NCBI RefSeq assembly: GCF_018613155.1
Contig: NZ_JAGGQU010000012.1
Coordinates: 34,559-98,558, forward strand
Reading direction: 5' to 3'
Length of the DNA: 64,000 nt
Source: Bacillus sp. ISL-55
GTDB lineage: Bacteria; Bacillota; Bacilli; Bacillales; Cytobacillaceae
Under the pieces are notes generated by a model that worked only from the letters and a program-made list of their open reading frames with translations, ran no database searches and was not told the DNA's origin. The position numbers were made by a program, and so were the translations under genes. This document shows positions 1 to 64,000 of this stretch, in pieces; positions within the stretch are counted from its first letter, which is position 1, and each line of letters starts with the position of its first letter.

Positions 1-261
1 TAATCGTACCCTTATGTGACCACAAACTGCTGCATAAGGGTATCTTTCTTCCATAATCGTACCCTTATGTGACTACAAACAGCTGCATAAGGGTACCTTT
101 CTTCCTTAATCGTACCCTTATGTGATCACAATCAGCTGCATAAGGGTACCTTTCTTTGCTAATCGTACCCTTATGTGATCACAATCAGCTGCATAAGGGT
201 ACCTTTCTTTGCTAATCGTACCCTTATGTGATCACAATCAGCTGCATAAGGGTACCTTTCT
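1..261. repeat. Intergenic tandem array A, 53-bp units
   Basis: Five units start at 1, 54, 107, 160 and 213, a constant 53-bp step. Each unit has the arms TACCCTTATG and CATAAGGGTA, a perfect 10-bp inverted repeat around a loop of about 16 bp, joined by a pyrimidine-rich linker. The array begins at the window edge, so more units may lie upstream. It ends next to the terminator of the minus-strand gene that follows. 53 is not a multiple of three and no convincing reading frame crosses it. Confidence 0.95.
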
Positions 262-300
262 AAAGAAGCAGCGAAGTCTGAGTAACTTCGCTGCTTCTTT
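262..300 (-). terminator. Terminator of the TolB-like gene
   Basis: Perfect 16-bp stem (AAAGAAGCAGCGAAGT and its complement) with a 7-nt loop. It overlaps the stop codon of the minus-strand gene by two bases and separates it from array A. A/T runs on both sides could make it work in both directions. Confidence 0.8.
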
Positions 301-1534
301 AATCTTGGATGCGCTTCTCTTTTACAGTAAAAAACACCGGAGCAGAGTCAACATTCTTAATCCATATAAACTCTTCTCCACTCAAGCCATCCTTCACCCA
401 TACATCGCCACGCATGTCATTTGGATCCTTCCGAAACCACGCTAGATAATGGCCGGCCATTTGAGGATCCAGATCCAGTTCATTCTTTTTCGGAAAAGTA
501 ATTTGTTTTTGCTCCTCTGTTTTGACATTGATTGCATACAGTGCCGTGTACATCGTTGGGACGGGCCCTTCTGTCCATTCCTTGTTTTCTTTTGCACGGG
601 CGACTATTACTTGATCCTGTGAGTACCATTCTAAATCAAGGTCGACAAATCCCGCTGGTGTGTATTCCTTCTGTTCTTTAAAAATTGGGATGTCAGCGAT
701 TTTCGTTTTTTTGTTTTCAACAAAAAATCTTCCTTCACCTGAAATATAGGCCAGCTGGTTGGAGGATGGTGCCCACTTGAACCAGTCCTTGTACCCCAGT
801 ATCTTCCCTACTGCCTGGAATTGTTCACCTTGATTTGACAGGACACATAAGGTTTGACTGTCCATCGACCAGGAAGCCGTAGGAACCAGAATGAAACTGA
901 CCCATTTCCCATCATGGCTCCACTTAAAATAGTCAGCATCAATACCAAACAAGTCTGGTTCGTGCGTTTGGATCGTATAAAACTTCTTCATTTTGTCATT
1001 AGCGAGGTTCGCATTCACAGGGATTTTATATAGCGGGATTGGTCCCCATCCGGTAGGACGCAAACTGGATTGCGAGGAAACAATAAACTCTTTGCCATTC
1101 GGGAACCACTCAAACCCGCTTACCCCCAGTGCAACATTCTCGAACCCCTGCGGGCGGCCATCCTTCATTTTTGTCACATTCAGCAATCCATGATCATTGT
1201 ATGCTAATTGATTTTTGACCGGTGACCATTTAAAATCAGAGGTCTCAACCCTTACATAAGGCTGGTAGCTTTCTTTTGCCTTCGTATCATAAATGTATAA
1301 ATCCGATTTTTCTCCTTGTTCATCACCATCAATATAGGCAACAAAACGGCCATCATATGACCATTTTGGAGAATGCACATAACGCCCTTTTGTAATTTGT
1401 GTTTCCTGTTCTCCATCTTTGATCCATAGCTGATGGTCACGGATAAACGCTGCAGTGAGCGGTGTTTCCGCATTTCCTCTCATTGGTAAAAGAAAACTCA
1501 CGAGAAGTACCACAACAATCAATATACTCTTCAA
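299..1534 (-). CDS. Secreted TolB-like beta-propeller protein
   Basis: 411 residues. An N-terminal signal peptide (KSILIVVVLLVSFLLP, ending near GNA at residue 22) is followed by repeated WD40/PD40-type blades such as SPKWSYDGRFVAYI and FKWSHDGKWVSFI, the pattern of TolB-like propellers. It should act outside the membrane as a binding or scaffolding protein; the ligand is unknown. The start is TTG behind a strong CAGGAGGG site. It is monocistronic with its own terminator. The full TolB/Pal system is not expected in a Gram-positive, so only the fold is claimed. Confidence 0.8.
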   Translation of the reverse strand: MKSILIVVVLLVSFLLPMRGNAETPLTAAFIRDHQLWIKDGEQETQITKGRYVHSPKWSYDGRFVAYIDGDEQGEKSDLYIYDTKAKESYQPYVRVETSDFKWSPVKNQLAYNDHGLLNVTKMKDGRPQGFENVALGVSGFEWFPNGKEFIVSSQSSLRPTGWGPIPLYKIPVNANLANDKMKKFYTIQTHEPDLFGIDADYFKWSHDGKWVSFILVPTASWSMDSQTLCVLSNQGEQFQAVGKILGYKDWFKWAPSSNQLAYISGEGRFFVENKKTKIADIPIFKEQKEYTPAGFVDLDLEWYSQDQVIVARAKENKEWTEGPVPTMYTALYAINVKTEEQKQITFPKKNELDLDPQMAGHYLAWFRKDPNDMRGDVWVKDGLSGEEFIWIKNVDSAPVFFTVKEKRIQD

Positions 1535-1684
1535 AAGAACATCCCTCCTGACAATAGGATGTCCTGATGTTTAATGAAGATTCTTTTTTAAAACAGGTTC
1601 GGGTTTCTTTCCACGGCTGCATTCTGTTCCAGTTTCCTCTTATCTGGCCAACTCAAGTAAGCAGTGAAAATTTTTTTAAAAAAA

Positions 1685-1864
1685 TCACCCATTTAAATAG
1701 AGGTACACAATCAGGAAGATGACTAGTCCTATCATGAAGATTGAACCAAGACTTGCACTATATACTACATATACTTTTGTGTGGAGGATAACATGAACAA
1801 TTAGAACTATAAGCAGTAAAACAAGCAAAAAGATGAATAATTGTAGATTCTTATTTCTATTCAA
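1685..1864 (-). CDS. Small two-helix membrane protein
   Basis: A 59-residue frame starting at TTG, eight bases after AAGGTG. The N-terminus MNRNKNLQ is basic, then come two hydrophobic segments (about residues 8-27 and 38-58) with the stop directly after YLYLNG. The hydrophobic pattern, ribosome site and clean stop support a real gene; no family was recognised. Confidence 0.55.
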   Translation of the reverse strand: MNRNKNLQLFIFLLVLLLIVLIVHVILHTKVYVVYSASLGSIFMIGLVIFLIVYLYLNG

Positions 1865-2134
1865 AAGATCAGCACCTTAATAGTTCCAAATTATCAAAAC
1901 GTTAGTTGTCCATATATTTTATATATTTTTTCATTACGGATTTTATTCATGATTTCCTCCAGCTCCGAAGCAAGAATGGGATGCCTTGTTTTGCGCACCA
2001 AGTGCCCATGTTCTCCTCTAGTACTTGGCATTTAGGTATAATTCATCAATTTAATACCATAATGAAGAAGGTGTGCCCAACAGCTTTGTAGAAAATACAT
2101 TCTAGAACTATGTTTTTATCATTAGGAGGTAATC

Positions 2135-2530
2135 ATGGGTAGATTAGTACATTTCGAAATTCATGTAGATAATATGGACCGCGCTAAAACTTTTTATGGT
2201 GAAGTATTCGGGTGGGCATTTCAAGATTGGAGTGATTTTGCTGGTATGCCTTACTTTGGAGCAGTGACTGGCGGTGAAGATGAGCCCGGAATTAACGGTG
2301 CTTTAATGCAGCGTCAAGGTCCTCCTCCAGAATCAAACCAGCCTCTGAATGGTTACGCCTGTACAATGGGCGTAGAAGATTACGATGCGACTGAAACAAA
2401 GATTCTTAATAATGGCGGCGTAGTAGCATTGCCAAAGTATGCTCTGCCGGGCATGGCATGGCAGGGATATTATAAAGATACAGAGGGAAATATATTTGGC
2501 ATTCATCAACCAGATGTAAATGCAAAATAG
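2135..2530 (+). CDS. VOC (glyoxalase-fold) family protein
   Basis: 131 residues, one vicinal-oxygen-chelate module. It opens with the usual beta strand containing a histidine (VHFEIHVDNMDRAKTFYGEVFGW) and ends with the DTEGNIFGIHQ strand, which supplies the other metal or substrate ligands in this fold. TAGGAGGT stands nine bases before the ATG. Members include glyoxalases, dioxygenases and resistance proteins; the substrate cannot be assigned. Single gene with its own terminator. Confidence 0.85.
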   Translation: MGRLVHFEIHVDNMDRAKTFYGEVFGWAFQDWSDFAGMPYFGAVTGGEDEPGINGALMQRQGPPPESNQPLNGYACTMGVEDYDATETKILNNGGVVALPKYALPGMAWQGYYKDTEGNIFGIHQPDVNAK

Positions 2531-2546
2531 AGTACTTACCCCCAGA

Positions 2547-2575
2547 AAAGGCACTTTAATGGTGCCTTTTTTTAT
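2547..2575 (+). terminator. Terminator of the VOC gene
   Basis: Stem AAAGGCAC / GTGCCTTT with a short loop followed by a seven-T run. Confidence 0.85.
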
Positions 2576-2629
2576 TTCTTTATTTTAATGTAAAAAGGGA
2601 CGGTTTCCCCGCCCCCAATAATCAACACT

Positions 2630-4675
2630 TTATTCCGTATCTTGAGACACCATAACCGTCCCCAGGTCCCAAACTTCATCCAAGTATTTTAAGCTATTAT
2701 AACCGGTAATCTGAAGTTTCATGGAGTTATCGTCAATCCCTTCTACTCTCATAGATTGTTCTGTGATGAAATGGCGTGGCTGCTCCAATTTTTCATAGTT
2801 GATTGGGCCCTTATATGGATCATATTCAACACCGTTTTTGTCTACAAGCACTGCTTTGGAATCCATATGGGTCATGTTGGGCTGTTGGCCATTTTCATCC
2901 ACAAAATCGATGTTAAGTGATTCATATTCCCGATTTTCCAGGTCATCATTACGTATAATAACCTCGGTAGCTTGGCCGGCTTCGGTCTTATCGATCCAGA
3001 GGGTACTGCCTGCATACTCAATCGTCTGCGGGAATGTCTGATTTTCGCTAAGTTCGATGCTTCTATGATCTACAATCGATAAATAGATCGAGTCTAATTG
3101 AACTCTGAAATCTTTAACTTTCTCCCCATAAAGCGGGCCAAAATAGGCTTGGAAACCAGTCCAGCCACTGTCCAGCTGGTAATCCATAAAGTGGCTGCCA
3201 TACCGTTCTGCCTCCACTTTCTTATTATTCACTTCCAGTGATTTGAAATTGATGAAATCGATGCGCTTCTCCAGCTTCTCTGTATTGATGCCAAATTGTA
3301 AAAAAGTTGCGGTTGGAGCAACAATCAATTTTTCCAATCGAACGGCGACACCTTCGAGTTCCCTTTGTTCATTAATTTCGTACTCCGTGGTAGGCTGTTT
3401 GGATACCGGAAACTCGAAGCTCCAGTAACCGTTTTTATATTCACCAGCCCTAAAACCCAATGATATCGCAGCATCGTTAGTCAATTCCTGAATCTTGGTG
3501 ATCCTCAATTTGATTTCGCCTTGCTCTTCCTTAAGCGGTCTTAGCGCAATCTTTCCATAAAAAACGTTTTTATTACTCTTGTTCATCTCCGCCTCGACAT
3601 CAGGAATAGAATAGCGTGGATAGGTGTCTTGTTTCAAAATGTCATATTCGTTTTCAACAGTCACCCCATCCTCAAAAGTCATGAAATATTGCTTGTCTTC
3701 CTTCATATCATGAATTTCATAGAATACAAGCGTCTGTATGTCATCCGCCACCACGCCCTTTATTTTGACCTTAACCCCGTCGCTTTCCGCTTCGAGATTC
3801 AGCCTCTGGCCAAAACCCTCCTGGAGGAAGGCGCGCAACTGCACATCATCTTCCGTCCATGCATAATAGACCTTTGGAAACGCACCAGTAATGAAGCCGA
3901 TCGCCACGATTAAGGCAAAAGCACTCACAAAGCCAAGCGCCCATTTTTTACGTTTTTTAATTTTCTGTTGTCTATGCTCCTTCTTAACTGCAAATCTCTT
4001 TTTTACGTTTTCCATTAGTAAAGGATCCACACTCGGGTCGCTCTCACCCGAAATGTGATTCAGTCTCGTCATTGTGACTTCCTGGAAGCTCGCCAAATCC
4101 TCCTGACATTCCCTGCAATTGTAAAGATGAATCTCAAACTCAATCTTCTCCGAACGTTCCATCGTTTTTTCCAGGTAATCGATATAATGCTTCCGGAACT
4201 GCTCACAGCCATGATAGTCCGCTCCATCTATTTGTTTTCTGACCGTCTGAATACCGGAGAACAACAATTCCTTTATTTTTTCAGCCGGAACATCGAGGAC
4301 TTGCGCAGTCTCCTCAAGGGTAAAACCAGTTACATATGTAAGAACCAGCGCTTCCTTTTCCAGTTGATTCATTCCAGCAAACATTTCCCGACGCGGGTTT
4401 AGTTCTTCTGATCCTTGCAAGCGGATGTTTTGAAGAAAAATCGAAGTGACCCACATCTTGAATGACAGATTCCCTTTATATCGGGGAAACTCCTTATGCA
4501 CCTTCAGGATCGACCTGTAAAAAAGCTCCTCCATCTGCTGCTGATTTTGAACAAAATGCCAGCCAAAACTATAGAAATATTCCTTATGCCCATCAAACCA
4601 ATCCACGACAGACTGTATGCCATTCTCTTGAATTGCCGCAATCGAAATTGGCTCCATTTTTTCCAGGATCATCAT
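2630..4675 (-). CDS. Sigma-factor-like / zinc-finger anti-sigma fusion membrane protein
   Basis: 681 residues. Residues about 20-75 resemble sigma region 2 and about 95-150 region 4 (LEKEALVLTYVTGFTLEETAQ, an ECF-type helix-turn-helix). Then comes a zf-HC2-type segment with H-x3-C-x2-C (HLYNCREC), a single membrane helix at about 245-268, and a long extracytoplasmic part resembling DUF4179/DUF5643 proteins. Sigma and anti-sigma are normally separate genes; here they form one uninterrupted chain. AAGGGGGGAG precedes the ATG-ATG start. It may be membrane-held until proteolysis releases the sigma part (inference). Confidence 0.75.
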   Translation of the reverse strand: MMILEKMEPISIAAIQENGIQSVVDWFDGHKEYFYSFGWHFVQNQQQMEELFYRSILKVHKEFPRYKGNLSFKMWVTSIFLQNIRLQGSEELNPRREMFAGMNQLEKEALVLTYVTGFTLEETAQVLDVPAEKIKELLFSGIQTVRKQIDGADYHGCEQFRKHYIDYLEKTMERSEKIEFEIHLYNCRECQEDLASFQEVTMTRLNHISGESDPSVDPLLMENVKKRFAVKKEHRQQKIKKRKKWALGFVSAFALIVAIGFITGAFPKVYYAWTEDDVQLRAFLQEGFGQRLNLEAESDGVKVKIKGVVADDIQTLVFYEIHDMKEDKQYFMTFEDGVTVENEYDILKQDTYPRYSIPDVEAEMNKSNKNVFYGKIALRPLKEEQGEIKLRITKIQELTNDAAISLGFRAGEYKNGYWSFEFPVSKQPTTEYEINEQRELEGVAVRLEKLIVAPTATFLQFGINTEKLEKRIDFINFKSLEVNNKKVEAERYGSHFMDYQLDSGWTGFQAYFGPLYGEKVKDFRVQLDSIYLSIVDHRSIELSENQTFPQTIEYAGSTLWIDKTEAGQATEVIIRNDDLENREYESLNIDFVDENGQQPNMTHMDSKAVLVDKNGVEYDPYKGPINYEKLEQPRHFITEQSMRVEGIDDNSMKLQITGYNSLKYLDEVWDLGTVMVSQDTE

Positions 4676-4798
4676 TGCTCCCCCCCTTGGACAAAGGGCC
4701 GTTCACCCAACGCCCAGTATTCCAACCTCTCTATTTCTGCAACACCAGAGTCGTTCGAACTATAAGAATAATCAGTTATTTTTAACCAGAGAGACAAA

Positions 4799-5002
4799 TT
4801 AAGAGCAGCAGGCCACTGCTTTCTTCAAATCCTTCTCACGGACCCAGATCTCGCCTTCTCTGATTTCATATTTTATCCCCGCTTCATCCAGACGCTGGGT
4901 TTGGTTATCCGTACTGTCTGTCCAGTGGGTATACGATTCATTCTGATTACAAGCTGTTAGCGTGATCACTATAAAAAAGCTTAAGGCTAATTTTTTCTTC
5001 AA
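4799..5002 (-). CDS. Small lipoprotein
   Basis: 67 residues from a TTG start six bases after AGGTGG; the upstream ATG has no ribosome site and would add ten residues before the signal peptide. The signal MKKKLALSFFIVITLTAC ends in a lipobox (LTAC), so the cysteine should be lipidated. The mature part is polar and ends with a double cysteine (ACCS). No family recognised. It lies just upstream of the sigma/anti-sigma fusion, in the same direction but 120 bases away. Confidence 0.7.
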   Translation of the reverse strand: MKKKLALSFFIVITLTACNQNESYTHWTDSTDNQTQRLDEAGIKYEIREGEIWVREKDLKKAVACCS

Positions 5003-5143
5003 GACAACCACCTCTAAATTCAACGATACCACAAAATGGCAGACAGAGACATAGGAACTGTACAGCTAGTTAATAAAATTCAACGGAGAAAAAACAGCCA
5101 TTGTCATAAAAAGAGTGGTCATCTTTAAGGAGTGTTTTAGCAA

Positions 5144-5209
5144 ATAATCCTGTCTGCTTTAACAGGAGTGGTTTGCATATAATCCTGTCTGCTTTAACAG
5201 GAGTGGTTT
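5144..5209. repeat. Two tandem 31-bp repeats with hairpin
   Basis: Two identical 31-bp copies starting at 5144 and 5179. Each contains CCTGT and ACAGG arms that can form a small hairpin. A degenerate related stretch (GAGTG/TTT) lies just upstream. They occupy the gap before the FAD oxidoreductase and could be operator sites or simple duplications. Confidence 0.8.
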
Positions 5210-5332
5210 AACATATTTATTCGTTAACACCATGGGGATAGGTGGTTCTGCAGAAACATTCGGGTACCTTGAATGAATGTCATAACTGATCGTGGAGATA
5301 CTATCGATATCTCTATGAGCAGGGGGAAACAC

Positions 5333-6559
5333 ATGAATATAATGTCTGGTACATATTATTGGCCCGCCACTTTCCCTTCTCCCCCCTCCTATCCACAGCT
5401 GGAAGAGAATTTGGAATGCGATGTCCTGATTGTTGGAGGAGGAAGTTCAGCTTCGCAATGTGCATACTATCTTGCGGATTCCGGATTGAAAGTGGCAGTC
5501 ATTGAAAAAGGAAAGATTGGCAGCGGCAGCACGAGTTCGAATACGGCACTCATTCAGTATTCAGGGGAGAAGATGTTCACGAACCTGGTTAACTCTTTTG
5601 GAAAGGAGTATATTTCTAGGCATTTAGCACTCTTGCAGAAAGCCATCAATGAAATAGAAGCTGCATCCAGGACCGCAGACATAATCTGCGAATTCCAGCG
5701 AAGAGACTCCCTATATTCCGCAAGCTGCAGTGAAGATGTTGAATCGCTGAGGAAAGAATACGAGTTTTTAAAAGAGCAAGGTCTGAAGGTAGACTTTCTC
5801 AGCAAAGAAGAAATCGAGAAGAAATATCCGTTCAGCCGCGAGGCCGCCATCTACTCCTATGGTGATGGCGAGCTGAATCCTTTCAAGTTCACCCATGCGT
5901 TGATCGACTACGCCGCCAAAAAGGGCGTACAGATCTTCGAAAACACCGAGATGAATGGACATCATGTCGATCCTCAATCAGGGCGGGTGATTCTTTCCAC
6001 CAAAGGAGGCCAATCCATCTCGGCAGGCAAAGTTATTTTTGCATGTGGCTATGAAGGAATCGACTTAAAAAAAGAAAAACAGGTTTCTTTCGTGAGTACG
6101 TACACCGTCACGACAAAGCCTGTAGCTGACCTGACGTTCTGGTACAACCAGACGCTTTTATGGGAAACGGCAAGGCCCTATCTATATATGCGGACGACAG
6201 CTGATAACCGGATTATCATTGGCGGCCTTGATGACAACACTACCTATCCTGAGGACCGGAACAGTAAACTCATTCATAAGCGGGACAAACTGATAGAAGA
6301 ATTCAACAAGATGTTCCCGTCCATCCAGGTAGAACCTGAGTATTATTTAGCTGCATTTTACGGCGGGACTTCGGACGGCCTCCCGATCATCGGAAAGTAT
6401 GAAGAATATCCAAACAGCTACTTCCTCATGGGATTCGGCGACAACGGCACCGTCTACAGCCAGATGCTCGCGAAAATCATTGCTGAAGAAATCAGAACCG
6501 GAAACAGCCCTGACTTAAAGCTGTATTTAAACGACAGGCCGCTCGTTGCGAAAAAATAA
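5333..6559 (+). CDS. FAD-dependent amine/amino-acid oxidoreductase (DAO family)
   Basis: 408 residues from the ATG preceded by AGGGGGAAAC; the longer frame starting at 5273 has no ribosome site. The dinucleotide-binding motif is VLIVGGGSSASQCAYYLAD, followed by the VIEKGKIGSGSTSSNT segment typical of glycine/glutamate oxidases of the DadA/PuuB type. The C-terminus carries the DGLPIIGKYEE and FLMGFGDNGT motifs that close the FAD site. Soluble flavoenzyme oxidising a C-N bond; the substrate is not evident. Monocistronic with a strong terminator. Confidence 0.85.
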   Translation: MNIMSGTYYWPATFPSPPSYPQLEENLECDVLIVGGGSSASQCAYYLADSGLKVAVIEKGKIGSGSTSSNTALIQYSGEKMFTNLVNSFGKEYISRHLALLQKAINEIEAASRTADIICEFQRRDSLYSASCSEDVESLRKEYEFLKEQGLKVDFLSKEEIEKKYPFSREAAIYSYGDGELNPFKFTHALIDYAAKKGVQIFENTEMNGHHVDPQSGRVILSTKGGQSISAGKVIFACGYEGIDLKKEKQVSFVSTYTVTTKPVADLTFWYNQTLLWETARPYLYMRTTADNRIIIGGLDDNTTYPEDRNSKLIHKRDKLIEEFNKMFPSIQVEPEYYLAAFYGGTSDGLPIIGKYEEYPNSYFLMGFGDNGTVYSQMLAKIIAEEIRTGNSPDLKLYLNDRPLVAKK

Positions 6560-6600
6560 TCAGAAAGACGCCTTTCCAGGATAGAGGCGTCTTTCTGATT
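6558..6600 (+). terminator. Terminator of the FAD oxidoreductase
   Basis: Long perfect stem (AATCAGAAAGACGCCT and complement) with an 11-nt loop, overlapping the stop codon. Confidence 0.85.
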
Positions 6601-6610
6601 CCCCTTAACC

Positions 6611-6775
6611 CTTGCATTACAAGATAGCATATTGTATAGTGAAGATATATCTTGTAATGCAAGGTACTGTTCATCACATCAAATACCTTGCATTACAAGC
6701 TACTGTTTATCGCACCAAAACCTGCATTACAAGCTACTGCACATCGCATCAAATACCTGCATTACAAGCTACTGA
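6611..6775 (+). promoter_or_regulatory. Promoter and repeated operators of the padR-HAAS operon
   Basis: A promoter-like TTGCAT, 17 bp, TATAGT (6612-6640) is flanked by inverted copies of TTGCATTACAAGATA (6612-6626 and 6648-6663). Three more GCATTACAAGCTACTG copies follow at 6690, 6724 and 6759, the last touching the ribosome site. The word TTGCATTACAAG is itself close to a palindrome. This fits autoregulation by the PadR protein encoded next, with one strong and several extra sites. Confidence 0.75.
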
Positions 6776-6789
6776 AAGGAGCCCATTCC

Positions 6790-7122
6790 ATGGCTGATAC
6801 GACGCAAATGCTTAAAGGGATACTTGATGGATGCCTTTTATCCATCATTAAAGAGGGCGAAATTTATGGGTATGAATTAGCTGCTAAATTAGAGTCTTAC
6901 GGCTTTCACTCTTTTAGCGAAGGAACAATTTATCCTCTCCTGCTGCGGATGCAGAAAGAGGGTCTGGTAAGCACTACCTTAAGGAAATCCACTGCCGGAC
7001 CGAAACGGAAATATTATTCATTGACGGAAAAAGGCGAGCAGGAATTGGAGCAATTCATCATCCGCTGGACACAGCTGAGCTCCTCGGTGAACAATGTTTT
7101 AAATAAAAGGCTGTTTCCGTAA
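6790..7122 (+). CDS. PadR family transcriptional regulator
   Basis: 110 residues. The PadR winged helix is clear: LKGILDGCLLSIIKEGEIYGYEL, then EGTIYPLLLRMQKEGLV and the wing KRKYYSLTEKGEQEL. The start is the ATG after AAAGGAG; longer frames only read through the operator repeats. It is followed by a HAAS-domain membrane protein, the usual partner of this subfamily. The last residues (KRLFP) are encoded inside the start of a dispersed repeat, so the C-terminus may have been altered by that insertion. Confidence 0.9.
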   Translation: MADTTQMLKGILDGCLLSIIKEGEIYGYELAAKLESYGFHSFSEGTIYPLLLRMQKEGLVSTTLRKSTAGPKRKYYSLTEKGEQELEQFIIRWTQLSSSVNNVLNKRLFP

Positions 7123-7283
7123 TGAAAGTTGTTAAAATCCTAAAGCCGATTTTAATGTAGTAGAAAGGTAGTTTGCAGGTCGGTATAAGTGGCATGCTCT
7201 TTTCCTTAGCGAAGAAGCATCGTTCATTCACTTCTATACGGTAGTCAAGAGCAACAATTGTTGAGAAATGAGCTTATATAAAA
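7102..7283 (+). repeat. Dispersed 180-bp repeat, copy 1
   Basis: Aligns along its whole length with 22716-22906 in the same orientation. Shared blocks are TAAAAGGCTGTTT at the start, TTTGCAG-TCGGTATAAGT and GCATGCTCTTTTC in the middle, and GTCAA-AGCAA then TTGAGAAA near the end. The copy begins inside the 3' end of padR and fills the gap before the HAAS gene. Confidence 0.85.
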
Positions 7284-7298
7284 GGGGGAATTAACGGG

Positions 7299-8066
7299 AT
7301 GGTATCCAAACGAGCGGAACAGTTTTTAGTGGAACTGCGAATGTACTTGATCTCAAAAGGGAAAAACGACCAGGAAATCAATGAAATTACTGAAGAGCTT
7401 GAGGTCCATCTGACAGAGGCCGAAGCGGCCGGCAAAGATGTCAGCCATATCATCGGGGACAGCCCGAAGAATTATATGAAAAGCATCGGCGAATCGATGA
7501 AAACCGATTACCGTCAATTGGCAGGTTTGGTTCCTTTAATGATTCTGCTGATCTCAGCCTACTTAAGTGTCGGCCCTGCAATCGAAGGAACTTTTTCTGT
7601 ATCCCAGGGGACCATCTGGTTTGCGCTTGTCATCAGCTCCATAAGCATCCTGGTTTACGGCGCATTTTTATTCAAAATCATGCCGAAATTCTTTCATTCT
7701 AAATGGGGTTACATGATATTTTTCGGAATCTCCATCATCGTAACTGGAATAATGGTGGCATTGATGTTTTGGTACAAATCACAGGAGTTCGAAGCCGTTT
7801 TCGTCGCAACGCCATCGCAAAACAACCTGATCATTGTCCTGTGTGCGGTCATTTTCATCGGAGCAGCACTCTATACGAAAACCTGGTTCACCGTACTGAT
7901 TCCTTTATTTCTCTCCATGGGCCCGATTGCCACAAGATTAATACCAGAAGAAGCAAACAATGATCCGCTGTACATCACGATCACCATCCTCGCCTTTTTA
8001 CTGGCATCAGCTGTAGCAATCGCCATCTTTATTTTCCAGAGCAAGAAAGATCAGAAAAAGATTTAA
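7299..8066 (+). CDS. HAAS-domain membrane protein (PadR partner)
   Basis: 255 residues. The N-terminal 75 residues (LVELRMYLISKGKNDQEINEITEELEVHL) match the helical HAAS signalling domain that pairs with PadR-like regulators. It is followed by about six membrane helices (residues 75-245). GGGGGAATTAACGGG precedes the ATG. It probably senses an envelope or small-molecule signal and relays it to the PadR protein upstream (family knowledge plus position). Confidence 0.8.
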   Translation: MVSKRAEQFLVELRMYLISKGKNDQEINEITEELEVHLTEAEAAGKDVSHIIGDSPKNYMKSIGESMKTDYRQLAGLVPLMILLISAYLSVGPAIEGTFSVSQGTIWFALVISSISILVYGAFLFKIMPKFFHSKWGYMIFFGISIIVTGIMVALMFWYKSQEFEAVFVATPSQNNLIIVLCAVIFIGAALYTKTWFTVLIPLFLSMGPIATRLIPEEANNDPLYITITILAFLLASAVAIAIFIFQSKKDQKKI

Positions 8067-8072
8067 CGTCCT

Positions 8073-8105
8073 AAAAAGGAGCTCAACTAAGTTGAACTCC
8101 TTTTG
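8073..8105. terminator. Terminator between the HAAS gene and a convergent gene
   Basis: Stem AAAAGGAG-TCAAC / GTTGA-CTCCTTTT, three-base loop, with A and T runs on both sides; usable by both converging genes. Confidence 0.7.
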
Positions 8106-8112
8106 TTTGCTA

Positions 8113-8376
8113 TCATACTTCGTGTTCAGGATAAATCAATTCATTGTCCACAAAGATCCTGCACTCTACCGTAATCGCACCGCCAAGACTGACCTTGATA
8201 CTCTGGTGCGCACCGTCATTATTTTTGATTACCCCATTCAAAGTGGCTCGATCAAAGGCAAACCCAAGATTCTGATCCTGCAATCTGCCGTCCACATAAA
8301 GCTTTTCCCCATTAAACCACGTATTCTCCACAATTATCTGATGGCCTCTGTATGTAGTTTCAAATACTTTTTTCAT
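8113..8376 (-). CDS. Uncharacterised 87-residue protein
   Basis: Soluble, beta-rich sequence without membrane segment or signal peptide (MKKVFETTYRGHQIIVEN at the start). TAGGAGGATGGAAA gives a good ribosome site. It resembles small conserved Bacillus proteins of unknown role; no catalytic motif is visible. Array B lies upstream of it. Confidence 0.65.
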   Translation of the reverse strand: MKKVFETTYRGHQIIVENTWFNGEKLYVDGRLQDQNLGFAFDRATLNGVIKNNDGAHQSIKVSLGGAITVECRIFVDNELIYPEHEV

Positions 8377-8490
8377 TTTCCATCCTCCTATCCCTAGTTA
8401 TCTATACGGATAGGAGCACTGGAAGTTCCATGAAAAATTTGTCGCACCTGGGTCTAACTGAACTGGTAAAAATCAGCAAAAATTTCCAAG

Positions 8491-8606
8491 TCGCCAATAA
8501 AAATCGATTTTCGCCAATAACCAGCTCATTATCGCCAATAAAACTTGAAAATCGCCAATAAAATCAAATTATCGCCAATAAAATTATTTTTTCGCCAATA
8601 AAAAAA
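8491..8606. repeat. Intergenic array B, 20-bp units
   Basis: Six copies of TCGCCAATAA at 8491, 8511, 8532, 8552, 8572 and 8592; steps of 20 or 21 bp. Spacers are A/T-rich and differ. No inverted arms. The rest of this 450-bp gap shows no other gene. Confidence 0.9.
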
Positions 8607-8782
8607 GAAGCCGGGTAGATTTCGGTTATAATCCAGCATCAAAATCGCTCATTTTAAGTTAAAATCATCTTGCCTGACGATTTTTTTAATAAACGATAAA
8701 AAAATTACCGTCTACCATCTATTGTAATTTATCTCTTGAAGATTTCTGTAACCATATTGTGAAAAATTAGTTAATTTAAAAA

Positions 8783-8824
8783 AACAAAAAAGAAGTATTG
8801 GGCAATATTAGCCCCAATACTTCC
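8783..8824 (-). terminator. Terminator of ktrD
   Basis: Stem GAAGTATTGGG / CCCAATACTTC followed on the minus strand by a T run. Confidence 0.85.
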
Positions 8825-8831
8825 TGAACCC

Positions 8832-10178
8832 CTATCCAACAATCAATCTTTCTTTCGGATAATGGCATTTTGGTTCTTGTTTTCCGCGGTTGAACAAGAA
8901 GATAAAAGATAGAATGCCAATTCTTCCTATGAACATCAAGGATATAATGACAATCTTCCCTGCTGTACTTAGTTCAGGAGTGATCCCCATAGACAAGCCG
9001 GTCGTCCCAAATGCTGAACTTACTTCGAACATGATTTCCATCATCGTGAAGTTTTCAGTCGCATTCAATATGACCACCGCTGCGAAACAGAGCAGCATGG
9101 CCAAAAAACTAACCACTACTGATTTCCGGATATCTTCCTCATGCAGTTCACGCCCAAACACTTTAATGGCATTATGTCCTTTTGCAAAGTTGATGATCAG
9201 CAAGATGACCACCGCAAAAGTAGTCGTCCTAATCCCTCCGCCAACAGAACTTGGGGAAGCACCGATAAACATTAAAACGCAAAGCAGCAGTAGGGTTGGA
9301 TCAGAGAAATCACTCACATTCATCGTAGCAAGCCCGCCGTTCCTAGTGGAGGACGATTGGAACCAGGCATAAAAAAACGACTCATGCCAGTTATAGCTTG
9401 CAAAATAATGATTATATTCAAAGAGCAGGATCGCGAATGTACCGATAAACATCAGAGCAAAGAATGTTAAGGTAGTCAGCTTCGTATATAGAGAAAATTG
9501 AGAACGATTGTGTTTTTTGCGATTCAAAAAGAATTCTTTTACTTCCACTAATACCGGAAATCCTATAGCCCCTAATGTTAATAAGACAATATTCACGGAT
9601 TGCACGAAATAATCATGCGCAAAAGGAATCAGCGAACTCCCTGTAATATCAAAACCAGCGTTCGTCGTTGCACTGACTGCCGCAAATAAGCCTTGCAGAT
9701 AGGCTTCTTGCCATGTCGGGAAATAGCCAAGAAAATACGTTCCTAAAATGAGAGCCCCTACCGCCTCGATCAAAAGGATGATGGCCAAAATTTGCCTCAT
9801 GAGCTTGACGAGACCTGACATTTGAGATTGATTTTGGTCGGTCATGATTAACTGCCGATCTTTTAGACCGATTTTCCTTCGCAGCAACATCCAGAAAAAC
9901 GTCCCAAGCGTCATGATTCCTATGCCGCCAAACTGAAGGATGAACATTAAAATGAAAATGCCCGGTGTGCTAAAGGTATCCGGTGTCGATACAACCGTTA
10001 GCCCAGTTACACTAACTGCACTGACTGCAGTAAATAAAACATCTATAAATGTCCAGCTCACCCCCGGCTTAAGTGCAATAGGGAGACTGAGGAGCGTCGC
10101 CGAAATCAATACGGCAATGACATAAAAAAACACAATGATTTGTGCAGGCTTTAACCAGTTCCTTTTAAAAATTTTCAC
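8832..10178 (-). CDS. ktrD: Potassium transporter KtrD (TrkH/KtrB family)
   Basis: 448 residues with four M1-P-M2 repeats. Filter-type loops are seen in SVTGLTVV, ATTNAGFD, STRNGGLAT and FGTTGLSMG, and the gating-loop region SSVGGGIRTTTF is characteristic. The sequence ends CHYPKERLIVG, as KtrD of Bacillus subtilis does. It is the membrane pore of a low-affinity, sodium-dependent K+ uptake system; its cytoplasmic partner KtrC is not in the window. A c-di-AMP riboswitch in the leader should switch it off when K+ is plentiful. Confidence 0.92.
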   Translation of the reverse strand: MKIFKRNWLKPAQIIVFFYVIAVLISATLLSLPIALKPGVSWTFIDVLFTAVSAVSVTGLTVVSTPDTFSTPGIFILMFILQFGGIGIMTLGTFFWMLLRRKIGLKDRQLIMTDQNQSQMSGLVKLMRQILAIILLIEAVGALILGTYFLGYFPTWQEAYLQGLFAAVSATTNAGFDITGSSLIPFAHDYFVQSVNIVLLTLGAIGFPVLVEVKEFFLNRKKHNRSQFSLYTKLTTLTFFALMFIGTFAILLFEYNHYFASYNWHESFFYAWFQSSSTRNGGLATMNVSDFSDPTLLLLCVLMFIGASPSSVGGGIRTTTFAVVILLIINFAKGHNAIKVFGRELHEEDIRKSVVVSFLAMLLCFAAVVILNATENFTMMEIMFEVSSAFGTTGLSMGITPELSTAGKIVIISLMFIGRIGILSFIFLFNRGKQEPKCHYPKERLIVG

Positions 10179-10228
10179 CAGGACATACCTCTTCTTTACT
10201 TTGTTTTTATTTCATAGGGTAAAAGCAC

Positions 10229-10257
10229 AAAAAGACCATCCTTAATAAGAATGGTCA
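10229..10257 (-). terminator. Riboswitch expression-platform terminator
   Basis: GACCATTC-loop-GGATGGTC stem followed by TTTTTG on the minus strand, lying between the aptamer and ktrD. Termination would be favoured when c-di-AMP is bound. Confidence 0.85.
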
Positions 10258-10274
10258 ATGCAACCTATCATTAA

Positions 10275-10400
10275 CCCTTCTCTCTTCACGGCTTACGGAG
10301 TTAGCTGTCGGATTAGAGATTGAGAGTATCCCTTTTTAGCTTCTTCGCTAAAATTCACCCCAAGATAAAGTATCTTTATCAAAAATTGGTTCCCCCGCTC
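10275..10400 (-). ncRNA. c-di-AMP riboswitch (ydaO/yuaA class)
   Basis: On the minus strand the conserved blocks occur in order: GGGGGAACC, GGGGTGAAT, GGGATACTCTC, AATCCGACAGCTAACTCCGT and GAAGAGAG. These are the signature pieces of the ydaO aptamer, known to bind cyclic di-AMP and to act as an OFF switch for potassium transport genes. A terminator follows 20 bases downstream, then ktrD. Confidence 0.93.
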
Positions 10401-10441
10401 AAAAGATTCAGCAAAAAGGCTTTTATTAAATTAATAAGTAT

Positions 10442-10470
10442 AAGTTACTCCTATCGCTTAATAGTGTCAA
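10442..10470 (-). promoter_or_regulatory. Probable promoter of the ktrD leader
   Basis: TTGACA at 10470-10465 with TAACTT 17 bp downstream on the minus strand; places the transcript start just before the aptamer. Confidence 0.5.
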
Positions 10471-10618
10471 TCCTTTTTTATGAAACGCAGGGCCTTAGCT
10501 TTGCACTATTGTCAATAGAATGTGTTGACAAAGCGTGTTAAGAAAACTCTATAAATGATTTTGAGTGCTGTATTCATATTTCCCATGTATGGGGAAATAA
10601 TACCGAAGAGGTGACAAT

Positions 10619-11626
10619 ATGGATAAGGATAAAATACAACTTACTTCTTCTGAAATAGGAACCCTGTGGGGCGAATATGTAAACGGGACAATGATCGATG
10701 CAGTGAATCGATATATGTTCACCATCATTGAAGATGAATCGATAAAAGCCATATTTGCAGATGCTCTTGCGACGTTCGAAAAACAAAAGAATCAAATGGT
10801 GACATTTTTAAAAAATGAGGGGTTTCCGGTCCCCGTAGGATTTAGTGAAGCGGATATAAATAAAGGTGCAAAACGACTGTTCTCGGACACTTTTTGCCTG
10901 AATTACCTACATATCATGACACTGCATGGAATGACTGGACATATCACCGCTTTAGGTGTTGCTGTCAGAAAAGACTTACGTGATTTTTATGATTCATGTG
11001 ATAACGATGGAAAAAGAATGTACCACCAGACGATCGAACTATTGCTAGAAAAAGGCAGTTTCCAGAGGGATCCTTTGTTTTACCCTGCCAAACACCCTGA
11101 ATTCATTGTTAGCAAAGATTTTACGGATGGGATTTTCGGAAAAGCCAGGAGTTTATCGGCCACAGAAATTATAAGTATTTCTTTCAATGTAAAAAAGAAC
11201 ATTATGGCTAAAACTTTGTCTATCGCTTTCAGTCAAGTTGCCCACTCAAAGGAAGTTCGGAAGTTTTTAACCGAATCTGAGAAAACAGCTGATCAACAAA
11301 TACAGACTTTTTCCAAAATCATGCACGAGGATAATCTGCCAGTTCCAACTTCATGGGAAGCAGAAGTCACAACATCAACGGATGCTCCTTTCTCAGACAA
11401 GCTGATGATGTATCATACCGGCTTCTTGTTCCAGGCTGCCCAGGTCTATCATGGTACAGGCTTGGCGTCTGCCATGCGGACAGACCTTATAGCTACTTAT
11501 GAAACCATAATCCTGAAAAATTTAATGGTGACAAAGAAATGGTTTGATATTATGGAAAAAAATAACTGGTTAGAACAACCCCCACTGGCTCCCAATCGAA
11601 AAGAACTCGCAAACGATAACCAATAG
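10619..11626 (+). CDS. DUF3231 family protein
   Basis: 335 residues made of two related helical halves (about 8-165 and 180-325), each starting LTSSEIGTLWGEY-like or LSATEIISISFNV-like, as in DUF3231 proteins, which look ferritin-like. Biochemical role unknown; several Bacillus members are spore- or stress-associated. GAGGTG precedes the ATG. A promoter-like TTGACA/TATAAA pair (19-bp spacer) is at 10525-10555, back to back with the ktrD promoter. Confidence 0.85.
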   Translation: MDKDKIQLTSSEIGTLWGEYVNGTMIDAVNRYMFTIIEDESIKAIFADALATFEKQKNQMVTFLKNEGFPVPVGFSEADINKGAKRLFSDTFCLNYLHIMTLHGMTGHITALGVAVRKDLRDFYDSCDNDGKRMYHQTIELLLEKGSFQRDPLFYPAKHPEFIVSKDFTDGIFGKARSLSATEIISISFNVKKNIMAKTLSIAFSQVAHSKEVRKFLTESEKTADQQIQTFSKIMHEDNLPVPTSWEAEVTTSTDAPFSDKLMMYHTGFLFQAAQVYHGTGLASAMRTDLIATYETIILKNLMVTKKWFDIMEKNNWLEQPPLAPNRKELANDNQ

Positions 11627-11630
11627 TTGT

Positions 11631-11663
11631 AATGTCCCCCGAATACGGGGGGACATTTTTTAT
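11631..11663 (+). terminator. Terminator of the DUF3231 gene
   Basis: TGTCCCCC-loop-GGGGGACA stem followed by six T. Confidence 0.85.
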
Positions 11664-11669
11664 ATACGA

Positions 11670-11897
11670 CTACTTTCTATTATGTATAAAACGCAAATAC
11701 AGAAAATAGGAAGCAATCAGGACCATGGCATAAAACCATACAGAACGATACCAGACATTCTTCAATTCTGTCCAAAAACTCATTCCGCCCTGATCCGGAG
11801 GCAAAAGCGAATAAATGGAAACTTCAATATAGAACAGGCCAAGGAAAAATAAGAATAAAGGAACAAATATTAGCCATACCAAACGATTGAACTTCAT
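11670..11897 (-). CDS. Small membrane protein, two helices
   Basis: 75 residues with hydrophobic segments at about 7-28 and 51-69 and basic ends (MKFNR, HNRK). AAAGGTGATC lies before the ATG. Family not recognised; converges on the DUF3231 gene. Confidence 0.65.
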   Translation of the reverse strand: MKFNRLVWLIFVPLFLFFLGLFYIEVSIYSLLPPDQGGMSFWTELKNVWYRSVWFYAMVLIASYFLYLRFIHNRK

Positions 11898-11970
11898 TGT
11901 AGATCACCTTTTTCTTTCCGCCGTCATACTAATTAGTTTCAACAAATAGGGGATCTATCCCTCTAAAAGA

Positions 11971-12010
11971 AGCAAAAGGAAGCTGCCTCGTTTTAGCAGC
12001 TTCCTTCTTG
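11971..12010 (-). terminator. Terminator of the 43-residue coiled-coil gene
   Basis: AAGGAA-CTGC / GCAG-TTCCTT arms with one bulged base. Confidence 0.6.
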
Positions 12011-12019
12011 GTACTGTCG

Positions 12020-12151
12020 CTATTTTAGCTTAGCGAGCTTATTGGTGATTTCCGCAATTTCCTTCTCCACCTCGTAGAGATTCTTCTGCATCCGGTCCCT
12101 GCGAGCTGTCAATACACTAAGCTGTTCTTTAAGCTCATCTTTTTCACTCAT
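12020..12151 (-). CDS. Small coiled-coil protein (43 residues)
   Basis: Starts MSEKDELKEQLSVLTARRD and continues with a heptad-like pattern to ITNKLAKLK, so almost the whole chain should be one coiled coil. GGAGGACTAGATTTG precedes the ATG and a terminator follows. Resembles small DUF/SE1832-like proteins of Bacillales, but the family is uncertain. Confidence 0.7.
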   Translation of the reverse strand: MSEKDELKEQLSVLTARRDRMQKNLYEVEKEIAEITNKLAKLK

Positions 12152-12257
12152 CAAATCTAGTCCTCCATCGTTTAATAAAGACTCTCTTTTATTATGTTCA
12201 GTTATGGAGTTCTAAGTATTGAAAAATCCTTGTACTTTTATGGAAAAAAGTTCGTAC

Positions 12258-12710
12258 TCACGACCGCACTACAAAAAATAAATACGAAACCAAAACACCT
12301 GCCCATTGAACCGTCGCAAATAAAAAGATGGTTTCCGTACTGTAATTTGGGTCACTTAAAAGCATGACCATCAGAAACGGAACCATAATGATTGATAAAA
12401 CCCCGGCCACAAACAGGCTTTTCGCTAAGATACTCACTTGATATTCATCGTATTGCTTCGTTCGTTTCACAAGGATAAAAACGATAATCACACCAGTTAA
12501 TCCGATGATCAAGTAGCCAATGAATTTCATATTGCCCGAGTTTAAAAAGTCGGACCATCCGTTCCAAAAATCCGAGTTCAGTGTCTTGCCATGTGAAAGG
12601 ATACTTATGAATTCCATATGACCCGCTGTGAAAATAAAAATGAATGAATAGATTGCGGACATAAAACTTATGAAAAAGATATTAACAGCCGGATGTTTCA
12701 GTAAACTCAC
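12258..12710 (-). CDS. Four-helix membrane protein, partner of an XRE regulator
   Basis: 150 residues, hydrophobic segments at about 8-30, 60-80, 95-117 and 125-147. Its ATG overlaps the stop of the XRE gene by four bases (ATGA), so the two are translationally coupled. Such regulator/membrane pairs are common in Bacillus, often in envelope or peptide-signal responses. No catalytic residues seen. Confidence 0.7.
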   Translation of the reverse strand: MSLLKHPAVNIFFISFMSAIYSFIFIFTAGHMEFISILSHGKTLNSDFWNGWSDFLNSGNMKFIGYLIIGLTGVIIVFILVKRTKQYDEYQVSILAKSLFVAGVLSIIMVPFLMVMLLSDPNYSTETIFLFATVQWAGVLVSYLFFVVRS

Positions 12711-12913
12711 TTTCGCTCACTCTCCTCAAATTCAAATAATTCCTCAATGGTCATATTGAAAAATTTCGCTAAATCATAGGCCAGCCAGATGGAAGGATCG
12801 AATTTGTTTTTTTCAATCGCATTGATCGCCTGGCGTGATACATTTACCTTCTGGCCCAGCTGCGCTTGCGTTAAGCCGAATTGCTCCCTTAATTGTTTCA
12901 CTTTATTTTTCAA
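12707..12913 (-). CDS. XRE family transcriptional regulator (YgzD/YozG type)
   Basis: 68 residues, essentially one helix-turn-helix: LREQFGLTQAQLGQKVNVSRQAINAIEKN, then the conserved SIWLAYDLAKFFNMTIEELF. It starts with TTG behind AGAGGT. Perfect palindromes flank the promoter upstream, which suggests that it represses itself and the membrane gene that follows. Confidence 0.9.
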   Translation of the reverse strand: MKNKVKQLREQFGLTQAQLGQKVNVSRQAINAIEKNKFDPSIWLAYDLAKFFNMTIEELFEFEESERK

Positions 12914-12931
12914 GATGAATACCTCTTCCTG

Positions 12932-12993
12932 TGTAAGGTTAACCTTACATTAAAAATACAAGTTTCCCCCTCGAGTGTCAAGTAAACCTTACA
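12932..12993 (-). promoter_or_regulatory. XRE operon promoter with two operators
   Basis: O1 at 12932-12949 is a perfect 18-bp palindrome, TGTAAGGTTAACCTTACA. O2 at 12976-12993 shares one half-site (TGTAAGGTT) and degenerates in the other. Between them sit TTGACA (inside O2), a 17-bp spacer and TATTTT. The operator centres are 44 bp apart, about four helical turns, allowing cooperative binding. Confidence 0.8.
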
Positions 12994-13038
12994 TTATTTT
13001 TTCAAAAAAATGCTTTCCCGAATCTGGAAAGCATCAAT

Positions 13039-13386
13039 TTACCTCTTGTTTATTCTTTTTACCTTTTCCTCTTTAATTGTTATTTTCCCAAGGAAACCCG
13101 CTACCTCAAGTTCTAGATAATAGGAAGGATTATCAAGATTCCTGTATGCCTCATGAACCGTCATTTGAAAAATTCCTGGTGAATAACCACCCTGCATCGA
13201 TTGCAATAAGACTTTTTCACCGCCTTCTCCGATATGAAAGGCACCACAACGTTCATCAAGGCATTGTACATCATACGTCTCTTCCATCCAGCTCGCAAAG
13301 TCTGCTTGATCTGGCTTTAGTATTACAGCGACCGATGCCGCAGCAATTAAAACCACCAGTAGCAGCAGCCACGCCCATTTCCTCAT
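13039..13386 (-). CDS. Membrane-anchored small protein
   Basis: 115 residues with an N-terminal hydrophobic anchor (WAWLLLLVVLIAAASVAVIL) and a soluble outer domain with two cysteines (QCLDERCG). TAAGGTGGGGATAGC precedes the ATG. No family recognised. Confidence 0.65.
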   Translation of the reverse strand: MRKWAWLLLLVVLIAAASVAVILKPDQADFASWMEETYDVQCLDERCGAFHIGEGGEKVLLQSMQGGYSPGIFQMTVHEAYRNLDNPSYYLELEVAGFLGKITIKEEKVKRINKR

Positions 13387-13420
13387 GCTATCCCCACCTT
13401 ACTCAGAATTCATAATAAAG

Positions 13421-13585
13421 TTAATATAATTTATCTTCCTTTTTAGGGAACGTCCTAAAGAATCCAATCATGCATAAAGCTCCGATCGCTTTTACTACGG
13501 TGTTCCCTACAAGGGAATGTTCAACCGTAACGCCAATAAAAAGAGCACCGACCAGCAACAATATAAAACTCAATACAGCCCTCAT
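13421..13585 (-). CDS. Small membrane protein (54 residues)
   Basis: Starts MRAVLSFILLLVGALFIGV; a second hydrophobic stretch follows at about 28-43 before the basic tail TFPKKEDKLY. The leader (GGGGGGATAGC before the ATG) is almost the same as that of the next gene downstream, suggesting the two 5' ends are related. Family unknown. Confidence 0.6.
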   Translation of the reverse strand: MRAVLSFILLLVGALFIGVTVEHSLVGNTVVKAIGALCMIGFFRTFPKKEDKLY

Positions 13586-13601
13586 GCTATCCCCCCATTT
13601 A

Positions 13602-13784
13602 CTACTGTGAACATGCTCTAATCACCAGAATGACCCCCACTATAATCAGGATTGATATCACATTAACCAAACAACCACCGCTTGGTGACCCAGTCATCGC
13701 CTGTGCCCATCCATTGTTCAAAGCCGCACCAGGATTTCTCCGTTGTTCCTTGGATTTCAATCGTTCTCTTTTTTCCTCGGACAT
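13602..13784 (-). CDS. DUF6366-like small membrane protein
   Basis: 60 residues. The N-terminal EEKRERLKSKEQRRNPGAA pattern matches the short basic head of DUF6366 proteins, followed by a glycine-rich turn and one C-terminal helix (VNVISILIIVGVILVIRAC). AAGGGAGG precedes the ATG. Function unknown. Confidence 0.65.
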   Translation of the reverse strand: MSEEKRERLKSKEQRRNPGAALNNGWAQAMTGSPSGGCLVNVISILIIVGVILVIRACSQ

Positions 13785-13854
13785 AATAACCTCCCTTGAC
13801 CCTTTTTAGAAAATTACAGCTGGCCCTATGTTCCCTTAAACCATGGGGGTCCAT

Positions 13855-14310
13855 TGTTATCGGTAGATTATCCTCTTTTATGTGACGATCGTTCACCAAT
13901 CCCCTTCGTTATCCGCACATTATCCTCTTTTATGTGACGATAACTCATCAAACCCCTTCGTTATCCCCACATTATCCTCTTTTATGTGACGATAATTCTC
14001 CTAACCCCTTCGTTATCCGCACATTATCCTCTTTTATGTGACGATAAATCACTAAACCCTTTCGTTATCCGCACATTATCTTCTTTTATGTGACGATAAA
14101 TCACTAAACCCCTTCGTTATCCGCACATTATCTTCTTTTATGTGACGATAAATCACTAAACCCTTTCGTTATCCGCACATTATCTTCTTTTATGTGACGA
14201 TAAATCACTAAACCCCTTAGTTATCCGCACATTATCCTCTTTTATGTGACGATAATTCACCAATCCCCTTCGTTATCCGCACATTATCTTCTTTTATAAC
14301 GATAACGAGA
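13855..14310. repeat. Intergenic array C, 52-bp units
   Basis: Nine units; the TATGTG marker recurs at 13879, 13931, 13983, 14035, 14087, 14139, 14191 and 14243, always 52 bp, and a ninth unit is degenerate at 14295. Each unit holds TTATCCGCACAT and, facing it, ATGTGACGATAA: nearly perfect 12-bp arms around TATCCTCTTTT. Confidence 0.95.
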
Positions 14311-14335
14311 TGGCACATTAAATAACCTTCATATT

Positions 14336-14376
14336 AAAAAAGCGATAGCAGCTTCTATACAGACAGCTCTATCGCC
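14336..14376 (-). terminator. Terminator of the AI-2E family permease
   Basis: GCGATAG stem extended by AGC/GCT, followed by six T on the minus strand. Confidence 0.8.
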
Positions 14377-14413
14377 CAAAGACTCATACAGGATTCTCTT
14401 GTTAGTTTATGAC

Positions 14414-15517
14414 TCATGATACCTCTGTGGCAATCGTTGCTCGTTTCCGTGCTCTTAAAAATCGGACCAGGTTCAATACGATGGTTTTTGTGACGGCGTA
14501 GGTTGGGACAGCTAGCACCATTCCCAGAACGCCAGCCAGATTCCCGGCCGCCAGTAAAATAATGATGATTGTTGCCGGATGAGTATCCAGCGTTTTACCA
14601 AGGATAAGTGGAGAAAGCAAATTCCCTTCAATTTGCTGCGCCACCAGGATCACCACAACTACCAGTAAAGCCTTTGTCGGGGAATCGAAGAGACCAACAA
14701 GCACTGCAGGCGCTCCGCCAATAATCGGCCCGACATAAGGGATAATGTTTGTGAAGGCGACGATTAACGCCAGAATCAACGCATAGCGCAAATCAATGAT
14801 TAGATACCCGATAAAAGCCAAAATCCCAACAGCGGAGGCGACCGTTACCTGTCCCTGGATATATGCAGCCAGTGTTTCTCCAGTTTCTTTCAGGATTTTA
14901 AGCCCCTCATCACGATAATCTTTCGGAATGAACTTGGAAACAGCAAGCGGAAACCTGTGACCGTCCTTGAACATGTAAAACAGTAAAAATGGAACGGTAA
15001 CAAGGATGATTGCAATATTGGTGACGATACCCAAAAAGCCTTTGAGTCCATTCGTCAGTTTAGTCGGTATCGTGTTTGCATACTCAATTACGCGCTCCTG
15101 CACCGTATCAATCATTTCACGCTGCTCATCCCTGAAGCTTTTAAACTCAGAAGACTGAACAACATCGTAAAAATACTCCGTCGTCTTGTCAGCAAAAACA
15201 GGCAGGTCATTCGCAAGCTCTGTTGCCTGTTTGGAGACTGCCGGAACTAAATTTGCAATTGCCAGAACAAGAAGCGCCCCAAACACAACATAAATGATCA
15301 ATATTGCGAGAACCCGCGGAAGTTTCTTGCGTTCCAGAAAGTCCACCACCGGATTCAGAAGGAAATAGAGGAATCCAGTAATCAGGATCGGAAAGAATAC
15401 CGTTGAGATGAAGACTCCAATCGGCTCAAACATAAATGAAATCTTTGTAGAAACATAAATGATCGTCGATATAAGCAAAATTTGAATCAGCCAAAATTGC
15501 AGTTTAGATTTAGTCAA
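14414..15517 (-). CDS. AI-2E family transporter (YueF/YubA-like permease)
   Basis: 367 residues. Two N-terminal helices, a coiled periplasmic-type segment (about 75-150), then five to six helices with the family motifs FTNIIPYVGPIIGG and LLSPLILGK. The family includes Na+/H+ antiporter-like and peptide exporters; the AI-2 label is historical. Starts at TTG after GAGGTACATACT. Monocistronic. Confidence 0.85.
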   Translation of the reverse strand: MTKSKLQFWLIQILLISTIIYVSTKISFMFEPIGVFISTVFFPILITGFLYFLLNPVVDFLERKKLPRVLAILIIYVVFGALLVLAIANLVPAVSKQATELANDLPVFADKTTEYFYDVVQSSEFKSFRDEQREMIDTVQERVIEYANTIPTKLTNGLKGFLGIVTNIAIILVTVPFLLFYMFKDGHRFPLAVSKFIPKDYRDEGLKILKETGETLAAYIQGQVTVASAVGILAFIGYLIIDLRYALILALIVAFTNIIPYVGPIIGGAPAVLVGLFDSPTKALLVVVVILVAQQIEGNLLSPLILGKTLDTHPATIIIILLAAGNLAGVLGMVLAVPTYAVTKTIVLNLVRFLRARKRATIATEVS

Positions 15518-15789
15518 AGTATGTACCTCTTGCTTAGGTTATTTTGGTAAAATTATACCAAAATTTCTGGTTAAAACATATTGTTTTTCTAATCCTGTGC
15601 TTAGTTATAAGCTTTTTTAAAAAAGCACAAATCAAAATGACAATGAAAATGGCGTGCAAACTGATATAAGTTTTAACATGCCATTTTCTAATTTCTTGTA
15701 ATTTTTAATCCATAATATTATTCATTTTTCAACATAGCACCCGTTTGTGAGTTATTTCTTTAGAAGGATTAACGCTTGCAAATCCACAT
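15518..15789. other. Intergenic gap with one inverted repeat
   Basis: A/T-rich. Contains AAAATGGC-GTG and CATGCCATTTT arms (15646-15688, one mismatch, 20-base loop), possibly a weak terminator for the minus-strand gene at 15790. Nothing else seen. Confidence 0.4.
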
Positions 15790-16311
15790 CTATTCTAGTG
15801 GTTTTACTAAGTCCCCAATTAATTCGTTTGAAATGCTTAATGCTTCTTTTCTACTTTTTGCTGGTCCAGATATTAAAAGCCCGTCTTCAGGATGCCAACT
15901 ATAAGAAGCATTATCTCTTCCTGATTCAATGTGTTCATAAACCATAATGGATAGTTCACTAAAATCTTTGTTTATATAAAGAATGCCGTAGGGTGATTCC
16001 CCGAACAATAAAGAACCTCCGTTTTCAAGAAAAACAACTTCAACTTGTTTCTTATCAAGTATTATATTCGTCGGCACCTCTCCTTTTATATCAATCGTTC
16101 CTTTATATCGATCGTGGTTAAAAACTTTTCTATACAATTTCCCTGTGATTGTAATTGTAACTTCTTTATTTATTTGATTGCTTTTACTTCCAACTCCATA
16201 AACTATTCCGTCAAATGCTTGATTGATATTTTTTGGTATGGAATACCAAACTATAAAGCTAACTATACCTATAATACATATGAAAACTAAATAAAACTTC
16301 TTCAGTTTTAT
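15790..16311 (-). CDS. Signal-anchored protein with apparent ATA start
   Basis: The frame opens with TTG at 16137, but it continues upstream without a stop through a typical signal anchor (KLKKFYLVFICIIGIVSFIV) to a consensus AGGAGG at 16321-16326. The only codons at usable distance are ATA (16311, nine bases) and ATT (16317, three bases). Read from ATA it is 173 residues; the TTG start would lack both the anchor and a ribosome site. Either a rare initiation codon or start loss. Family not recognised. Confidence 0.55.
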   Translation of the reverse strand: MKLKKFYLVFICIIGIVSFIVWYSIPKNINQAFDGIVYGVGSKSNQINKEVTITITGKLYRKVFNHDRYKGTIDIKGEVPTNIILDKKQVEVVFLENGGSLLFGESPYGILYINKDFSELSIMVYEHIESGRDNASYSWHPEDGLLISGPAKSRKEALSISNELIGDLVKPLE

Positions 16312-16447
16312 GGGAATAAACCTCCTGATCTTTACTAGTTATTTTTTACATCTGTTTTAATTAATATAAAGACCTCATCAATTATGAATATTCAACATTA
16401 ACATTTAATTTCCTTTTGTGGTTTTAGTTCCATACGAAATCTAACAC

Positions 16448-16480
16448 AAAAAGGCCGTTAATCCTGCTGGATCAACGGCC
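16448..16480 (-). terminator. Terminator of the nuclease-like lipoprotein gene
   Basis: AGGCCGTT / AACGGCCT stem and TTTTTG on the minus strand. Confidence 0.8.
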
Positions 16481-16625
16481 TCGGTAGTAAAGGAAAATTA
16501 TATTTTCATCTTATATCACCATTATCCTCAATTGTCCCTGTACAGACATCATTCAAATCGTTCTAAATGGTACAACGAGGAATATGTTCTTTGATTCATT
16601 TATTTTGCCTCAAAGCTCCAGGGCC

Positions 16626-17588
16626 TTACTCACCAACCATACCGTCGTGATCACGATCGTCCATATAGGGGTATAACCAATGATCACTTGTTATTGGCAT
16701 ACTGAAACCTGCTGCTTTTGCCTCTTTAATCGTCACCTGTCCATTACCGTTTGTATCAACACTAGAAATATCAACGCTTGTGTCTGAACTGGTTGAATCG
16801 GAAGGCTCACTTCCTGTTGAACCGGTTGATTCATTTACTATCTCAGGGTTCACATTGTCAAATTCGTCAACGATTTCGTTACCCATTAAAGTATAAGTAT
16901 ACTTATAGCTTGAAGGAATCTGCGTTTGATTATTCGGATATGTGATAATTGCTTCAAAATTAGTGGCTCCACCTGCGCTGCGAATCACGTCTTCCATATA
17001 AGCTTGATCACCATGGCGGTTGAGCGTACTATCTTGCGGGGTAATATTATAAGCATTCGATACCCCTCCGAGAGAGTCAGCAATGACATGTCCTTCATCT
17101 AAAACGTCACTTACGACACCAGGAACCTTTGCCTCATCTGAGAAGTATCTGCCGGAAGATAATACTGGTTCGGTAAGGTCATCTTGGAGAATGATTTCAT
17201 CAGCTATGACACGTACTAGTTGCCCGTATTCATTCGTAAATGCCCAATATTCACGGTCGCCAAAACCAATGTCAACGACGACATTCGGTTCACGATATCC
17301 GGACAAATCACCACCATCAACTTCGATTAGTTTGTATCCTGAGAACAGTTCATCATTTGATTGGGTTGGTTTTTCCTCTCCTGCTCCTTCATCGACATCC
17401 GCGGTTTCTTCTTTTTCACTATTTTCATTCGCAGTTTCTTCTTTTTCACTATTTTCATTTGTATTAACTGTGGTTACTTCTTTTGGCTTGGTTTCACCAT
17501 CTGTAATGGATGGATGTTCTATATCGGTACAACCAGCCATCATAATGGCTGTTAAAAGTAAGATGAAATAGTTCAATTTCTTTTTCAT
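16626..17588 (-). CDS. Lipoprotein with EndA/EssD-type nuclease domain and EF-hand tail
   Basis: 320 residues. The lipoprotein signal ends at AGC (residue 20), followed by an acidic repeat linker containing two ENSEKEETA copies. Residues about 85-235 resemble the DNA/RNA non-specific endonuclease family: DEGHVIADSLGG would supply the catalytic histidine and NITPQDSTLNRHGD the metal-binding asparagine region. The tail has an EF-hand loop (DTNGNGQVTIKE) and DDRDHDG, like excalibur-type calcium motifs. Probably a surface-tethered, calcium-dependent nuclease. Confidence 0.75.
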   Translation of the reverse strand: MKKKLNYFILLLTAIMMAGCTDIEHPSITDGETKPKEVTTVNTNENSEKEETANENSEKEETADVDEGAGEEKPTQSNDELFSGYKLIEVDGGDLSGYREPNVVVDIGFGDREYWAFTNEYGQLVRVIADEIILQDDLTEPVLSSGRYFSDEAKVPGVVSDVLDEGHVIADSLGGVSNAYNITPQDSTLNRHGDQAYMEDVIRSAGGATNFEAIITYPNNQTQIPSSYKYTYTLMGNEIVDEFDNVNPEIVNESTGSTGSEPSDSTSSDTSVDISSVDTNGNGQVTIKEAKAAGFSMPITSDHWLYPYMDDRDHDGMVGE

Positions 17589-17936
17589 TTCAGGACTCTC
17601 CTATAATAGATTCATAATCTAGATTAACATTGTTAACCTATTGATAATAGTGCAATCCAATACCAACTATTACTATATTTAAAAAACCCTGATTTATTCC
17701 TTCTGCTTTTCTAGCTCTTACGCCTTAATCATTAAGTTTAAGAATGATGAGGAAATAACAAAATAATCCCATCTCAATTTGAGAAGGGATATCATCATTC
17801 AGGGCTACTAAGTGATCATACCCTATCTTTCACAAGCAAAATTATCATTGTATCCTGCCACTTTGTTTCCTTTATAATAAAAATACATAAAAAATAGAAT
17901 CAAGTTTAAATCATTGCTTAGCCAAAGGAGTAAATC
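17589..17936. other. Intergenic region between divergent genes
   Basis: Divergent promoter region. One small inverted repeat (TCTC/GAGA extended by ATCCC/GGGAT) is seen near 17767-17790. No conserved operator recognised. Confidence 0.4.
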
Positions 17937-18587
17937 ATGACAATCATAAAAAAATTGAATCTGACTAAGTATAGCAATTTGGCTGTACTGAACCAGCCAG
18001 CTGATTATCATTTGTTCGATGGTTATAAAACGGAAATTTCCGGTGACCATGATGCAATTTTCATTTTTGTTGAAAGTATTGAGGATATGGCGGGACACAC
18101 ACAAAGCATCATTAATGGTCAGCACTTGCAAGAAAAAGGTTACTTATTTTTTGCTTACCCGAAAAAAGGGAACAAGCGCTATAATACATATGTTCATAGA
18201 GATGACATCTTCCCTGCAATGAAGGTTGGCGAAGATGGATATGTGAAAAATAGCGATATTAAATTTTCGAGAATGGTCAGTATGGATGATGTTTTTACGG
18301 TCGTTGGATTAAAGCGCGAAAAGAAGCCAGCCAAAAAGTCTTCAGCAGCTAGTCAGTGTGTGGCTGATTACGAGGACAACGTCCATGATGTTGAAAAATC
18401 ACTAACAGATTATCCAAATGAGCAACAATTTTATAAAGAACTCACCCCTGGCTACCAAAAAGATTGGGCTCGATTCATTTTTTCAGCGAAGCAAGAAAAA
18501 ACGCGCGAAAAACGTGCAGCACAGATGGTCGAGGTCTTATCACAAGGGTATAAAACCATGGATCTGTTCCGCCAAAAAAAGAAATAG
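17937..18587 (+). CDS. YdeI/OmpD-associated family protein
   Basis: 216 residues. The C-terminal part (YPNEQQFYKELTPGYQKDWARFIFSA then KTREKRAAQM) is the OmdA/YdeI motif; the N-terminal half is a DUF1801-like fold. AAGGAGTAAATC precedes the ATG. Members have been linked to bacteriocin or antimicrobial tolerance, but the biochemistry is unknown. The next gene (GNAT) starts 12 bases downstream, so both are likely cotranscribed. Confidence 0.8.
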   Translation: MTIIKKLNLTKYSNLAVLNQPADYHLFDGYKTEISGDHDAIFIFVESIEDMAGHTQSIINGQHLQEKGYLFFAYPKKGNKRYNTYVHRDDIFPAMKVGEDGYVKNSDIKFSRMVSMDDVFTVVGLKREKKPAKKSSAASQCVADYEDNVHDVEKSLTDYPNEQQFYKELTPGYQKDWARFIFSAKQEKTREKRAAQMVEVLSQGYKTMDLFRQKKK

Positions 18588-18599
18588 AGTCGGGAGTAT

Positions 18600-19058
18600 A
18601 TGATGAATATTAAAGTAGATGACCTAACAGGTTCTGAAGTGGTTTCATTGATCGGGGAGCATTTGCACGGAATGACGCTTCACTCCCCTCCCGAGAGCAT
18701 TCATGCTCTGGGACTCGAGGAATTGAGAAAACCTGATATTACCTTCTGGACGGTCTGGAATGAGGGGCAGCTGATGGGCTGCGGTGCATTGAAAGAGCTT
18801 GATTCCCATCATGGTGAGCTCAAATCGATGAGGACCGCCAGTGCCCACCTGCGAAAAGGCGTCGCACAGGCAATGCTCGAGCACATCATCAAGGAAGGCA
18901 GGGACCGCGGCTATTCAAGACTAAGCCTGGAAACTGGTTCAATGGAGGCATTCCTCCCTGCGAGGAAGCTCTATGAAAAATACCGCTTTGTCTATTGCTC
19001 TCCATTCGGTGATTATATAGAAGATCAGAACAGTGTATTTATGACGCTGGAACTGTAA
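18600..19058 (+). CDS. GNAT family N-acetyltransferase
   Basis: 152 residues. Acetyl-CoA loop LKSMRTASAHLRKGVAQAM (the R/Q-x-x-G-x-A position) followed by SRLSLETGS and YEKYRFVYC, the last strands of the GNAT fold. Resembles the YjaB/PhnO-like branch acting on small molecules or peptides. The ATG at 18603 is an equally possible start. Confidence 0.85.
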   Translation: MMNIKVDDLTGSEVVSLIGEHLHGMTLHSPPESIHALGLEELRKPDITFWTVWNEGQLMGCGALKELDSHHGELKSMRTASAHLRKGVAQAMLEHIIKEGRDRGYSRLSLETGSMEAFLPARKLYEKYRFVYCSPFGDYIEDQNSVFMTLEL

Positions 19059-19061
19059 AGG

Positions 19062-19096
19062 AAAGGGCGGCTCACCAATATGTAGCCGCCCTTTTC
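19062..19096 (+). terminator. Terminator of the YdeI-GNAT operon
   Basis: AAAGGGCGGCT / AGCCGCCCTTTT stem. Confidence 0.85.
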
Positions 19097-19105
19097 TCAT
19101 TGAAT

Positions 19106-19633
19106 TTACGCTGCTGGATTTACTTCTAGTTCAACCTTGATCTTGATGTCTTTGCCGACTAGTACGCCGCCTGTTTCAAGTGGAGCATTCCATGTAAGGC
19201 CGAATTCTTCGCGGTTCACTTTCGCTTCCGCTTCGAAACCGTATACTTCCACGCCCCATGGGTTTGTGCCTTTGCCGCCGAACTCCACATCGAATGTGAC
19301 TGGCTTTGTTACATCCTTGATTGTCAGGTCACCCGTTACTTTGTAATCATCGCCATCTCGAGTGATGCTAGTAGATTTGAAATCGATTGTTGGATAGTTT
19401 TCAACATCAAAGAAGTCTGCTGATTTCAAGTGGTTTTCGCGGTCTTCGTTACGTGTATCAATGCTTGCTACATCAATTTTGAATGCAATTGAAGCTGTTG
19501 TTAAATCTGTTAGGTCTGCTGCTTCAACATCCGCTGAATACGAACCAAATTGTCCTTTTACCTTCGAAACCATCATGTGTTTCACTTCAAATCCGATTGC
19601 TGAGTGTGCCTGGTCTACTACAAATTTAGCCAT
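19106..19633 (-). CDS. YceI family lipid/isoprenoid-binding protein
   Basis: 175 residues without signal peptide. Begins AKFVVDQAHSAIGFEVKHMM, the first strands of the YceI lipocalin-like barrel, and includes SADFFDVENYPTIDFKSTSI and VTKPVTFDVEFGG. The fold binds polyisoprenoids such as quinone precursors. An MhqR-type palindrome lies 25 bases upstream, so expression should respond to quinones or electrophiles, which fits a role in handling isoprenoid quinones (inference). Confidence 0.9.
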   Translation of the reverse strand: MAKFVVDQAHSAIGFEVKHMMVSKVKGQFGSYSADVEAADLTDLTTASIAFKIDVASIDTRNEDRENHLKSADFFDVENYPTIDFKSTSITRDGDDYKVTGDLTIKDVTKPVTFDVEFGGKGTNPWGVEVYGFEAEAKVNREEFGLTWNAPLETGGVLVGKDIKIKVELEVNPAA

Positions 19634-19657
19634 ACTAAAATCCCCCTGTTATGTTAT

Positions 19658-19675
19658 TATCTCGAATTCGAGATA
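19658..19675 (-). promoter_or_regulatory. MhqR-type operator upstream of the YceI gene
   Basis: Perfect 18-bp palindrome TATCTCGAATTCGAGATA. A second half-site, ATTCGAGATAAAT, lies at about 19713-19726. The same palindrome occurs at 47841-47858. Confidence 0.85.
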
Positions 19676-19800
19676 TTATTCTAAAAAATAAATCTCAAAA
19701 TCAATTATTTTTAATTCGAGATAAATTTATCATGAAATCGACTCAGCTGTCAACAATAATTTTCCATAACACTTTCAGGCCCAGGAAGATCAGGCTATCA

Positions 19801-20235
19801 CTATAAACCCTTCAAGGTTACGACGATTTCCCCGGCAAGTTCCTTATGTACTGTGACATCCCAAATTACGAAGGCAGCAAGGAGAATAAAATACATGAAT
19901 ACATACCATTTAAAATATTTCTTTGGTCGTAAAGGAGTAAAAAATAGCGCGATAAAAACGGCTGCGAAAAATGAAATAAGATATATGTTCATTTTCCACA
20001 GTTGATTCGCCTCATTAATCGGCATCATGATTTCAAGCGCTTCCTGAGCTGTAACCTGCCTTTCATCCACCTGCTTGTCCCAAACCCCTTTTTCAATGGT
20101 CATCGTCATCGTTTCCTGATTGAATTGATACTGTACACCTGACAGATTAAAGCCCGTTTGCTTCGTAAAAAGCAAAAGCGAGATAACAATCAAAAAATAA
20201 ACCATTAACGGGAGAAACCGTTTATCGAATTTTAT
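19801..20235 (-). CDS. Membrane protein with apparent ATA start
   Basis: The first ATG (20205) has no ribosome site. The frame extends upstream 10 codons to ATA at 20235, seven bases after GGAGG, giving the N-terminus IKFDKRFLPLMVYFLIVISL. ATA overlaps the previous gene's TAA as ATAA, exactly the geometry of the common ATGA overlap. ATT at 20238 is four bases from the same site. 144 residues, helices at about 10-28 and two near 80-125. Function unknown; coupled to the coiled-coil gene upstream. Confidence 0.6.
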   Translation of the reverse strand: MKFDKRFLPLMVYFLIVISLLLFTKQTGFNLSGVQYQFNQETMTMTIEKGVWDKQVDERQVTAQEALEIMMPINEANQLWKMNIYLISFFAAVFIALFFTPLRPKKYFKWYVFMYFILLAAFVIWDVTVHKELAGEIVVTLKGL

Positions 20236-20867
20236 AATGGGACCTCCTCCTTTTCTACAAGCCTAATTTCTTCTATCAACCACTTTTCTGTCTTATCGTA
20301 AAAGTCGCCACTCCTGGCCAAGACAAATTGATAGTTACTTTCTAGATTCTCGACTGTAAGATATGTAAGAAGAATTTTTCCTTTTTCAGTACTAAATTCA
20401 TCAAGATTCATGACCACTCCAGGACTCCAATCAAGACTAGTATATTTGAAGTTAATTCTGCATGGGCAATTGTAATCTTGATCAAGGTAGCCAAAACTTG
20501 TAAAATTATCAACTCCGATTAATTTAAATACATCTTGAAATTCTCCCACAGCTTTATAGGTCTCAACGACATCGATCGCATCCATGAAGTCCTCATATTG
20601 GATGGTGGATTTCGCTGCCGCTAGTTCATCTTCGAGGTTTGAAAGATTTTCGGCCAATGTTTCATTTTCATTCTTCAAATCTTCAGTCATCCTCGACCGT
20701 CTTTCGATTTCTTCTTCTAGACTAGTAACTTTCTTTTCAAGTCGCTCTTGTTCCTCCTCAAGCCTCGCTGCAGAATCTGCTGTTCGCGCATTATCCAAAA
20801 GAGCAATCGCCGTAATCACTAATAAAATGATGAGAGCCGATGTTTTAAAGTCCTTTTTCCAGTTCAT
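20232..20867 (-). CDS. Membrane-anchored coiled-coil protein
   Basis: 211 residues from the ATG preceded by GGGAGGG; an ATG 15 bases earlier lies inside that ribosome site. One membrane helix (TSALIILLVITAIALL), then a long coiled coil at about 30-90 rich in Leu/Glu/Lys, then a soluble domain with a CPC motif (NCPCRINF). No family recognised. Cotranscribed with the small membrane protein that overlaps its stop. Confidence 0.7.
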   Translation of the reverse strand: MNWKKDFKTSALIILLVITAIALLDNARTADSAARLEEEQERLEKKVTSLEEEIERRSRMTEDLKNENETLAENLSNLEDELAAAKSTIQYEDFMDAIDVVETYKAVGEFQDVFKLIGVDNFTSFGYLDQDYNCPCRINFKYTSLDWSPGVVMNLDEFSTEKGKILLTYLTVENLESNYQFVLARSGDFYDKTEKWLIEEIRLVEKEEVPL

Positions 20868-20946
20868 TGGTAACCCTCCCATTCAAAAATGATAATCAAA
20901 ATATAATACGAATCTCCTATCCATTAGTTTCAAAATAATCAAAAAA

Positions 20947-20977
20947 TACCCACCTCGTCCTTTACGAGGTGGGTATC
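20947..20977 (-). terminator. Terminator of the double GNAT gene
   Basis: ATACCCACCTCG / CGAGGTGGGTAT stem, loop of seven bases. Confidence 0.75.
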
Positions 20978-20979
20978 GT

Positions 20980-21888
20980 TTATTTAAGCTCAAAATAGTC
21001 CATCGTAGAAGTCTCTACAAACCCGCAGGACTTATATAGGTTCAGTGCATTTGCGTTTTCCGCCGCTACCTGCAGCATGATCTCCTGGGCGTTTGCTTCC
21101 TTCAACTTTTCAATGGCAAGCAAAAGAAGCGCTCTTCCGTACCCCTTGCGACGGTGCTCCGGCAGCACACCGAGACCGAAGATAGCACCAAGTTTCGCTG
21201 TCAGCTGCAGATTCACCTTCCCAATGATTACCCCTTCTTTTTCAACAAGATAAGAAGTCATCCCGCGCTTTTCCTCTACCTCAGGCAAAGGCATGTCATC
21301 TGCATTGACTTCTTCTTCTTCATTAAAATAAATCGCGTTCTGCCGGGCGATTTCCTTTGCATCCGCATTCGTAGCTTTCCTGAAGACAATGCCCGCCAAC
21401 TGTTCTGGAGTCGTGACTGAAGCATCTTTTTTCAAGAACATCTCAAATTCAGAATGCTTGTATTGCGCACCAGCTCCGGCAATGAATTGCTGTCCGGATT
21501 CCGAGTTGCGGTCACAGAGCAGCAGCATGCTGCCTGAATCCCTGCGCTTCCATTCAGCCAGGACCAACTCAAACAACCTGGTGAACACACCCTGGCGCCG
21601 GTACTCAGGATGCACCATCCCATTCACTTCCCACGGACCGCCAAAGCTGCAAATCCCCATATATCCAATCAACAACTCCCCATCGAAGTACATGAACTCA
21701 TTTATATCCTGAACACCACCGCCGCTGCCATCACTGACCCCGAGCTTATAATCAAGCTCAAGTTTCAGTGCCGTTTGATCCGCTTGAAGGCACCGTTCCT
21801 GAAGTTCATTGATTATTTTATAATCCTCACTATCGATGTTTTCTTTAAGTTTGATCCATGTTTCAAGTATTTTTCCCACTGTAAGCAC
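20980..21888 (-). CDS. Two-domain GNAT acetyltransferase
   Basis: 302 residues, two GNAT modules. The first has VHPEYRRQGVFTRLFELVL, the second LGVLPEHRRKGYGRALLLLAIE; both match the R/Q-x-x-G-x-G/A acetyl-CoA loop. The C-terminal ANALNLYKSCGF is typical. Tandem GNATs of Bacillus often acetylate small antibiotics or polyamines; substrate unknown. The start is uncertain: several GTG/TTG codons follow GGAG within 30 bases. Confidence 0.85.
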   Translation of the reverse strand: MLTVGKILETWIKLKENIDSEDYKIINELQERCLQADQTALKLELDYKLGVSDGSGGGVQDINEFMYFDGELLIGYMGICSFGGPWEVNGMVHPEYRRQGVFTRLFELVLAEWKRRDSGSMLLLCDRNSESGQQFIAGAGAQYKHSEFEMFLKKDASVTTPEQLAGIVFRKATNADAKEIARQNAIYFNEEEEVNADDMPLPEVEEKRGMTSYLVEKEGVIIGKVNLQLTAKLGAIFGLGVLPEHRRKGYGRALLLLAIEKLKEANAQEIMLQVAAENANALNLYKSCGFVETSTMDYFELK

Positions 21889-21978
21889 TCTCCAAATCCT
21901 TTTTCGTTGTTTAATTTATTCGCTTAACCAATCGTCCACTCCTTTTTTTGTCAAACAAAAGATTTTTAATCAAAACAG

Positions 21979-22008
21979 AAAAAAGCTGCCGGGATTTCCC
22001 GGCAGCCA
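21979..22008 (-). terminator. Terminator of DoxX copy 1
   Basis: GGCTGCCGGG / CCCGGCAGC stem and T run on the minus strand. Confidence 0.85.
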
Positions 22009-22038
22009 ATTTATTTTAAATGGGGATGTGGAATAAAG

Positions 22039-22563
22039 TTAAGCTGCGTTGCGAGTGGCTTCTTCTCCGCGCTTGAAAACTGTTTTGCGGATGTATGGTA
22101 CCACCCAGCGGTCTAAACCGTATTTGCCAGCGTTGTAACCTGCGAACAGGATGATGAATCCGAAGAAGATGTCAGTTGGATTGTGAGATACAGTACCTGC
22201 CAGGAAGAAGCTGAAGTTCATCACCAAACCGAAGAACATTGCAGCAGTTGTCAGTGTACCAAGGATTAAACCAAGCCCAACCAGGAATTCGCCCAGCGGC
22301 ACGATTGTATTGAAAATATCCACATTCGGGATCGCGAAGTTTTCAAGGAAGTTCACGTACCAGCCGTACACTGCGTTTCCGTCTGGACCTTTAACCGGAT
22401 TTGCCACCGCATTATTCAAGTAACCAGAAGCGTCGAAACCTTCACCTGTCAATTTGCCCCATCCAGCAGTCATCCAGTTGTATCCAAGCCATACCCTAAT
22501 GACAGTCAATATACCAGCAGCAACATTGTTTTCTCTTAACCATTTAGCAAACATGTTCCTCAC
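22039..22563 (-). CDS. DoxX family membrane protein, copy 1
   Basis: 174 residues, four helices typical of DoxX: IRVWLGYNWMTAGWGKLTG, then FIVPLGEFLVGLGL-type and FFGFIILFAGYNAGKYGLD segments. DoxX proteins are quinone-pool or thiosulfate-oxidation related membrane subunits; the exact role in Bacillus is unclear. A second copy at 23754 differs at about 12 residues. An Fnr-type box lies 67 bases upstream of the start, pointing to induction at low oxygen. Confidence 0.88.
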   Translation of the reverse strand: MRNMFAKWLRENNVAAGILTVIRVWLGYNWMTAGWGKLTGEGFDASGYLNNAVANPVKGPDGNAVYGWYVNFLENFAIPNVDIFNTIVPLGEFLVGLGLILGTLTTAAMFFGLVMNFSFFLAGTVSHNPTDIFFGFIILFAGYNAGKYGLDRWVVPYIRKTVFKRGEEATRNAA

Positions 22564-22629
22564 TCCAATAATTTATTTAGTATTAGTACACCTATAAGAT
22601 ATCAAATAAATCTCGAAAATAGGGTTATT

Positions 22630-22645
22630 TGTGAATGATTTCACA
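22630..22645 (-). promoter_or_regulatory. Fnr/Crp-type box of DoxX copy 1
   Basis: TGTGAATGATTTCACA, perfect TGTGA-N6-TCACA. Suitable -10-like sequences (TTATAG, TTTGAT) lie 35-45 bases downstream toward the gene. Confidence 0.75.
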
Positions 22646-22715
22646 TTTCTGTTGAAATGTTTTGAACAAATTATGACAAGGCCTCCTTATCTGCAAACAC
22701 ACCCCTTTTAAATTT

Positions 22716-22906
22716 ATAAAAGGCTGTTTTCATAAGATTGGTGTTAAGATTCCAAAGCTCATTTTAACGTCATATGCGGCCATTTTGCAGATCGGTATAA
22801 GTTTGCATGCTCTTTTCACACAAAAGGGGCAACTTCACGAAGAAAAAAAGGAAATCCTATTTTGCAGTCAAAAAGCAATAAAGTTTGAGAAAGAGTCTTA
22901 TAAAAA
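22716..22906 (+). repeat. Dispersed 180-bp repeat, copy 2
   Basis: Full-length counterpart of 7102-7283: same order of conserved blocks, same orientation. It lies upstream of the YhcN gene and contains no convincing reading frame. Confidence 0.85.
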
Positions 22907-22980
22907 ATTCTCTTTCACCCTGCATATCGCTCCAATTTCAAGCCATCATAAAGACGAATACACAACAAGGAGTGAACGGA

Positions 22981-23598
22981 ATGAAAAAATCATTAATCCT
23001 CGCAGGCTGTGCAGTTTTCACCTTGGGACTGGCTGGATGCGGAGCGAATAACAATGCAGCAGATGACAATGGGCAACAGCGCGTCCAGATCAACCAGGTT
23101 CGTCGCGGCCCGACTACAGAAGAAAATAGACTTCAGCTTGCTGACCGCGCGGAACGTCAGGTAGAACAGATGCCGGAAGTAGACGACGCCCGTGTCATCA
23201 TCTCGGAGAATAATGCGTATGTTGCCGTAAGACTGGCGGACGATAATAACGGGAATGCTGAGGTCAATGATGCTTTGGATGGAAACGGCAGAACCTTCGC
23301 AGAAAATGGCCGAGTAGACCAGGATGACAACCCCGCAGGAAACGACGGAACCATTGACGGCCATGGTGATGCCGGAGATGAAACAGACAGAAATACCGCT
23401 CGTGGAGATGGATTGGAGCGCGAAATTGAACAAAAGGTCCGCCAATCTCAAAGAGGGATTGACAATGTGTACGTCTCTGTAGACAATAATGCCTTTGACA
23501 GAATGGGTACATTCGCAGATGATATCCGCAATAACAGAAACAGAGACGGTTTATTTGATGACTTCAGAAACACAATGGGCAATTTCTTTGGAAGATAA
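22981..23598 (+). CDS. YhcN/YlaJ family sporulation lipoprotein
   Basis: 205 residues from the ATG behind AAGGAGTGAACGG; longer frames have no ribosome site. Lipoprotein signal ends LAGC at residue 20. The conserved core is RAERQVEQMPEVDDARVIIS followed by NAYVAVRL and a later NVYVSVD strand. An inserted Asn/Asp/Gly-rich segment (about 90-145) splits the core. Family members are in the inner membrane or cortex of spores. It sits between the two DoxX copies but on the opposite strand. Confidence 0.88.
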   Translation: MKKSLILAGCAVFTLGLAGCGANNNAADDNGQQRVQINQVRRGPTTEENRLQLADRAERQVEQMPEVDDARVIISENNAYVAVRLADDNNGNAEVNDALDGNGRTFAENGRVDQDDNPAGNDGTIDGHGDAGDETDRNTARGDGLEREIEQKVRQSQRGIDNVYVSVDNNAFDRMGTFADDIRNNRNRDGLFDDFRNTMGNFFGR

Positions 23599-23630
23599 TT
23601 TCATTAAAAGCGATGAGGCATAAAAAACGA

Positions 23631-23668
23631 TGAGGCATAGGATTGATTATCCTATGCTTTGCTTTTTC
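23631..23668 (+). terminator. Terminator of the YhcN gene
   Basis: GGCATAGG / CCTATGC stem followed by a T-rich stretch. Confidence 0.7.
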
Positions 23669-23692
23669 AGGCTGGATTAGCTCCCTGGATAT

Positions 23693-23726
23693 AAAAAACG
23701 GCTGCCGAGTAATGTTCGGCAGCCAA
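23693..23726 (-). terminator. Terminator of DoxX copy 2
   Basis: GGCTGCCGA / TCGGCAGCC stem with T run on the minus strand; similar to the terminator of copy 1. Confidence 0.8.
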
Positions 23727-23753
23727 ATTATATTAAAGGGGGATTTAACTAAG

Positions 23754-24278
23754 TTAAGCAGCGTTTCGTGCCGTTTCTTCTCCGCGCTTGAAAACAGTTT
23801 TGCGGATAAATGGTACGACCCAGCGGTCTAAACCGTATTTACCAGCATTGTAGCCTGCGAACAGGATGATGAAGCCGAAGAAGATGTCAGTTGGGTTGTG
23901 AGATACAGTTCCGGCCAGGAAGAAACTGAAGTTCATCACTAGACCGAAGAACATGGCAGCAGTTGTCAGAGTTCCAAGCAGTAATCCAAGCCCAACAAGG
24001 AATTCTCCTAGTGGAACGATGAAGTTGAACAAGTCGACGTTCGGGATCGCGAAGCTTTCCAGGAAGTTCACGTACCAACCGTACACGGCATTTCCGTCTG
24101 GACCTTTAACCGGATTTGCCACAGCATTTTTCAGGTAACCGGATGCGTCGAAACCTTCACCCGTTAATTTACCCCATCCAGCAGTCATCCAGTTGTATCC
24201 AAGCCAGATTCTTATAACAGCCAATAGACCAGCAGCAATATTGTTTTCTCTTAACCACTTTGCAAACATGTTCCTCAC
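23754..24278 (-). CDS. DoxX family membrane protein, copy 2
   Basis: 174 residues, about 93% identical to copy 1 at 22039. The duplication includes roughly 120 bp of upstream sequence with its own Fnr-type box, so both promoters were copied. Differences are conservative (V/I, I/L, N/K), consistent with both copies being functional. Confidence 0.88.
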   Translation of the reverse strand: MRNMFAKWLRENNIAAGLLAVIRIWLGYNWMTAGWGKLTGEGFDASGYLKNAVANPVKGPDGNAVYGWYVNFLESFAIPNVDLFNFIVPLGEFLVGLGLLLGTLTTAAMFFGLVMNFSFFLAGTVSHNPTDIFFGFIILFAGYNAGKYGLDRWVVPFIRKTVFKRGEETARNAA

Positions 24279-24344
24279 TCCAATAAGTTATTTAGTATTA
24301 GTACACTATTAACATATCAAATTTTCATCAAATAAATACTGCGT

Positions 24345-24360
24345 TGTGACATTAGTCACA
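24345..24360 (-). promoter_or_regulatory. Fnr/Crp-type box of DoxX copy 2
   Basis: TGTGACATTAGTCACA: conserved arms, but a different six-base centre from copy 1, so the arms were kept while the centre drifted. Confidence 0.75.
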
Positions 24361-24513
24361 ATTCTGTTGAAAAGCTTTGAACGAATTATGTCAGCGGGAT
24401 GATTTCGAAGATATAGCCCGCTATTTTCGTGGTTAATTGTAAATTTCAAAAGGCTTGTCTATACTGGAAATGATGATATCAGAATCTTCAAACTATAAAA
24501 AGTGGCAAATCAT

Positions 24514-24885
24514 ATGAAACTAGGTGCGTTTTCTGTAAGCTTGACTGTAAAAGACATTAAAGCTTCAAAATCTTTTTATGAAAACCTGGGTTTTAAAGCT
24601 CTGGGAGGAGACATCAATCAAAATTGGCTGATCTTGAAGAATGAAAATTGCATTATCGGACTGTTTCAGGGGATGTTTGAAAAGAATATCCTTACCTTCA
24701 ATCCGGGCTGGGATCAAAATGCCGAGAATCTGGAAAGCTTCACGGATGTTCGCGAACTTCAAAAGCAGCTTAAAAGAAACGGAGTAAAGTTCCTTACTGA
24801 AGCAGATGAATCCGGGGAAGGTCCGGCTCATTTCACTATTGAAGATCCTGATGGCAATCAGATTCTTGTTGACCAGCATAGATAA
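24514..24885 (+). CDS. VOC (glyoxalase-fold) family protein
   Basis: 123 residues from ATG (MKLGAFSVSLTVKDIKASK); a GTG four codons earlier is possible and neither has a clear ribosome site. Single VOC module ending in IEDPDGNQILVDQHR. First of three genes in a row (VOC, DUF1801, SRPBCC) with gaps of 32 and 12 bases, a combination often found together in Bacillus. Confidence 0.8.
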   Translation: MKLGAFSVSLTVKDIKASKSFYENLGFKALGGDINQNWLILKNENCIIGLFQGMFEKNILTFNPGWDQNAENLESFTDVRELQKQLKRNGVKFLTEADESGEGPAHFTIEDPDGNQILVDQHR

Positions 24886-24917
24886 TTACATATTTTAAAA
24901 GATCGAAGGGAGATGCT

Positions 24918-25346
24918 TTGATTATGTACGAACTGAAAACCAGGGAGAACGATAATAGTGTCATCGAGTTCATTGAAAATGTCGATAACCCTAAAAAACG
25001 GGAGGACGCGTATAGACTGTTAGATATTTTCACAGAAACAACAGGCTACCCGGCGAAAATGTGGGGTCCGAGCATCATCGGATTTGGATCCTATCATTAT
25101 AAATATGACTCTGGCCACGAAGGTGACGCACCACTTGTTGGCTTCTCACCTCGGAAGGCGAAAATCAGCTTGTATTTTGCTACAGGCGACACCGAAAGAG
25201 AAGTGTTATTGAAAGAATTCGGCAAACATACATCCGGGAAAGCATGTGTGTACATAAATAAAATAGCGGATATTGATGTGGATGTTTTAAAAGCTTTGAT
25301 CCATCAGTCTGTTGCATTTTTAAAAGAAAGATATCCCACTGGATAA
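24918..25346 (+). CDS. DUF1801 domain protein
   Basis: 142 residues. YdhG-like fold: KREDAYRLLDIFTETTGYPAKMWGPSIIGFG is the family signature. TTG start five bases after AAGGGAG (ATG two codons later possible). Function unknown; cotranscribed with neighbours. Confidence 0.8.
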   Translation: MIMYELKTRENDNSVIEFIENVDNPKKREDAYRLLDIFTETTGYPAKMWGPSIIGFGSYHYKYDSGHEGDAPLVGFSPRKAKISLYFATGDTEREVLLKEFGKHTSGKACVYINKIADIDVDVLKALIHQSVAFLKERYPTG

Positions 25347-25358
25347 GGAGAAACCAAA

Positions 25359-25826
25359 ATGGAACCAATCACAGTACCAGACCTTACAGCAAGGCCGCTC
25401 GGTTTTAAAGTGGAACGGTTAATGGAGTCCCCGGCTGATAGCCTCTACCAAGCGTGGACTGAAAAATTAGATACATGGTTTGCCGCACCCGGAACGCTGA
25501 TCATGAAGGCGGAGGTCGATGCCGTATTCTTCTTTGAGACCGTCTTTAAAACCGAAGAAGATCTAGTTGAACAGCGACACCCGCATTATGGAAGATTCCT
25601 TCGTTTGGTACCTGACCGCTTGATTGAATTCACCTGGCTGACAGGCGCTGGAGGAACAGAAGGTGCCGAGACCGTTGTGACAATCGAGCTGGAACCAGTC
25701 GAAAACGGCACACAGTTAAGCCTGACACACAAAGGTTTTCCAAATGAACAATCCAAAAGCCAGCATGATTCAGCCAGGAAAATGATTCTTGAACATCTCG
25801 ATCAGAAAATGATGGAAGATAGGTAG
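25359..25826 (+). CDS. SRPBCC/AHSA1 family protein
   Basis: 155 residues of the START/Bet v1-like fold, with VERLMESPADSLYQAWTEKLDTWFA at the start and TIELEPVENGTQLSLTHKGFP near the end, as in AHSA1-type proteins. Likely binds a hydrophobic ligand. AAGGAGAAACC precedes the ATG. Last gene of the VOC-DUF1801-SRPBCC run. Confidence 0.82.
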   Translation: MEPITVPDLTARPLGFKVERLMESPADSLYQAWTEKLDTWFAAPGTLIMKAEVDAVFFFETVFKTEEDLVEQRHPHYGRFLRLVPDRLIEFTWLTGAGGTEGAETVVTIELEPVENGTQLSLTHKGFPNEQSKSQHDSARKMILEHLDQKMMEDR

Positions 25827-25924
25827 GTAGTGATTAGGGGGCTGTCATGATTAATGGCAGCTTTTTATCTTTAGAATAGCTCAAACTCCCCGCTTCGTGC
25901 TTATAGAGCTTTCTATGAGGCCTT

Positions 25925-26285
25925 TAATGGAGCTCTCCCCCCCTTTTCAAACTTATAGAATCTTTCTATAGGACCTTTTACTGGATTAAACTTCATTTCG
26001 GGCTTATAGAATCTTTCTATAAGACCTTTTTCAAGACCAAACTCCATTTCGGGCTTAGAGAATTTTTCTATAGGACCTTTTTCAAGACCAAACTCCATTT
26101 TCGGCTTATAGAATCTTTCTATAGAACCTTTTTCAGGACCAAACCCCATTTCGGGCTTATAGAATCTTTCTATAGGACCTTTTTCAGGATTAAACTCCAT
26201 TTTGGGCTTATAGAATCTTTCTATAGAACCTTTTTCAGAATCAAACTCCATTTTGGGCTTATAGAATCTTTCTAAGGACCTTTTT
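25925..26285. repeat. Intergenic array D, 51-bp units
   Basis: Seven units; TTATAGAA-like words at 25953, 26004, 26055, 26106, 26157, 26208 and 26259, always 51 bp apart. Each unit contains TATAGAATCTTTCTATA, a self-complementary motif, plus a conserved linker. Because 51 is 17 codons, an artificial repetitive frame runs through on the minus strand. Confidence 0.95.
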
Positions 26286-26412
26286 CAGAATCAAACTCTC
26301 CCTTTTAACCCCAACCTGCAACAAAAATGTAAATAACTGGACTCTTTATAGTCATATAAAACGGGAATATAGAGGTCAAGAGGAGTTACTTACCGAATGG
26401 AGGGAAACGACG

Positions 26413-26688
26413 ATGAAGAAATCGACCAAGAATTTTGTTTTGGCTTCTTTGCTTTCAGCTGGCGGAGCCGTTTTGCTGACAGCTGCATACAGGAAAAGCC
26501 AGCGGGATGCGATTCGTTTTCTTGAGGATACAGACATGAGGAACAGCGAGAAAATCGATCAGAGTAATAATAAAACCTCGCCGATTTGTGGCGAGGTTTT
26601 CATGTTGAACAACGGATTCCTATGCCGCCTTCATTCTCTCTTTTTTACCATGCAAAAAGTGATAGATAAAGACTCCTGCTATGATTAA
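26413..26688 (+). CDS. Small membrane-anchored protein, 3' end doubtful
   Basis: GGAGGGAAACGACG precedes ATG; MKKSTKNFVLASLLSAGGAVLL is a plausible signal anchor. The frame reads through a terminator hairpin (26572-26602) and into the convergent MFS gene to give 91 residues. A run TAATAATAA at 26565 is in another frame, so the natural protein is probably about 51 residues and a one-base shift (mutation or sequencing error) is likely. Confidence 0.5.
   Translation: MKKSTKNFVLASLLSAGGAVLLTAAYRKSQRDAIRFLEDTDMRNSEKIDQSNNKTSPICGEVFMLNNGFLCRLHSLFFTMQKVIDKDSCYD
26572..26602. terminator. Bidirectional terminator
   Basis: AAAACCTCGCC / GGCGAGGTTTT stem with A and T runs, between convergent genes. 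Confidence 0.8.
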
Positions 26689-27798
26689 AGGCACCATTGC
26701 CAGATACAATCCGCTGTATCCGAAATCCGGAATCATGTATCCCAGCAGGAATGGTCCGAAGCCAATTCCGGTATCCATCATGATGAAAAAGGTCGACGTG
26801 GCCATTCCCATACGGTGCGGGGGTGTCTTCTTAATGGCGATTGTCTGTGCGACAGATTGGAAATTGCCATATCCTAACCCAATGAGCGCCGCTCCCAGCA
26901 GGAACACGGCACTGGATTGCGCCTGGCTTAGTGCATACATCCCAAGGGCAAAGGCAATCAATGCCGGATACACAACGCTATTCGCACCTTTTGCGTCCAT
27001 CAGCTTCCCGGTGAATGGACGGGAAAATAAGACGGCCATCGCATACACGAAGAAGTACATGCTGCCTGCCTCTGTCAATTCAGCTTCCTTCGCAAATGAC
27101 GCGATGAATGATAGTGTACCTGAATAGGCAAGCGCAATGACGAACATGACAATCGAGACCGGCAATGCGTTTGGCTCTAAATAGTTTGCCAGACTGAAAC
27201 TCTTGCTTTTATTTGCTTCTCCCTGATTATCCACAACCGGTTCATTTACCATAAGGGCGATTGGCAAACTAGCCAGCCCGACGATAAGGGAAAAAATGAA
27301 CATGCTCTGATAGCCAAACTCATCGATCATTGCGAGGCCAATCAACGGACCAACCGCGGTTGATAAAATCACACTCAAGCTGAAATAGCTGATTCCTTCC
27401 CCTTTCCTGCTCGCAGGAACAACCTGTGCCACAATCGTCCCCGTAGCTGTTGCCGCAAACCCAATCCCGACACCATGGAGGAAACGGACGATCAGGAGGA
27501 CATAGATATTCGATGGAATTAAATATAGTGCAGTTATCAGAACGAAAAACAAAATCCCCCCGATCAACATCTTCTTGCTGCCAATCCTCGCAATTTCCTT
27601 GCCGGCATACAATCTGGCAAAAAGAACCCCAATGATGAAAATGCTGGACGCCAATCCTGCCATGCTCGTTGAAGCTCCATACGTATCAGTCGCGTAGGAA
27701 GCCATTGTGACAATCAATAAATACATCGAAAGCATCATAACGAAATTCACAAGAGAAATCGAAATGAAATCCTTCGTCCATAATTTTTCTTTTTCCAT
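26620..27798 (-). CDS. MFS transporter (drug/metabolite exporter type)
   Basis: 392 residues, twelve helices. The loop 2-3 signature is FARLYAGKEIARIGSKKMLIGG, and a motif-C-like glycine-rich helix 5 (ISYFSLSVILSTAVGPLIG) suggests an exporter. Similar to YfkF/YwoG-type proteins of Bacillus. Substrate unknown. Monocistronic. Confidence 0.85.
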   Translation of the reverse strand: MEKEKLWTKDFISISLVNFVMMLSMYLLIVTMASYATDTYGASTSMAGLASSIFIIGVLFARLYAGKEIARIGSKKMLIGGILFFVLITALYLIPSNIYVLLIVRFLHGVGIGFAATATGTIVAQVVPASRKGEGISYFSLSVILSTAVGPLIGLAMIDEFGYQSMFIFSLIVGLASLPIALMVNEPVVDNQGEANKSKSFSLANYLEPNALPVSIVMFVIALAYSGTLSFIASFAKEAELTEAGSMYFFVYAMAVLFSRPFTGKLMDAKGANSVVYPALIAFALGMYALSQAQSSAVFLLGAALIGLGYGNFQSVAQTIAIKKTPPHRMGMATSTFFIMMDTGIGFGPFLLGYMIPDFGYSGLYLAMVPLIIAGVFIYHFLHGKKERMKAA

Positions 27799-27910
27799 AC
27801 GTTCACCTTCAAACTCTAAGATGTAAAATAATATTTCGAAAACCGAATTAATTATACCTTTTTACATCATAAATGTCCATGGTGGTGAACCAGCAGGGGG
27901 CATGTCCAAA

Positions 27911-27947
27911 TAAAAAAAAGACTGAATCCGCATGGAATCCAGTCTGT
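27911..27947 (-). terminator. Terminator of the fasciclin gene
   Basis: AGACTG-ATTCC / GGATTCAGTCT stem and eight T on the minus strand. Confidence 0.85.
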
Positions 27948-27952
27948 CGTGC

Positions 27953-28447
27953 TTATTTAGGCAGCAAAACCTTGTCGATCACATGAATGACACCGTTTGA
28001 TGCTTCAACGTCAGGGGTTACGACGTTCGCATCGTTTACTTGAACAGGGTCAAGTGCAATCGTGACATTCTTCTTCGCAAGTGTCTGCGCCTGCATTCCT
28101 TCCTTTAAGTCTCCTGACATGACTTTACCAGGAAGCACATGGTACAGCAGGATATCCTTGAGATCCTGTCTTGCTAATAACTCATCTGCTGTAATCCCTA
28201 AATCCTTCAGAAGCTTATTAAACGCCTCATCCGTCGGTGCGAACACTGTGAATGGCCCTTCACCTTTCAGGGTTTCCACCAGTCCAGCTTTCTCCAGTGC
28301 AGCCGCGAGGATTTTAAAATTGCCTGCTGCTACAGCCGTATCAACAATATCCTTCTTGCTTCCAGCATTGTCCGCAGCATAACCAGGATTTGCAATGGAC
28401 ACTACCATCATCATTGCAAAAAGAACTACCGCAAATTTCTTCATCAT
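27953..28447 (-). CDS. Secreted fasciclin-domain protein
   Basis: 164 residues from the ATG-ATG behind AAAAAGGAGTG (the longer frame has no ribosome site). Signal peptide ends near GYA (about residue 24). One FAS1 domain: [14 protein letters not shown] (H1 motif) and the closing [14 protein letters not shown] (H2). FAS1 domains mediate cell-surface adhesion or matrix binding. Confidence 0.9.
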
Positions 28448-28615
28448 CTGAATCACTCCTTTTTCCAATAGAGGCATGCATATCCTCTGTATTTTACAAA
28501 AGGTAGTATTCTACATAGTTGGATATTTATCCATGAATTTAAGATATTAAAAGTCCTTGAAACCTTATGCATTGTTCAATCGTAAAATCAGATAAATAAA
28601 AATGGTTTTGGAAGG

Positions 28616-28813
28616 ATGATTCCAGTGCACTATGCGAAAGAATGTCCTAAATGCGGCGGAACGGAAATCGGGAAAGGTAAACATGATGGATATGCTGTCA
28701 TGCGACCTGCGAACAGGGTAATGAGCCTCGGCTCCGAGATTCTCCACATTATCTGCACGGACTGTGGATATATCATTGAAAGCTATGTGAGTAAGCCGGA
28801 AAAATTCAAATAA
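28616..28813 (+). CDS. Small zinc-ribbon protein
   Basis: 65 residues with two zinc knuckles, CPKCGG and CTDCGY, 36 residues apart. Starts either at ATG (GGAAGG touching it) or at GTG three codons later with better spacing. Similar small proteins are annotated as TFIIIB-like or uncharacterised in Bacillus; function unknown. Confidence 0.7.
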   Translation: MIPVHYAKECPKCGGTEIGKGKHDGYAVMRPANRVMSLGSEILHIICTDCGYIIESYVSKPEKFK

Positions 28814-28843
28814 AGGGCTGCCAGCAATACCGGCAGCCCTTTT
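28812..28843. terminator. Shared terminator
   Basis: AAAGGGCTGCC / GGCAGCCCTTTT stem between convergent genes. Confidence 0.85.
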
Positions 28844-28850
28844 CTTCTAT

Positions 28851-30320
28851 TTACTCAGACATAATGTCTTCCATTTCCTTAAACTCTTCTTTTACAGCTT
28901 TGCCTGGTCCGGTTGTGATTTTACTTACAACAATGACGGCAATCAAGCTCAAGAAGAATCCAGGGACCATTTCATACAGGAATGCTGACAATCCATCGAT
29001 GCTAATCCAGATAATGACCGTAAGTGCACCGACAACGATACCGGCTAGCGCACCCCAACGGTTCATCTGCTTCCAGTACAAGCTCAGGAGCATGACTGGC
29101 CCGAATGCGGCACCGAAACCAGCCCATGCATTACCGACCAATGAAAGGATCGTATCGTTAGGCGTGTAAGAAAGTGCGATACCTACCAATGCGACTAGCA
29201 ATACGGATGCACGGCCGACGAATACCAATTCTTTGTCACTTGCTTCTCGGCGGAAAAACGCTTTGTAAAAGTCCTCCGTCAACGCACTTGAAGTAACAAG
29301 CAACTGGGAAGATATTGTACTCATGATCGCGGCCAAAATCGCAGCGAGAAGGAATCCAGTGATATAAGGATTGAACAGGATATTCGCAAACATGATGAAT
29401 ACTGTTTCTGGATTTTCAAGCGTTACATTGTTCACTTGTACGTAAGCAATCCCGACAAGTCCGACTGCCAAAGCACCAATGATGGATACAATCATCCAAG
29501 TCATCGCGATTCTGCGCGCAGGCTTAAGCTCATCCATTGATTTGATCGCCATAAAGCGCACAATGATATGCGGCTGGCCGAAGTAACCAAGGCCCCATGC
29601 CAATAGCGAAACGATTCCAAGGAATGTCGTACCTTTGAAAAGATCCATCATTGTAGGATCAATGGCACTTACTGTATCCATGACATTCGTTGGTCCTCCG
29701 AGCTCTGTAAAAGCAACCACAGGCACCAAGACAAGTGCAAGGAACATGATGACCCCTTGAACAAAGTCAGTCAAACTAACAGCAAGGAAACCGCCGAATA
29801 GTGTATAAACGATAACGACACCAGCTGTCACGAACAAGCCCATACGATAATCAAGCCCAAATGCTGACTCAAACAAAGTACCGCCTGAAACTAGACCCGC
29901 TGAAGTATACAGCGTGAAGAAAATGATGATAACAACTGCAGATACAGACTTAAGGATTTTCGTCGTATCTGAAAAGCGGTTTTCAAGAAAATCGGGGATT
30001 GTGATTGAGTCATTTGCCAACTCCGTATACGTTCGAAGTCTTGGAGCTAAGATGAGGTAGTTCAAATAGGCACCAATCGATAATCCAACTGCGATCCAGG
30101 CACTGGAAATACCTGAAGTGTACATTGCTCCTGGCAAGCCCATCAGCATCCAGCCACTCATGTCAGATGCGCCAGCTGATAGAGCCGTTACCGACGGTCC
30201 AAGACCACGTCCGCCAAGCATATAATCTGATAGATCAGATGTTTTGCGGTATGCATACAATCCAATCAGGATCATTGCAATAAAATAAATTCCTAAAGAT
30301 ATAAATACTTCAAAAGTCAC
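28851..30320 (-). CDS. putP: Sodium/proline symporter
   Basis: 489 residues, thirteen helices of the SSS family. SAGASDMSGWMLMGLPGAMY and the AILAAIMSTISSQLLVTSSAL helix (Na2-site serines) are typical of PutP/OpuE. The GTG start lies six bases after AGGAGA; the adjacent TTG is too close. It imports proline with Na+, for nutrition or osmoprotection. No put catabolic genes are adjacent. A cre-like sequence is seen 280 bases upstream. Confidence 0.9.
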   Translation of the reverse strand: MTFEVFISLGIYFIAMILIGLYAYRKTSDLSDYMLGGRGLGPSVTALSAGASDMSGWMLMGLPGAMYTSGISSAWIAVGLSIGAYLNYLILAPRLRTYTELANDSITIPDFLENRFSDTTKILKSVSAVVIIIFFTLYTSAGLVSGGTLFESAFGLDYRMGLFVTAGVVIVYTLFGGFLAVSLTDFVQGVIMFLALVLVPVVAFTELGGPTNVMDTVSAIDPTMMDLFKGTTFLGIVSLLAWGLGYFGQPHIIVRFMAIKSMDELKPARRIAMTWMIVSIIGALAVGLVGIAYVQVNNVTLENPETVFIMFANILFNPYITGFLLAAILAAIMSTISSQLLVTSSALTEDFYKAFFRREASDKELVFVGRASVLLVALVGIALSYTPNDTILSLVGNAWAGFGAAFGPVMLLSLYWKQMNRWGALAGIVVGALTVIIWISIDGLSAFLYEMVPGFFLSLIAVIVVSKITTGPGKAVKEEFKEMEDIMSE

Positions 30321-30735
30321 CAAATCTCTCCTTTTCGTTTTCCCTAAACGAAATAATTAACATAGTGGTTAAAAAAGTAGGCCATTGTTCAAGAAAAATA
30401 GATTCTTAATCAAGTAAGTTAGAAAGAGCTAACCAGCCGAACCACACAGAAAAAATCCTTATGTTAATTATGCCGTCCAAGTTTTTCCTGCCCTCATAGG
30501 GCTTACGGTTATTAAACCTATCAAACATCCAGAATTGTTTCAAGGATGTTACAGGATATTGAGAACAAGCAAAAACCGCGCCCTGACTAGTCTGTTAGGA
30601 ATGGTAACGCTTTCAAAATTTATTGAAGTAAATATATTATGAATATTCAGAAATAGTAATATAGCGAGTAATCAAGTACTTTTCCGCAAAATAAAAACTC
30701 CCTTGAAGCAGGAAGTTTTTCTGATGAAAAAGATA
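30321..30735. other. Long upstream region of putP
   Basis: No gene. Contains ATGGTAACGCTTTCA (30601-30615), one mismatch from the CcpA cre consensus, and A/T-rich stretches that may hold the putP promoter. Otherwise nothing recognised. Confidence 0.4.
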
Positions 30736-30739
30736 ATGA

Positions 30740-30860
30740 TTGCATTGTTGAGTTTAGTATTTGCACGGTCTTTTGGAATAATTGCACGCTCGTTCATGTT
30801 CATTGCACGGTACAAAACGAAAATTGCGCGCTCAATCCGATTAATTGCACCTTCATCCAT
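30740..30860. repeat. Intergenic array E, 21-bp units
   Basis: TTGCACG-like words at 30740, 30761, 30782, 30803, 30824 and 30845, a constant 21-bp step with variable spacers. No inverted arms. Reading frames across it on both strands are by-products of the period. Confidence 0.9.
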
Positions 30861-30893
30861 ATTTAGGAAAAACCCCATCGTAATTTAATACTT

Positions 30894-31211
30894 TTAATGT
30901 GATGAATGACTGAACAGGTAAATCGCCATCGACAGACTGCCGATTCCGAGGACGATCAGGCTAGCATAAAACACTTTCCTCCATGTTTCCCCAATGAAAT
31001 AGATGTTCAGTAAAAAGTAATAAAGAATGGCACTTCCTCCGATGAACAGGAAATACTCTTTGAGATATTTTGCCGGCATCGGATTGGTGACACTGGTCAG
31101 TGCCAGTCCGGCAAAGATGAAGACACCGATGATGTTCAAGATTTTTTTGAAATCCGCTTCCGGGGTCCTCTCTATTTTAATATTTTGTGATGTCTGTATT
31201 TTCGTTTCCAT
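30894..31211 (-). CDS. Uncharacterised membrane protein, three helices
   Basis: 105 residues: a charged N-terminal 24 residues, then helices at about 25-42, 50-72 and 80-100. No recognised family, no clear partner gene. Confidence 0.65.
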   Translation of the reverse strand: METKIQTSQNIKIERTPEADFKKILNIIGVFIFAGLALTSVTNPMPAKYLKEYFLFIGGSAILYYFLLNIYFIGETWRKVFYASLIVLGIGSLSMAIYLFSHSSH

Positions 31212-31314
31212 CCTACCACCTCAATTATTATTAAGTCTTCTTTGTTCTACGATTCAAATCATAAAATGTTCCGTCAAAATAAAGTTAACTTTTCCCAGAC
31301 GGGACATGTACCCT

Positions 31315-31345
31315 TACCAATACTTTTTTCCTACATATTCTATAA
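31315..31345 (+). promoter_or_regulatory. Sigma-K-like promoter of cwlC
   Basis: CATATTCTA at 31334-31342 matches the sigma-K -10 form CATAnnnTA, with an AC-containing -35 (TTACC) about 16 bases upstream. cwlC is known to be sigma-K dependent in Bacillus subtilis. Confidence 0.6.
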
Positions 31346-31370
31346 AGACCAACTAAAAGGAGGAGGTTAT

Positions 31371-32162
31371 ATGAAACTTTATTTAGATCCTGGCCATGGC
31401 GGCTCGGATCCGGGAGCACAGGGAAACGGTCTTCGGGAAAAAGACTTGAACCTGGATATCGCGCTGAAAATCCGTTCGATTCTGGAAAACAACTATGAAA
31501 ATATCGATGTCAGAATGAGCAGGACAAGCGATGTGACGAAAAGTCTCGATCAGCGTACAAATGAGGCCAACTCCTGGGGCGCTGACTTTTACCTATCGAT
31601 CCACACCAATTCCTTCAACGGCTCTGCCCGTGGATACGAAGACTATATCTACATCGGTCTTTCAGATAATTCAGCAACCGCGAGATACCGAGACATCATC
31701 CACACGGAAGTTATGAAGCTGAACCAGCTTAGCGACCGTGGCAAGAAAAAAGCCGATTTCCACGTACTTCGCGAATCCGCAATGGATGCCATGCTTTCAG
31801 AGAATGGCTTTATCGATAATACTCAAGACGCTGCCCTGATGAAACTGGAATCCTGGCGGCGCAATGTTGCCCAGGGACATGCGAACGGTATTGCAAAAGC
31901 GTTCAATCTTACGCCAACACAGAAAGATGAACGTGGAACGCTGTATAAAGTGATTGCCGGTTCCTTTAAAAGCAGAGAAAATGCAGCTGAACGTGAATCG
32001 TTCCTCCAATCAAAAGGCATTGAGAGCTTCGTCTTGAAGTCAATCTCCGGCGAAACCTGGTATCGTGTACAAGCTGGTGCTTTTTCAAGCCGCAAAAATG
32101 CGGAATCCCGTGTCCGGGAAATTGAAGGCAATGGAATCGATGCGTTTATCACGACTGACTAA
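31371..32162 (+). CDS. cwlC: Sporulation N-acetylmuramoyl-L-alanine amidase
   Basis: 263 residues from ATG behind AGGAGG. Amidase_3 domain (1-175): LYLDPGHGGSDPGAQG (zinc His), then REKDLNLDIAL (zinc Glu), FYLSIHTNS (zinc His) and SENGFIDN (catalytic Glu). No signal peptide, as in CwlC, which is released at mother-cell lysis. Two SPOR repeats follow (YKVIAGSFKSRENA, YRVQAGAFSSRKNA) that bind denuded glycan. The last 14 codons are duplicated in tandem beyond the stop. Confidence 0.92.
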   Translation: MKLYLDPGHGGSDPGAQGNGLREKDLNLDIALKIRSILENNYENIDVRMSRTSDVTKSLDQRTNEANSWGADFYLSIHTNSFNGSARGYEDYIYIGLSDNSATARYRDIIHTEVMKLNQLSDRGKKKADFHVLRESAMDAMLSENGFIDNTQDAALMKLESWRRNVAQGHANGIAKAFNLTPTQKDERGTLYKVIAGSFKSRENAAERESFLQSKGIESFVLKSISGETWYRVQAGAFSSRKNAESRVREIEGNGIDAFITTD

Positions 32163-32202
32163 ATTAAAGACAAGGGAATCGATGCGTTTATCACGACTGA
32201 CT
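32119..32202. repeat. 42-bp tandem duplication over the cwlC stop
   Basis: Units 32119-32160 and 32161-32202 differ at a few bases near the left end; the final 30 bp, including GACTAA, are identical. 42 bp is 14 codons, so the second unit continues the same frame after the first TAA. Confidence 0.95.
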
Positions 32203-32215
32203 AATATGTATTCCG

Positions 32216-32249
32216 CGGCCGAATCCTATATGGATCCGGCCAGTTTTTC
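32216..32249 (+). terminator. Terminator of cwlC
   Basis: GGCCGAATCC / GGATCCGGCC stem with one mismatch, followed by TTTTT. Confidence 0.7.
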
Positions 32250-32262
32250 GTCCTTTTTTCAT

Positions 32263-33048
32263 TTAGATCTCCATCGTCCATCTTTCCTCTTGCGTCTTTT
32301 TCAGCTGCTTCTCTGTTTCTTCTGGATAAACTGTACGGAATTTATGTTGGTCGGCAGGAATGATCTCCACCATTTTCGCAATCATATCCTCAGGATCAAA
32401 CTGGTCCTTCAGCGCCTCTTCCTGCTTTTCCATATCTTCTTTCCGTGTAAAATTCTTTTCCTCATCGTACCACTTCCACTTTTCCTCGGCCGCCCGCTTG
32501 TTGAAGCCTGTTTCATATGCGCCAGGGTTAATCGTCGCTACTTTTACATTGTGCTTTTCCAACTCTGACTTCATGGTTTGCGCGATTCCCTCAATCGCAT
32601 GCTTCGTGGCCGTATATGGCCCGACATACGGTGTAGCTGAAATACCTGCCATCGAGCTCATGAAAATGATTTTACCGTTTCCTTTTTCCACTAGCTTCCG
32701 TGCTGCTATCTGCACAGTTTCCAAAGTAGCGAAGACATTCACTTCAAATAGCGCGCGAATCCGGTCCATCGGCACCTCAGCCAGCGGCCCGCCCTCATTG
32801 ATCGCCGCATTGGCAACAAACACATCAAAGTCGTAGTCATTAATCTGTTCACGATCCCGCTCATTCGTAATATCAAGCTTGAACACTTCCATATCAAGCC
32901 CCTCTGCCTCCGCTTCCCTCATCAGATCTGTTTTCTGGGATGTCAGCTCAGTCGTCGCAATCACCCGGTGTCCTTTTTTCGCAAGCCCAAGGGAAGCTCC
33001 CCTGCCAAGCCCGCTGCCAGCACCGGTAATAAAAATCGTTTTAACCAT
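32263..33048 (-). CDS. Short-chain dehydrogenase/reductase
   Basis: 261 residues from ATG after AGGAGG. NAD(P)-binding TGAGSGLGRGAS, the DNA-like VANAAINEGG, catalytic Ser (FMSSMAGI) and Y-x-x-x-K (YTATKHA) are all present. Classical SDR of the cytosol; substrate unknown. Confidence 0.88.
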   Translation of the reverse strand: MVKTIFITGAGSGLGRGASLGLAKKGHRVIATTELTSQKTDLMREAEAEGLDMEVFKLDITNERDREQINDYDFDVFVANAAINEGGPLAEVPMDRIRALFEVNVFATLETVQIAARKLVEKGNGKIIFMSSMAGISATPYVGPYTATKHAIEGIAQTMKSELEKHNVKVATINPGAYETGFNKRAAEEKWKWYDEEKNFTRKEDMEKQEEALKDQFDPEDMIAKMVEIIPADQHKFRTVYPEETEKQLKKTQEERWTMEI

Positions 33049-33203
33049 GCCCGAAATTCCTCCTATCAATATGAACTAATAGTTTCATCTTCCCAGGAGG
33101 CAGTCTTGTAAAACATTTATCCTTTGGAGCCATGCAAAAAGCCCAGAGAGAATTTATCCCCCTGAGCTCTTACATTACTTTTTTAAAATGAACCTAGAAA
33201 TAG

Positions 33204-33770
33204 CTAGACCCTTAACGACCCACGGAAACCCCTGGCACCATAATAGGAATCCGCTCCATTGTGGTACACAAAAACCGTGTCATAGCGGCGATCGCAAAAA
33301 AGTGCCCCGCCGAGTTTTCTAATATTCTCCGGTGTTTGCACCCAGCTCGATGTTTTCAGATCGAAATTCCCAAGTTTCTGCAGCTCCCGGTATTGTTCTT
33401 CCGTTAAAAGTTCAATGCCCATGGCAGTTGCCATATCCATGACGCTATTTTCAGGCTTGTGTTTTTTTCTTGCCTCCAGTGCTTCCCGGTCGTAACAAAC
33501 ACTTCTGCGGCCTTTAGGACTTTCCGCTGAACAATCATAAAAAATGTATTCGCCTGTCTCTGGATCAAGGCCAACAACATCGGGTTCCCCGCCAGTTGCT
33601 TCCATTTCATTGAGTGACCACAATTTTTCACTATTAGTTTCAAGCCTAGCTTGTACACTAGCCCATTCAAGACCTTCATGTCTGTTCATATTTTTCTCGA
33701 AACGAGCTTTCAAAGTTTCTAGCAGTTCTCCCTGTTGTTCTCGTGACAACTCTCTGTTTCCCTTTGCCAT
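33204..33770 (-). CDS. DUF4256 family protein
   Basis: 188 residues, soluble; conserved pieces include DVVGLDPETGEYIFYDCSAE, GRRSVCYDREALEARKKHKP and the C-terminal DTVFVYHNGADSYYGARGF. Widely distributed, function unknown. GGGGGAG precedes the ATG. Confidence 0.85.
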   Translation of the reverse strand: MAKGNRELSREQQGELLETLKARFEKNMNRHEGLEWASVQARLETNSEKLWSLNEMEATGGEPDVVGLDPETGEYIFYDCSAESPKGRRSVCYDREALEARKKHKPENSVMDMATAMGIELLTEEQYRELQKLGNFDLKTSSWVQTPENIRKLGGALFCDRRYDTVFVYHNGADSYYGARGFRGSLRV

Positions 33771-33841
33771 ATTAACTCCCCCTTGTTTTCATGCACAATT
33801 GCCGATTCTTGAATGTTACTTTTTTAACTGCGCAAGATCCA

Positions 33842-34300
33842 TTACTCTAGTTTTGCTACCCCTAATGCTAAATGTTCCCACAGTACCTCTTCAACTTTTT
33901 CAACCAATTCCTTTTGACATTCTACGACTAACACCACTTCCGACTTTTTCCCTTTTACAACCCTATTTCTTTTATGTACAACTTTATAAATGATGTAGTC
34001 GATGATAAAGCCAAGTATAAATCCAGTTGCCGCGCCAATGAGCCCCCAATAAATGGGCCCCCATTCTAAAATAAACCCTACACTTGCGCCAACGACAGAA
34101 AAGGCCGTTCCAATCGCTGCTCCCTTGTCAAATAGGCTAATACCATCAGCACGATGAAGGGTATCAAATAATCTCCTTTCCTCCACTCTATTAATAAGGG
34201 GAACAGCAAGAATACTTTCTTTTTTCACACCGACTTTTTCCAAAGAAGTGATGGCAAGTTCAAGATAGGAGGAATGCTCAAAGGTTGAGAAAATCTGCAA
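33842..34300 (-). CDS. Glycine-zipper membrane protein
   Basis: 152 residues. A soluble N-terminal domain (LAITSLEKVGVKKESILAVPL) precedes two glycine-rich helices (GAAIGTAFSVVGASVGFIL and GLIGAATGFILGFIIDYII). Starts at TTG after GAGGTG, directly behind the stop of the gene at 34301, so the two are coupled. Family not recognised. Confidence 0.65.
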   Translation of the reverse strand: MQIFSTFEHSSYLELAITSLEKVGVKKESILAVPLINRVEERRLFDTLHRADGISLFDKGAAIGTAFSVVGASVGFILEWGPIYWGLIGAATGFILGFIIDYIIYKVVHKRNRVVKGKKSEVVLVVECQKELVEKVEEVLWEHLALGVAKLE

Positions 34301-35110
34301 TTATTTCACCTCATCCACCGAAACAGGAATTTTCACCCGAGATTGTTGATAATTTTCTTTAATATATTTTCGTTGTTCACTTTCAAACAGTTTATTATTT
34401 TCAACCGTATTGACATATGAATCATAAATAGCAAACCCGTAATGAGAAGGCAAAAACAGGAGCCATTGCGGATCAAGGACTTGTGTCGCCTGGCTAATAT
34501 CCCCTAGGAAAAGCAGATGAATTGCAACCAGGATCTTTGAAAAATACACAAAAACAATCATAAATATCAATGTAAAAATCGCAGTGATCACTCGATGGAT
34601 ATACAATTGACCCAACCCTGGCGTAAGTATAGACCATACAATGGCATTGAGCGGTCTTCTTTTATCTAAATAATTTATCTCTAACGCACCAATGACAAAT
34701 GAATTGAATTCCGCATCCTCTCGTTCCGCTAATATGAACACTCTATTCATATCAACCGTGGTTCGGTAACTATCCCAAATCGCAAAAATATAAACTGGAA
34801 TATACATAAGTGTCCATCTTGGATCAAGAACGTCTTTTGCCATCTCTATATTCCCGGTAAAAGAAAAAACCAAAGCCTGGTTTATGTTAGCCATATTATT
34901 AACTAAAATCTCCCAAATAAATAAAGCATAACCTCTAAGATATTTAGACAGAAGAAGATGGCCGAATCCTGGAAACGCGGCTGACCACCAGGCAATAATA
35001 AAGGGATTGCGGAGATGAAGTTGAGTTGTACCAAGGGTACTAACGTGTGCTTTAAACCTCCGTGCTCTTCGGGAAGGATTAACTGAACTTGTCGGATTGA
35101 AATTCAGCAT
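34301..35110 (-). CDS. Multi-helix membrane protein with two similar halves
   Basis: 269 residues. Two halves share a pattern: WWSAAFPGFGHLLLSKYLRGY versus WSILTPGLGQLYIHRVITA, each followed by helices, a VLDP-W motif and YDSY/WDSY. This resembles TM2-like small repeats. Function unknown. First gene of a coupled pair. Confidence 0.65.
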   Translation of the reverse strand: MLNFNPTSSVNPSRRARRFKAHVSTLGTTQLHLRNPFIIAWWSAAFPGFGHLLLSKYLRGYALFIWEILVNNMANINQALVFSFTGNIEMAKDVLDPRWTLMYIPVYIFAIWDSYRTTVDMNRVFILAEREDAEFNSFVIGALEINYLDKRRPLNAIVWSILTPGLGQLYIHRVITAIFTLIFMIVFVYFSKILVAIHLLFLGDISQATQVLDPQWLLFLPSHYGFAIYDSYVNTVENNKLFESEQRKYIKENYQQSRVKIPVSVDEVK

Positions 35111-35256
35111 AAATATAGCCTCAACTTTTTTATATGTTAAGGCTATCTTTTAATAAATCTGGTAATTTTATTCAGTGATTCTGAAGTATGAGCAATGAGA
35201 CGGTTAAACTTTAAATTACTGACCCTTATCGGAACTGCTGCACATTGCGACAGCAA

Positions 35257-35430
35257 TTATATCCCCTTCCCCTTATCATCCCTGAATGCGTCCCAAACCA
35301 TTATAGCTACAAGAACAGTGAACAGGCCATTTCCAACATACTTCAGCGTTTCGGAATCAGAACCGTAAGACACAATAAAAGAACTTACAATCATAAGAAA
35401 CACGATAAACAGTTTAGTATTTCTTTTCAA
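35257..35430 (-). CDS. Small two-helix membrane protein (57 residues)
   Basis: TTG start seven bases after AGGGGGGA. Sequence MKRNTKLFIVFLMIVSSFIV gives helix one; helix two lies at about 33-46, with a charged tail RDDKGKGI. It directly follows the membrane gene at 35452 on the same strand (21-base gap), so it is probably cotranscribed. Family unknown. Confidence 0.65.
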   Translation of the reverse strand: MKRNTKLFIVFLMIVSSFIVSYGSDSETLKYVGNGLFTVLVAIMVWDAFRDDKGKGI

Positions 35431-35451
35431 ACCTGTCCCCCCTGGACAAAA

Positions 35452-35820
35452 TTACTTTTTGAATTTCAAGGTCCTTCTTACTGCGAGCAAGATATATAGA
35501 AGTAAGGCATACAAAGTGATGCTTATCATGTAAAAAATCGCCTGTGGTTTACTCGATTCACTGGTGACTCCGTGGAGTTTGTTATGGTCATCAATCGATA
35601 TAAAATACGACCAGATGAAATTTAAAGTGATGATCAACATAAGCAATGCCAGAATGGCCTTTTTATGTAAAAGCAGTCTAGTTAAACTCTCCTTAAAAGC
35701 CTTGGAGACTGTCACCTTTGAGTTTCCTTCGACACTGATCTTATTGTTAAAAGGCGTTAAGAAGTAAACCATCAAGCCTCCCCAGACAATACCAAAAACC
35801 ACTAATTCAGCAAATGACAT
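35452..35820 (-). CDS. Three-helix membrane protein
   Basis: 122 residues; helices at about 5-22, 55-75 and 95-113. GTGGAGGAATC precedes the ATG. Unknown family; part of a cluster of small membrane proteins on the minus strand. Confidence 0.65.
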   Translation of the reverse strand: MSFAELVVFGIVWGGLMVYFLTPFNNKISVEGNSKVTVSKAFKESLTRLLLHKKAILALLMLIITLNFIWSYFISIDDHNKLHGVTSESSKPQAIFYMISITLYALLLYILLAVRRTLKFKK

Positions 35821-35869
35821 TTAGATTCCTCCACATATCGGCAAATTCTATCGACTTATGGTTTTCTTT

Positions 35870-36163
35870 CTACTGTTTTGCTTCTAGGTATTTTTTATAA
35901 GCGCCCGGGTTTTGCAAATGTTCAGGAACGGTTTCATGTGGCTGCTCCTGCCCCATCTCTTGTACTTTTCCAACCTCAGGCGATATAGCCGCAAGCCTTT
36001 TCCGGACGTCATTCAGTAAGTAAATCCCTCTAAATAGGCTGCCTGCAATAATCCCGAAGGCAAGGATGCCGCCTACAATCGGCCCCATAACAAATAGAAG
36101 GTAACCTAGAATGACACTTAACAGTAGGGATAAAAACAAATACATGCCAACCTTTGCCCCCAT
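35870..36163 (-). CDS. Small membrane protein with polar tail
   Basis: 97 residues; two N-terminal helices (about 5-48), then a polar tail ending NPGAYKKYLEAKQ. No ribosome site, but the ATG lies two bases after the stop of the gene at 36166, implying translational coupling. Confidence 0.6.
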   Translation of the reverse strand: MGAKVGMYLFLSLLLSVILGYLLFVMGPIVGGILAFGIIAGSLFRGIYLLNDVRKRLAAISPEVGKVQEMGQEQPHETVPEHLQNPGAYKKYLEAKQ

Positions 36164-36165
36164 TT

Positions 36166-36345
36166 CTAGCTTAATAAAATGAAATGATCCCTAAATTCTC
36201 TATCATTGATCGATATCCTGGTCCTTAAATCCCTGGTTCGCAGCACATACTCTTTGATCCCGATAAACTCCGATTCAGCAATCAAATAGAATTGCGTCCC
36301 TTTTTCCAAACCCTTAAAGTCGCTTTTTAACATATATCTCTTCAT
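36166..36345 (-). CDS. Small soluble protein (59 residues)
   Basis: MKRYMLKSDFKGLEKGTQFY followed by a regular beta-like pattern to DHFILLS; a coding-like composition and clean frame. AGGAG lies 13-14 bases before the ATG, rather far. It immediately precedes the membrane gene at 35870. Family unknown. Confidence 0.6.
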   Translation of the reverse strand: MKRYMLKSDFKGLEKGTQFYLIAESEFIGIKEYVLRTRDLRTRISINDREFRDHFILLS

Positions 36346-36394
36346 TATTATTCTTGTAACTCCTGTAAGATTCTTTTCAATAAGTTCAACAAAA

Positions 36395-36428
36395 AGAAGC
36401 GTGAATCCTCCCAGATTTACGCTTCCTT
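36395..36428 (-). terminator. Terminator of the zinc-ribbon gene
   Basis: GAAGCGT-AAT / ATT-ACGCTTC arms with TTTTTG on the minus strand. Confidence 0.7.
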
Positions 36429-36508
36429 TGCTAAATATTGAGCTTTTACTAAAAATCCGGCGTGAAGCCCTATGGCAGCACCTAGTTTTTATACTTCACC
36501 TTGTCCAA

Positions 36509-36718
36509 TTAGCGTGAAGCTTTTGGCGGCTGGCACACATCACATTTGCGCTGGTGATTATCCTTGAACTTCTTGAATGGTTTTTCAAAATTATTGCCGC
36601 AAGCGCATTTAAAGAGTAATTTTTGCGAAAAGCCATGATATTCTGTCGTCAGCAGCTTACTCTCTGAATTTTTCTCCACAAATTCTCTGATCTTATCAAT
36701 TGTCCATCGTTTGTTCAT
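36509..36718 (-). CDS. Small zinc-finger protein
   Basis: 69 residues: helical N-terminus (IDKIREFVEKNSESKLL) then KCACGNNFEKPFKKF and RKCDVCQPP, a C-x-C...C-x2-C treble-clef arrangement like that of phage and homing-nuclease-associated DNA-binding modules. Monocistronic. Confidence 0.65.
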   Translation of the reverse strand: MNKRWTIDKIREFVEKNSESKLLTTEYHGFSQKLLFKCACGNNFEKPFKKFKDNHQRKCDVCQPPKASR

Positions 36719-36840
36719 GTTTTAATACCTCCATATATGAATCGCCAGTCGGAGGCTTTTTAGGCATCCGTGCATTTATGTTTAAAATCCACCCAAGTTC
36801 CTCATTATACCATGTGCCAACACACAATTATATAAGCTGT

Positions 36841-37017
36841 TCAGTCTTTATTTTCCTTCTCAAGCAACTCAATTATTCGGTCAAGCTTTTGTTCCATGCT
36901 CTTCGAATTATCAGGTCGCTTTATTACGAGTGAGCGCACAGCATAAAAAACAGCAGCAACAATACCAATCAATAGTATGAAAAAAATAAGCTGATATAAA
37001 AGATCTCCAATATTCAT
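36841..37017 (-). CDS. DUF4083 family small membrane protein
   Basis: 58 residues. MNIGDLLYQLIFFILLIGIV with a helix through to about residue 30, then the conserved SMEQKLDRIIELLEKE coiled tail of DUF4083. GGCGGGATTAAT precedes the ATG. Function unknown. Confidence 0.8.
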   Translation of the reverse strand: MNIGDLLYQLIFFILLIGIVAAVFYAVRSLVIKRPDNSKSMEQKLDRIIELLEKENKD

Positions 37018-37042
37018 ATTAATCCCGCCCCGTAGTTTTTTA

Positions 37043-37516
37043 TTATCCTATAGTGTGTTTAAACTCCGCTTCCCTTTCATTCTTAATAACCATTTCAAGC
37101 GCATCTCTTGTTTCAGGATGCAGTATCATTTTTTCTGTAAGCTTTAAATTCGACAACCTTACCTTCCTGCCCCACCTTCTCGAAAAAGAACGCCAATCAC
37201 AAACCATTTCAAGTAGATATTTTCTTGGCATTGGCAAGGCTAGCTTTTGATTCGGATCAACTACCCAATACTCCCAATGATGTTTATTTTTATGTTGATG
37301 ATGGAGCCATGCATGCTTCCATTTCATTTCATCATAAGAATCTATATTTCTATCCAAAAAGAATTTCTTCGTATATGGCATGAATTCATTTGGATGAAAT
37401 TTTGATAAGTCATGAGTAATCCCCTGTAAGTATAAACCCACTCTCCAACATTCAACTAAAACATTGACTTTATGTTCAATAATATAAAGAAGGTTTCTCC
37501 AGCAGGCTTTTAGCAT
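37043..37516 (-). CDS. DUF5662 family protein
   Basis: 157 residues, helical and histidine-rich: GLYLQGITHDLSKFHPNEF and HAWLHHQHKNKHHWEYW are the DUF5662 signatures, reminiscent of HD-type metal-binding proteins. AAAGGAGGGGG precedes the ATG. Biochemical role unknown. Confidence 0.8.
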   Translation of the reverse strand: MLKACWRNLLYIIEHKVNVLVECWRVGLYLQGITHDLSKFHPNEFMPYTKKFFLDRNIDSYDEMKWKHAWLHHQHKNKHHWEYWVVDPNQKLALPMPRKYLLEMVCDWRSFSRRWGRKVRLSNLKLTEKMILHPETRDALEMVIKNEREAEFKHTIG

Positions 37517-37673
37517 AATAACCCCCTCCTTTACTTGAGTATATTGTCAGTTCTTATTCTCCTTTATAGACTGGGATTCCTCCCAATTTGTATTTGTTTG
37601 TTGTTTATATTGATTTACATTCCTCCCCTCCCGGATTTACTATTAAATTATATTATGGACAGGGGTGGTATTT

Positions 37674-38750
37674 TTGGAAAAGTTTAGAGTCTGTATTATT
37701 GGGACGGGGTTTGGTGCCAAAGTTCATGCGCCAATGATGGACCACCATGAAGGATTTGATGTTGTGGCAATCTCTAGTGTATCTAGGGGGAATATTGAGG
37801 AAGCACGGAAAGCCAGCGGGATTGAGAATATCTATACTGACTGGCGCGAAATGATCGAAAAGGAAACACTCGATTTAGTGGTTGTCGCTTCGGCCGTTCA
37901 TTTACATAAGGAAATGGTTGCAGCTGCTTTCGAAAAGGGCGTTCATGTAGTCTGCGAAAAACCAATGGCCATGGATGTTGCTGAAACAGAAGAAATGATT
38001 ACGGAAAGAGACAAGGCAGACAAACTCGGACTGATCAATCATGAATTCCGCTTTTTTCCGGCTCGGACGAAGGTAAAAGAAATCATGGAAAGCAAAAAAC
38101 TCGGGGAGATTTTGCATGTTCGCTACGAGTGCTCTTTTGCCAATTATACCGGACTGACTACAAAACCGCGTGGCTGGCTCGGACAGGAGGAAAAAGGCGG
38201 CGGAATGCTCGGCGCAATCGGATCTCATATGACAGATGCTCTTCAATGGTGGCTGGACAGCTCATTTAAAGAAGTGTTTGCCCAGCTGCCAATTCACATC
38301 CCCACCCAGACTGATGAAAACGGAAATACTGAAAATCGAACGGCGGACGATGCGTTCCAAATCATCGGCTCTCTGGAAAATGGAGCTACTTTAACGCTTG
38401 AACTCCTTATTGCAGCTCGCCAAACCAATCACACATGGCGTCTTGAAATCTACGGTACGGAAGGCACGCTTGTTATGCTCGATGACAAAAAGGTGCTGCT
38501 ATCCGCAGGAAATTCTCCACTTGAAGAAGTCGAGCTAGTGCCGGATCTAGAAGCCCCTCCTACTATGCCGCAAATCGCAGCAAGGTACTATAACGGCTTC
38601 CAAAGAGCTTTAGATGCACTCCATGAGACTCTGGTTTCAGGAAAGAAACACCCATACCTCGCTGATTTCGACCATGGACATTCAACTCAAAAAGTATTGG
38701 ATGCAGTAAGAACCTCTGCACGTGAAGGGCGAAAAACAGAAGTAAAATAA
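37674..38750 (+). CDS. Gfo/Idh/MocA family oxidoreductase
   Basis: 358 residues from a TTG five bases after AGGGGTGG. Rossmann motif VCIIGTGFGAKVHAPM, the CEKPMAMDVAETEEM motif that positions the nicotinamide, and the C-terminal sugar-binding half with LGAIGSHMTDAL. NAD(P)-dependent oxidation of a sugar or inositol-like substrate. Monocistronic. Confidence 0.88.
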   Translation: MEKFRVCIIGTGFGAKVHAPMMDHHEGFDVVAISSVSRGNIEEARKASGIENIYTDWREMIEKETLDLVVVASAVHLHKEMVAAAFEKGVHVVCEKPMAMDVAETEEMITERDKADKLGLINHEFRFFPARTKVKEIMESKKLGEILHVRYECSFANYTGLTTKPRGWLGQEEKGGGMLGAIGSHMTDALQWWLDSSFKEVFAQLPIHIPTQTDENGNTENRTADDAFQIIGSLENGATLTLELLIAARQTNHTWRLEIYGTEGTLVMLDDKKVLLSAGNSPLEEVELVPDLEAPPTMPQIAARYYNGFQRALDALHETLVSGKKHPYLADFDHGHSTQKVLDAVRTSAREGRKTEVK

Positions 38751-38776
38751 AGGATTCCCGTTGCAGTATTCTTAAC

Positions 38777-38820
38777 AGGCATGAGCCAGGTATTGAACTG
38801 GCTCATGCCTTTAATTATTT
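38777..38820 (+). terminator. Terminator of the Gfo/Idh/MocA gene
   Basis: AGGCATGAGCCAG / CTGGCTCATGCCT perfect stem plus T-rich tail. Confidence 0.9.
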
Positions 38821-38885
38821 CAATAGTCCAGGAGTAGTTGCCCTCCATAAAAATGCCTGAAGCTGTGGCCGATGGGAAAATTTGT

Positions 38886-38905
38886 TTAATCAAACGTTTG
38901 ATTAA
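38886..38905. promoter_or_regulatory. Orphan TetR-like palindrome
   Basis: TTAATCAAACGTTTGATTAA, a perfect 20-bp palindrome of the type bound by TetR regulators, but no gene starts within 850 bases on the plus strand. Confidence 0.45.
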
Positions 38906-38954
38906 TAAATCCAGGTACAGGAATGATTGATTTTGCTGAAGTACAAGTCCTTTT

Positions 38955-39046
38955 TAAAAGCTGCTCTATCAAAGTCCTAACACGGAATTAGCTCACTTTT
39001 TAAAAGCTGCTCTATCAAAGTGCTAACATGGAATTAGCTCACCTTT
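38955..39046. repeat. 46-bp tandem repeat, two copies
   Basis: TAAAAGCTGCTCTATCAAAG and following bases recur at 38955 and 39001 with few differences. The surrounding 300 bp show no gene. Confidence 0.85.
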
Positions 39047-39107
39047 TATTAGGCTTAATCCTTTGGACCTGACACTCTAAATCCGACCTTCTTCTCACAA
39101 AAAGAAA

Positions 39108-39137
39108 AGCCTGGTCCTTTAAGGAACAGGGCTTGTC
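39108..39137 (-). terminator. Terminator of the SE1832-like gene
   Basis: GCC-TGGTCCTT / AAGGA-CAGGGC arms with A/T flanks. Confidence 0.6.
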
Positions 39138-39140
39138 ATT

Positions 39141-39317
39141 CTACATATCCCGAAGCATGCTGTTTAAGGAGCTCAATTCCTCTTCAATCGCTGCCAGCCG
39201 CTTCTCCAGCGGATGCAGATTGCCTTTTACAGATTCCAACTTTTCAAGATTATGCTGAAGCTGCAAATACTCGTCCTTCAGTTCGACGATTTTATATTCA
39301 ATTTCCCTTTTATCCAT
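39141..39317 (-). CDS. SE1832-like coiled-coil protein
   Basis: 58 residues. MDKREIEYKIVELKDEYLQL followed by LEKLESVKGN and LEKRLAAIEEELSSLN matches the SE1832 family of small Bacillales proteins, probably a helical hairpin. AGGGGGACTAATC precedes the ATG. Function unknown. Confidence 0.75.
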   Translation of the reverse strand: MDKREIEYKIVELKDEYLQLQHNLEKLESVKGNLHPLEKRLAAIEEELSSLNSMLRDM

Positions 39318-39400
39318 TGATTAGTCCCCCTGTTATGACGATTTCTTTCTTAAGAATAGCGATATCGGGGCGTTTATTCAAGATGCATGCGAAAGGCGTA

Positions 39401-39598
39401 CTATATATTCACTTTAGATAAAAGTGTAATGCTGAAAATGGCTGCAAGACCCGTCAGGATGTTGACTAACTAGGCGATTGGACTGTCCATGCCGGCGAAT
39501 AGACCGCCAGCCAAATCCCATTCAAATAATCCAATCAATAGCCAATTGAAACCTCCGACAATAAGCAATACTAATGATACCACATTCAAAGTTTTCAT
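39401..39598 (-). pseudogene. DUF378 membrane protein interrupted by TAG
   Basis: ATG at 39598 reads MKTLNVVSLVLLIVGGFNWL..., the DUF378 signature, for 42 codons to TAG at 39472-39470. The same frame continues with LVNILTGLAAIFSITLLS, the usual second helix, to a TAG at 39403-39401. So a single stop truncates an otherwise complete two-helix protein. The weak ribosome site and the adjacent LitR-type operator pair suggest a formerly LitR-controlled gene. Confidence 0.65.
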
Positions 39599-39612
39599 TT
39601 TGACACCACACA

Positions 39613-39777
39613 TTGTATAATTTTTGTATAGATGTTCAAATTTAATTATACAAAATCTATACAATACGAACGTATATTTTATATAATTATATTTATATGT
39701 TGATTTTACAGCTTTTAACCTGCGTAATTTTTGTATAACTTTTCTATACTGATGAGTGGAGGTGAAAATATTGTATA
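39613..39777. promoter_or_regulatory. LitR/CarH-type operators
   Basis: Three pairs of TTGTATA words, each pair spaced by exactly 11 bp: 39613/39624 (plus), 39647/39658 (minus orientation), 39731/39742 (plus, second word TTCTATA). A further TTGTATA at 39771 overlaps the litR start codon. Eleven-bp direct repeats are the known operator format of CarH-type B12 photoreceptors. Confidence 0.75.
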
Positions 39778-40643
39778 GCATCAAGCAGGTATCAGAACGA
39801 TTGGATATACCCGCCGTCACGATCAGGGCCTGGGAAAACCGCTATAATGTTGTATCTCCTACCAGGACTGAGGGCGGTCACCGTTTATATAGCGAAAAGG
39901 ATTTCGAAACACTTAAGTGGATTAAGACTCAAGTAAACGAAAAGAACATGAAAATCAGTGATGCGGTCAGGCTGCTGCAGGAATCCCCTCCAGCTTCCGC
40001 CACGCCTCCATCACAAAATGACAAGTACGGTGAGCTAAAAGAAAAGCTTTACGAAGCGCTGGTCAACCTTGATACTCAAGAAGCCAATCAGATTGCCGAT
40101 CTTGCTTTTTCCTTGTATGACTATGAAGAGGTCTTCCATCTCATATTAGTTCAGGTTTTGTATAAGGTGGGTGACGAATGGGAGAATGGCACCATCTCGG
40201 TTGCCCAGGAGCATTTTGCTTCCCAGTTCATTATCAACCGCTGCACCCAATTCCTAAGGATTCTTTCTGTCAATCCTGCACTACAGAAAGTGCTGGCGTT
40301 CTGTCCAGAAGGAGAGCAGCATCAAATTGGGTTGATGGTTTTCAGCTTATTTTTAAAAAAGAAGGGCCATGATGTCATCTACTTAGGTCCGAATACACCG
40401 CTTGAAGGTTTATCGGATTTGATAAAAATGAAAAACATTGGCGTTGTCGCGATCTCAATGACGAATCCAAAACCCGTTAAAAAGGTGGAGGAATGGATTC
40501 AATCATGCCTCAAAATGAATCCATCCCTAAAGTTCATTGTCGGGGGCAGCTGTGTAACAGATTGTCCAAAACTGGAGTCAAAGTCTGTCAGCTACTCCCT
40601 GGGCTCGGATTGGGACTTATGGTATGACTCGTTTATGCGCTGA
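39771..40643 (+). CDS. litR: B12-dependent MerR regulator (LitR/CarH class)
   Basis: 290 residues from TTG after GAGGTG. N-terminal MerR helix-turn-helix (IKQVSERLDIPAVTIRAWENRYN), then a helical bundle with W-x9-EH (WENGTISVAQEH) that caps adenosylcobalamin in CarH, then a B12-binding Rossmann domain with E-x-H-x-x-G (EQHQIG) supplying the lower axial histidine. In this class light cleaves the Co-C bond, the tetramer falls apart and repression ends. Upstream operators suggest autoregulation; the MMPL gene follows 92 bases downstream. Confidence 0.85.
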   Translation: MYSIKQVSERLDIPAVTIRAWENRYNVVSPTRTEGGHRLYSEKDFETLKWIKTQVNEKNMKISDAVRLLQESPPASATPPSQNDKYGELKEKLYEALVNLDTQEANQIADLAFSLYDYEEVFHLILVQVLYKVGDEWENGTISVAQEHFASQFIINRCTQFLRILSVNPALQKVLAFCPEGEQHQIGLMVFSLFLKKKGHDVIYLGPNTPLEGLSDLIKMKNIGVVAISMTNPKPVKKVEEWIQSCLKMNPSLKFIVGGSCVTDCPKLESKSVSYSLGSDWDLWYDSFMR

Positions 40644-40735
40644 TATTTTATTAACAGAAACTCTATAATTACCTTGATTTTTCAGAGAAATGGAATGGTA
40701 AGATTAGAATGGAATCTTATCAGGGAGGTTTACAA

Positions 40736-42859
40736 GTGAAAAAGCTGTTATATCCAATTACCGATTGGGTTTCAACGAAGCGTGGAATGTGGATCACAAT
40801 CATCGCCTGGCTTGTCCTTATGGTTGGCTTAAGTGCAGGACCAATGCTAAGTGAATATAAAACAACCAACTTCCAATCGCTTCCTGATGAAGCACAATCA
40901 ATGATTGCAGAGAAAAAGACTGAAAAACTCTTTCCAAATGAACAAGGAACACCAGGTATCCTGGTATTCCACAATAAAAATGGCGACATCAATCTGGAGG
41001 AAGTGAAACAAATCCTCAGCGGAATTATCGCAGAGGATATCGATGGCATTGAAACCATCGTTGATATCAGTGCACTCCCTCCTCAAGCTTTGGGAGGCTT
41101 TACATCGGAGGATAGCTCGACGATGATCGTCCCGATGGAACTGGAAAAAGGGCTCGGGAACAGCCAGTATTCCGAAATTAATGACAAGGCCTTGGAGACT
41201 GGCAATAAAATCGCCGAAGACCTTGAAAGCACAGAATTTTATATCACAGGCCCTGCCGGTATTGCCGGCGATACGGTCAAGCTTTTTGAACAAGCTGACT
41301 TTGTCCTGTTGATCGCAACCGTTTTAATCATTTTAATCTTGCTTATTGTCATTTATCGTTCACCGCTTTTAGCAATCATTCCGCTTCTCGCGACCGTTAT
41401 CGTTTATCAGGTTGTGAATCAGAGTGTGGCACTGATGGGTGCAGGCGGCCTGGAGGTCAGCAGCCAGACTTCATCGATCATGAGCATCCTGCTTTTTGCA
41501 GCGGTCATTGACTATTCATTGTTCGTCTTCTCACGTTACCGCGAGGAATTGAACAAATATGAGAGCAAGTACGAAGCAATGAAATACGCCATGCGCGCTA
41601 CCGCTGAGCCTGTGTTCTTCGCAGGAGGCACCGTGTTGGCTGCGATGCTAATCCTATTCTTTGCCGAGTTCCGCGATTACCTGAACTTCGCTCCTGTTTT
41701 CGGGACGGCCATGTTCTTCATCATGATCGCGTCGGTCACATTATTGCCGGCACTATTTACATTATTCGGACGTAAAGCATTCTGGCCGAAAGTTCCAAAG
41801 TATGGCCAGGAAACTGAAGTGAAGCACGGAATCTGGGGACCAGTCGCCAGATTCGTCGTTACCAAGCCTGGAATCTCAGGCGGACTTGTTGCAGTCTTTT
41901 TAGTAATCACAGCATTCAATGTCTTCAATCTCGACTTCGAATTCGATACGGTAAAAAAATTCCCTGAGGACCTGCCTTCACGAGTTGGCTATGAAATCGT
42001 CGAGGAAAGATTTGACAAAGGGGAACTGGCACCAACTACACTAGTACTTGAAAGCGACAAGGCTTTTACCCAGGAAGACACAAATGCAATTATTGAAAAA
42101 TGGCAAAGCTATGATGAGATTGCATCCGTCCGGGTATCCGCTCAAACCGAGGATGCAAAAGCCTTGAAGTTGAACGTTGCTTTATCAATGAATCCATACT
42201 CGACAGAAGCAATTGATTTCATCGGAGAATTACGGGGCGAAACTCCTGAGCTATTGGACGACCTTTCGATTGATTCTGAAGCTTATTATAGCGGAGTCAC
42301 GGCTAAGCTTTTGGACGAACGGGAAATCAATAACCGCGATATCTTCAAAATCGTCCTTCTGGAAACGGTCTTGATTCTGGTTCTCTTGTACGCTCTCACG
42401 CGTTCAATCAAGATGTCCATCTACATGATGGGAACCATCCTGTTATCATACTTATCTGCATTGGGGCTTGGAATCTTCCTCGTCGACGTGTTATTCGGCT
42501 ACGAAGCATTAAGCTCGCGCGTTCCAGTCTACGCCTTCATCTTCCTGGTGGCATTGGGAATTGATTACAACATCATCCTCGCCTCCCGGTTCATTGAAGA
42601 GCGTAAGGCACACAAAGTCAAAGATGCCCTTGAAATCGCCATCCGCAATACCGGCGGCGTCATTTCATCAGCAGGAGTCATCCTGGCCGCAACATTCGCA
42701 GCGCTGACAACCATGCCAATCGCCGACCTGTTCATCTTCGGCTTCATCGTCGCAGTTGGAATCCTGATCGACACGTTCCTCGTGCGCGGCATGCTATTGC
42801 CAGCATTGATTCTTTTCTTTGAAAAAGATGAGAAGACAGCAGAATTGCAACAGAATTAG
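40736..42859 (+). CDS. MMPL family RND transporter (YdfJ-like)
   Basis: 707 residues from GTG five bases after GGGAGG; the ATG nine codons earlier lies upstream of that site. Two MMPL halves, each one helix, an outer loop and five helices. Proton-relay-type segments are FAAVIDYSLFVFSRYREE and VALGIDYNIILASRFIEE. Likely exports lipids or hydrophobic compounds by proton motive force. Its position behind litR suggests light/B12 control. Confidence 0.88.
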   Translation: MKKLLYPITDWVSTKRGMWITIIAWLVLMVGLSAGPMLSEYKTTNFQSLPDEAQSMIAEKKTEKLFPNEQGTPGILVFHNKNGDINLEEVKQILSGIIAEDIDGIETIVDISALPPQALGGFTSEDSSTMIVPMELEKGLGNSQYSEINDKALETGNKIAEDLESTEFYITGPAGIAGDTVKLFEQADFVLLIATVLIILILLIVIYRSPLLAIIPLLATVIVYQVVNQSVALMGAGGLEVSSQTSSIMSILLFAAVIDYSLFVFSRYREELNKYESKYEAMKYAMRATAEPVFFAGGTVLAAMLILFFAEFRDYLNFAPVFGTAMFFIMIASVTLLPALFTLFGRKAFWPKVPKYGQETEVKHGIWGPVARFVVTKPGISGGLVAVFLVITAFNVFNLDFEFDTVKKFPEDLPSRVGYEIVEERFDKGELAPTTLVLESDKAFTQEDTNAIIEKWQSYDEIASVRVSAQTEDAKALKLNVALSMNPYSTEAIDFIGELRGETPELLDDLSIDSEAYYSGVTAKLLDEREINNRDIFKIVLLETVLILVLLYALTRSIKMSIYMMGTILLSYLSALGLGIFLVDVLFGYEALSSRVPVYAFIFLVALGIDYNIILASRFIEERKAHKVKDALEIAIRNTGGVISSAGVILAATFAALTTMPIADLFIFGFIVAVGILIDTFLVRGMLLPALILFFEKDEKTAELQQN

Positions 42860-42860
42860 A

Positions 42861-42908
42861 AAAAGGCAATCCCAGAAGCAGCAGCTATGGGATTGCCTTT
42901 TTTTTTAT
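42861..42908 (+). terminator. Terminator of the MMPL gene
   Basis: AAAGGCAATCCCA / TGGGATTGCCTTT stem and eight or more T. Confidence 0.9.
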
Positions 42909-42927
42909 ATTTATCACGATTGGTTTT

Positions 42928-43045
42928 CTGTCCGTCATAGCCTTGATGACGGACATTTTTTCATGTTTTCTCGAGGTTTCTGTCCATCATAGCCTCGATG
43001 ACGGACACTTTTTCATGTTTTCACTCAATTTCTGTCCGACTCTTA
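42928..43045. repeat. Intergenic array F, 52-bp units
   Basis: CTGTCC at 42928, 42980 and 43032 (two full units and a partial one, 52-bp step). Units contain GTCCGTCA / TGACGGAC arms. Located between convergent genes, after the MMPL terminator. Confidence 0.9.
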
Positions 43046-43070
43046 GGTTAAAGCACCAAAGCAAATCACA

Positions 43071-44531
43071 TCAAGTACCGCAAAATGTCCGGTAAGGTCT
43101 TGCCGCTGGCGGAGCAGGCTTGCAGTATTCGGCCTGTTCAGCTGAATGCTCGTATGGATTGGCAAGGACTTCGAGCAATTTCACCATAACGCTCAAGTCA
43201 CCATTAACAGCTGCCTCAAGTGCTTCCTCCACCCTATGGTTGCGTGGAATGACGCCCGGGTTATTGTCACGCATCAGCTCATGGACATCATCCTTCGATT
43301 GTTCCTGCCGTCCGAGCCTTTCCTTCCGTCTTTCCTGCCACTTCGTGAACTCCTCAGCCTGGAACAACTCGACTCCTTCCAGCTGGTCAAAGGTCAAGGC
43401 CTTAAACGTATTTGTAAAATCAGCTTTATATTTTTGCATCAGATTAAGCAAATCAGAAATAAGCGCTTTGTCTTCTTTTTCCTCATTGAAAATACCCAGT
43501 TTCAATCTCATTCCTGTTAAAAATTCCGCTTCAAATACTTCCGGGAATTCAGAGAGGGCCTCCTCCGCCAGCTTTACCGCCTCGTCTTCATCTTCATGCA
43601 GCAAAGGCAACAAAGCTTCAGCAAAACGAGAGAGATTCCAGCCGCCGATATACGGCTGATTTCCGTAGGCATAGCGTCCATCCCGGTCAATTGAACTGAA
43701 GACCGTTGCCGGGTCGTAAGTATCCATGAAAGCACATGGTCCATAGTCAATACTCTCGCCGCTGATTGTCATGTTATCAGTGTTCATGACACCGTGGATA
43801 AAACCAACATGCTGCCATTTCGCAATCAATGCCGCCTGGCGCTTGATCACTTTTTTCAAAAAGGAAAGATAGCGGTTTTCCTGCTCACTAATTTCTGGAT
43901 AATGCCGTTCGATCGCATAGTCAGCCAATACCCGCAGGTCCTCTGTCTTACCCCAGTTGGCTGCGAATTGGAATGTTCCCACCCTTAGATGACTTGCGGC
44001 AACACGTGTAAGGATCGCTCCAGTCTGCATCGTCTCGCGGATAATTTGCTCCCCAGTTGTCGTTACTGCCAGGCTTCTGGTCGTCGGGATTCCCAATCCC
44101 ACCATCGCCTCACTGGTGATAAACTCCCGCAGCATTGGCCCAAGTCCTGCACGCCCGTCTCCTCCACGAGAATATGGCGTCCGCCCTGAACCCTTTAACT
44201 GGATGTCGAATCTCTCACCATCCGGAGTCATCTGCTCGCCAAGCAGGACCGCCCTGCCGTCTCCAAGCATGGTGAAATGCCCGAATTGATGTCCGGCATA
44301 GGCTTGTGCAAGCGGAGTTCCGCCTTCTGGGACCTCGTTTCCGCCAAATATTGCAGCTCCCTCTTCCGTATGCAGCGATTCGGGATCCAGTCCGAGTTCT
44401 TCCGCAAGCGACTCATTGAAGATGACCACTTCTGGAGATTTTACCGGAGTAGGTTTCTGCAGGCTATAAAATATTTTAGGCAGGCGTGAATAGCTATTAT
44501 CGATATTCCAGCCGGATTGATTGTTCGTCAT
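43071..44531 (-). CDS. selO: Protein adenylyltransferase SelO (YdiU)
   Basis: 486 residues from ATG after AAAGGAGG. Pseudokinase-fold AMP transferase: [30 protein letters not shown] (nucleotide-binding), and [13 protein letters not shown] with YGPCAFMD (metal ligands). It attaches AMP to Ser/Thr/Tyr of target proteins and is linked to oxidative stress. The typical C-terminal CxxC of many family members is absent; it ends YRTFCGT, the usual motif around residue 480. Confidence 0.92.
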
Positions 44532-44722
44532 TTGGATTGCCTCCTTTACCTTCACTATATATTCGTGCGCTTTTTATATCCATTAAAGTATTCTTCTTGT
44601 TACTTAATATACCCTCCCGAATGTTTGGTAAAGCTGCCATTTGTTTCGTCTGCAGATTAGAAAAAATACTTTTTAAGAATAATAAAAGAGGGTAAATACA
44701 CATTGTAGAAAGGAGAATTGCC

Positions 44723-45616
44723 ATGAATTATAAAAACATTACTGTCGCAGGGAGCGGCGTTTTAGGAAGCCAGATTGCTTTTCAAACTGCATACCATGGA
44801 TTCAACGTTTCAGTTTATGATATTAACGACGAGGCGATCGAGCGTGCCAAGGAACGGATCTCGAAGTTGAAGCCGCGTTACCAGGAGGACCTCGGAGCAT
44901 CCGAGCAGGAGCTTGATGCAGCTTATAACCGCCTTTCTTTTTACAGTGATCTCTCACAGGCGGCTGCAGATGCGGATCTCGTCATTGAAGCAGTGCCTGA
45001 GGTAGTCGACATCAAGATTGATTTTTACAATAAACTCGGACAAGTCGCACCTGAAAGAACTGTGTTCGCTACGAACACTTCTACGTTGCTGCCAAGCCAG
45101 TTTGCCGATGCGACAGGGCGCCCTGAAAAATTCCTCGCACTTCATTTCGCGAATGAAATCTGGAAAAATAACACCGCTGAAGTTATGATGCATCCCGGAA
45201 CTGACAAGGCAGTGTTTGACGATCTGTTGGAATTCGCCAAAGCTATCGGCATGGTTGCCTTGCCATTATACAAGGAGCAGCCTGGTTATATTCTGAACTC
45301 GTTATTGGTACCGTTTTTAGAAGCAGGCCAGATGCTGCTCATGAAGGAAGTGGCCGACCCGGAAACCATCGATAAGACATGGATGATCGCAACCGGAGCA
45401 CCAAAAGGGCCATTCGCGATTTTAGACATCGTCGGAATCACCACAGCATACAATATCGCCAATGCCAAGGGCGAAGCTGGAGTTCCACAATTCAAAGAAC
45501 TCGCGAATCTATTAAAAACCGAGTACATCGACAAAGGCAAACTCGGCGCAGCAACAGGCGAAGGATTTTATAAATACCCGAACCCAAGCTATGAACAGCC
45601 AGGATTTTTAAAATAA
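44723..45616 (+). CDS. 3-hydroxyacyl-CoA dehydrogenase family protein
   Basis: 297 residues. NAD-binding ITVAGSGVLGSQIAFQTAYH and VIEAVPEVVDIKIDFY, catalytic His in LALHFANEIW, and the helical C-terminal domain with GYILNSLLVPFLEAG. Acts in beta-oxidation or as a related 3-hydroxy acid dehydrogenase; the HFANEIW variant of HFFNP suggests a substrate other than classical acyl-CoA. AAGGAGAATTGCC precedes the ATG. Monocistronic. Confidence 0.88.
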   Translation: MNYKNITVAGSGVLGSQIAFQTAYHGFNVSVYDINDEAIERAKERISKLKPRYQEDLGASEQELDAAYNRLSFYSDLSQAAADADLVIEAVPEVVDIKIDFYNKLGQVAPERTVFATNTSTLLPSQFADATGRPEKFLALHFANEIWKNNTAEVMMHPGTDKAVFDDLLEFAKAIGMVALPLYKEQPGYILNSLLVPFLEAGQMLLMKEVADPETIDKTWMIATGAPKGPFAILDIVGITTAYNIANAKGEAGVPQFKELANLLKTEYIDKGKLGAATGEGFYKYPNPSYEQPGFLK

Positions 45617-45624
45617 TTATTAGA

Positions 45625-45660
45625 AGCTCAATCCTTGTGTGGATTGGGCTTTTTTGTTTT
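45625..45660 (+). terminator. Terminator of the hydroxyacyl-CoA dehydrogenase gene
   Basis: AGCTCAATCC / GGATTGGGCT stem and six T. Confidence 0.85.
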
Positions 45661-45676
45661 TACGCCGGTTTGAAAG

Positions 45677-46040
45677 CTATCGGACACTTCCTTGTGATTC
45701 CGCCTCCCGCTTGACCGATAGACCTCTTCTATCGGACATTTCTCCGGGTTCTCTTCTTCAAAATGTCCATTAAACAGCTTTTATTAGACATTTCCACACA
45801 CCTTCCACGCTCAAAATGTCTATTAAACAACTCTTATTAGACATTTCATTACTCCTCCGCATTCAAAATGTCTATTAAACAGCTTTTATTAGACATTTCC
45901 ACTCTCCTCCGCACTCAAAATGTCCATTAAACAACTCTTATTAGACATTTCATTACTCCTCCGCACTCAAAATGTCCATTAAACACGTTTTAATAGACAT
46001 TTCCCCCCTCCTCTACAACGAAAATGTCCCTTAAAAACCT
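45677..46040. repeat. Intergenic array G, 52-bp units
   Basis: Eight units: CTATCGG words at 45677 and 45729, then AATGTC words at 45762, 45815, 45867, 45919, 45971 and 46023 (steps 53, 52, 52, 52, 52). Inner units have AAATGTCTA / TAGACATTT arms, perfect in several; the first units use CCGATAG / CTATCGG instead. Lies between convergent genes. Confidence 0.95.
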
Positions 46041-46055
46041 CTTCCGCCCAAAGTT

Positions 46056-46093
46056 CAAAAAAAACAGCCTAACTCCTCTAAAGGAATTAGGCT
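46056..46093 (-). terminator. Terminator of the dioxygenase-WrbA operon
   Basis: AGCCTAA-TCC / GGA-TTAGGCT stem with T run on the minus strand. Confidence 0.8.
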
Positions 46094-46106
46094 ATCTAAT
46101 CAAATA

Positions 46107-46712
46107 TTATTGATTGCCGTTCTTAACCCAACCTGATACGGTCACTGTGCGCTTCGCCTGGTATTTTACCGCTGCTTCAACGTCTTCGACCATATTGCCG
46201 TCCTGGTCGACTGTTACGCTTGTGCCATATGGGTTGCCACCAGCACCGAATGTTACGGGATCGCTGTAGCCTGGCGCTGCCACGATTGCACCCCAGTGGT
46301 ACATCGTTGTGTATAGTGACAGAATAGTCGCTTCCTGCCCGCCATGCGAGTTTTGCGCGGAGGACATGGCGCTCACGACTTTGTTCACCAGCTTGCCTCG
46401 TGCCCAAAGGCCGCCCGTTGTATCAAGGAACTGCTTCATTTGGGATGGCATGTTTCCAAATCGCGTTGGAACGCTGAAGATAATCGCGTCTGCCCATTCA
46501 AGATCGCCTGGAGTCACTTCGGGAATATCCTTTGTTGCTTCGACAGTCGCCTTCCATGCCTCATTGCCTTCAATCGCTGATTCAGGGGCTAATTCCTTCA
46601 CTTTAAAAACCTTCACTTCTGCTCCAGCTTCTTTCGCGCCTTCTGCAGCCCACTTCGAAAGCTGCACATTCGTTCCGCCCATGCTGTAAAAAATCACTGC
46701 TAATTTGACCAT
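46107..46712 (-). CDS. wrbA: NAD(P)H:quinone oxidoreductase, WrbA type
   Basis: 201 residues, flavodoxin-like. FMN phosphate loop FYSMGGTNVQLSKWA, then SVPTRFGNMPSQMKQFLDTTGGLWARG and TIMYHWGAI-type segments typical of WrbA. Reduces quinones by two electrons, avoiding semiquinones. Downstream of the ring-cleaving dioxygenase gene (56-base gap) and under the same MhqR-type operators. Confidence 0.9.
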   Translation of the reverse strand: MVKLAVIFYSMGGTNVQLSKWAAEGAKEAGAEVKVFKVKELAPESAIEGNEAWKATVEATKDIPEVTPGDLEWADAIIFSVPTRFGNMPSQMKQFLDTTGGLWARGKLVNKVVSAMSSAQNSHGGQEATILSLYTTMYHWGAIVAAPGYSDPVTFGAGGNPYGTSVTVDQDGNMVEDVEAAVKYQAKRTVTVSGWVKNGNQ

Positions 46713-46768
46713 TATATCTGCCTCCTTTAGTAGTAGTTTTCCACAATCTCCCGGCCTGCAAACTATTC

Positions 46769-47752
46769 TTACAGATACTCTTTTTCAATCTCACGCGTGC
46801 TGCGGACTGTATCAATCGGCCGCACAAAGTCCTCGATTTGTTCTCGCTTCGATTCAAGGAACGGCGGCAGTGACAATTTTTCACCAAGGGTCTCGTAAGG
46901 TTCGTCACCCATGAAACCTGGTCCGTCTGTTGCCCATTCGAACAAAATTCCTGGTGCCACACGCGCATACAAGGATTCAAAGAAGAATCGATCGACATAA
47001 CCGGATGTTCCGAATCCCGCCGACTTCATATGCTCGATCCACTCATAAAGAACAGAAGTGTCAGCAACACGGAACGCGGTATGGTGTACGGTGCCGAATC
47101 CCTGGCGTCCCGCCGGTAGCACTTTATTGTCCTCAACTATTACCTGTGCACCATTCCCGCCTTCGCCCATTTCAAAAAGATGCAGGGAACCTTCCTTCCC
47201 AACTTCACGCATATGCATAACTTTTTCCAATACCTCTTTAAAATAATCAAAGCGTGAGATACGGATATGGATGGGTCCAAGGCCTGTAATCGCGTACTCC
47301 AACGGTACCGGACCGTTTTGCCAAGGAGTACCTGATGCAACACCTTCATTATGTTCATCTGAAACCAGCATATATTGCTGATCATCAAAATCGACGAATG
47401 AAAGGGTCTTTTTACCGAACAATTCCTTTATGCCCGTATGCTTGACGTCGTATTTATCGAATCGCTTCACCCAATAGTCCAGCGCTGCATCTGTCGGAAC
47501 ACGGAACCCTGTTTTATATATTTCGTCTGTTCCATGAGAACCCTTCGGAATCCCCGGAAAATCAAAGAATGTCATATCCGTTCCCGCTGACCCTTTATCA
47601 TCCGCGAAAAATAAGTGATAAGTACGGATATCATCCTGGTTGACGGTCTTTTTAACTAGACGCATTCCCAGCACATATGTGAAAAACTCATAATTCTTCT
47701 CCGCACTGCTTGTAATGGCGGTAACATGGTGAATTCCTTTTAATTCGTTCAA
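46769..47752 (-). CDS. Ring-cleaving dioxygenase (MhqO-like)
   Basis: 327 residues, two VOC modules. IHHVTAITSSAEKNYEFFT opens the first; IHIRISRFDYFKEVL and TVHHTAFRV the second, giving the His-His-Glu iron site (final Glu near ILFEWATD). Belongs to the MhqA/MhqE/MhqO group of Bacillus, which degrade catechols or hydroquinones. TTG start after AGGGGGAG. Two MhqR-type palindromes lie upstream. Confidence 0.88.
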   Translation of the reverse strand: MNELKGIHHVTAITSSAEKNYEFFTYVLGMRLVKKTVNQDDIRTYHLFFADDKGSAGTDMTFFDFPGIPKGSHGTDEIYKTGFRVPTDAALDYWVKRFDKYDVKHTGIKELFGKKTLSFVDFDDQQYMLVSDEHNEGVASGTPWQNGPVPLEYAITGLGPIHIRISRFDYFKEVLEKVMHMREVGKEGSLHLFEMGEGGNGAQVIVEDNKVLPAGRQGFGTVHHTAFRVADTSVLYEWIEHMKSAGFGTSGYVDRFFFESLYARVAPGILFEWATDGPGFMGDEPYETLGEKLSLPPFLESKREQIEDFVRPIDTVRSTREIEKEYL

Positions 47753-47766
47753 GTTGTCTCCCCCTT

Positions 47767-47858
47767 TATCTCGAAACCGAGATATTGATACAAATAATAT
47801 CTATTATTACTTTATCCTTATTGCTTTCAAAAAAACATAATATCTCGAATTCGAGATA
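47767..47858 (-). promoter_or_regulatory. Paired MhqR-type operators
   Basis: TATCTCGAAACCGAGATA at 47767-47784 (two central mismatches) and perfect TATCTCGAATTCGAGATA at 47841-47858, bracketing the likely promoter. Centres are 74 bp apart, about seven helical turns. Confidence 0.85.
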
Positions 47859-47893
47859 ATTTTATCATGTTGTTTTTTCGAAGTCAACCTGAA

Positions 47894-47922
47894 TAAAGCC
47901 TTTGAGATTCTCAAAGGCTTCC
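47894..47922 (-). terminator. Terminator of the YidJ-like gene
   Basis: AAGCCTTTGAG / CTCAAAGGCTT stem, three-base loop. Confidence 0.75.
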
Positions 47923-47923
47923 G

Positions 47924-48205
47924 CTATTGCTTTAAAACTTCTTTATATTCATCTTTCCTCTCGAATTCCTTTTGTGCAAAGGAACAAACCGGCTCCACTT
48001 TCAATCCTTCATTTTTTGCCTTCTCAACAACCTGGCGCACCAATTCATCCGCCACTCCCTGACCGCGATTCGCAGGATCAACACCCGTATGGTTAATGAC
48101 AAGAACCTCATCTCCATCACGAGTAAAAGTTACTTCGCCTACCTCGAGCCCATCTGAATCCTTGGCAACAAAACGTCCATTCTCTTCTGTATATTTAAAC
48201 GACAT
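47924..48205 (-). CDS. Small GNAT-like acetyltransferase (COG2388 type)
   Basis: 93 residues: minimal GNAT fold with INHTGVDPANRGQGVADELV (acetyl-CoA loop) and VEPVCSFAQKEFER. Matches the YidJ/GTLF3B-like short N-acetyltransferases. Soluble, substrate unknown. GGAGGTGTTC precedes the ATG. Confidence 0.85.
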   Translation of the reverse strand: MSFKYTEENGRFVAKDSDGLEVGEVTFTRDGDEVLVINHTGVDPANRGQGVADELVRQVVEKAKNEGLKVEPVCSFAQKEFERKDEYKEVLKQ

Positions 48206-48382
48206 AAGAACACCTCCTGGTTATATCGATCATTATCTTTCTCTTTTTCCCGCATAATGGTGAACTTACCCTTTTTTGTATTATATTTTTCCATAAGACT
48301 TCTACATAGTGCATACGAAATTATTGAAGAAGACAATCTATAGATATGTATGCAAAACCTGCTTTTAAAAGGAATGATTAAT

Positions 48383-48958
48383 TTGGAAAATGAGCTTCTA
48401 TCGCGTTTTGATAAGATTGTTGAGATGGGAAAGGAAGGGCAAAAGGCTTTAAATGAGTATTGGTGGGACTACGCTCTATATAACTCTTTTGAGTACTGGC
48501 TGATGGTATTATTCCTTGTGGCCCCCCTCGTCTTTCTGTTTATTAAAATCAATAAAAATAAGCTATTCCAGATTCTCTTTTACGGCTACAGTATCCATGT
48601 ATCCTTTGGATACGAAGATTTGTTCGGGAGGAATATGGGTTACTGGAATTATCCTATTCCTGTCATTCCTGTTTTACCGGGGATTTCGCTCGATTCCAGC
48701 CTGATCCCAATCATTTTCATTTTCGTATATCAATCATCGATGACCAGCAATAAAAAATATTATCTGTATGCAACTATTACATCGGTAATCCTGTCATTTG
48801 TTTTTAAACCTATGCTGGTCGGATTAGGATTATTTAGAATGTATGGATCGATTAACTATTTTCACTTATTTATCAGCTATGTATCTGTATTTATTTTTGC
48901 GAAAGTAATGACTGACCTCTTTCTTTGGATTAAGAAAAGGCATAACTCAGAAAAATAA
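48383..48958 (+). CDS. CBO0543 family membrane protein
   Basis: 191 residues from TTG nine bases after AAAAGG; the ATG at 48374 is too close to that site and the one at 48350 has none. Six helices; YWWDYALYNSFEYWL and the aromatic second half match CBO0543 family proteins. A second, divergent member lies convergently at 49129. Function unknown. Confidence 0.75.
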   Translation: MENELLSRFDKIVEMGKEGQKALNEYWWDYALYNSFEYWLMVLFLVAPLVFLFIKINKNKLFQILFYGYSIHVSFGYEDLFGRNMGYWNYPIPVIPVLPGISLDSSLIPIIFIFVYQSSMTSNKKYYLYATITSVILSFVFKPMLVGLGLFRMYGSINYFHLFISYVSVFIFAKVMTDLFLWIKKRHNSEK

Positions 48959-48964
48959 TTCCTT

Positions 48965-49140
48965 TCCATACCCAGACATTTTTTTAGCTAGAAGAAAACC
49001 TTCTATTAGAAAAAAATAATTCCTCTCCATACCTAAACAAATTTTTTAAGCTGGAAGAAGACCTTCTATCGGAAAAAAATAATGTCTCTCCATGCCCAAA
49101 CAATTTTTTTAAGCCGGAGGAAGACCTTCTATCGGAAAAC
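48965..49140. repeat. Intergenic array H, 63-bp units
   Basis: Three units; CCTTCTAT words at 48999, 49062 and 49125, constant 63-bp step, with arms such as GAAG/CTTC around them. The third unit supplies the stop codon of the minus-strand CBO0543 gene. Confidence 0.9.
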
Positions 49141-49671
49141 ACTCGAGGGCACATCAAAAGTATTCCATAAGAAAACAATAAATACGGCCGAAAGAATCCA
49201 AGCGAATACCGGCCTATGAAAATGGATTTTTAATATGAAGAACATTACCGCATTAAAAAGGATGGACCACCCGAAATTCCAGCCATTGTAATATTTTATT
49301 AAGTGGAACTGCAAGTCGATCAATTCATTTATGGTGTAAATTAGCATCCACCCTAAATAATAAATGAACCTCATGATGCCACCTTGCTGTGGGAAATGAG
49401 ACAAATAGGCAAGACATGTCGCAGGGTATTTTAATACCATGATGGAAAACGTAATGTGCGAATTGGTGATTCCCATTTCCCTGTCACCAGGCGACGGTAC
49501 ATACTTCCACATTGGATAATAATCGGACATTAAATAGAGGTAAATAAAATCACCAAGCATAAAGAAAAGGATTGTCGGATAGTACCTTCTCCAGTTCCTC
49601 CAATCCCCCAATATTATTAAGATTCCCAGCCAAAAAATCGCATAAATCGCATTCGTCATAGTCTGCCTCAC
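49129..49671 (-). CDS. CBO0543 family membrane protein
   Basis: 180 residues, about five helices: NAIYAIFWLGILIILGDWRNW at the start and IYYLGWMLIYTINELI later. Its last codons and stop lie within the first-transcribed unit of array H, so the C-terminus may have been shaped by the repeat. Converges on its homologue at 48383. Confidence 0.75.
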   Translation of the reverse strand: MRQTMTNAIYAIFWLGILIILGDWRNWRRYYPTILFFMLGDFIYLYLMSDYYPMWKYVPSPGDREMGITNSHITFSIMVLKYPATCLAYLSHFPQQGGIMRFIYYLGWMLIYTINELIDLQFHLIKYYNGWNFGWSILFNAVMFFILKIHFHRPVFAWILSAVFIVFLWNTFDVPSSVFR

Positions 49672-49762
49672 TGAAAGTTTTTTACAAATAAAGGAAACTT
49701 CTTCCGTAGTATACCCATTCCTCTAGTAATTATTTCTTAATCGCTACGATCTTCTGAGGAAT

Positions 49763-49803
49763 ACAAAAAAGAAGTATGAGAACATGCCTCATACTTCCTT
49801 TTG
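49763..49803 (-). terminator. Terminator of pstS
   Basis: GGAAGTATGAG / CTCATACTTC stem and six T on the minus strand; separates pstS from anything downstream. Confidence 0.85.
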
Positions 49804-49805
49804 GT

Positions 49806-50777
49806 TTACTTCAATTTTTCCAGTTCTTCGATTGTCGCAAGAATGTCTTCGTCTGTTAGTGGTGCGAAGCCTGTTTCAGCTGCAACATCCTGGGCGTTTT
49901 CCATTGTGTAGATTGCGTAATCAAGTACTTGTGCTTTCTCTTTTGCGTTATTGGCATTCAAGTATGTGAAAACCGGTCTTGTGAATGGTCCGTACTTTCC
50001 GTCTTCCTTGATTGTTTCCAGTGAAGGCTCAACAGGTCCGTTACCGAAATCCACACTTACTGCATCCAATTTATCTTTGTTGTTCGCATAATAACCGTAG
50101 CCGAAGAATCCGATTCCGTTCTTATCCTTGGAAACAAGATCAACCAGCGTAGAGTAATCCTGCTGCAGATTGATGCCTTCAACCAGGTCTTTTTCTTCTA
50201 AAATATTTTCAAACATGAATTCGTATGTTCCATGGTTTTCATTCGGTCCATATGTGTTGATCTCTTCATCCGGGAAGTCAGGGCGTACATCAGACCATTT
50301 CTTCTTGCCGCCTTCAGCCAGGAAGATATCGATGACTTCTTCTTTCGTCAGTTCCTTCGCCCATTCATTGTCTTTATTGATGACAATCGTCAAGCCATCC
50401 AAAGCGACCTTCATTTCTTTTACATCGATGCCAAGCTCTTCAGCTTTTGCCTTTTCTTCGTCTTTGATCTGGCGAGATGCATCGTTATAGTCCGTTCCAT
50501 TTTCAACGAGGAATTTCTTGAAACCAGCCGAAGTTCCTGAGCGGCTTACTTCCACAGAAACATCTTCCTGCTTGCCCATATAGTTCTCAGCCATTTTTGC
50601 CATGAACGGGTAAACAGTGCCGGAGCCATCGATCACAACGCTGCCTTCAAGTTGAGTTTCAGTTTCATTAGAACCATTGGTTGCTTCTGCGTTACTTTCA
50701 CCATCTGAACAAGCCGTTCCGAAAGCCATTACACCAGCAAGCATAGTAAACATCGCTAACTTTTTAAAACTCTTCAT
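49806..50777 (-). CDS. pstS: Phosphate ABC transporter substrate-binding lipoprotein
   Basis: 323 residues. Lipobox FGTAC (about residue 23). Phosphate-contact motifs are VVIDGSGTVYPFM, VSRSGTSAGFKKF and a NENHGTYEFM segment. It captures phosphate for PstCAB, whose genes are not adjacent: a terminator follows directly. A Pho box lies upstream, indicating PhoP control under phosphate limitation. Confidence 0.92.
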   Translation of the reverse strand: MKSFKKLAMFTMLAGVMAFGTACSDGESNAEATNGSNETETQLEGSVVIDGSGTVYPFMAKMAENYMGKQEDVSVEVSRSGTSAGFKKFLVENGTDYNDASRQIKDEEKAKAEELGIDVKEMKVALDGLTIVINKDNEWAKELTKEEVIDIFLAEGGKKKWSDVRPDFPDEEINTYGPNENHGTYEFMFENILEEKDLVEGINLQQDYSTLVDLVSKDKNGIGFFGYGYYANNKDKLDAVSVDFGNGPVEPSLETIKEDGKYGPFTRPVFTYLNANNAKEKAQVLDYAIYTMENAQDVAAETGFAPLTDEDILATIEELEKLK

Positions 50778-50845
50778 TCCTTAATTCCCCCTAATATTAT
50801 GTCCCTTGCTACAAGAACAAGATTACTAGACAGTTATTAACCTCG

Positions 50846-50893
50846 TTTTAAGGACTTGTAAATTAATTGAAAAGGTTTGTTAAGGAATGTTAA
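50846..50893 (-). promoter_or_regulatory. Pho box of pstS
   Basis: On the minus strand, TTAACA, TTAACA, TTTTCA, TTTACA and TTAAAA follow each other at 10-11 bp steps, matching the TT(A/T)ACA direct repeats bound by phosphorylated PhoP. Confidence 0.85.
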
Positions 50894-50945
50894 TTCTTTC
50901 CTTGGAGGGTAAAGTTATATATAGTGAGGAAAAGGAGGTTTCGAG

Positions 50946-51494
50946 ATGGAATATGTATTAGAAACTACTGATCCTGAAAAATCACTAACCTTGGAAACGG
51001 CTATTCAGGGGAATCCGACGATGGTCGTATTTGTGCGCCATCTTGGCTGACCAGTCTGCCGGGCATATCTTACGCAGTTGCGTGAGCGAATAACTGAAGT
51101 CGAAGCTGCAGGTTACCAGGTTGTTGCGGTTGCCCCGTCAAAGGGTTCTTTTATCAAGCAATTCATTGACCAGTTTGGGCCTTTTCCTTTTCCGATTTTA
51201 GGAGATCCTTCGCGAAAAGCGTATCGCGGCATGGGACATAAAACGATGCCGAAGTGGAAGCTGCTGACGAAAGCCGGTTTCGGTTTCATTACCGGTCAAG
51301 TCAAAGATTTTATTCCTAAAAATGAGAAGCAAAAGGAATTCGTCTTGAAATCGATGAAGTCACAGGACGTCTACATCCAGGGAGGAACCTGGCTCTATTC
51401 TGCCGACGGCAAACTCTTATGGAAGCATATCGATGAATCACCCGAGGATCACGCAAAAATTGATGAAGTCTTGCAGCAAATGAAAAAACGCTGA
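50946..51494 (+). CDS. Peroxiredoxin-like protein, probable selenoprotein (in-frame TGA)
   Basis: AAGGAGGTTTCGAG precedes ATG. The frame runs 34 codons to TGA at 51048-51050, then continues open to 51494: 182 residues if the TGA is read. Flanks read VVFVRHLG-U-PVCRAYLTQLRE, exactly the GCxxCR active-site position of PRX-like2 (AhpC/TSA_2) proteins, so the TGA replaces the first redox cysteine to give U-x-x-C. Downstream GSFIKQFIDQFGPFPFPILGD and GGTWLYSADGKLLWKH are normal for the family. A nonsense mutation is the alternative. Confidence 0.75.
51048..51086 (+). promoter_or_regulatory. Candidate bacterial SECIS element
   Basis: TGA at 51048-51050; 7-bp hairpin CTTACGC-AGTT-GCGTGAG (one T-G wobble) at 51069-51086. 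The loop starts 25 bases after the TGA and has G in its second position, both within the published bacterial SECIS model. Confidence 0.55.
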
Positions 51495-51522
51495 TCAGCT
51501 TAACTCGCGATCAGCGTTTCTT
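51487..51522. terminator. Shared terminator
   Basis: AACGCTGATC / GATCAGCGTT perfect stem between convergent frames, followed by TTCTTCTTTT. Confidence 0.8.
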
Positions 51523-51618
51523 CTTTTCATCTTTATCGGAAACTTGCTCAAATAACTGTGAAATATAACCTTTTAATTCAAATCCCTCATCATTCATGAA
51601 TTCCTTAATTTGTTTCAT
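51511..51618 (-). CDS. Small 35-residue protein
   Basis: GGAGGT eight bases before ATG; MKQIKEFMNDEGFELKGYIS then a lysine-rich tail ending in the shared terminator. The excellent ribosome site makes it credible; function unknown. Confidence 0.55.
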   Translation of the reverse strand: MKQIKEFMNDEGFELKGYISQLFEQVSDKDEKKKR

Positions 51619-51769
51619 CCTAATCTACCTCCGTTGTTAATATGTTGTTGGTTATAGTATTCCCACTCTAGCAAACTTTTATTCACCCAATTTTTAGAAG
51701 TATTGGTAGTCTATTAGTTTAGACGGAGGACAGATTGGAAAAGTTGCATAATTCAGTAAAAGTTCCATC

Positions 51770-52705
51770 GTTTTCTTGACAGCTTTTGGCCTCGCACCAT
51801 CAAACCTGTCACGATTCCTTCGTTTTCTTGACAGCTTTTGGCCTCAGGACCACGAACCTGTCACGATTCCTTCGTTTTCTTGACAGCTTTTGGCCTCAGG
51901 ACCTCTAACCTGTCAAGATTCCTTCGTTTTCTTGACAGCTTTTGCCCTCGCACCATCAAACCTGTCACAATTCCTTCGTTTTCTTGACAGCTTTTGGCCT
52001 CAGGACCTCGAACCTGTCATAATTCCTTCGTTTTCTTGACAGCTTTTGGCCTTGCACCATCAAACCTGTCACGATTCCTTCGTTTTCTTGACAGCTTTTG
52101 CCCTCGCACCATCAAACCTGTCATGATTCCTTCGTTTTCTTGACAGCTTTTGGCCTCAGGACCTCTAACCTGTCACAATTCCTTCGTTTTCTTGACAGCT
52201 TTTGGCCTCAGGACCTCGAACCTGTCACGATTCCTTCGTTTTCTTGACAGCTTTTGCCCTCGCACCATCAAACCTGTCATGATTCCTTCGTTTTCTTGAC
52301 AGCTTTTGGCCTCAGGACCTCGAACCTGTCACGATTCCTTCATTTTCTTGACAGCTTTTGGCCTCAGGACCTCGAACCTGTCACGATTCCTTCGTTTTCT
52401 TGACAGCTTTTGCCCTCGCACCATCAAACCTGTCACGATTCCTTCGTTTTCTTGACAGCTTTTCCCCATACGCCACCAAACCTGTCCGAACTTGACCCTA
52501 CTTCTGACAGCTTTTCCCCTGGCGCCACCAAACCTGTCCGAACTTGATCCCACTTCTGACAGCTTTTCTCCCCACACCATCAAACCTGTCCGAACTTGAT
52601 CCTACTTCAGACAGCTTTCCTCCCCGCACCATCAAACCTGTCCGAACTTACCCTTACTTCGGACAGCTTTCCTCCCCGCACCACCAAACCTGTCTGAATA
52701 AAAAA
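51770..52705. repeat. Intergenic array I, 18 units of exactly 52 bp
   Basis: TTGACAG or GGACAG words from 51776 to 52661 fall every 52 bp without a single slip. Early units pair CTGTCACGA or CTGTCAAGA with TCTTGACAG; the last units pair CTGTCCGAA with TTCGGACAG; units between are intermediate. The linker alternates between two forms (CCTCGCACCATCAAA and CCTCAGGACCTCGAA). Fills the 1.1-kb gap between two minus-strand genes. Confidence 0.97.
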
Positions 52706-52735
52706 AAGCACCAACCCAAAAGGCTGGCACTCTCT
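52704..52735 (-). terminator. Terminator downstream of the DUF2269 operon
   Basis: GUGCCAGCC / GGUUGGUGC stem with wobble pairs and eight T on the minus strand. Confidence 0.65.
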
Positions 52736-52747
52736 CTTCCTATCATC

Positions 52748-52894
52748 CTACTTAACAAACACATAAGGATTTCCGCCGATGGACTTCCTCATTTCTTCAG
52801 TAATCACAACACTGGAGGCCTGTGGCCGTGCTGCAGCACCTGTCGTCTGTTTCTTTTCTCCGCTTCCATCATAGAACATTGGCTTCGCTTGCAT
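52748..52894 (-). CDS. Small 48-residue protein
   Basis: MQAKPMFYDGSGEKKQTTGA, then VVITEEMRKSIGGNPYVFVK. TAGGGGGAAATATA before the ATG, 11 bases after the DUF2269 stop, so it is cotranscribed with that gene. Family unknown. Confidence 0.65.
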   Translation of the reverse strand: MQAKPMFYDGSGEKKQTTGAAARPQASSVVITEEMRKSIGGNPYVFVK

Positions 52895-52905
52895 TATATT
52901 TCCCC

Positions 52906-53361
52906 CTAGAATGGTTTTGTTGACATAAGCACGATAAGCACAACTGCTGCGACATGTGCGATACCATTTAGCTTGGCAGCTTTTTTATCCAGCTGATGAT
53001 ACTCGGCTGGCAGTTCGCCGTCTTCGCTGTTCATGACAAGATCGACTTGCTGTCCGATTGTTTTTGGCAGCATTCCTGCGACGACCGGCTGAATCAGCAC
53101 ATATATAACCAAAGAACTGATGAACCATCCCTGCGACCACAAAGCCGGGTTGACGATAGCCATCAGGATTCCGCTGGCTAACAATGTAAGCGACCCAACC
53201 TTGGCAAAAATCTCTATTTTTTTATTAATCTCAAAACATACTTTTGCGTTCGTTACTGACTTAGCACCAAACTTGGCAACCACCGGCATTCCAAAGCTCG
53301 CTCCTAAACCAACAACGGCCGCGATGACATGAACTAAAACTAATAATCCATATAAAGTCAC
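52906..53361 (-). CDS. DUF2269 family membrane protein
   Basis: 151 residues from GTG five bases after GGGGG (TTG two codons earlier is too close). Four helices; LLVLVHVIAAVVGLGASFGMP with a buried histidine and HVAAVVLIVLMS near the end fit DUF2269, thought to be haem- or redox-related membrane proteins. Function not established. Confidence 0.8.
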   Translation of the reverse strand: MTLYGLLVLVHVIAAVVGLGASFGMPVVAKFGAKSVTNAKVCFEINKKIEIFAKVGSLTLLASGILMAIVNPALWSQGWFISSLVIYVLIQPVVAGMLPKTIGQQVDLVMNSEDGELPAEYHQLDKKAAKLNGIAHVAAVVLIVLMSTKPF

Positions 53362-53474
53362 ACTCAATCCCCCTAGAACTTTTTACCTATATATTTATAC
53401 CATAAATATTTCCTCTTGCGGGTAAAAATTCTTATTTTTCCACCTTGTTTATAGTGTTTTCCTGCATCACCAAA

Positions 53475-53512
53475 CAAAAAAAGGGAAGCATGAACAAATA
53501 TCCATGCTTCCC
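53475..53512 (-). terminator. Terminator of the ABC-F gene
   Basis: GGGAAGCATG / CATGCTTCCC stem and seven T on the minus strand. Confidence 0.9.
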
Positions 53513-53517
53513 CTCAC

Positions 53518-55428
53518 TTACTCCCCGGCACTCAGCCACATCTCCATCGCCAGCTCGAGTTCCTTATTCAGTTGCTGTTTCCTGCTATACAGCTTATCAA
53601 GCTCCTCATAATCCTGATGAATCCCCATCACTAAATCAAGCTCAGTGATTTCTTTTTCCAGGCCTTCGATCTTCCTGAAAAGCTGCGCCGTGGAAGGTTC
53701 CGGTTGCGACTGTTGCGCCACATTCTTCTTGAAAACAGTCACCGGTTCGATCACAGTTTTCTGCTCTGCCGCAGACTTCTCCCTTTTATAATCATCGTAA
53801 TTCCCCTCATAGCTCTTCAGCCCACATTCCTCAACCGCAATCACCCGCTCACCGATTTTATTGATAAAATAGCGGTCATGTGAAATGAAGAAAATCGTAC
53901 CTTTGAAATCGTCCAGCGCTGCCTCAAGGGTTTCAATCGAATCAATATCCAGATGGTTCGTAGGCTCATCAAGGATCAGTAAATTGATATCCTGGAACAT
54001 CAGCATCGCCAGCTTGAGTCTGATCCTTTCTCCGCCTGACAGGAATTTCACCTTTTTGAAGACACTCTTTTTATAAAACATGAACTTCGCAAGATACTCG
54101 CGCGCTTTCCCTTCGACAATCGAGATGTCCTCACGGAAGCATTCAAGCACAGTCAGCTCTTCGTTCGCAAAAACGATCTTCTGAGGCAGATAGGCGGCCA
54201 TCACATTCGCACCCAACTCAACCACACCAGCATCCGGCTGCTCCTCGCCTAACAGCATTTTCAGGAATGTCGTCTTCCCGCTGCCATTCGGACCAACCAG
54301 ACCGACCCGCTCACCGTAATGAACCATCAGATCAGCGCCATCAAAAATCACCTTATCCTCATAACGCTTAGAAACACCAACCGCCTTGATCGTTTCATTC
54401 CCGGAGCGCACAGCATCCTTAAAACTCAAACGCATATTCCGCCGCTCAAAAATCGGCTTATCAATCCGATCCAGCTTATCAAGCTTCTTCTGGATGCTCG
54501 CCGCGCGCCTGAAAAATTTGTTATTATCGGCCCGCAACGCCCAGTCCCGCAGGCTCGTCACCTGCTTCTCCATATTATTGACCTTCTTCTGCTGCTCGCG
54601 GAACTGCTCATACTGCACCCGCATATTCTCTTCCTTTTGACTGATAAAACTAGAATAGTTCCCCCTGTAGCTAATCGTTTCCATGTCCTCGATCTCGACG
54701 ATTTTGTTCACGACATTATCGAGGAAATAGCGGTCATGCGAGACAATCAGTACGATGCCCTTATAATTTTTCAAAAAGCCTTCGAGCCATTCAATCGACT
54801 CCATATCAAGATGGTTCGTCGGCTCATCGAGCAGCAAGATATCCGGCTGGTGAATCAGGATTTTCCCGAGGCCAACAGTGGTTTTCTCGCCGCCGCTCAA
54901 CAAATCGAAATCCCTCTGTAAAAAGTCCTCGGCAAACTTAAGACCAGTACATACCTTGCTCAGCTTCTCCTCCTGCTCATAACCGCCCTTTGCTTCGAAT
55001 ACATTCACCAGATCACTATACTTATTTAACGCTTTTTCAAGAGCATCATCCTGTAAAATCTGCATCTGCGCTTCTATATCACGCATCTGTTTTTCAACCT
55101 CATGGACTTCTTCAAAGGCCAGATTCAAAACGTCGATCACTTTTAAACCGGCGGGATACGAAGGCATCTGTTCCAAATAGGCAAACGATGCTCCCCTCGG
55201 ACGATGGACCAGCCCCTCATCATATCCAGGACTTGAGGTTTGCGGGTAGCCGGGATAATAATGCATGTGCTCGATCCCGGCAATCACCTTAAGGACCGTG
55301 CTTTTCCCGCTGCCATTCGCCCCGACAATCCCCACCTTATCCCCTTCAAATGCTTCCAATGTAAAACTGTTCACGACCAGTGTCGCTTCCATATATTTTT
55401 TGATGCCATGCACTTTCAGTTCTAACAT
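53518..55428 (-). CDS. ABC-F family ATPase
   Basis: 636 residues from ATG six bases after AGAAGGA. Two ATPase modules with Walker A (GANGSGKST, GPNGSGKTT), signature (LSGGEKTT, LSGGERIR) and Walker B (LLLDEPTNHLD, LILDEPTNHLD); no membrane part. An interdomain linker of about 90 residues and a C-terminal coiled coil are present. ABC-F proteins act on the ribosome, either as translation factors or antibiotic protection proteins; which one is undecided. Confidence 0.9.
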   Translation of the reverse strand: MLELKVHGIKKYMEATLVVNSFTLEAFEGDKVGIVGANGSGKSTVLKVIAGIEHMHYYPGYPQTSSPGYDEGLVHRPRGASFAYLEQMPSYPAGLKVIDVLNLAFEEVHEVEKQMRDIEAQMQILQDDALEKALNKYSDLVNVFEAKGGYEQEEKLSKVCTGLKFAEDFLQRDFDLLSGGEKTTVGLGKILIHQPDILLLDEPTNHLDMESIEWLEGFLKNYKGIVLIVSHDRYFLDNVVNKIVEIEDMETISYRGNYSSFISQKEENMRVQYEQFREQQKKVNNMEKQVTSLRDWALRADNNKFFRRAASIQKKLDKLDRIDKPIFERRNMRLSFKDAVRSGNETIKAVGVSKRYEDKVIFDGADLMVHYGERVGLVGPNGSGKTTFLKMLLGEEQPDAGVVELGANVMAAYLPQKIVFANEELTVLECFREDISIVEGKAREYLAKFMFYKKSVFKKVKFLSGGERIRLKLAMLMFQDINLLILDEPTNHLDIDSIETLEAALDDFKGTIFFISHDRYFINKIGERVIAVEECGLKSYEGNYDDYKREKSAAEQKTVIEPVTVFKKNVAQQSQPEPSTAQLFRKIEGLEKEITELDLVMGIHQDYEELDKLYSRKQQLNKELELAMEMWLSAGE

Positions 55429-55892
55429 ATCAATTCCTTCTTTCATCCATAATGAAGCTACGCTTTTATGGACAGCACAAAGAAGAACCTATTTACCATT
55501 CATTTTTTCCAATATTAAAAGACTGCAGAAATCCCTACAGTCTTGAATCACCATTTTCAGCAAGCACAAATAAGCCTATGCCAAAAAATCACTATCACGA
55601 TTCAGTAAAGTAAGTTATCTTCTAATTGCCGTAATTCCATAAAGAGCATAACGAAATAAACCTATGCAACATAGGCATTTTTACACTCTATACAAAATCC
55701 TTATTAATTAAATTAATAATTAGCAATTAGATGTTGGTTCCATAAACTTACTTTCCCTCCTCAATCATTTGCTTCATTATCTCAGGTTTCCATTATTTTG
55801 TAAATATTATTGGATAATTTTTCATGATTCTTCTTCCCCCGAGACAAGCATAAATTAGTAGAAAACTTGTCCACCAGAAAGGATTCCACGCA
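55429..55892. other. Divergent intergenic region, possible ABC-F leader
   Basis: On the minus strand CAAGACTGTAG-loop-CTGCAGTCTT followed by TTTAATATT (about 55518-55545) could be a weak attenuator. A 15-codon frame starting MLFMELRQLEDN lies upstream without a clear ribosome site. ABC-F resistance genes are often controlled this way, but the evidence here is thin. Confidence 0.35.
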
Positions 55893-56813
55893 ATGATTCC
55901 GATACGCGCTAAGCTTACAGCTTCTATCTATGCACTTTTATCAATCAGCTTTTGGGGAGTTTCCTTTGTTTCTGCAAAAGCTGTACTCGCAAAGCTCGAT
56001 CCATATTCTTTATTGGTCCTCCGCTTTGGCCTGGGGGCTTTGTTTTTGTTGATGATTTTACTTCTGAATCGTTATCGTTTGCGGATTTCGATTGGATACA
56101 TCCCTCATTTGGTTGTCCTCGGAATACTGGGCGTCTTTGTTCACCAAGTACTGCAGGCAACGGCTCTGACAACCATCAATGCTTCGTCCGCGGGCTGGCT
56201 GATTTCTTTTTCGCCTATTTTCACCGTCATCCTTTCAGTTCTGTTTTTGCATGAAAAGATGAATGTAAAAAAAGCACTTGGAATGGTGGTCGCCATTGCA
56301 GGGGTCTTTCTTGTCACCACCACCCGGAGCGGCCATTCCTTCGAGTTCGCTTTGAACATCGGCTTCATCCTGATGATTCTCAGCACACTGAACTGGGCGA
56401 TCTATTCCATCCTGTTAAAAAGGCTCCACATCCCGTATCCTGCATTATTAGTGACATTTTACATGAGCTTGATCGGCTTCATGCTCACCCTCCCTTTTAT
56501 CATCCGCAACAGAGGCTGGGAATCCGTGTCCCTGCTGAACCAGACGGAGTGGGCACATCTTTTGTTTCTTGCGATATTCGTATCTGGAATCGGCTATTGG
56601 TATTGGGGAAAAGCGCTGGAGGTGCTGGATGCTTCTAGGGTATCTGTTTTTATATACCTTGAACCCCTGGTCACCCTGTTTGCCGCCATTTTTCTTCTAC
56701 ATGAAAAATTTATCCTCATAAGTGCGATTGGCGGAATCATAATTATTATAGGAGTGGTTATTGTCAATGGTGGTCTTGCACGTTTAGTGGCGAGAGCTAT
56801 TTTTAAAAAATGA
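55893..56813 (+). CDS. EamA/DMT family transporter
   Basis: 306 residues, ten helices in two EamA repeats (SISFWGVSFVSAKAVLAKL and IYSILLKRLHIPYPALL). Exporter of amino acids or metabolites. Its stop is followed at once by a cysteine dioxygenase gene, suggesting cysteine or sulfinate as cargo (inference from position). GAAAGG precedes the ATG. Confidence 0.88.
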   Translation: MIPIRAKLTASIYALLSISFWGVSFVSAKAVLAKLDPYSLLVLRFGLGALFLLMILLLNRYRLRISIGYIPHLVVLGILGVFVHQVLQATALTTINASSAGWLISFSPIFTVILSVLFLHEKMNVKKALGMVVAIAGVFLVTTTRSGHSFEFALNIGFILMILSTLNWAIYSILLKRLHIPYPALLVTFYMSLIGFMLTLPFIIRNRGWESVSLLNQTEWAHLLFLAIFVSGIGYWYWGKALEVLDASRVSVFIYLEPLVTLFAAIFLLHEKFILISAIGGIIIIIGVVIVNGGLARLVARAIFKK

Positions 56814-56830
56814 AGAAGGTGGGAGTGCCC

Positions 56831-57409
56831 ATGGCTATAAATTCTCAGGCTAAAAAAGTGTTAGATTCACTAATAGATCCTTCCAAAGACGAGATGAAGG
56901 AAGCGTTGGCGAAGATCAATATGTCTGTAAATGAATTGAAGCCCTTTCTCCAATCAGCTTCAGGCAAGCCTTATTATCGAAAACTTCTCTACAAAAGCGA
57001 GGATGTAGAGCTTCTGGTGATGAACTGGTCAGATTTAGAATGCGCTCCGCATGATCACGGGAATTCCCATGGCTGGATCCAGGTGGTTAACGGAACCTCT
57101 GTTAATTCAGTTTACGAGGTTAATGACAACACCCTGCCCAAAGAGCTGTTCAAGGAGTACCACCATCAGGGGAAGTTCTTTTATGCACCGAAGAAAGGCG
57201 TCCACAAGATGCAAGCAGACGGCACAAGCGGACTCGTCACTCTCCACCTCTATTCCCCTCCCATCAGCGGCATGAAAGTGTACGACCTAGAAAAATGCGC
57301 AGCCTGTGTCGTCTCCGATGACTGTGGAGCCTGGTGGCCAGATGAGCAGCGTCAGAAAATTGAGGAAATCCAGCTTTCAAAAAAAGAAGACGGTTCTCAT
57401 TCTTCATGA
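56831..57409 (+). CDS. Cysteine dioxygenase-type cupin
   Basis: 192 residues from ATG five bases after GGGAG; an ATG overlapping the EamA stop is the alternative. H-x-H iron ligands in CAPHDHGNSHGWIQVVNG and the third histidine in GLVTLHLYSPP, the cupin pattern of type I CDO. Converts cysteine (or a related thiol) to the sulfinate with O2. The C-terminus has an unusual CAACVVSDDCG cluster. Confidence 0.85.
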   Translation: MAINSQAKKVLDSLIDPSKDEMKEALAKINMSVNELKPFLQSASGKPYYRKLLYKSEDVELLVMNWSDLECAPHDHGNSHGWIQVVNGTSVNSVYEVNDNTLPKELFKEYHHQGKFFYAPKKGVHKMQADGTSGLVTLHLYSPPISGMKVYDLEKCAACVVSDDCGAWWPDEQRQKIEEIQLSKKEDGSHSS

Positions 57410-57423
57410 GAACCGTCTTCTAT
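57386..57423. terminator. Shared terminator
   Basis: AGACGGTTCTC / GAGAACCGTCT stem overlapping the end of the dioxygenase gene; also serves the convergent DUF1456 gene. Confidence 0.85.
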
Positions 57424-57427
57424 CTTT

Positions 57428-57919
57428 TTATCCGCGGAATTTCAAGGCCAGGCCCTTCAGGAAATTCCTCGCGAATTTATCGCCGCATTCCCGGTAGTTC
57501 TTGTGTCCTTCTTTTCTCAAAATCGCCCCGAGTTCACCCTTAGACACGCGGACTCCCGCAAGGTCAAAAATCTCGAGCATATCCTCGCTCGTGAGCGACA
57601 GGGCGATCTTCAATTTTTTCAAAAGCTGGTTATTCACTGTCTCCCCGGTTAGTGGCGGAGCACCAGTTTCTCCCGGACGCTTCCCTCTTTTAAAAGTAAC
57701 CATGCCATTCAGGAATTGCTCCATCATCGTATTGTTGACTCTTATGTAGCCCTCTGGGATAATCTCTTCACCATATTCATCTTCATCTACCCTCTGTAGC
57801 ATCATGCGGACATCGTCCTTCGCCACTTCCACGCCGCCTAGATTGAATATCTCTACCATATCAGTATCTTTGATATCCAATGCGTATCGCAAACGGATCA
57901 TTATATCATTGTTAAGCAT
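57428..57919 (-). CDS. DUF1456 family protein (YehS-like)
   Basis: 163 residues, two homologous halves: IMIRLRYALDIKDTDMVEIF and KKLKIALSLTSEDMLEIFDLAG, the DUF1456 repeat. Soluble; function unknown. AGGAGGATTTTTTA precedes the ATG. Confidence 0.88.
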   Translation of the reverse strand: MLNNDIMIRLRYALDIKDTDMVEIFNLGGVEVAKDDVRMMLQRVDEDEYGEEIIPEGYIRVNNTMMEQFLNGMVTFKRGKRPGETGAPPLTGETVNNQLLKKLKIALSLTSEDMLEIFDLAGVRVSKGELGAILRKEGHKNYRECGDKFARNFLKGLALKFRG

Positions 57920-58063
57920 TAAAAAATCCTCCTATAAAAAGCTGTACCATTAGTATTCCCGATTAACTATTGCAGTCTAACATTAAATGTTAAAAAAGCC
58001 TATAGTTTTCACCTTCGAAAGCGACTCGAAGACAGTTTTAGAGCAGGGAGCTGCAACAACTCA

Positions 58064-58300
58064 TTAAGATTTCTGGCTTTTGCTAAAGAACCTGGTTACA
58101 GCAAATGCAATCCCCAATGACAATACAGAGATCAACAATGGGATTGAGCTTGTATTTCCGAACTCAACCTGTGAAGGCAAACCAGCCGATTCCGATGGGA
58201 ATTCAGGCGTATAAAATGCGGTTAACAGCAGACCAGATACTACCTGCAACACGATATATGCCAAGATAAAACTTCCGGCAAACAACAAATATTTCTTCAT
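58064..58300 (-). CDS. Small membrane protein, two helices
   Basis: 78 residues from ATG eight bases after AAAGGG. MKKYLLFAGSFILAYIVLQV and SIPLLISVLSLGIAFAVTRF flank an outer loop rich in Pro/Ser. Common in Bacillus, role unknown. Confidence 0.7.
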   Translation of the reverse strand: MKKYLLFAGSFILAYIVLQVVSGLLLTAFYTPEFPSESAGLPSQVEFGNTSSIPLLISVLSLGIAFAVTRFFSKSQKS

Positions 58301-58411
58301 CTCCATCACCCTTTCCTACCTATTAGTACGGTCGGATCTTTAATAAGTTTCAGAAAGGCTCGGTCTTCATAACGGAAGTGACCAGCCAATCGCCTATCAA
58401 AAATTTTCAAA

Positions 58412-58481
58412 TCGTAATGATTACGAAAATCATTTACAAAAATAAATTTCTGTTTTACACTTTAAATCGTAATCATTTCGA
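58412..58481 (+). promoter_or_regulatory. Two Zur boxes upstream of znuA
   Basis: TCGTAATGATTACGA (58412-58426, perfect) and TCGTAATCATTTCGA (58467-58481, one mismatch), matching the Bacillus Zur consensus. Starts are 55 bp apart. Confidence 0.88.
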
Positions 58482-58511
58482 TTAACAAAAATATGGTTTA
58501 AGGAGATCACA

Positions 58512-59726
58512 ATGAAAATTGCTAAACTATCACTTGGTTTACTGTTATTAGTGGGTTTGACACTAGCTGGATGTTCCACCAGCAAGAAATCCGCCAGCAA
58601 AAATAATTCAGAAGCTGCTAAGCTGACGGTCTATACAACCATCTACCCTCTTCAGGATTTTGCGAAAAAAATCGGCGGGGAATTCGTGGATGTGGAAAGC
58701 ATCTATCCTCCTAATGTTGACGCCCATAGCTTCGAACCAAGCACGAAAGATATGATGAAGCTTGCTGAAGCCGATTTATTCATTTATTCCGGTGCCGGAA
58801 TCGAAGGGTTTGCGGAAAAAGCGGAGCAAGCCTTAAAAAATGAAAAGGTCAAGATTGTAAAAGCCACAGAAAATGTAAAAATGATTGAGTCTTCCCATGA
58901 TCATTCTCATGAAGGAGAAGATGCTCATTCCGATGAAGAGCACCATGACGAAAAAGCCACTCACTCCGATGAAGAACACCATGACGAAGAAGCCGCTCAC
59001 TCCGAAGAAGAGCACCATGACGAAAAAGCCGCTCACTCTGATGAAAATCACCATGACGAAGATGCCGCTCACTCCGAAAAAGAGCACCATGACGAAGATA
59101 CCGCTCACTCGGACGAAGAACAGCATAACGAAGAAAACGCTCACTCGGATGCAGATCACCACGACGAAGAAAACACTCATTCCGACGAGGACCACCATGA
59201 TAAAAACTTAGACCCTCATGTTTGGCTTGATCCAATCCTGTCTATCAAACTGGCATCAAATATCAAAGATTCCTTGATCGAGCTTATGCCTGATCGCGAA
59301 CAGGAATTTGAACGGAATTTCGCGCAACTAGAGAAAGACCTGAAGGAATTGGACAATGAATTCAAGACTGTGATTGACCAGGCTGAAAACAAACATCTGC
59401 TTGTTGCTCATGAAGCGTATGGATACTGGGCAAATAGATACGGAATCATTCAGATTGCTGTGAATGGACTTTCTCCTACCCAGGAGCCTTCACAACGAGA
59501 ATTGACAAAGTTAATTGAAGAAGCAAAAGAACATAATTTGAAATACATTGCGTTTGAACAGAATGTGTCGTCCCGTGTGGCTGAAATGATTCAAAGGGAA
59601 ATTGGTGCCGAGACAGTCACCTTATATAACCTTGAGTCCGTCTCAGCTGAAGATATGAAAAATCAAGAAGACTATTTCAGCCTGATGCGAAAGAATCTTC
59701 AGACCCTGGATAAAGTGTTAAATTGA
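58512..59726 (+). CDS. znuA: Zinc ABC transporter substrate-binding lipoprotein with His-rich repeats
   Basis: 404 residues. Lipobox LAGC (about residue 21). Metal ligands are in DAHSFEPS, DPHVWLDP and LVAHEAYGYW plus the late FEQNVSS/Glu region. Between residues about 130 and 235 lies an enlarged His/Asp/Glu loop of eight 12-residue units (HSDEEHHDEKAT type), far longer than usual. It delivers Zn2+ to a ZnuBC permease not found here; YcgR/YcgQ genes follow instead. Zur boxes control it. Confidence 0.92.
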   Translation: MKIAKLSLGLLLLVGLTLAGCSTSKKSASKNNSEAAKLTVYTTIYPLQDFAKKIGGEFVDVESIYPPNVDAHSFEPSTKDMMKLAEADLFIYSGAGIEGFAEKAEQALKNEKVKIVKATENVKMIESSHDHSHEGEDAHSDEEHHDEKATHSDEEHHDEEAAHSEEEHHDEKAAHSDENHHDEDAAHSEKEHHDEDTAHSDEEQHNEENAHSDADHHDEENTHSDEDHHDKNLDPHVWLDPILSIKLASNIKDSLIELMPDREQEFERNFAQLEKDLKELDNEFKTVIDQAENKHLLVAHEAYGYWANRYGIIQIAVNGLSPTQEPSQRELTKLIEEAKEHNLKYIAFEQNVSSRVAEMIQREIGAETVTLYNLESVSAEDMKNQEDYFSLMRKNLQTLDKVLN

Positions 59727-59734
59727 TAGTCTTT

Positions 59735-59784
59735 TTTACTAGATTGCACATATTTTCTTTATTCCATTAGTACAATCTAGTAAA
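59735..59784 (+). promoter_or_regulatory. Perfect inverted repeat between znuA and ycgR
   Basis: TTTACTAGATTG and CAATCTAGTAAA, 12-bp arms with a 26-base loop, not followed by a T run. Could be an mRNA-stabilising stem or an operator. Confidence 0.6.
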
Positions 59785-59802
59785 TGTAACTAGGAGGATA
59801 AA

Positions 59803-60798
59803 ATGATTCGATTAATCCGATCTAATTTATTGGACATTACAGGTTTTATGGTGATTCTGGCTTTTCTCATGCTGTTAAGCCTTGGGATGGGGTTTCAAAG
59901 TAAGCTGGAAATCCCCTCTTCCATTCTGAATCTGAATACGATATTCCTTAGTATCTTAATAGAAGCCTTCCCGTTCGTTCTGATCGGGGTGCTGATTGCG
60001 GGGATGATTCAGATTTTTGTCACCGAGGAGCATATAAGCAGGTGGATTCCTAAGAACAAATATTTGGCGATTGTCATGAGCTGCAGTGTTGGCGCTCTTT
60101 TTCCGGCCTGCGAATGCGGAATCGTGCCAATCATCCGCAGACTCGTTGGCAAAGGTGTCCCGATAGCAGCTGCGATTGGCTTCATGCTGACAGGTCCCCT
60201 CATCAATCCGATAGTCATTGCGTCTACATATATGGCTTTTGGCAACGATTTTAAAATCGCTGCGCTTCGAATGGGGCTGGGATTTGCCATCGCGATTCTT
60301 GTCGCCTTCATGGTTGGCATGATATTCAAAGGAACGCAGTTCAAGAAAAGCACCTCCTTGCACGTCCATAGTCATTCCAAGAAACAGTCCTTCCTCGAAA
60401 AATTCTGGGCCATGCTCCAGCATTCAATTGATGAGTTTTTCGACATGGCCAAGTATCTGATCATCGGAGCGTTCCTGGCCGCTCTGGTCCAGACCTATAT
60501 GCCGGCGAAGACATTATTGGAAATTGGCAGTGGTGCGGCTTCCTCACTGGCTGTCATGATGGGACTTGCTTACTTCCTGTCTCTTTGTTCTGAGGCAGAT
60601 GCCTTCATTGGGGCTTCGTTCAGCAGTATCTTCCCTTCAACCTCGATCCTTGGCTTCCTGATTTTCGGGCCGATGATTGACTTGAAAAATACGCTGATCA
60701 TGATGAGCGTGTTCCGGGTTAAATTTGTCATGACCGTCCTTGCGCTCGTCGCTGGGACTGTATTCACCATTCTCATGCTGTTTGGCGGCATGCTATAG
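59803..60798 (+). CDS. Permease of the YcgR/DUF318 family
   Basis: 331 residues, eight helices. SCSVGALFPACECGIVPIIRRL contains the conserved cysteine pair of DUF318 permeases (metal or metalloid transport), and FLSLCSEADAFIGASF the second signature. Two genes, ycgR-ycgQ, usually occur together. AGGAGG precedes the ATG. Position behind znuA suggests zinc handling. Confidence 0.82.
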   Translation: MIRLIRSNLLDITGFMVILAFLMLLSLGMGFQSKLEIPSSILNLNTIFLSILIEAFPFVLIGVLIAGMIQIFVTEEHISRWIPKNKYLAIVMSCSVGALFPACECGIVPIIRRLVGKGVPIAAAIGFMLTGPLINPIVIASTYMAFGNDFKIAALRMGLGFAIAILVAFMVGMIFKGTQFKKSTSLHVHSHSKKQSFLEKFWAMLQHSIDEFFDMAKYLIIGAFLAALVQTYMPAKTLLEIGSGAASSLAVMMGLAYFLSLCSEADAFIGASFSSIFPSTSILGFLIFGPMIDLKNTLIMMSVFRVKFVMTVLALVAGTVFTILMLFGGML

Positions 60799-60810
60799 GA
60801 GGTCTTGTCC

Positions 60811-61812
60811 ATGCAATTCCATGCACAGCAGGCGGCAAGGTCCCTGATCCTGCTCGGATTTTCCGCCTTGATTTATATGCTGCATTTTACAGGTAAGATT
60901 TATTTATTCATTAATCCGAAGTATTTGCTTTTAAGCCAGGCAGCCGCGTTTCTATTTTTGATCCTGTTTTTTATCCAGATTACACGAGTCTGGACAATAA
61001 AAACGGAACATGACCACGACTCCTGCAGTCATGTAGGCGAATGCTGCTCACATGATGATCATGACCACTTCCATGACCATGGGACAACACCTTTTTCAGC
61101 AAAAAAACTGGTGTCCTACTTGATTATTGTCCTGCCTCTTTTATCAGGCTTTATGCTGCCTGCAAAAGTCCTCGACTCCGAGATCGCTGATAAAAAGGGC
61201 GCGATGCTGTCAATTGCTGGTTCTAGTAAAAGTGGACAGGGAAACCAGTCAACAAGTGAAAAAACAGAACAGGCAGATAGCCAGGGAACTGGCGAGGGCG
61301 CTCAGCCGCCAGAGGAAAGTGATTATCAGGCTGGACAAAGCACTGACATACCCGAAGGCACCGAGACTGCCACCGGATATGAAAATCAAATGACCGATGA
61401 AGAGTACAATGAAAAGATAAAAGATTTGGAGGAAGGGTCCACCATCATTTTTAACGACAGTATCTATTCATCCTACTATGAGGAAATCAGCTCCGACATC
61501 GATAAGTTCCAGGGCCGGAAGGTAAGCCTCTATGGATTCGTTTATAAAGAGGAAGGCTTTGCAGAAAACCAGCTGGTCGTATCTCGTTTCCTGGTCACCC
61601 ACTGTGTCGCAGATGCCAGCATCATTGGATTTTTGTCAGAATTCCCGGATGCAGCAACCATCGAGAAGGACACATGGATTAAAATAGAAGGCGTCATCGA
61701 AACAGGGTCTTACATGGATACCCCTATCCCCCTTGTAAAAGTCTCTAAATGGGAGATTACTGAAGAACCGGCAGTTCCTTATTTATACCCTGTCTCCATA
61801 AAAAGAGAATAA
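60811..61812 (+). CDS. TIGR03943 / YcgQ family protein
   Basis: 333 residues from ATG eight bases after AGGAGG, 12 bases after ycgR. Two N-terminal helices flank a Cys/His-rich cytoplasmic loop (SCSHVGECCSHDDHDHFHD), a likely metal site; a third helix and a long outer domain with FLVTHCVADASIIGFL follow, the OB-fold-like end of the family. Works with YcgR. Confidence 0.85.
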   Translation: MQFHAQQAARSLILLGFSALIYMLHFTGKIYLFINPKYLLLSQAAAFLFLILFFIQITRVWTIKTEHDHDSCSHVGECCSHDDHDHFHDHGTTPFSAKKLVSYLIIVLPLLSGFMLPAKVLDSEIADKKGAMLSIAGSSKSGQGNQSTSEKTEQADSQGTGEGAQPPEESDYQAGQSTDIPEGTETATGYENQMTDEEYNEKIKDLEEGSTIIFNDSIYSSYYEEISSDIDKFQGRKVSLYGFVYKEEGFAENQLVVSRFLVTHCVADASIIGFLSEFPDAATIEKDTWIKIEGVIETGSYMDTPIPLVKVSKWEITEEPAVPYLYPVSIKRE

Positions 61813-61861
61813 AGGTTCACCTTGCCATAACTACGCTTTGCTTCTCGTCCAATCAAAGAAA

Positions 61862-61912
61862 GAAGGGCAAAGAATTACCCTCATATAGCGGTAATTCTTT
61901 GCCCTTTTTTGA
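61862..61912 (+). terminator. Terminator of the znuA-ycgRQ region
   Basis: AAAGGGCAAAGAATTACC and complement, 18-bp stem, six T. Confidence 0.9.
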
Positions 61913-62066
61913 TTCCCACTTTATTCAGCTTTTCCTGCAGCTTCCCTATTTTTTGCTTTTAAATCGGGTTTCTTCTAAGGTAAAACCCCCATAGGTACCG
62001 GGTTTTATCACCCTCTGTCATAAAGTGTTCAAGACTTTTTGACAGAATTGTGTGCACTAAAAGAAT

Positions 62067-62082
62067 TGTGAGGTACGTCACA
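62067..62082 (+). promoter_or_regulatory. Fnr-type box of narK
   Basis: TGTGAGGTACGTCACA, 70 bases before the narK start; TATAAA and TTATTAAT lie downstream as possible -10 elements. Confidence 0.8.
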
Positions 62083-62151
62083 CCTGCTTCGTGATATAAA
62101 TGGTTTATTAATCTTATCAACACCCACTCAAAATTATTTGGAGGAATTAAA

Positions 62152-63459
62152 ATGGCTCGCATAAATAAATGGAATCCTGAAGACGATGGTTTTTGGCAAT
62201 CCGAAGGCAAAAAGCACGCCCAGCGGAATTTATGGATTTCAGTCCCTTCCTTGATGCTCGCGTTCATTGTCTGGCAGATTTGGTCTGTAGTCGCAATTCG
62301 CTTGAATGATATTGGCTTTAGTTTTACTGATCAGCAGCTTTTCACTTTGGCAGCAATGCCTGGTCTTGTTGGTGCAACTTTACGATTTGTGTATACCTTT
62401 GGCGTTGGTATGATGGGCGGACGTAACTGGACGGTCCTGTCAACAGCTGTCCTCGCGATTCCAGCAATCGGAATCGGTTTTGCAGTCCAGAATCCTGACA
62501 CACCATATTCTGTCATGCTTTTACTGGCAGCACTTTCCGGCCTGGGTGGCGGTAACTTTTCAAGTTCTTCATCCAACATCAGCTTCTTTTTCCCGAAAAA
62601 AGCACGTGGAACCGCACTTGGCATCAATGGCGGTTTAGGCAACATGGGTGTATCAGTCGTTCAATTCGTAACACCATTGATCATTACAACTGGAACTTTC
62701 GCTTTTATCGCTGGCGATGGACAGAAATTGTCTAACGGCCAGGAAGTATTTCTGCAAAACGCAGCATTCATCTGGCTTGTGCCAATCGCGATTGTCACGA
62801 TTGCCGCATGGTTCGGCATGGATAACCTGCCTGGAACAAAGCAATCATTCTCTGATCAATTCGTTATTGTTAAAAGAAAGCACACTTGGATCATGACATG
62901 GCTTTACGTTGCAACATTCGGTTCATTCATCGGTTACTCAGCGGCATTCCCGCTATTATTGAAATCACAGTTCCCTGAATATATCTCTTTAGCCTTCTTA
63001 GGAGCTTTCCTTGCTGCTGCATCACGTCCTGTTGGCGGATGGCTTGCTGATAAGATGGGTGGAGCCAAACTGACTTCGATCGTGTTGGTCGTAATGATGG
63101 TCGGAGCAGGAAGCGTCATTTACTTCCTTGGCACAAAGCAATTCGGCGGCTTCCTGGTTTCATTCATGATTTTGTTCATTGCTTCTGGAATCGGTTCTGG
63201 TTCAACATTCCAAATGATCCCGGGAATCTTCGTTCCAAAAGAAGCAGCACCAGTGCTCGGATTTACCGCAGCATTCGCAGCATATGGATCATTCCTGATT
63301 CCAAAACTGTTCGGCTGGTCCATCAATATTTCCGGAGGCTATGCACCGGCATTCTTCATCTTCATTGGCTTCTATGTACTGTCTATCACCTTAAACTGGT
63401 ATTACTACCAGAGAAAAGAGTCAGTTGCGGTACTTGAAGCGCAAAAGACAACAGCCTAA
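62152..63459 (+). CDS. narK: Nitrate/nitrite transporter NarK
   Basis: 435 residues, twelve MFS helices. The nitrate signature is seen twice: GLGGGNFSSSSSNISFFFPK and the later ASGIGSGSTFQMIPGIF. Helix 2 arginine (VGATLRFVYTF) matches the substrate-binding Arg. Imports nitrate or exchanges it for nitrite for anaerobic respiration; Fnr box upstream. No nar genes follow in the window. Confidence 0.92.
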   Translation: MARINKWNPEDDGFWQSEGKKHAQRNLWISVPSLMLAFIVWQIWSVVAIRLNDIGFSFTDQQLFTLAAMPGLVGATLRFVYTFGVGMMGGRNWTVLSTAVLAIPAIGIGFAVQNPDTPYSVMLLLAALSGLGGGNFSSSSSNISFFFPKKARGTALGINGGLGNMGVSVVQFVTPLIITTGTFAFIAGDGQKLSNGQEVFLQNAAFIWLVPIAIVTIAAWFGMDNLPGTKQSFSDQFVIVKRKHTWIMTWLYVATFGSFIGYSAAFPLLLKSQFPEYISLAFLGAFLAAASRPVGGWLADKMGGAKLTSIVLVVMMVGAGSVIYFLGTKQFGGFLVSFMILFIASGIGSGSTFQMIPGIFVPKEAAPVLGFTAAFAAYGSFLIPKLFGWSINISGGYAPAFFIFIGFYVLSITLNWYYYQRKESVAVLEAQKTTA

Positions 63460-63463
63460 TTTC

Positions 63464-63508
63464 AAAAAGCCTCGCCCAATTAGCATTTAGCCGGGCGAGG
63501 CTTTTTGC
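63464..63508 (+). terminator. Terminator of narK
   Basis: AAAAAGCCTCGCCC / GGGCGAGGCTTTTT stem. Confidence 0.9.
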
Positions 63509-63598
63509 CAAATTTTATGTTTATCCGATAATTTTCGTGGGTAATTAGAACTATATACAGAGAGAGAATGATTGATATACCAAAAGGGGGAGATTAAG

Positions 63599-63781
63599 TT
63601 GCTTACACTTTTTCTATTCCATAGGGAACTAAATCAACTGAAAGATGAATATCAAACAAGTGCTGATCTAAATATAAAAGCGCAAATTTCGAAGGATATC
63701 GCGCTCCTGACAGAAGCGATAAAAGAAATGAAAGAGGCTTGGGAAGCAAAATATCCCCTGAATTCACCCGAGAATATATAG
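63599..63781 (+). CDS. Small helical protein (60 residues)
   Basis: TTG start after AAGGGGGAG. MLTLFLFHRELNQLKDEYQT then a helix to EAIKEMKEAWEAKYP. Soluble, likely helical hairpin. Family unknown. Confidence 0.65.
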   Translation: MLTLFLFHRELNQLKDEYQTSADLNIKAQISKDIALLTEAIKEMKEAWEAKYPLNSPENI

Positions 63782-63824
63782 AAAAAAAACGAAAGCTCCG
63801 ACAAGTGCTGGAGCTGGATTAACA

Positions 63825-63857
63825 AAAAGAAACCGTATTGAACGGTTTCTTTTTTAT
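63825..63857. terminator. Terminator between convergent genes
   Basis: AAGAAACCGT / ACGGTTTCTT stem with A and T runs on both sides. Confidence 0.85.
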
Positions 63858-63858
63858 G

Positions 63859-64000
63859 TTACTTAACGCCAATTGGAGCAGGCTTTCCGAACAGATATCC
63901 CTGAAATAGCTGATATCCTTTTTCCTTAAGCCAATTAAAATCCTCCTCTAACTCGATTCCCTCCGCAAGCGGCACAGAACCAAGCCTCTTCGCTTCATCC
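63859..64000 (-). CDS. EAL-domain protein, C-terminal end (partial)
   Basis: The last 46 codons are present: AEGIELEEDFNWLKEKGYQL followed by FQGYLFGKPAPIG, the closing motif of EAL cyclic-di-GMP phosphodiesterases. The rest lies beyond the window edge. Confidence 0.85.
   Translation of the reverse strand, partial: DEAKRLGSVPLAEGIELEEDFNWLKEKGYQLFQGYLFGKPAPIGVK

Follow-up and report, generated by a model that had tools for sequence, protein, structure and literature searches.

A probable selenocysteine-containing peroxiredoxin-like2 protein of Bacillus sp. ISL-55 and its Bacillales relatives

The window analysed here, a stretch of 64,000 nucleotides from Bacillus sp. ISL-55, contains on its plus strand a gene (50946..51494) that almost certainly encodes a true selenoprotein, a stand-alone Prx-like2 thiol oxidoreductase in which SelB, aided by a hairpin in the message, would decode UGA 51048 as selenocysteine (Sec). 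From the UGA, the machinery, the RNA signal and the family, all recognised by comparison, and from a predicted fold, we infer both Sec insertion and enzyme activity. The best reading of the sequence is that of a bacterial Sec-containing Prx-like2 protein, a counterpart of eukaryotic SelU.

The gene (Prx-like2, AhpC/TSA) spans 182 codons from ATG 50946 to a terminal TGA (51492-51494). An in-frame TGA at codon 35 (51048..51050, plus strand) lies in the context FVRHLG-U-PVCRAYL, where U is the putative Sec, and the partner cysteine of the U-x-x-C motif, Cys38 (TGC, 51057..51059, plus strand), is conserved as Cys in all 62 distinct sequences. An earlier note on this DNA had described a frame open on both sides of the TGA, with no other lesion and a strong ribosome site. 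Indeed, codons 1-182 contain no further stop, and a Shine-Dalgarno sequence AGGAGG (50933..50938, plus strand) lies 7 nt 5' of the ATG. The same note had expected a start to be called at 51078 and the active site to be missed, and the mechanical ORF call is TTG 51078-51494, 138 aa; gene callers that stop at UGA would thus lose the active site. In relatives, 45 of 61 named loci have a narrow Shine-Dalgarno pattern before an in-frame start that lies 5' of the TGA. Among ten loci inspected, nine have GGTGG, GGCGG, GAGGTG or AGGTG just 5' of the start, and the start of L109 is preceded by a weaker AAGGTAGGG.

At the other end of the gene, a hairpin overlapping the stop codon and followed by a T-rich tail (51486..51519, plus strand) is probably an intrinsic terminator, which would agree with termination of the transcript at the end of the read-through frame; the region 51480-51530 folds at -19.9 kcal/mol. 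The terminator scan, which accepts loops of 3-8 only, gave a single terminator-like site, inside the gene, and the hairpin at 51486-51519 is absent from its output. The promoter scan gave no sites (1.8 in shuffles), and a search of 801 bases against Rfam, up to E 1, matched only ohsC, which lies on the opposite strand and scores 23.9 bits (gathering score 50). Neighbouring genes are not conserved, the best neighbour cluster being common to 14 of 61 loci, and give no pointer to a substrate. The divergent neighbour in the window (49806-50777, minus strand) appears by eye to encode a PstS-type phosphate-binding lipoprotein, and a related gene lies upstream in 5 of the 61 loci.

The nearest named relatives of the window's genome are Mesobacillus. 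Among named genomes, Bacillus sp. ISL-37 (95%) and Mesobacillus boroniphilus (93%) match best. A match at E<=1e-20 was obtained in 51 of the 193 genomes of the GTDB family, and one at E<=1e-8 in 72 of 397 genomes of the order, a set that overlaps the family set. Whether homologues carry Cys or TGA at codon 35 had been named beforehand as a check, and the answer was uniform: TGA stands there in all 70 loci read (69 distinct sites; L001, L020-L048, L063-L082 and L083-L102, where L083 and L070 are one gene), and the aligned part is otherwise free of stops. Twenty of these loci stem from the order search; the other 50 account for all 51 family matches except G117, a fragment (query 54-143) with its TGA at a different codon. 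In the stop tally of order matches without a locus, each lists TGA except the remnant in G076 (query 137-173), and G363 has a TAG in addition to TGA. Among named genomes, whose loci overlap the set of 70, TGA is at codon 35 in 61 of 65 loci, the other four (L164-L167) being fragments that do not reach the codon. Fragments of the window gene were thus seen in relatives at L164-L167, G076:C1:452399-452509 and G117:C143:65871-66137, suggesting that the gene is lost rather than changed to a Cys form.

In the order, where 72 of 397 genomes match and the loci read all have TGA, we saw no close Cys form. A search of 299 order genomes with the NCBIfam model NF040769 yielded matches at E<=1e-8 in 103, all below the cut-off; full-length TGA-bearing matches score 65-101 bits, and most of those below about 51 bits have no stop. 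Seven stop-free order proteins from this search all have CPYC or CPVC, and one of them, L222, is from the same genus as the window gene. Against A1, a profile built from a 15-member alignment, these seven score 14-33 bits, compared with 325 bits for the window gene, and they are members of other, distant Prx-like subfamilies. The absence of Cys forms is therefore limited to the subfamily of the window gene. Across the phylum 10 of 398 genomes match (E<=1e-6): the window's genome, the same-genus G085 and eight that are distant. At the site, six of these eight have TGA and the other two (L173, L174) Cys. Homologues on Nocardia and Mycolicibacterium plasmids also have Cys at the site. Phage records gave no match, and none of the 11 IMG/VR stretches that fit a pattern encodes a relative.

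The part of the gene after the UGA is maintained as protein, as judged from dN/dS in 11 of 15 same-genus loci compared with the window gene: downstream of the UGA the ratio is 0.035-0.088 in the 10 computable loci (dS was saturated for L032). Upstream of the UGA dN was below dS in the 10 computable loci (dS saturated for L029).

Bacterial SECIS elements are modelled as a hairpin just after the UGA, with a G in the apical loop at a set distance. The hairpin in the window (51069..51086, plus strand, within the coding region) agrees with this model and lies where the earlier note had placed it: a 7-bp stem starts 18 nt after the TGA, and the loop, AGTT (51076-51079), contains a G and is 25 nt after. 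The 69 sites give 62 distinct 48-nt sequences. Every one of them has the loop AGTT, 25 nt after the UGA, and the seven stem pairs, counted from the outermost inwards, are formed in 60, 62, 61, 60, 62, 62 and 62 of them. Two pairs vary in their bases. Pair 25-36 is A-T in 37 sequences, G-C in 17, G-T in 6 and unpaired in 2, and pair 24-37 is T-G in 31, C-G in 18, T-A in 12 and unpaired in 1; in a tree that relates the 61 named loci and excludes the hairpin codons, they switch state at least 12 and at least 13 times, respectively. Contingency tests that ignore kinship gave p=1.2e-5 and 0.004 for the two pairs. At the first of them, Thr or Ala at codon 43 goes with synonymous CGT or CGC at codon 46 (Fisher p=1.2e-5, not tree-corrected). 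A tree-aware independent-pairs test was not significant, with just 3 and 4 supported pairs. In addition, Gln44 is CAG and Leu45 is TTG in 61 of 61 loci each, the sole single-codon columns among 14 conserved near the site, while elsewhere in these genes Gln is encoded by CAG in 50% of cases and Leu by TTG in 14%. Taken alone, the hairpin region of the window has an unexceptional folding energy (z-score 0.01), so the evidence for the hairpin is comparative. On that evidence the hairpin is conserved as RNA.

The proposal had been made dependent on selA, selB, selD and a tRNA-Sec with a UCA anticodon, and all four were found in the genome assembly (4.52 Mb, 69 contigs, 99.99% complete). selA scores 563 bits and selB 364.5 bits (cut-off 242), a tRNA-Sec with anticodon TCA is present, and selD, which adjoins selA on contig C1, is itself a TGA/Sec frame with the motif KAGUGCK. 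In the family selA is over the cut-off in 172 of 193 genomes, and all 51 carriers of the window gene have a selA match at E<=1.7e-116. The gene occurs in 51 of the 172 genomes with over-cut-off selA versus none of the 21 without (Fisher p=0.0013, uncorrected for kinship). Of 17 formate-dehydrogenase-type matches in the window's genome, two (G000:C65:422-2443, minus strand, and G000:C69:134575-135327, plus strand) contain one TGA each and are possibly further selenoproteins.

The earlier note had assigned the protein to the PRX-like2 family and put the TGA at the first active-site cysteine, and both assignments are supported. The best domain is PF13911 AhpC-TSA_2 (58 bits, cut-off 27); PF00578 (50 bits, cut-off 26) and Redoxin are likewise over their cut-offs. 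Against PDB sequences (E<=0.001) profile A1 has three matches: 2cx3, a BCP-type thiol peroxidase (3.4e-5), 9us9, a prostamide/prostaglandin F synthase (4.6e-5, over positions 8-177 of 180), and 2l5o, a putative thioredoxin (3.1e-4). In SelU, Sec is at the first Cys of CxxC; in the alignment of A1 with 9us9, Sec falls on the first Cys of GCVVC. The AlphaFold2 model (mean pLDDT 87.6, pTM 0.85, weakest at residues 101-120) is a confident prediction of a peroxiredoxin fold, with residue 35 directly before helix 36-47, and in a viral library Foldseek matches the model best to a peroxiredoxin from a phage (E 5.1e-5, TM 0.70).

In the mechanism that we propose, SelB and Sec-tRNA(Sec) would decode UGA 51048 with the aid of the hairpin at 51069-51086. 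The selenolate at residue 35 would then most likely attack a peroxide or a disulfide, Cys38 would resolve the oxidised Sec35 as a selenenylsulfide, and thioredoxin would recycle the enzyme from this form. The protein is thus probably a thioredoxin-dependent peroxide or disulfide reductase.

Several other explanations of the TGA were weighed. That it is a nonsense mutation, and the gene a pseudogene, might be suggested by the plain fact that a standard stop interrupts the ORF and by the fragmentary copies in some relatives; given the identical TGA in each of the 69 distinct sites, the strong protein constraint 3' of it and the constraint at the RNA level in the hairpin, the probability of this is negligible. 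Equally negligible is the chance that the true start is TTG 51078, where the mechanical ORF call begins, and that the part upstream is untranslated: AGGAGG precedes ATG 50946, relatives have Shine-Dalgarno-like sites before their own upstream starts, all 15 aligned sequences share F29, R31, H32, G34, P36, C38 and R39, and the short form would be without the active site. Pseudogene, late start and also sequencing error were all rejected because the TGA is shared across homologues.

The UGA could also be recoded without selenium, either as another amino acid or to give a pair of truncated and readthrough products. UGA readthrough is known in general and so offers a precedent, and Sec at residue 35 is itself deduced from sequence; nevertheless we consider such recoding extremely unlikely, as alignment places the UGA at the catalytic Cys of a redox family, a SECIS-like hairpin follows at a constant distance, selA is present in all 51 family carriers, and selD of the same genome has a Sec-type TGA. 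A further possibility accepts the selenoprotein and supposes that the letters of the hairpin are kept by codon or protein constraint. The ordinary folding energy and the non-significant independent-pairs test speak for it, but a single codon is used, among the 14 conserved columns, at just the two codons across the loop, and the choice of Thr or Ala at codon 43 is linked to a synonymous choice at codon 46; we judge this very unlikely. Decoding of UGA 51048 as Sec with the aid of the hairpin is thus the reading that we retain.

Other Prx-like frames with an internal TGA came up in these searches. In the window's own genome, L002:1414-2748 (G000:C11, 215907-217241) is a second probable selenoprotein, absent from the catalogues consulted, in which a Prx domain (PF00578, 107 bits), with its TGA in FLRGTWUPNCR, is fused to a methyl-accepting chemotaxis signalling domain (PF00015, 90 bits). 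Its Prx part matches in 14 of 193 family genomes, with TGA at the site in 13 of the 14, the other being a fragment without the site. In ten of the 14 the alignment spans residues 1-442 of 444 or more, and L062 is a distant match (33%). The fusion could be a selenium-based peroxide chemoreceptor; the word 'chemotaxis' has no occurrences in two selenoprotein reviews (PMC13188914, PMC9312934). L062 itself, with L172, L175, L176 and L177, forms another Prx-like TGA group with the motif U-P-F-C, followed in four of the five (not L176) by H-M-M-Q-L or H-M-T-Q-L. In two other genomes of the phylum, two Prx-like frames lie side by side and both have TGA at the Sec position (L170 and L179 in G806; L171 and L178 in G938). 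In Thermomicrobium roseum the record for L216 (NC_011961.1, 544547-546359) gives a hypothetical protein of 42 aa that stops at the TGA. Beyond this codon the frame runs on into a Prx-like protein with U-P-Y-C; with its hairpin CTGGCGCAGTTGCGCCAG, it is probably a missed selenoprotein.

It is possible, although we would put the chance somewhat below even, that the window gene belongs to a Sec-only bacterial Prx-like2 lineage, the counterpart of SelU, which extends through many Bacillales genera, has no Cys form of its own, holds its SECIS in the codons of the active-site helix and, in the genus of the window gene, exists beside the chemotaxis-fused Sec peroxiredoxin. If this is true, Bacilli would run an unrecognised selenium-based layer of peroxide detoxification and sensing. 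The window protein would provide a probable selenium-dependent redox enzyme in culturable bacilli and a bacterial model for SelU/PRXL2. How gene callers that stop at UGA drop the active site can be seen, in a relative, from the T. roseum record.

Sec in Prx-like folds is well known, and the question is how the window protein relates to what has been described. The 2026 review, in the sections available, counts 119 selenoprotein families and subfamilies (PMC13188914), and a 2006 table credits Bacillales with three selenoproteins in three families (PMC1794560). A 2016 ISME paper noted a few Sec-using organisms without known selenoproteins, most likely because of incomplete genomes, and considered new ones possible (PMC5029168). 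Tables of selenoproteins list a peroxiredoxin-like family protein (AhpC/TSA, cd02970/pfam13911) with the motif UxxS (PMC13188914, PMC9312934); it has the same domain as the window protein, whereas the family of the window protein has UxxC in 62 of 62 distinct sequences, and the available parts of these two papers contain no PF13911/cd02970 entry with UxxC. Prx-like selenoproteins with UxxC or UxxU in PF00578 are a known kind (PMC13188914). The PF00578 thiol:disulfide oxidoreductases share UxxC with the window protein, which also passes PF00578; they differ in that its best domain is PF13911, a distinction drawn from the description of that group rather than from its sequences. The TxxU motif of typical Sec peroxiredoxins was also not found: residue -3 is His in nearly all 70 motifs, Tyr in L081 and never Thr.

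The best NCBIfam match is NF040769, SelL-related redox protein, which all 15 A1 members match; the window protein reaches 96 bits, below the curated cut-off of 120, none of the 299 order genomes is over it, and we found no NCBIfam entry for the exact subfamily. The accessible text of eight papers (PMC13188914, PMC12013277, PMC9312934, PMC5029168, PMC1794560, PMC2398784, PMC5322559 and PMC3473315) contains no description of this Bacillales protein. T. roseum L216 resembles it in having RGLR-U-P-Y-C with TGA and a shared hairpin core, CGCAGTTGCG, and differs in its low identity to the window protein (34% over 80 residues). The claim of a new selenoprotein in the earlier note thus stands as far as we found no catalogue or NCBIfam entry, but UxxC Prx-like proteins and SelU are kinds already known. 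As the tables seen contain no UxxC entry for PF13911/cd02970 and the nearest NCBIfam model stays below its cut-off, we place the window protein in a known kind, as a new member and perhaps as a new subfamily. The Sec form of Prx-like2 in eukaryotes is SelU, and prostamide/PGF synthase has been called SelU3 (PMC3473315); in the portions available, SelU is treated as eukaryotic (PMC3473315, PMC2398784) and the function of SelU1 is called unclear (PMC3473315). SelU/PRXL2 (SelU1-3) and the window protein share a Prx-like2 domain with Sec members, and profile A1 matches 9us9. SelU, however, is treated as eukaryotic and has mammalian Cys forms, whereas the window gene has no close Cys form seen in its order and carries an in-frame hairpin of the bacterial type.
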